From an uncultured Agathobacter sp. (lineage in GTDB: Bacteria > Bacillota > Clostridia > Lachnospirales > Lachnospiraceae), in the NCBI GenBank assembly GCA_934358675.1, contig CAKRKX010000132.1, positions 1 through 5,367 of the forward strand: DNA of 5,367 nt, written 5' to 3'. Shown here piece after piece: positions 1 through 5,367 of this stretch; positions within the stretch are counted from its first letter, which is position 1; each line of letters starts with the position of its first letter. The position numbers were made by a program, and so were the translations under genes. The notes below the pieces were generated by a model. The model saw only the letters and a program-made list of their open reading frames with translations, was not told the origin of the DNA and did no database searches.

Positions 1-1083
1 CTTGCAACCTGGAGAGAGCACCGCGAACATGAGCACCACAACGATATTGCTTTCAAAGATTACCACAAGGACAGCTACATTATCGAGCCGTACATCCCTC
101 GTTTCGGATCCGGCGAGGCAAAATGTGTGATCAACCAGTCCGTACGTGGCTATGATCTCTATATTATGGTCGATGTAACCAATTACAGCCTGACTTACTC
201 TCTGTGCGGACAGACAAACCACATGTCTCCGGACGACCACTACGCTGACTTAAAGCGTGTCATCGCTGCTGTCGGCGGTAAGGCCCGCAGAATTACGGTT
301 ATCTTGCCATTCCTGTATGAGAGCCGCCAGCACAGAAGAACCGCCCGTGAGTCTCTTGACTGCCCGTTAGCATTACAGGAGCTTTACAACATGGGAATCG
401 ACAACATCATTACCTTCGATGCTCATGATCCTCGTGTCGTAAACGCAATTCCGCTCAACGGATTTGAGAACGTAATGCCTTCTTACCAGTTCATCAAGGG
501 CATCTTAAAGAACGTGAAGGATCTCACCATCGATGCAGAGCATTTGATGATCATCAGCCCGGACGAAGGCGCAACCAACCGTGCGATCTATCTTGCCAAC
601 GTACTCGGCGTTGATATGGGTATGTTCTACAAGAGACGTGATTACAGCAAGATCGTTGACGGACGTAACCCGATCGTTGCTCATGAGTTCTTAGGCTCAA
701 ACGTTGAGGGCAAGGATGTATTGATCATCGACGATATGATCTCTTCCGGCGAGAGTATGATCGATACCGCAAGAGAGTTAAAGAAGCGCAAAGCCAACCG
801 TATCTTCGTTGTTTCTACATTCGGTCTGTTCACAAACGGACTTGCTTCTTTCGATAAGGCATACGAGGAAGGTCTGATCTACCGTGTTGTTACAACCAAC
901 CTGATCTACCAGACACCGGAACTGTTAAGCAGAGAATACTACATCAGCTGTGACATGAGTAAGTACATCGCTTACATCATCGATACTCTGAATCACGATT
1001 CTTCGATCAGCGATCTTCTCAATCCGTACGATCGTATCAAGAATTATGTACAGAAGTACAATGACGCACAGAAGAATGCATAA
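1..1083 (+). CDS. prs: Ribose-phosphate pyrophosphokinase (PRPP synthetase), 5'-truncated by the window
   Basis: This enzyme transfers pyrophosphate from ATP to ribose 5-phosphate to make PRPP, the cytosolic precursor of purines, pyrimidines, histidine, tryptophan and NAD. The reading frame is open from base 1, so the in-frame GTG at 127 is internal and the true start lies upstream. The 360 visible residues are already longer than the classical ~315-residue Prs. This fits the longer clostridial form (roughly 380-400 residues from memory). Visible motifs are FLYESRQHRR (ATP-binding counterpart of the Arg-Gln-x-Arg region), FDAHDPR near window codons 139-145 (metal/ATP histidine), YKRRDYS near codons 210-215 (catalytic flexible-loop Lys/Arg), and the PRPP-binding loop DDMISSGES at codons 244-252. 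All key residues are present. The gene is followed 23 bases later by a strong hairpin terminator, so it ends its transcript. Family assignment is very secure. Confidence 0.97.
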   Translation, partial: LATWREHREHEHHNDIAFKDYHKDSYIIEPYIPRFGSGEAKCVINQSVRGYDLYIMVDVTNYSLTYSLCGQTNHMSPDDHYADLKRVIAAVGGKARRITVILPFLYESRQHRRTARESLDCPLALQELYNMGIDNIITFDAHDPRVVNAIPLNGFENVMPSYQFIKGILKNVKDLTIDAEHLMIISPDEGATNRAIYLANVLGVDMGMFYKRRDYSKIVDGRNPIVAHEFLGSNVEGKDVLIIDDMISSGESMIDTARELKKRKANRIFVVSTFGLFTNGLASFDKAYEEGLIYRVVTTNLIYQTPELLSREYYISCDMSKYIAYIIDTLNHDSSISDLLNPYDRIKNYVQKYNDAQKNA

Positions 1084-1106
1084 TTTGACATGATTTTATA
1101 TGTATA

Positions 1107-1143
1107 AAAAATGACGGGTATGAATTTCATACTCGTCATTTTT
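1107..1143. terminator. Bidirectional terminator between prs and the HD gene
   Basis: A 17-bp stem (1107-1123 with 1127-1143) has one G-T pair and a 3-nt loop, which may open to 5 nt. Its outer pairs are A-run against T-run, so both strands end in U-rich tails. The convergent genes end 23 bases to the left (prs) and 38 bases to the right (HD gene), so one hairpin can serve both. Confidence 0.9.
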
Positions 1144-1181
1144 CGTTATTATTATCGCTTTAAAATTTGTATATTTTGCGC

Positions 1182-1784
1182 CTAATTACGAATGTGTCCC
1201 GCGTCCAGATGCGGCTGAATAAAGTTCTCCCGCGCATACTCCCACAAGACTTCCGATCCTTCCGCCGTATGTGCATTGCGTCCGAGGATCTGACTTAACT
1301 GTACACCGTGTTCTACCCACGCCTTGCCGTCTGTAGCGGCGTTCAGCATCATAGGCTGTATATTGTCCATCGTGCGTGCGAACTTCGCTTCCGGCGTCTC
1401 CTGCGCCTCAAATTCGAGCCACAGATCATACAGTTTCTTTCCCTGTTCTTCCGGAAGCATTCCATAGATGCGGTCTGCTGCCTTCTTCTCTCTTGCAGCC
1501 TGTGTTTTCTTGCCTTCCTCATCATACGCATACGTGTCTCCGGCATCAATTTCAACCAGATCATGAATGAGAAGCATGCTGATCGTACGCAGCACATCAA
1601 TCTCCTTATTCGCATATTCACTCAGTAGAAGTGTCATGATTGCCATATGCCACGCGTGTTCCGCATCATCTTCCTTGCGCGTCGCGCCGGTCAGATAGGT
1701 CTGCCGTCCGATGAACTTCTCCTTATCAATCTCGCGGATGAAATCAAATTGCTTGTCCAGACGCTGCTTTGTTTCTTTATCCAT
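1182..1784 (-). CDS. HD-domain hydrolase, HDDC2/YfbR-like 5'-deoxynucleotidase family
   Basis: This is a predicted cytosolic metal-dependent phosphohydrolase of 200 residues. It shows the HD-superfamily signature in order: H43 (EHAWHM), H74-D75 (LLIHDLVEIDAGD, with E78 and D83) and the distal D140 (ARTMDNIQP). The spacing and the EIDAGD and EFE...TPEAKFA segments match the HDDC2/YfbR-type group. Characterised members dephosphorylate deoxyribonucleoside 5'-monophosphates; the exact substrate here is inference. The ATG at 1784 is preceded by AAGGAGAG (1795-1802) about 10 nt upstream. The gene has its own candidate promoter and is separated from mscL by a terminator, so it is probably monocistronic. 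It converges on prs and shares its terminator. The length is normal for the family and nothing is missing. Confidence 0.9.
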   Translation of the reverse strand: MDKETKQRLDKQFDFIREIDKEKFIGRQTYLTGATRKEDDAEHAWHMAIMTLLLSEYANKEIDVLRTISMLLIHDLVEIDAGDTYAYDEEGKKTQAAREKKAADRIYGMLPEEQGKKLYDLWLEFEAQETPEAKFARTMDNIQPMMLNAATDGKAWVEHGVQLSQILGRNAHTAEGSEVLWEYARENFIQPHLDAGHIRN

Positions 1785-1827
1785 CTCTATCCCGCTCTCC
1801 TTTTCGGCTTACTGCTTTATTTCTTCT

Positions 1828-1836
1828 ATCATATCA
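1828..1836 (-). promoter_or_regulatory. Extended -10 promoter of the HD gene
   Basis: On the minus strand TATGAT (1833 to 1828) is preceded by TG plus one base, which makes an extended -10 element. No good -35 is seen at 17 nt. It lies between the mscL terminator and the HD-gene ribosome binding site and would give a leader of roughly 35-40 nt. Confidence 0.5.
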
Positions 1837-1844
1837 CATTCAGA

Positions 1845-1878
1845 AATAAAATGAGCCGGTGATTTTCTCACCGACTCA
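1845..1878 (-). terminator. mscL terminator
   Basis: Read on the minus strand, an 11-bp stem (1868-1878 with 1852-1862) closes a 5-nt loop and is followed by TTTTATTT. The one non-Watson-Crick position is a G-U in minus-strand RNA but C-A in plus-strand RNA, so it is built for the minus strand. It starts about 10 bases after the mscL stop codon. Confidence 0.88.
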
Positions 1879-1888
1879 CACTTTGCAT

Positions 1889-2332
1889 TTATTTTTCTTC
1901 CAGAACAGAAGTACAATGCGGGCATCTGGTTGCCTTGATATCAATTTCCGAAAAACAGTACGGACACTTCTTTGTTGTTGGTGCAGGCTTCTCCTCCTCG
2001 CCTTTTAACGTGTTCAGACGCTCCGTAAGACCGTTGATCAGCTTCAGCAATACAAAGATTACAAGAGCCGTAATCAGGAAATTAATAATTGCTGTAATAA
2101 AGTTACCGTAATGCAGTACCGGTGCATTCTCTCCGCCGCCAAGCTTCACATAAAGGTAAGAGAAATCCGTTCCTCCGAACAATCCCAGAATAGGTGTAAG
2201 GATATCCGCATTCAGCGATGTTACGATCGCCGTAAACGCGCCACCGACAATGACACCGACTGCCATGTCCATGACATTGCCTCTTAAGATAAATTTCTTG
2301 AACTCTTCCATGAATTTGCTTGTCTTCTTCAT
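1889..2332 (-). CDS. mscL: Large-conductance mechanosensitive channel MscL with C-terminal zinc ribbon
   Basis: This membrane channel opens under lateral tension and releases solutes during hypo-osmotic shock. The 147 residues show the N-terminal amphipathic helix (FMEEFKKFILRGN), first membrane segment about residues 20-40 (MDMAVGVIVGGAF, the conserved pore-lining helix with its Gly/Ala pattern), a periplasmic-type loop 41-76 with a GGG stretch, second membrane segment about 77-100, and the cytoplasmic NGLTERL helix. The tail carries CPYC (123-126) and CPHC (137-140), a zinc-ribbon pattern that, from memory, is common in clostridial MscL but absent from E. coli MscL. The ATG at 2332 has GGGAG about 11 nt upstream; the internal Met8 lacks a good site. 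It has its own promoter and terminator, so it is monocistronic. The role of the zinc ribbon is unknown. Confidence 0.96.
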   Translation of the reverse strand: MKKTSKFMEEFKKFILRGNVMDMAVGVIVGGAFTAIVTSLNADILTPILGLFGGTDFSYLYVKLGGGENAPVLHYGNFITAIINFLITALVIFVLLKLINGLTERLNTLKGEEEKPAPTTKKCPYCFSEIDIKATRCPHCTSVLEEK

Positions 2333-2375
2333 CGTGTAGTATTCTCCCTTCTTTCGTATGTTGCTTATTGATCTT

Positions 2376-2405
2376 ATTTTATCACAGAGATCCTACACTT
2401 GCCAA
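2376..2405 (-). promoter_or_regulatory. mscL promoter
   Basis: On the minus strand, -35 TTGGCA (2405 to 2400) and -10 TAAAAT (2381 to 2376) are separated by 18 bases. The -10 is preceded by TGA, giving an extended -10. This is one mismatch from consensus in each hexamer. Confidence 0.72.
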
Positions 2406-2423
2406 ATGCATAGTATATGCATT
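2405..2423. repeat. Perfect 8-bp inverted repeat upstream of mscL
   Basis: AATGCATA, a 3-base spacer GTA, and TATGCATT form a perfect inverted repeat. It touches the upstream edge of the mscL -35 element. It could be a protein-binding site; it could also be chance in A/T-rich sequence. Confidence 0.4.
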
Positions 2424-2476
2424 ATTTGTTTTATTTTGTTGTGTTGGAATCGAACCGTTATTAGTCTGATTTCTAC

Positions 2477-2506
2477 TTGTATATAGATAAGAATCTGTGT
2501 TATGCT
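2477..2506 (+). promoter_or_regulatory. Promoter of the PBECR-like nuclease gene
   Basis: -35 TTGTAT (2477-2482), an 18-base spacer and -10 TATGCT (2501-2506), the latter preceded by TGT as an extended -10. It would start transcription near 2513, giving a leader of about 68 nt that contains the hairpin at 2519-2542. Confidence 0.6.
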
Positions 2507-2518
2507 AACAAAGTAAAC

Positions 2519-2542
2519 TGGTTGTGCAAAGGGACGCAACCA
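2519..2542 (+). promoter_or_regulatory. Hairpin in the leader of the PBECR-like gene
   Basis: TGGTTGTG (2519-2526) pairs with CGCAACCA (2535-2542) through 8 bp including one U-G, with loop CAAAGGGA. It lies near the predicted 5' end of the mRNA and upstream of the ribosome binding site (AAAGGAG at 2567-2573). The 3' arm GCAACCAC is repeated in the first hairpin of sRNA-1 (3076-3083). Confidence 0.45.
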
Positions 2543-2580
2543 CAAACCAAAAAAAGTTATTGGCAGAAAGGAGAACCAAT

Positions 2581-3018
2581 ATGAAGTTTCATCAGGTTCA
2601 TATAGGAGATGACATTATCGTTAAAGAGAAAAATGTTGTAATTCACAGCCTCGGAACTCTGGACTGGAATATTTACGGTTGCATTTCTAGTAATCACACA
2701 GCCGATGAGGTAATTATTACAGAAGAACAAATGATGCATATGCGTGAAAGGCATCCCGAAGCATACATAGATACGATGCGTTACGTAAGAGAAATATTAG
2801 ATGATCCGGATTATATTTTCAGGGACAAACGTCCAAATACTGGTTTGGTTGTTAAAAAAATACATAATGGCGAAGAAAGTTCTCTTCTGGTTCTTAAAAT
2901 CATAACTTCTGATGATAATAAGGACTATAAAAATTCTGTAATTACCAGTTGGAAAGTAACCGAAAAGAGGCTGAATAACTACTTGCGTAACAAGGATGTT
3001 ATTTACAAAAAAGCATAA
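2581..3018 (+). CDS. Small stand-alone PBECR-like (phage Barnase-EndoU-ColicinE5/D-RelE fold) putative nuclease
   Basis: This is a 145-residue soluble protein with no signal peptide or membrane segment. The start is set by AAAGGAG seven bases before ATG 2581; an in-frame GTG at 2524 lies inside a leader hairpin and has no such site. Residues 44-143 resemble the PBECR nuclease fold described in polyvalent proteins of phages and conjugative elements: ITEEQMMHMRERHPE (45-60), ILDDPDYIFRD (72-82), a beta-strand-rich VVKKI...LLVLKIITS core, and NSVITSWKVTEKR (118-130). H58, S123, W124 and K125 are candidate functional residues. Residues 1-43 are a short N-terminal addition I do not recognise. Hand counts of two 60-base lines give 27-30% GC against 50% for one prs line, which suggests horizontal acquisition. 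Role (RNase toxin, or host-defence or anti-phage factor) is inference. No antitoxin protein gene is adjacent; a structured RNA gene follows directly. Confidence 0.72.
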   Translation: MKFHQVHIGDDIIVKEKNVVIHSLGTLDWNIYGCISSNHTADEVIITEEQMMHMRERHPEAYIDTMRYVREILDDPDYIFRDKRPNTGLVVKKIHNGEESSLLVLKIITSDDNKDYKNSVITSWKVTEKRLNNYLRNKDVIYKKA

Positions 3019-3030
3019 TTAAGCTATAAT
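3002..3030 (+). promoter_or_regulatory. Near-consensus promoter of sRNA-1
   Basis: -35 TTTACA (3002-3007), a 17-base spacer and -10 TATAAT (3025-3030, perfect). It overlaps the last codons and stop of the PBECR-like gene and predicts a start near 3037, about eight bases before the closing stem of the RNA. Confidence 0.75.
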
Positions 3031-3036
3031 ATGTAT

Positions 3037-3181
3037 AAGATAGTAAAGAGATTATTTGAGGTGGTAAATTTCGTTGCAACCACGCACCCTATGGGTTAAA
3101 AGAGATGCAGGAGCCGCGACGCCTGCCAAATAATCTCTTTCAGCTATAAATGCTCTGTTCCGAACGGATAGAGCTTTTTTT
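3037..3181 (+). ncRNA. sRNA-1: ~145-nt structured small RNA with multi-branched fold, family not recognised
   Basis: A discrete transcription unit with its own promoter (3002-3030) and terminator (3152-3181). A perfect 14-bp stem P1 (3045-3058 with 3127-3140) closes a junction with three hairpins: P2 3061-3065 with 3079-3083 (GTGGT/ACCAC), P3 3086-3089 with 3093-3096 (ACCC/GGGT, loop TAT), and P4 3107-3111 with 3122-3126 (GCAGG/CCTGC, 10-nt loop). The inner part is G/C-rich while P1 and the flanks are A/T-rich, as expected of a selected RNA. No plus-strand gene follows, so it is not an obvious riboswitch. The PBECR mRNA would also run through it, so it could in addition be released from that 3' UTR. 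I compared it from memory with SAM, ZTP, c-di-GMP, T-box, SRP and ribozyme patterns and none fits. Confidence 0.7.
3152..3181 (+). terminator. Intrinsic terminator of sRNA-1 and the PBECR-like gene
   Basis: GCTCT (3152-3156) pairs with AGAGC (3170-3174), with an inner TCCG/CGGA extension and an AA loop. Seven T residues follow (3175-3181). On the minus strand the tail is not U-rich, so it acts on plus-strand transcripts. Confidence 0.9.
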
Positions 3182-3218
3182 ATTTTGGTTCAAACCATTG
3201 ATTAGCAGGCTTCTCAAA

Positions 3219-3638
3219 TCAATCATCTTCCTCTATTATACGATTTTCCTTAAAAAATACCATCTTTTCCTTTACCTGATCTGGCACATCAATGAGCCCG
3301 AATCGATAGAACAGCGCATAGATATACGTCACTCCACGGATATCCCCCAGCGCCTTCGGTCGCTCCACCACACTTCCGATTTTCCCAATATGGGAAAAAG
3401 CCAACATCACCGAACTCCACACCAGACTCTTGCTACAGCCTCGGCGATCGATCCACAGCTCCTTCGTGTACGCTCCACTTCGCCCCCTTCGCAATTCATA
3501 TGAAAACTCTAATCCCGAGTATGTCTTAAAAACGGCTCCCTGAAAAAGGCATACCGCATCCCACAGATTTTCCTCGGACGGCTCCGCCTGTAAGACCGCA
3601 AGCATATTTTGTTCCCGATTTAAGTTATGTTCGTTCAC
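3219..3638 (-). CDS. Conserved-looking hypothetical protein, second gene of the HNH operon
   Basis: A 139-residue, probably cytosolic protein of unknown function. The GTG at 3638 is chosen because AAGGAG (3646-3651) sits seven bases upstream; the frame stays open to another GTG at 3662 but that has no such site. Residues 1-30 look helical (NREQNMLAVLQAEPSEENLWDAVCLF). The middle has alternating charged and aromatic residues (YELRRGRSGAYTKELWIDRR) ending in a WSSVMLAF helix. The C-terminal half carries the striking run VVERPKALGDIRGVTYIYALFYRFG, followed by a basic and then acidic tail (FFKENRIIEEDD). There is no recognisable catalytic motif, signal or membrane span. I have an impression of similar proteins in Lachnospiraceae but cannot name the family. 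It starts 33 bases after the stop of the HNH-like gene, so the two are almost certainly co-transcribed. No clear minus-strand terminator is visible after it. Confidence 0.8.
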   Translation of the reverse strand: MNEHNLNREQNMLAVLQAEPSEENLWDAVCLFQGAVFKTYSGLEFSYELRRGRSGAYTKELWIDRRGCSKSLVWSSVMLAFSHIGKIGSVVERPKALGDIRGVTYIYALFYRFGLIDVPDQVKEKMVFFKENRIIEEDD

Positions 3639-3671
3639 TATTGTACTCCTTACACCTTCCACTGGAAATCG

Positions 3672-4811
3672 TCATCTGCCGGGATGCATCGCTTCAACAA
3701 GATACTCTGCAAATCGAAGCTCTCTCCTGTTCTCCCAGTCACAGACAAATCCATCCATCTCCCCAAACTCTGAACAATCCTCTTGTGACAAAACAACCGT
3801 CATCGGACTCACTGTTCCATATAGCATAACATTCGCAACAAGCCCTCCCGGAACCGGACAAACAAGAATGGTATGTCTCCACCGCCCAAACGCCTTAGCA
3901 TCGTCAATTTTATCCAACACATCCATATGGTTGTCTTTTTGCCCCTGCATAAAAACAACCTGATCAATGTCCTCACCGGTTAAGATAGCATTCCGAATCG
4001 CATCAAATTTCTTCTGCATCACATATTCACAGCCTCGCAGCTCCGCCAAACAATTAAAAGCAATCTTCGCAGTCACACGAAAATATGCATTGATATCGAT
4101 CATCTGCTGCATATTCGCAGTCACATGCTCGTCCGATGTACGAACAGTTCCAAACTGACCACTTTCAAGCTGTGACTCATAAGAACTTACAAAACGCGAA
4201 AGCTCCGTATATACCTCTTCTTTTAAAACAGAATCGCTTTCTCCCGGCGCCGCTGCCACATACCATTTACCGCTCTCATGTCCAACCAGGATCTCATCTG
4301 CATCCATGCCGTCCTCTCTTAAGACAATCGCATCTCCGGCATACGTCTTCAACAATTCAACCATCTCCATCGCCTTATCGTAGAAAGCATCTTCTTCCAC
4401 ACTTCCACGATCAAACCCAACTTCTACTCTGCGCTGGTTGTCCGCAATACGAACGATATGAATCTGATCAATATGAATCGGCTTACCCATACAGATGTAC
4501 CCTAAACGATAGCGGTCCCTTTCGTTCGATTTCATCACCGAAATCATCTTACTGGCGCCGCCTCTTCGCTTCGGATTATGGCTTCCACGTTTTCCCGGTC
4601 CCACAAACATTCGCATAAGCGTAACCGGCGAATTTCTTGCAAGCTTAAGCTCCAATCCGGAAAAAAGCGCATTCGCCTCATCCGAAACATACCCCCTGGG
4701 TAATCGTTTCATCCCACCGATACATGCCGGAATAATATGTTCCTGATTTACAAAATGTGCCTGTGAATCATCTTTGCCTGTGTAGATACATTTACATTCC
4801 GGTTGCTTCAT
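3672..4811 (-). CDS. HNH-endonuclease-like protein with degenerate zinc ligands
   Basis: A 379-residue protein. The ATG at 4811 is preceded by GAGGAA (4818-4823) with 6-nt spacing; an in-frame TTG at 4847 would overlap the predicted transcript start. The N-terminus has the layout of an HNH nuclease of the 'CIYCGK...EHIIP..LGG...N..FS..E' type: CIYTGK (8-13), EHIIPACIGG (24-33), EANALFSGLE (45-54), then ARNSPVTLMRMFVGPGKRG (58-76). H25 and N47 are the candidate catalytic residues. The usual zinc cysteines appear replaced (T11, S43, A46). Residues ~95-379 form a large C-terminal region without a motif I recognise, containing mixed helical and beta stretches. GC content (47% in one 60-base line) is like the core genes. 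It leads a two-gene operon with its own promoter. Function may be DNA cleavage, or an inactive relative; the target is unknown. Confidence 0.78.
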   Translation of the reverse strand: MKQPECKCIYTGKDDSQAHFVNQEHIIPACIGGMKRLPRGYVSDEANALFSGLELKLARNSPVTLMRMFVGPGKRGSHNPKRRGGASKMISVMKSNERDRYRLGYICMGKPIHIDQIHIVRIADNQRRVEVGFDRGSVEEDAFYDKAMEMVELLKTYAGDAIVLREDGMDADEILVGHESGKWYVAAAPGESDSVLKEEVYTELSRFVSSYESQLESGQFGTVRTSDEHVTANMQQMIDINAYFRVTAKIAFNCLAELRGCEYVMQKKFDAIRNAILTGEDIDQVVFMQGQKDNHMDVLDKIDDAKAFGRWRHTILVCPVPGGLVANVMLYGTVSPMTVVLSQEDCSEFGEMDGFVCDWENRRELRFAEYLVEAMHPGR

Positions 4812-4855
4812 ATTCGATTCCTCATTTCTTCCTATAACCGCTATCAATGTGCTAT

Positions 4856-4883
4856 AACATAAAATATTTTCTTAAAAGGTCAA
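4856..4883 (-). promoter_or_regulatory. Promoter of the HNH operon
   Basis: On the minus strand, -35 TTGACC (4883 to 4878), a 16-base spacer and -10 TATGTT (4861 to 4856). It predicts a start near 4849 and a leader of about 38 nt. It is divergent from the sRNA-2 promoter, with the two -35 elements only 24 bases apart. Confidence 0.62.
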
Positions 4884-4899
4884 TGCTAACTGTATCGAA

Positions 4900-4927
4900 G
4901 AGGGCACTTGAAAAAACAAGCACCCTC
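4900..4927. repeat. Imperfect inverted repeat between divergent promoters (candidate operator)
   Basis: GAGGGCACTTG (4900-4910) and CAAGCACCCTC (4917-4927) match at 9 of 11 positions around a six-A spacer. The repeat covers the sRNA-2 -35 and part of its spacer and ends 17 bases from the HNH-operon -35. The two unmatched positions become G-U pairs in minus-strand RNA, but no minus-strand transcript is expected here, so a DNA-binding site is the simpler reading. Confidence 0.45.
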
Positions 4928-4936
4928 ATGTATAAT
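4908..4936 (+). promoter_or_regulatory. Consensus promoter of sRNA-2
   Basis: -35 TTGAAA (4908-4913), a 17-base spacer and -10 TATAAT (4931-4936, perfect). It predicts a start near 4943. Confidence 0.75.
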
Positions 4937-4942
4937 CTATTT

Positions 4943-5039
4943 AGGAAGTGAATCGGATGTGAGTCCGATTTGCACTCAGTAAAATTTATATCAAATTTGA
5001 AATAGCATCTACTTGGGCGAGTGGGATGCTATTTCTTTT
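4943..5039 (+). ncRNA. sRNA-2: ~97-nt compact small RNA with terminator, family not recognised
   Basis: A second independent RNA unit with a consensus promoter directly upstream. The 5' hairpin joins AGTG (4947-4950) to CACT (4973-4976) and AATCGGA (4951-4957) to TCCGATT (4964-4970), giving 11 bp with a 2-nt bulge (TG, 4971-4972) and a hexaloop TGTGAG. An A/T-rich single-stranded linker (about 4977-4998) leads into the terminator. No plus-strand gene starts before the window's last three bases, and another promoter lies between, so a leader or riboswitch role is less likely than a free-standing regulatory RNA. No good ribosome binding site plus ORF is seen inside. Confidence 0.62.
4999..5039 (+). 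terminator. Intrinsic terminator of sRNA-2
   Basis: An 11-bp perfect stem (GAAATAGCATC 4999-5009 with GATGCTATTTC 5025-5035) is topped by a short ACTT/GAGT extension with loop GGGC. Four T residues follow (5036-5039). Confidence 0.85.
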
Positions 5040-5127
5040 CAGTTATACAAAGAGATTATAGCGCAATACAAACGCACGTTCAACTCAAAATCAGACACTC
5101 AATATATCTAAAAATTGCAAAGTTAAA
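5040..5127. other. A/T-rich intergenic stretch without recognised content
   Basis: The gene-free region 4812-5364 is otherwise occupied by promoters, sRNA-2 and a structured leader. In this part I see no ORF with a ribosome binding site, no hairpin of note and no promoter on either strand. Confidence 0.5.
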
Positions 5128-5145
5128 TTTGCGTGCATACGCAAA
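5128..5145. repeat. Perfect 7-bp inverted repeat upstream of the leader promoter (candidate operator)
   Basis: TTTGCGT, spacer GCAT, ACGCAAA. It ends six bases before the -35 element at 5152, a usual place for a regulator-binding site. It lacks a following T-run on either strand that would make it a terminator. Confidence 0.4.
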
Positions 5146-5151
5146 AAATTC

Positions 5152-5180
5152 TTGACTTTTCACCTGTCATTCGCTATTCT
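5152..5180 (+). promoter_or_regulatory. Promoter of the downstream gene's long leader
   Basis: -35 TTGACT (5152-5157), a 17-base spacer and -10 TATTCT (5175-5180). Each hexamer is close to consensus. Predicted start is near 5187, ten bases before the folded leader element. Confidence 0.65.
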
Positions 5181-5196
5181 GAATTCACAACATCTA

Positions 5197-5264
5197 TATC
5201 CATTTCAAGCAACTTGGTTGCCAGATCATAACGAACCATTTTCCGGTTCAATTATCAATGGATA
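5197..5264 (+). promoter_or_regulatory. Three-way-junction-like structured leader RNA
   Basis: Closing stem TATCCATT (5197-5204) with AATGGATA (5257-5264), 8 bp perfect. Inside are hairpin GCAAC-TTG-GTTGC (5209-5221) and hairpin GAACC...GGTTC (5233-5237 with 5245-5249). It sits ten bases after a predicted transcription start and about 100 bases before a start codon, the layout of a cis-regulatory leader. I do not recognise a known riboswitch consensus. Confidence 0.42.
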
Positions 5265-5280
5265 GGACAATTAAATATTT

Positions 5281-5328
5281 TAAATCATTATGATTTATTT
5301 TTGCTTTTTGGGGGTGTGAAAATAAATC
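5281..5328 (+). promoter_or_regulatory. Overlapping, mutually exclusive hairpins before the last start codon
   Basis: Perfect repeat TAAATCA-TTA-TGATTTA (5281-5297) competes with GATTTATTTT (5292-5301) pairing to AAAATAAATC (5319-5328), 10 bp. The segment 5292-5297 can pair in only one of them. As DNA, the first repeat could also be an operator. A weaker promoter (TTGGGG 5308-5313, 17 bases, TATGAT 5331-5336) overlaps this region. Confidence 0.4.
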
Positions 5329-5364
5329 TTTATGATATATACTAAAGGAAAGGTAACATACTAT

Positions 5365-5367
5365 ATG
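5365..5367 (+). CDS. Start codon of a gene running off the window
   Basis: The last three bases are ATG, preceded by a purine-rich ribosome binding site (AAAGGAAAGG, 5344-5353) 11 bases upstream and by the leader region 5187-5364. No coding sequence is visible, so the product cannot be stated. It could also be a chance ATG in A/T-rich DNA. Confidence 0.4.

Follow-up and report, generated by a model that had tools for sequence, protein, structure and literature searches.

What function might a small, highly structured RNA fulfil directly behind a phage-type gene? This question is raised by a window of 5,367 nt (the whole stretch of DNA analysed) from an uncultured Agathobacter sp. (assembly GCA_934358675.1, contig CAKRKX010000132.1). 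An earlier note had described a free-standing RNA gene here that it could not match to a known family, and had offered as its possible nature a trans-acting RNA, an RNA antitoxin or decoy for the adjacent nuclease, or an unclassified structured RNA. The relevant features are the following.

2581..3018, + strand: PBECR2 gene (145 aa), a predicted phage BECR-type RNase toxin, Pfam PF18810
3002..3007, + strand: -35 box TTTACA, within the toxin codons ATT-TAC-AAA (Ile-Tyr-Lys)
3025..3030, + strand: -10 box TATAAT, with a predicted transcription start at about 3037
3045..3058, + strand: 5' arm of P1, the 14-bp closing stem (from the sequence and Rfam P1)
3051..3134, + strand: core of the skipping-rope RNA, RF02924 (cmscan, 67.6 bits, E 3.2e-15)
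3061-3083, + strand: P2 hairpin, from the RF02924 alignment
3072..3077, + strand: P2 loop CGUUGC, the 5' half of the kissing helix
3085-3102, + strand: P3 hairpin, from the RF02924 alignment
3107-3126, + strand: P4 hairpin, from the RF02924 alignment
3116..3121, + strand: P4 loop GCGACG, the 3' half of the kissing helix
3127..3140, + strand: 3' arm of P1, pairing perfectly with 3045-3058
3152..3181, + strand: intrinsic terminator, a hairpin (3152-3174) followed by seven T

Much of the architecture that had been proposed for the RNA gene was confirmed. The near-consensus promoter (TTTACA-17-TATAAT, 3002-3030) agrees with the consensus at 11 of 12 positions, the 14-bp closing stem is indeed perfect, the three internal hairpins correspond to P2, P3 and P4 of the RF02924 alignment, and the strong terminator is present. 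Region 3002-3200 folds more stably than each of 200 shuffled sequences (z -3.35). The RNA core lies 32 nt past the stop codon of the PBECR2 gene and is encoded on the same (+) strand. A riboswitch or leader can be ruled out because, as had been stated, no plus-strand gene follows within 2 kb, both long downstream ORFs being on the minus strand. The description “cloverleaf-like” does not hold in the sense of a cloverleaf of the tRNA type, as the RNA is a four-way junction in which the loops of P2 and P4 kiss.

The lack of a family match did not hold up. The window RNA covers the whole RF02924 model (1-80) with 67.6 bits against a gathering cut-off of 36.7, a fit that rules out a novel RNA family and, with it, the “unclassified” option. 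A confident Rfam hit had been named beforehand as grounds against the proposal; the hit supplies a family name and explains no role, the Rfam type being only “Gene; sRNA”. The family was reportedly first described in 2017 by Weinberg et al. Within the open-licence literature we found neither a reported function for skipping-rope RNA nor a paper linking it to PBECR or MuF. A part of the Rfam 14 paper displays a pseudoknot for it (PMC7779021), the relevant passage of a phage-host study counts it as 1% of the phage ncRNAs used and gives no function (PMC8501573), and the family or its accession is mentioned in two further papers (PMC11507696, PMC7682815). With the window RNA a member of RF02924, what the current analysis adds is the PBECR partner.

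The P2-P4 kissing loop covaries. The fold test used an alignment (A2) restricted by choice to class-A RNAs, with 47 sequences aligned by MAFFT from sequence alone and the structure drawn on the window RNA. P1, P2, P4 and the helix between the P2 and P4 loops consist of standard pairs in 97.7% of cases, compared to 32–49% when slid; none of the five measures is attained by any of 500 shuffles. Changes on both sides were seen at 8 of 8 counted pairs of P1, while the kissing helix is paired in 98.6% of cells and has two-sided changes at 4 of its 6 pairs. Across classes, an RNA's own loops gave 8.67 versus 5.73 for swapped loops (the highest of 200 swaps being 6.34); 112 of 130 RNAs could be parsed for this comparison, 6 of these 112 being without a kiss. 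Rfam displays a pseudoknot for the family, pk_1, to which the covarying loop-loop helix seen here may correspond.

The upstream gene product matches PF18810 (E 8.9e-8, 32.8 bits, cut-off 27.1) and phrog_29609 (E 2.6e-43). Its assignment to PBECR2 is supported by 233 related proteins at E <= 0.001, and in alignment A4 (48 sequences) H53, K92 and T122 are invariant. At E <= 0.01, Pfam yields only PBECR2 and MuF_C, the latter under its cut-off; a MuF or minor-capsid domain had no Pfam match in the 145-aa protein. PADLOC gave no match at E <= 0.01 among the 5 proteins scanned and Foldseek none at 1e-3, and a PDB sequence search returned only weak matches to ribosomal proteins and regulators (best E 0.051). 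PBECR domains have been proposed to be RNase effectors (Iyer et al. 2017); that account treats the same domain family, and the term “small RNA” was not found in its main text.

RNA and protein gene are neighbours in many other genomes. An identical RNA is present in Blautia caecimuris DSM 29492 (L010/L025). RF02924 was searched in two sets, 397 genomes from a single family and 398 from the phylum to which it belongs, and exceeded the cut-off in 59 and 27 of these, respectively, a patchy spread. The 105 distinct RNA places above cut-off were reduced to 98 by removing 3 downstream array copies and 4 places with <450 nt upstream, and include RNAs identical to another (L079 and L101). A PBECR ORF lies upstream on the same strand, at a distance of at most 250 nt, for 61 of the 98 (64 of 105 if all copies are counted), and in these 61 loci the RNA follows the last codon of the toxin after a median of 40 nt (range 13–89). 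No RNA of the 98 has such an ORF upstream on the opposite strand or downstream on the same strand. In two, both from genome G681, it lies downstream and on the opposite strand, and 35 have no PBECR ORF beside them. The two G681 loci (L060 and L084) have the RNA on the opposite strand, its 3' end facing the 3' end of a PBECR3 gene.

The PBECR ORFs were found with a profile that started from three loci and was extended by iteration over the ORFs of all six frames. A second profile, built from relatives of the window protein that were chosen regardless of the RNA, gave a similar picture with fewer loci; its matches are on the same strand and upstream of the RNA or running into it, with the exception of L060. 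Twelve rows below the cut-off were excluded, among them L136-L139, of which L138 and L139 were seen by eye to fall in coding sequence. Another set of 16 rows, counted apart, contains 7 that are paired with PBECR. Among 7 viral pattern matches, the RNA is above cut-off only in L007, where no PBECR ORF adjoins (L023).

The reverse count, from protein to RNA, shows a closer association. In 299 Lachnospiraceae-family genomes, PF18810 was found at 37 places, spread over 33 genomes, with 32 of the matches exceeding the Pfam cut-off. For 35 of the 37, an RF02924 match follows on the same strand, 34–119 nt beyond the point where the domain match ends. One of the two without the RNA (L155 in G279) is C-terminally short, with a frame of 103 aa, while the other (L171 in G099) is an intact-looking gene. 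RF02924 hits were used for this count because our own model, R1, was made from 50 RNAs, many of them from loci on which it was later run; run on 30 loci, R1 detects the RNA in 28 and misses the same two. A draw of 199 genomes from the phylum has 6 of 6 PBECR2 places paired with the RNA, judged by coordinates. The PF18810 and RF02924 family searches use overlapping genomes, as do the phylum draws. For PBECR3 (PF18812), 398 genomes contain 24 places in 23 genes, one gene in G714 being split in two. With R1, an RNA was detected near 16 of 18 PBECR3 genes in frames of up to 509 aa (two of these, in G681, on the opposite strand) and near none of 5 in frames of 693–2356 aa. These large frames with no RNA in the locus (L172, L182, L184, L186 and L192) differ in this from most solo and MuF-fused ones.

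In IMG/VR, the protein alignments A5, A6 and A7 retrieved 6, 23 and 10 loci, respectively, and in every one of these 39 the RNA is present on the same strand (34 distinct RNAs); searches of viral contigs with the window protein alone and with alignment A8 gave 0 loci each. The spacing is 32–80 nt after the protein match in 38 of the 39. In the remaining one, L207, the RNA is 2271 nt away, separated from the toxin by a minus-strand ORF of 627 aa that is flanked by duplicated ends. This intervening ORF (L207, 2918-5188) is transposase-like by eye, and toxin and RNA have both been kept. Open frames of >300 aa are present in 20 of the 39 viral loci. All 15 long partners that were scanned (9 viral and 6 genomic) have a Phage_Mu_F or Phage_min_cap2 domain and a C-terminal PBECR2 match, the latter being just under the cut-off in L056 (25.6 bits). 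The window gene differs from such MuF toxins in being solo, the N-terminal MuF or minor-capsid domain being found in the long relatives scanned and not in the 145-aa protein.

A position so close behind the last codon would also be expected if the RNA were a 3' element of the toxin mRNA, concerned with its stability or termination and having no role in trans. We regard this as very unlikely, as a promoter-like pair precedes the RNA in 57 of the 61 toxin-linked loci, where mononucleotide shuffles would give 11.1; in 30 loci it reaches into the toxin codons, and the RNA also occurs without the toxin. A terminator-like hairpin follows 38 of 59 toxin-linked RNAs (1.8 expected from shuffles). Of the 35 toxin-less RNAs, 16 have the promoter-like pair (3.4 expected) and 18 the terminator-like hairpin (1.4 expected).

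In the 30 loci just mentioned the toxin has the C-terminus [ILV]-Tyr-[KSR], and its codon usage there is uniform. The Tyr codon of this motif is TAC in 30 of 30 (elsewhere in these genes, in 79 of 272 Tyr codons), and the preceding codon ends in TT in 30 of 30, compared to 497 of 1436 other Ile, Leu and Val codons. The resulting codons spell a TTTACA -35 box inside the coding sequence in all 30 loci, which are related and therefore do not represent 30 independent events.

RNA and protein have also diverged together. Their pairwise distances over 65 loci are correlated (Spearman rho 0.772, with 0 of 999 permutations as high), while flank composition correlates with neither RNA nor protein distances (0.03, 0.06). 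This bears on the idea of a general trans-acting sRNA that travels by chance with a mobile gene. The patchy spread and the stand-alone copies would suit such an sRNA, but one protein family, one gene order, one spacing and co-divergence of RNA and protein would not, and we give it only a slight chance. The link of the RNA to a single protein family speaks against the first option of the earlier note, a trans-acting RNA, in this general form.

Linkage and co-divergence would equally be expected, however, if the RNA were a guide or cofactor required by the PBECR RNase, for example for aiming it or for packaging in the phage head, rather than an inhibitor; that many partners are phage head proteins also fits. 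Three observations speak against this. The RNA is often alone (35 of 98) while PBECR2 rarely is (2 of 37), and in the 19 toxin-less class-A RNAs that were checked the fold is retained (95.9% for the helices, 99.1% for the kiss). The large PBECR3 proteins manage without an RNA (0 of 5). Finally, RNA arrays carry members that are nearest to the RNAs of other toxin subtypes. Immunity fits these solo RNAs, RNA-less large PBECR3 proteins and arrays of unlike RNAs better, and we consider the guide or cofactor unlikely.

The ORFs upstream of the solo RNAs are heterogeneous by eye (28 of the 35 are listed), and a frame search for toxin remnants at these loci gave one weak C-terminal match (L027, E 0.0032). 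In the nine arrays the members are unlike one another: they share 38–75% identity, where the mean for toxin-linked RNAs picked at random is 47%, and for most of them the closest RNA belongs to a different toxin subtype. In the L032 array, for example, the first RNA fits its own PBECR3 subtype, while the second is 84% identical to an RNA of the L045 subtype. Members are closer in the L149 pair (the same place as L126) and for two RNAs of L121 (73–75% to each other). L221 has no close RNA match (72–79%), and in L028 the two RNAs are about 1 kb apart.

An RNA gene that adjoins a predicted toxin gene also recalls type I systems, in which case it would pair with the toxin mRNA and block translation. 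In 49 loci, with start sites chosen by a simple rule, pairing of the RNA with its own start region (-31.1 kcal/mol) is about the same as with swapped partners (-30.5) or shuffled start regions (-30.1), and the mean rank of the own pairing is 0.46, where 0.5 is random. Antisense control of the toxin mRNA was rejected on these grounds. Moreover, gene and RNA share a strand, the RNA lying on the 3' side and being largely paired with itself, and we consider a mechanism of this kind extremely improbable. Since own and swapped pairing hardly differ, action at the protein level is likelier.

On sequence evidence we therefore favour the antitoxin option of the earlier note, to which linkage, co-divergence and arrays all point: the skipping-rope RNA of the window is likely to serve as an RNA antitoxin by binding, and so blocking, the product of the adjacent PBECR2 gene, a predicted RNase. 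This reading is favoured because PBECR2 is rarely found without the RNA whereas the RNA is often found without a toxin, and because the arrays hold unlike RNAs. As we picture it, the RNA would be made steadily from its own promoter and stay in excess, and each RNA subtype would fit its own toxin subtype. In prophages, the toxin may be made late, within the MuF-type head protein, and reach the next cell with it; lysogens would be shielded by the resident RNA against their own toxin as well as incoming toxin. The window copy, being solo and not fused to a head protein, may work as a chromosomal toxin-antitoxin pair.

Since the long partners scanned combine a MuF or minor-capsid domain with a PBECR2 match at the C-terminus, the RNA would be their immunity element. 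The wider proposal, that skipping-rope RNAs at large provide immunity against phage-delivered PBECR head toxins, lysogens surviving because the cognate RNA sequesters the toxin, and that solo and tandem unlike RNAs, gathered by bacteria and phages, constitute RNA polyimmunity loci directed at the toxins of other phages, is to our mind evenly poised between right and wrong. Polyimmunity loci are mentioned, in the part of PMC11699363 concerned, for protein immunity; the arrays resemble these but would consist of RNA. Similarly, the immunity described for MuF polymorphic toxins, which temperate phages carry, is a protein, either known or assumed (PMC5576092, PMC11699363), while here it would be an RNA.

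Our best reading is that the antitoxin would act in the manner of type III systems, with another toxin fold, another RNA family and another gene order. In the part of PMC5086642 that deals with them, type III systems (ToxIN, CptIN, TenpIN) combine an RNase toxin with a small pseudoknotted RNA, with co-evolution of toxin and antitoxin. Their RNA is placed upstream, as several repeats that are cut by the toxin, with one promoter and with a terminator before the toxin gene. The pairing of a small pseudoknotted RNA with an RNase toxin, here a predicted one, is shared with that description, and so is the joint evolution of the two. In contrast to it, the window has a single RNA copy, array members elsewhere are only 38–75% identical, and the RNA is downstream of the toxin gene with its own promoter-like sequence. 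The toxin also differs from ToxN, CptN and TenpN, being a PBECR protein that has no ToxN-type match in Pfam or PADLOC. The difference from type I systems is that the RNA is not antisense to the toxin mRNA (49 loci).

The nearest precedent that we see is AbiF with the RNA RCd22 (RF03085) from a C. difficile prophage. According to the passages of PMC12373285 drawn on here, this abiF RNA neutralises AbiF by direct binding; AbiF has a HEPN RNase motif, and its RNA lies upstream with two short motifs. To the extent described there, RCd22 is an Rfam motif RNA that counteracts a phage-borne toxin by binding to it directly. Both the RNA and the protein belong to other families than those reported here, and our RNA is downstream.

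If correct, these assignments would give an Rfam family for which we found no reported function a specific one that is cheap to test, would point to the probable immunity element of one class of RNase toxins carried in phage heads, and would suggest that RNA can serve where polymorphic toxins have been described with immunity proteins. The RNA-neutralised toxin systems would also gain a new toxin fold, a new RNA architecture and a new gene order.

Some further features were seen. In Blautia massiliensis, an 8-kb locus with a sub-threshold skipping-rope match contains a RAGATH-18 RNA (RF03064; L014, 5414-5486). Downstream of the RNA in the window are two minus-strand genes: the adjacent one (3219-3662) has no match to a Pfam, NCBIfam or PHROG family, and the next (3672-4847) matches phrog_35254 (E 1.3e-68), which is of unknown function in PHROG. 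A second stand-alone candidate RNA is located at 4908-5040 on the plus strand, with a promoter (TTGAAA-17-TATAAT) and two strong hairpins (fold z -4.45). It has no Rfam match at E <= 10, a stretch that is 81% identical occurs in phage record MT835472, and 19 of 250 genomes contain DNA relatives, some of them partial, in as many as 3 copies.
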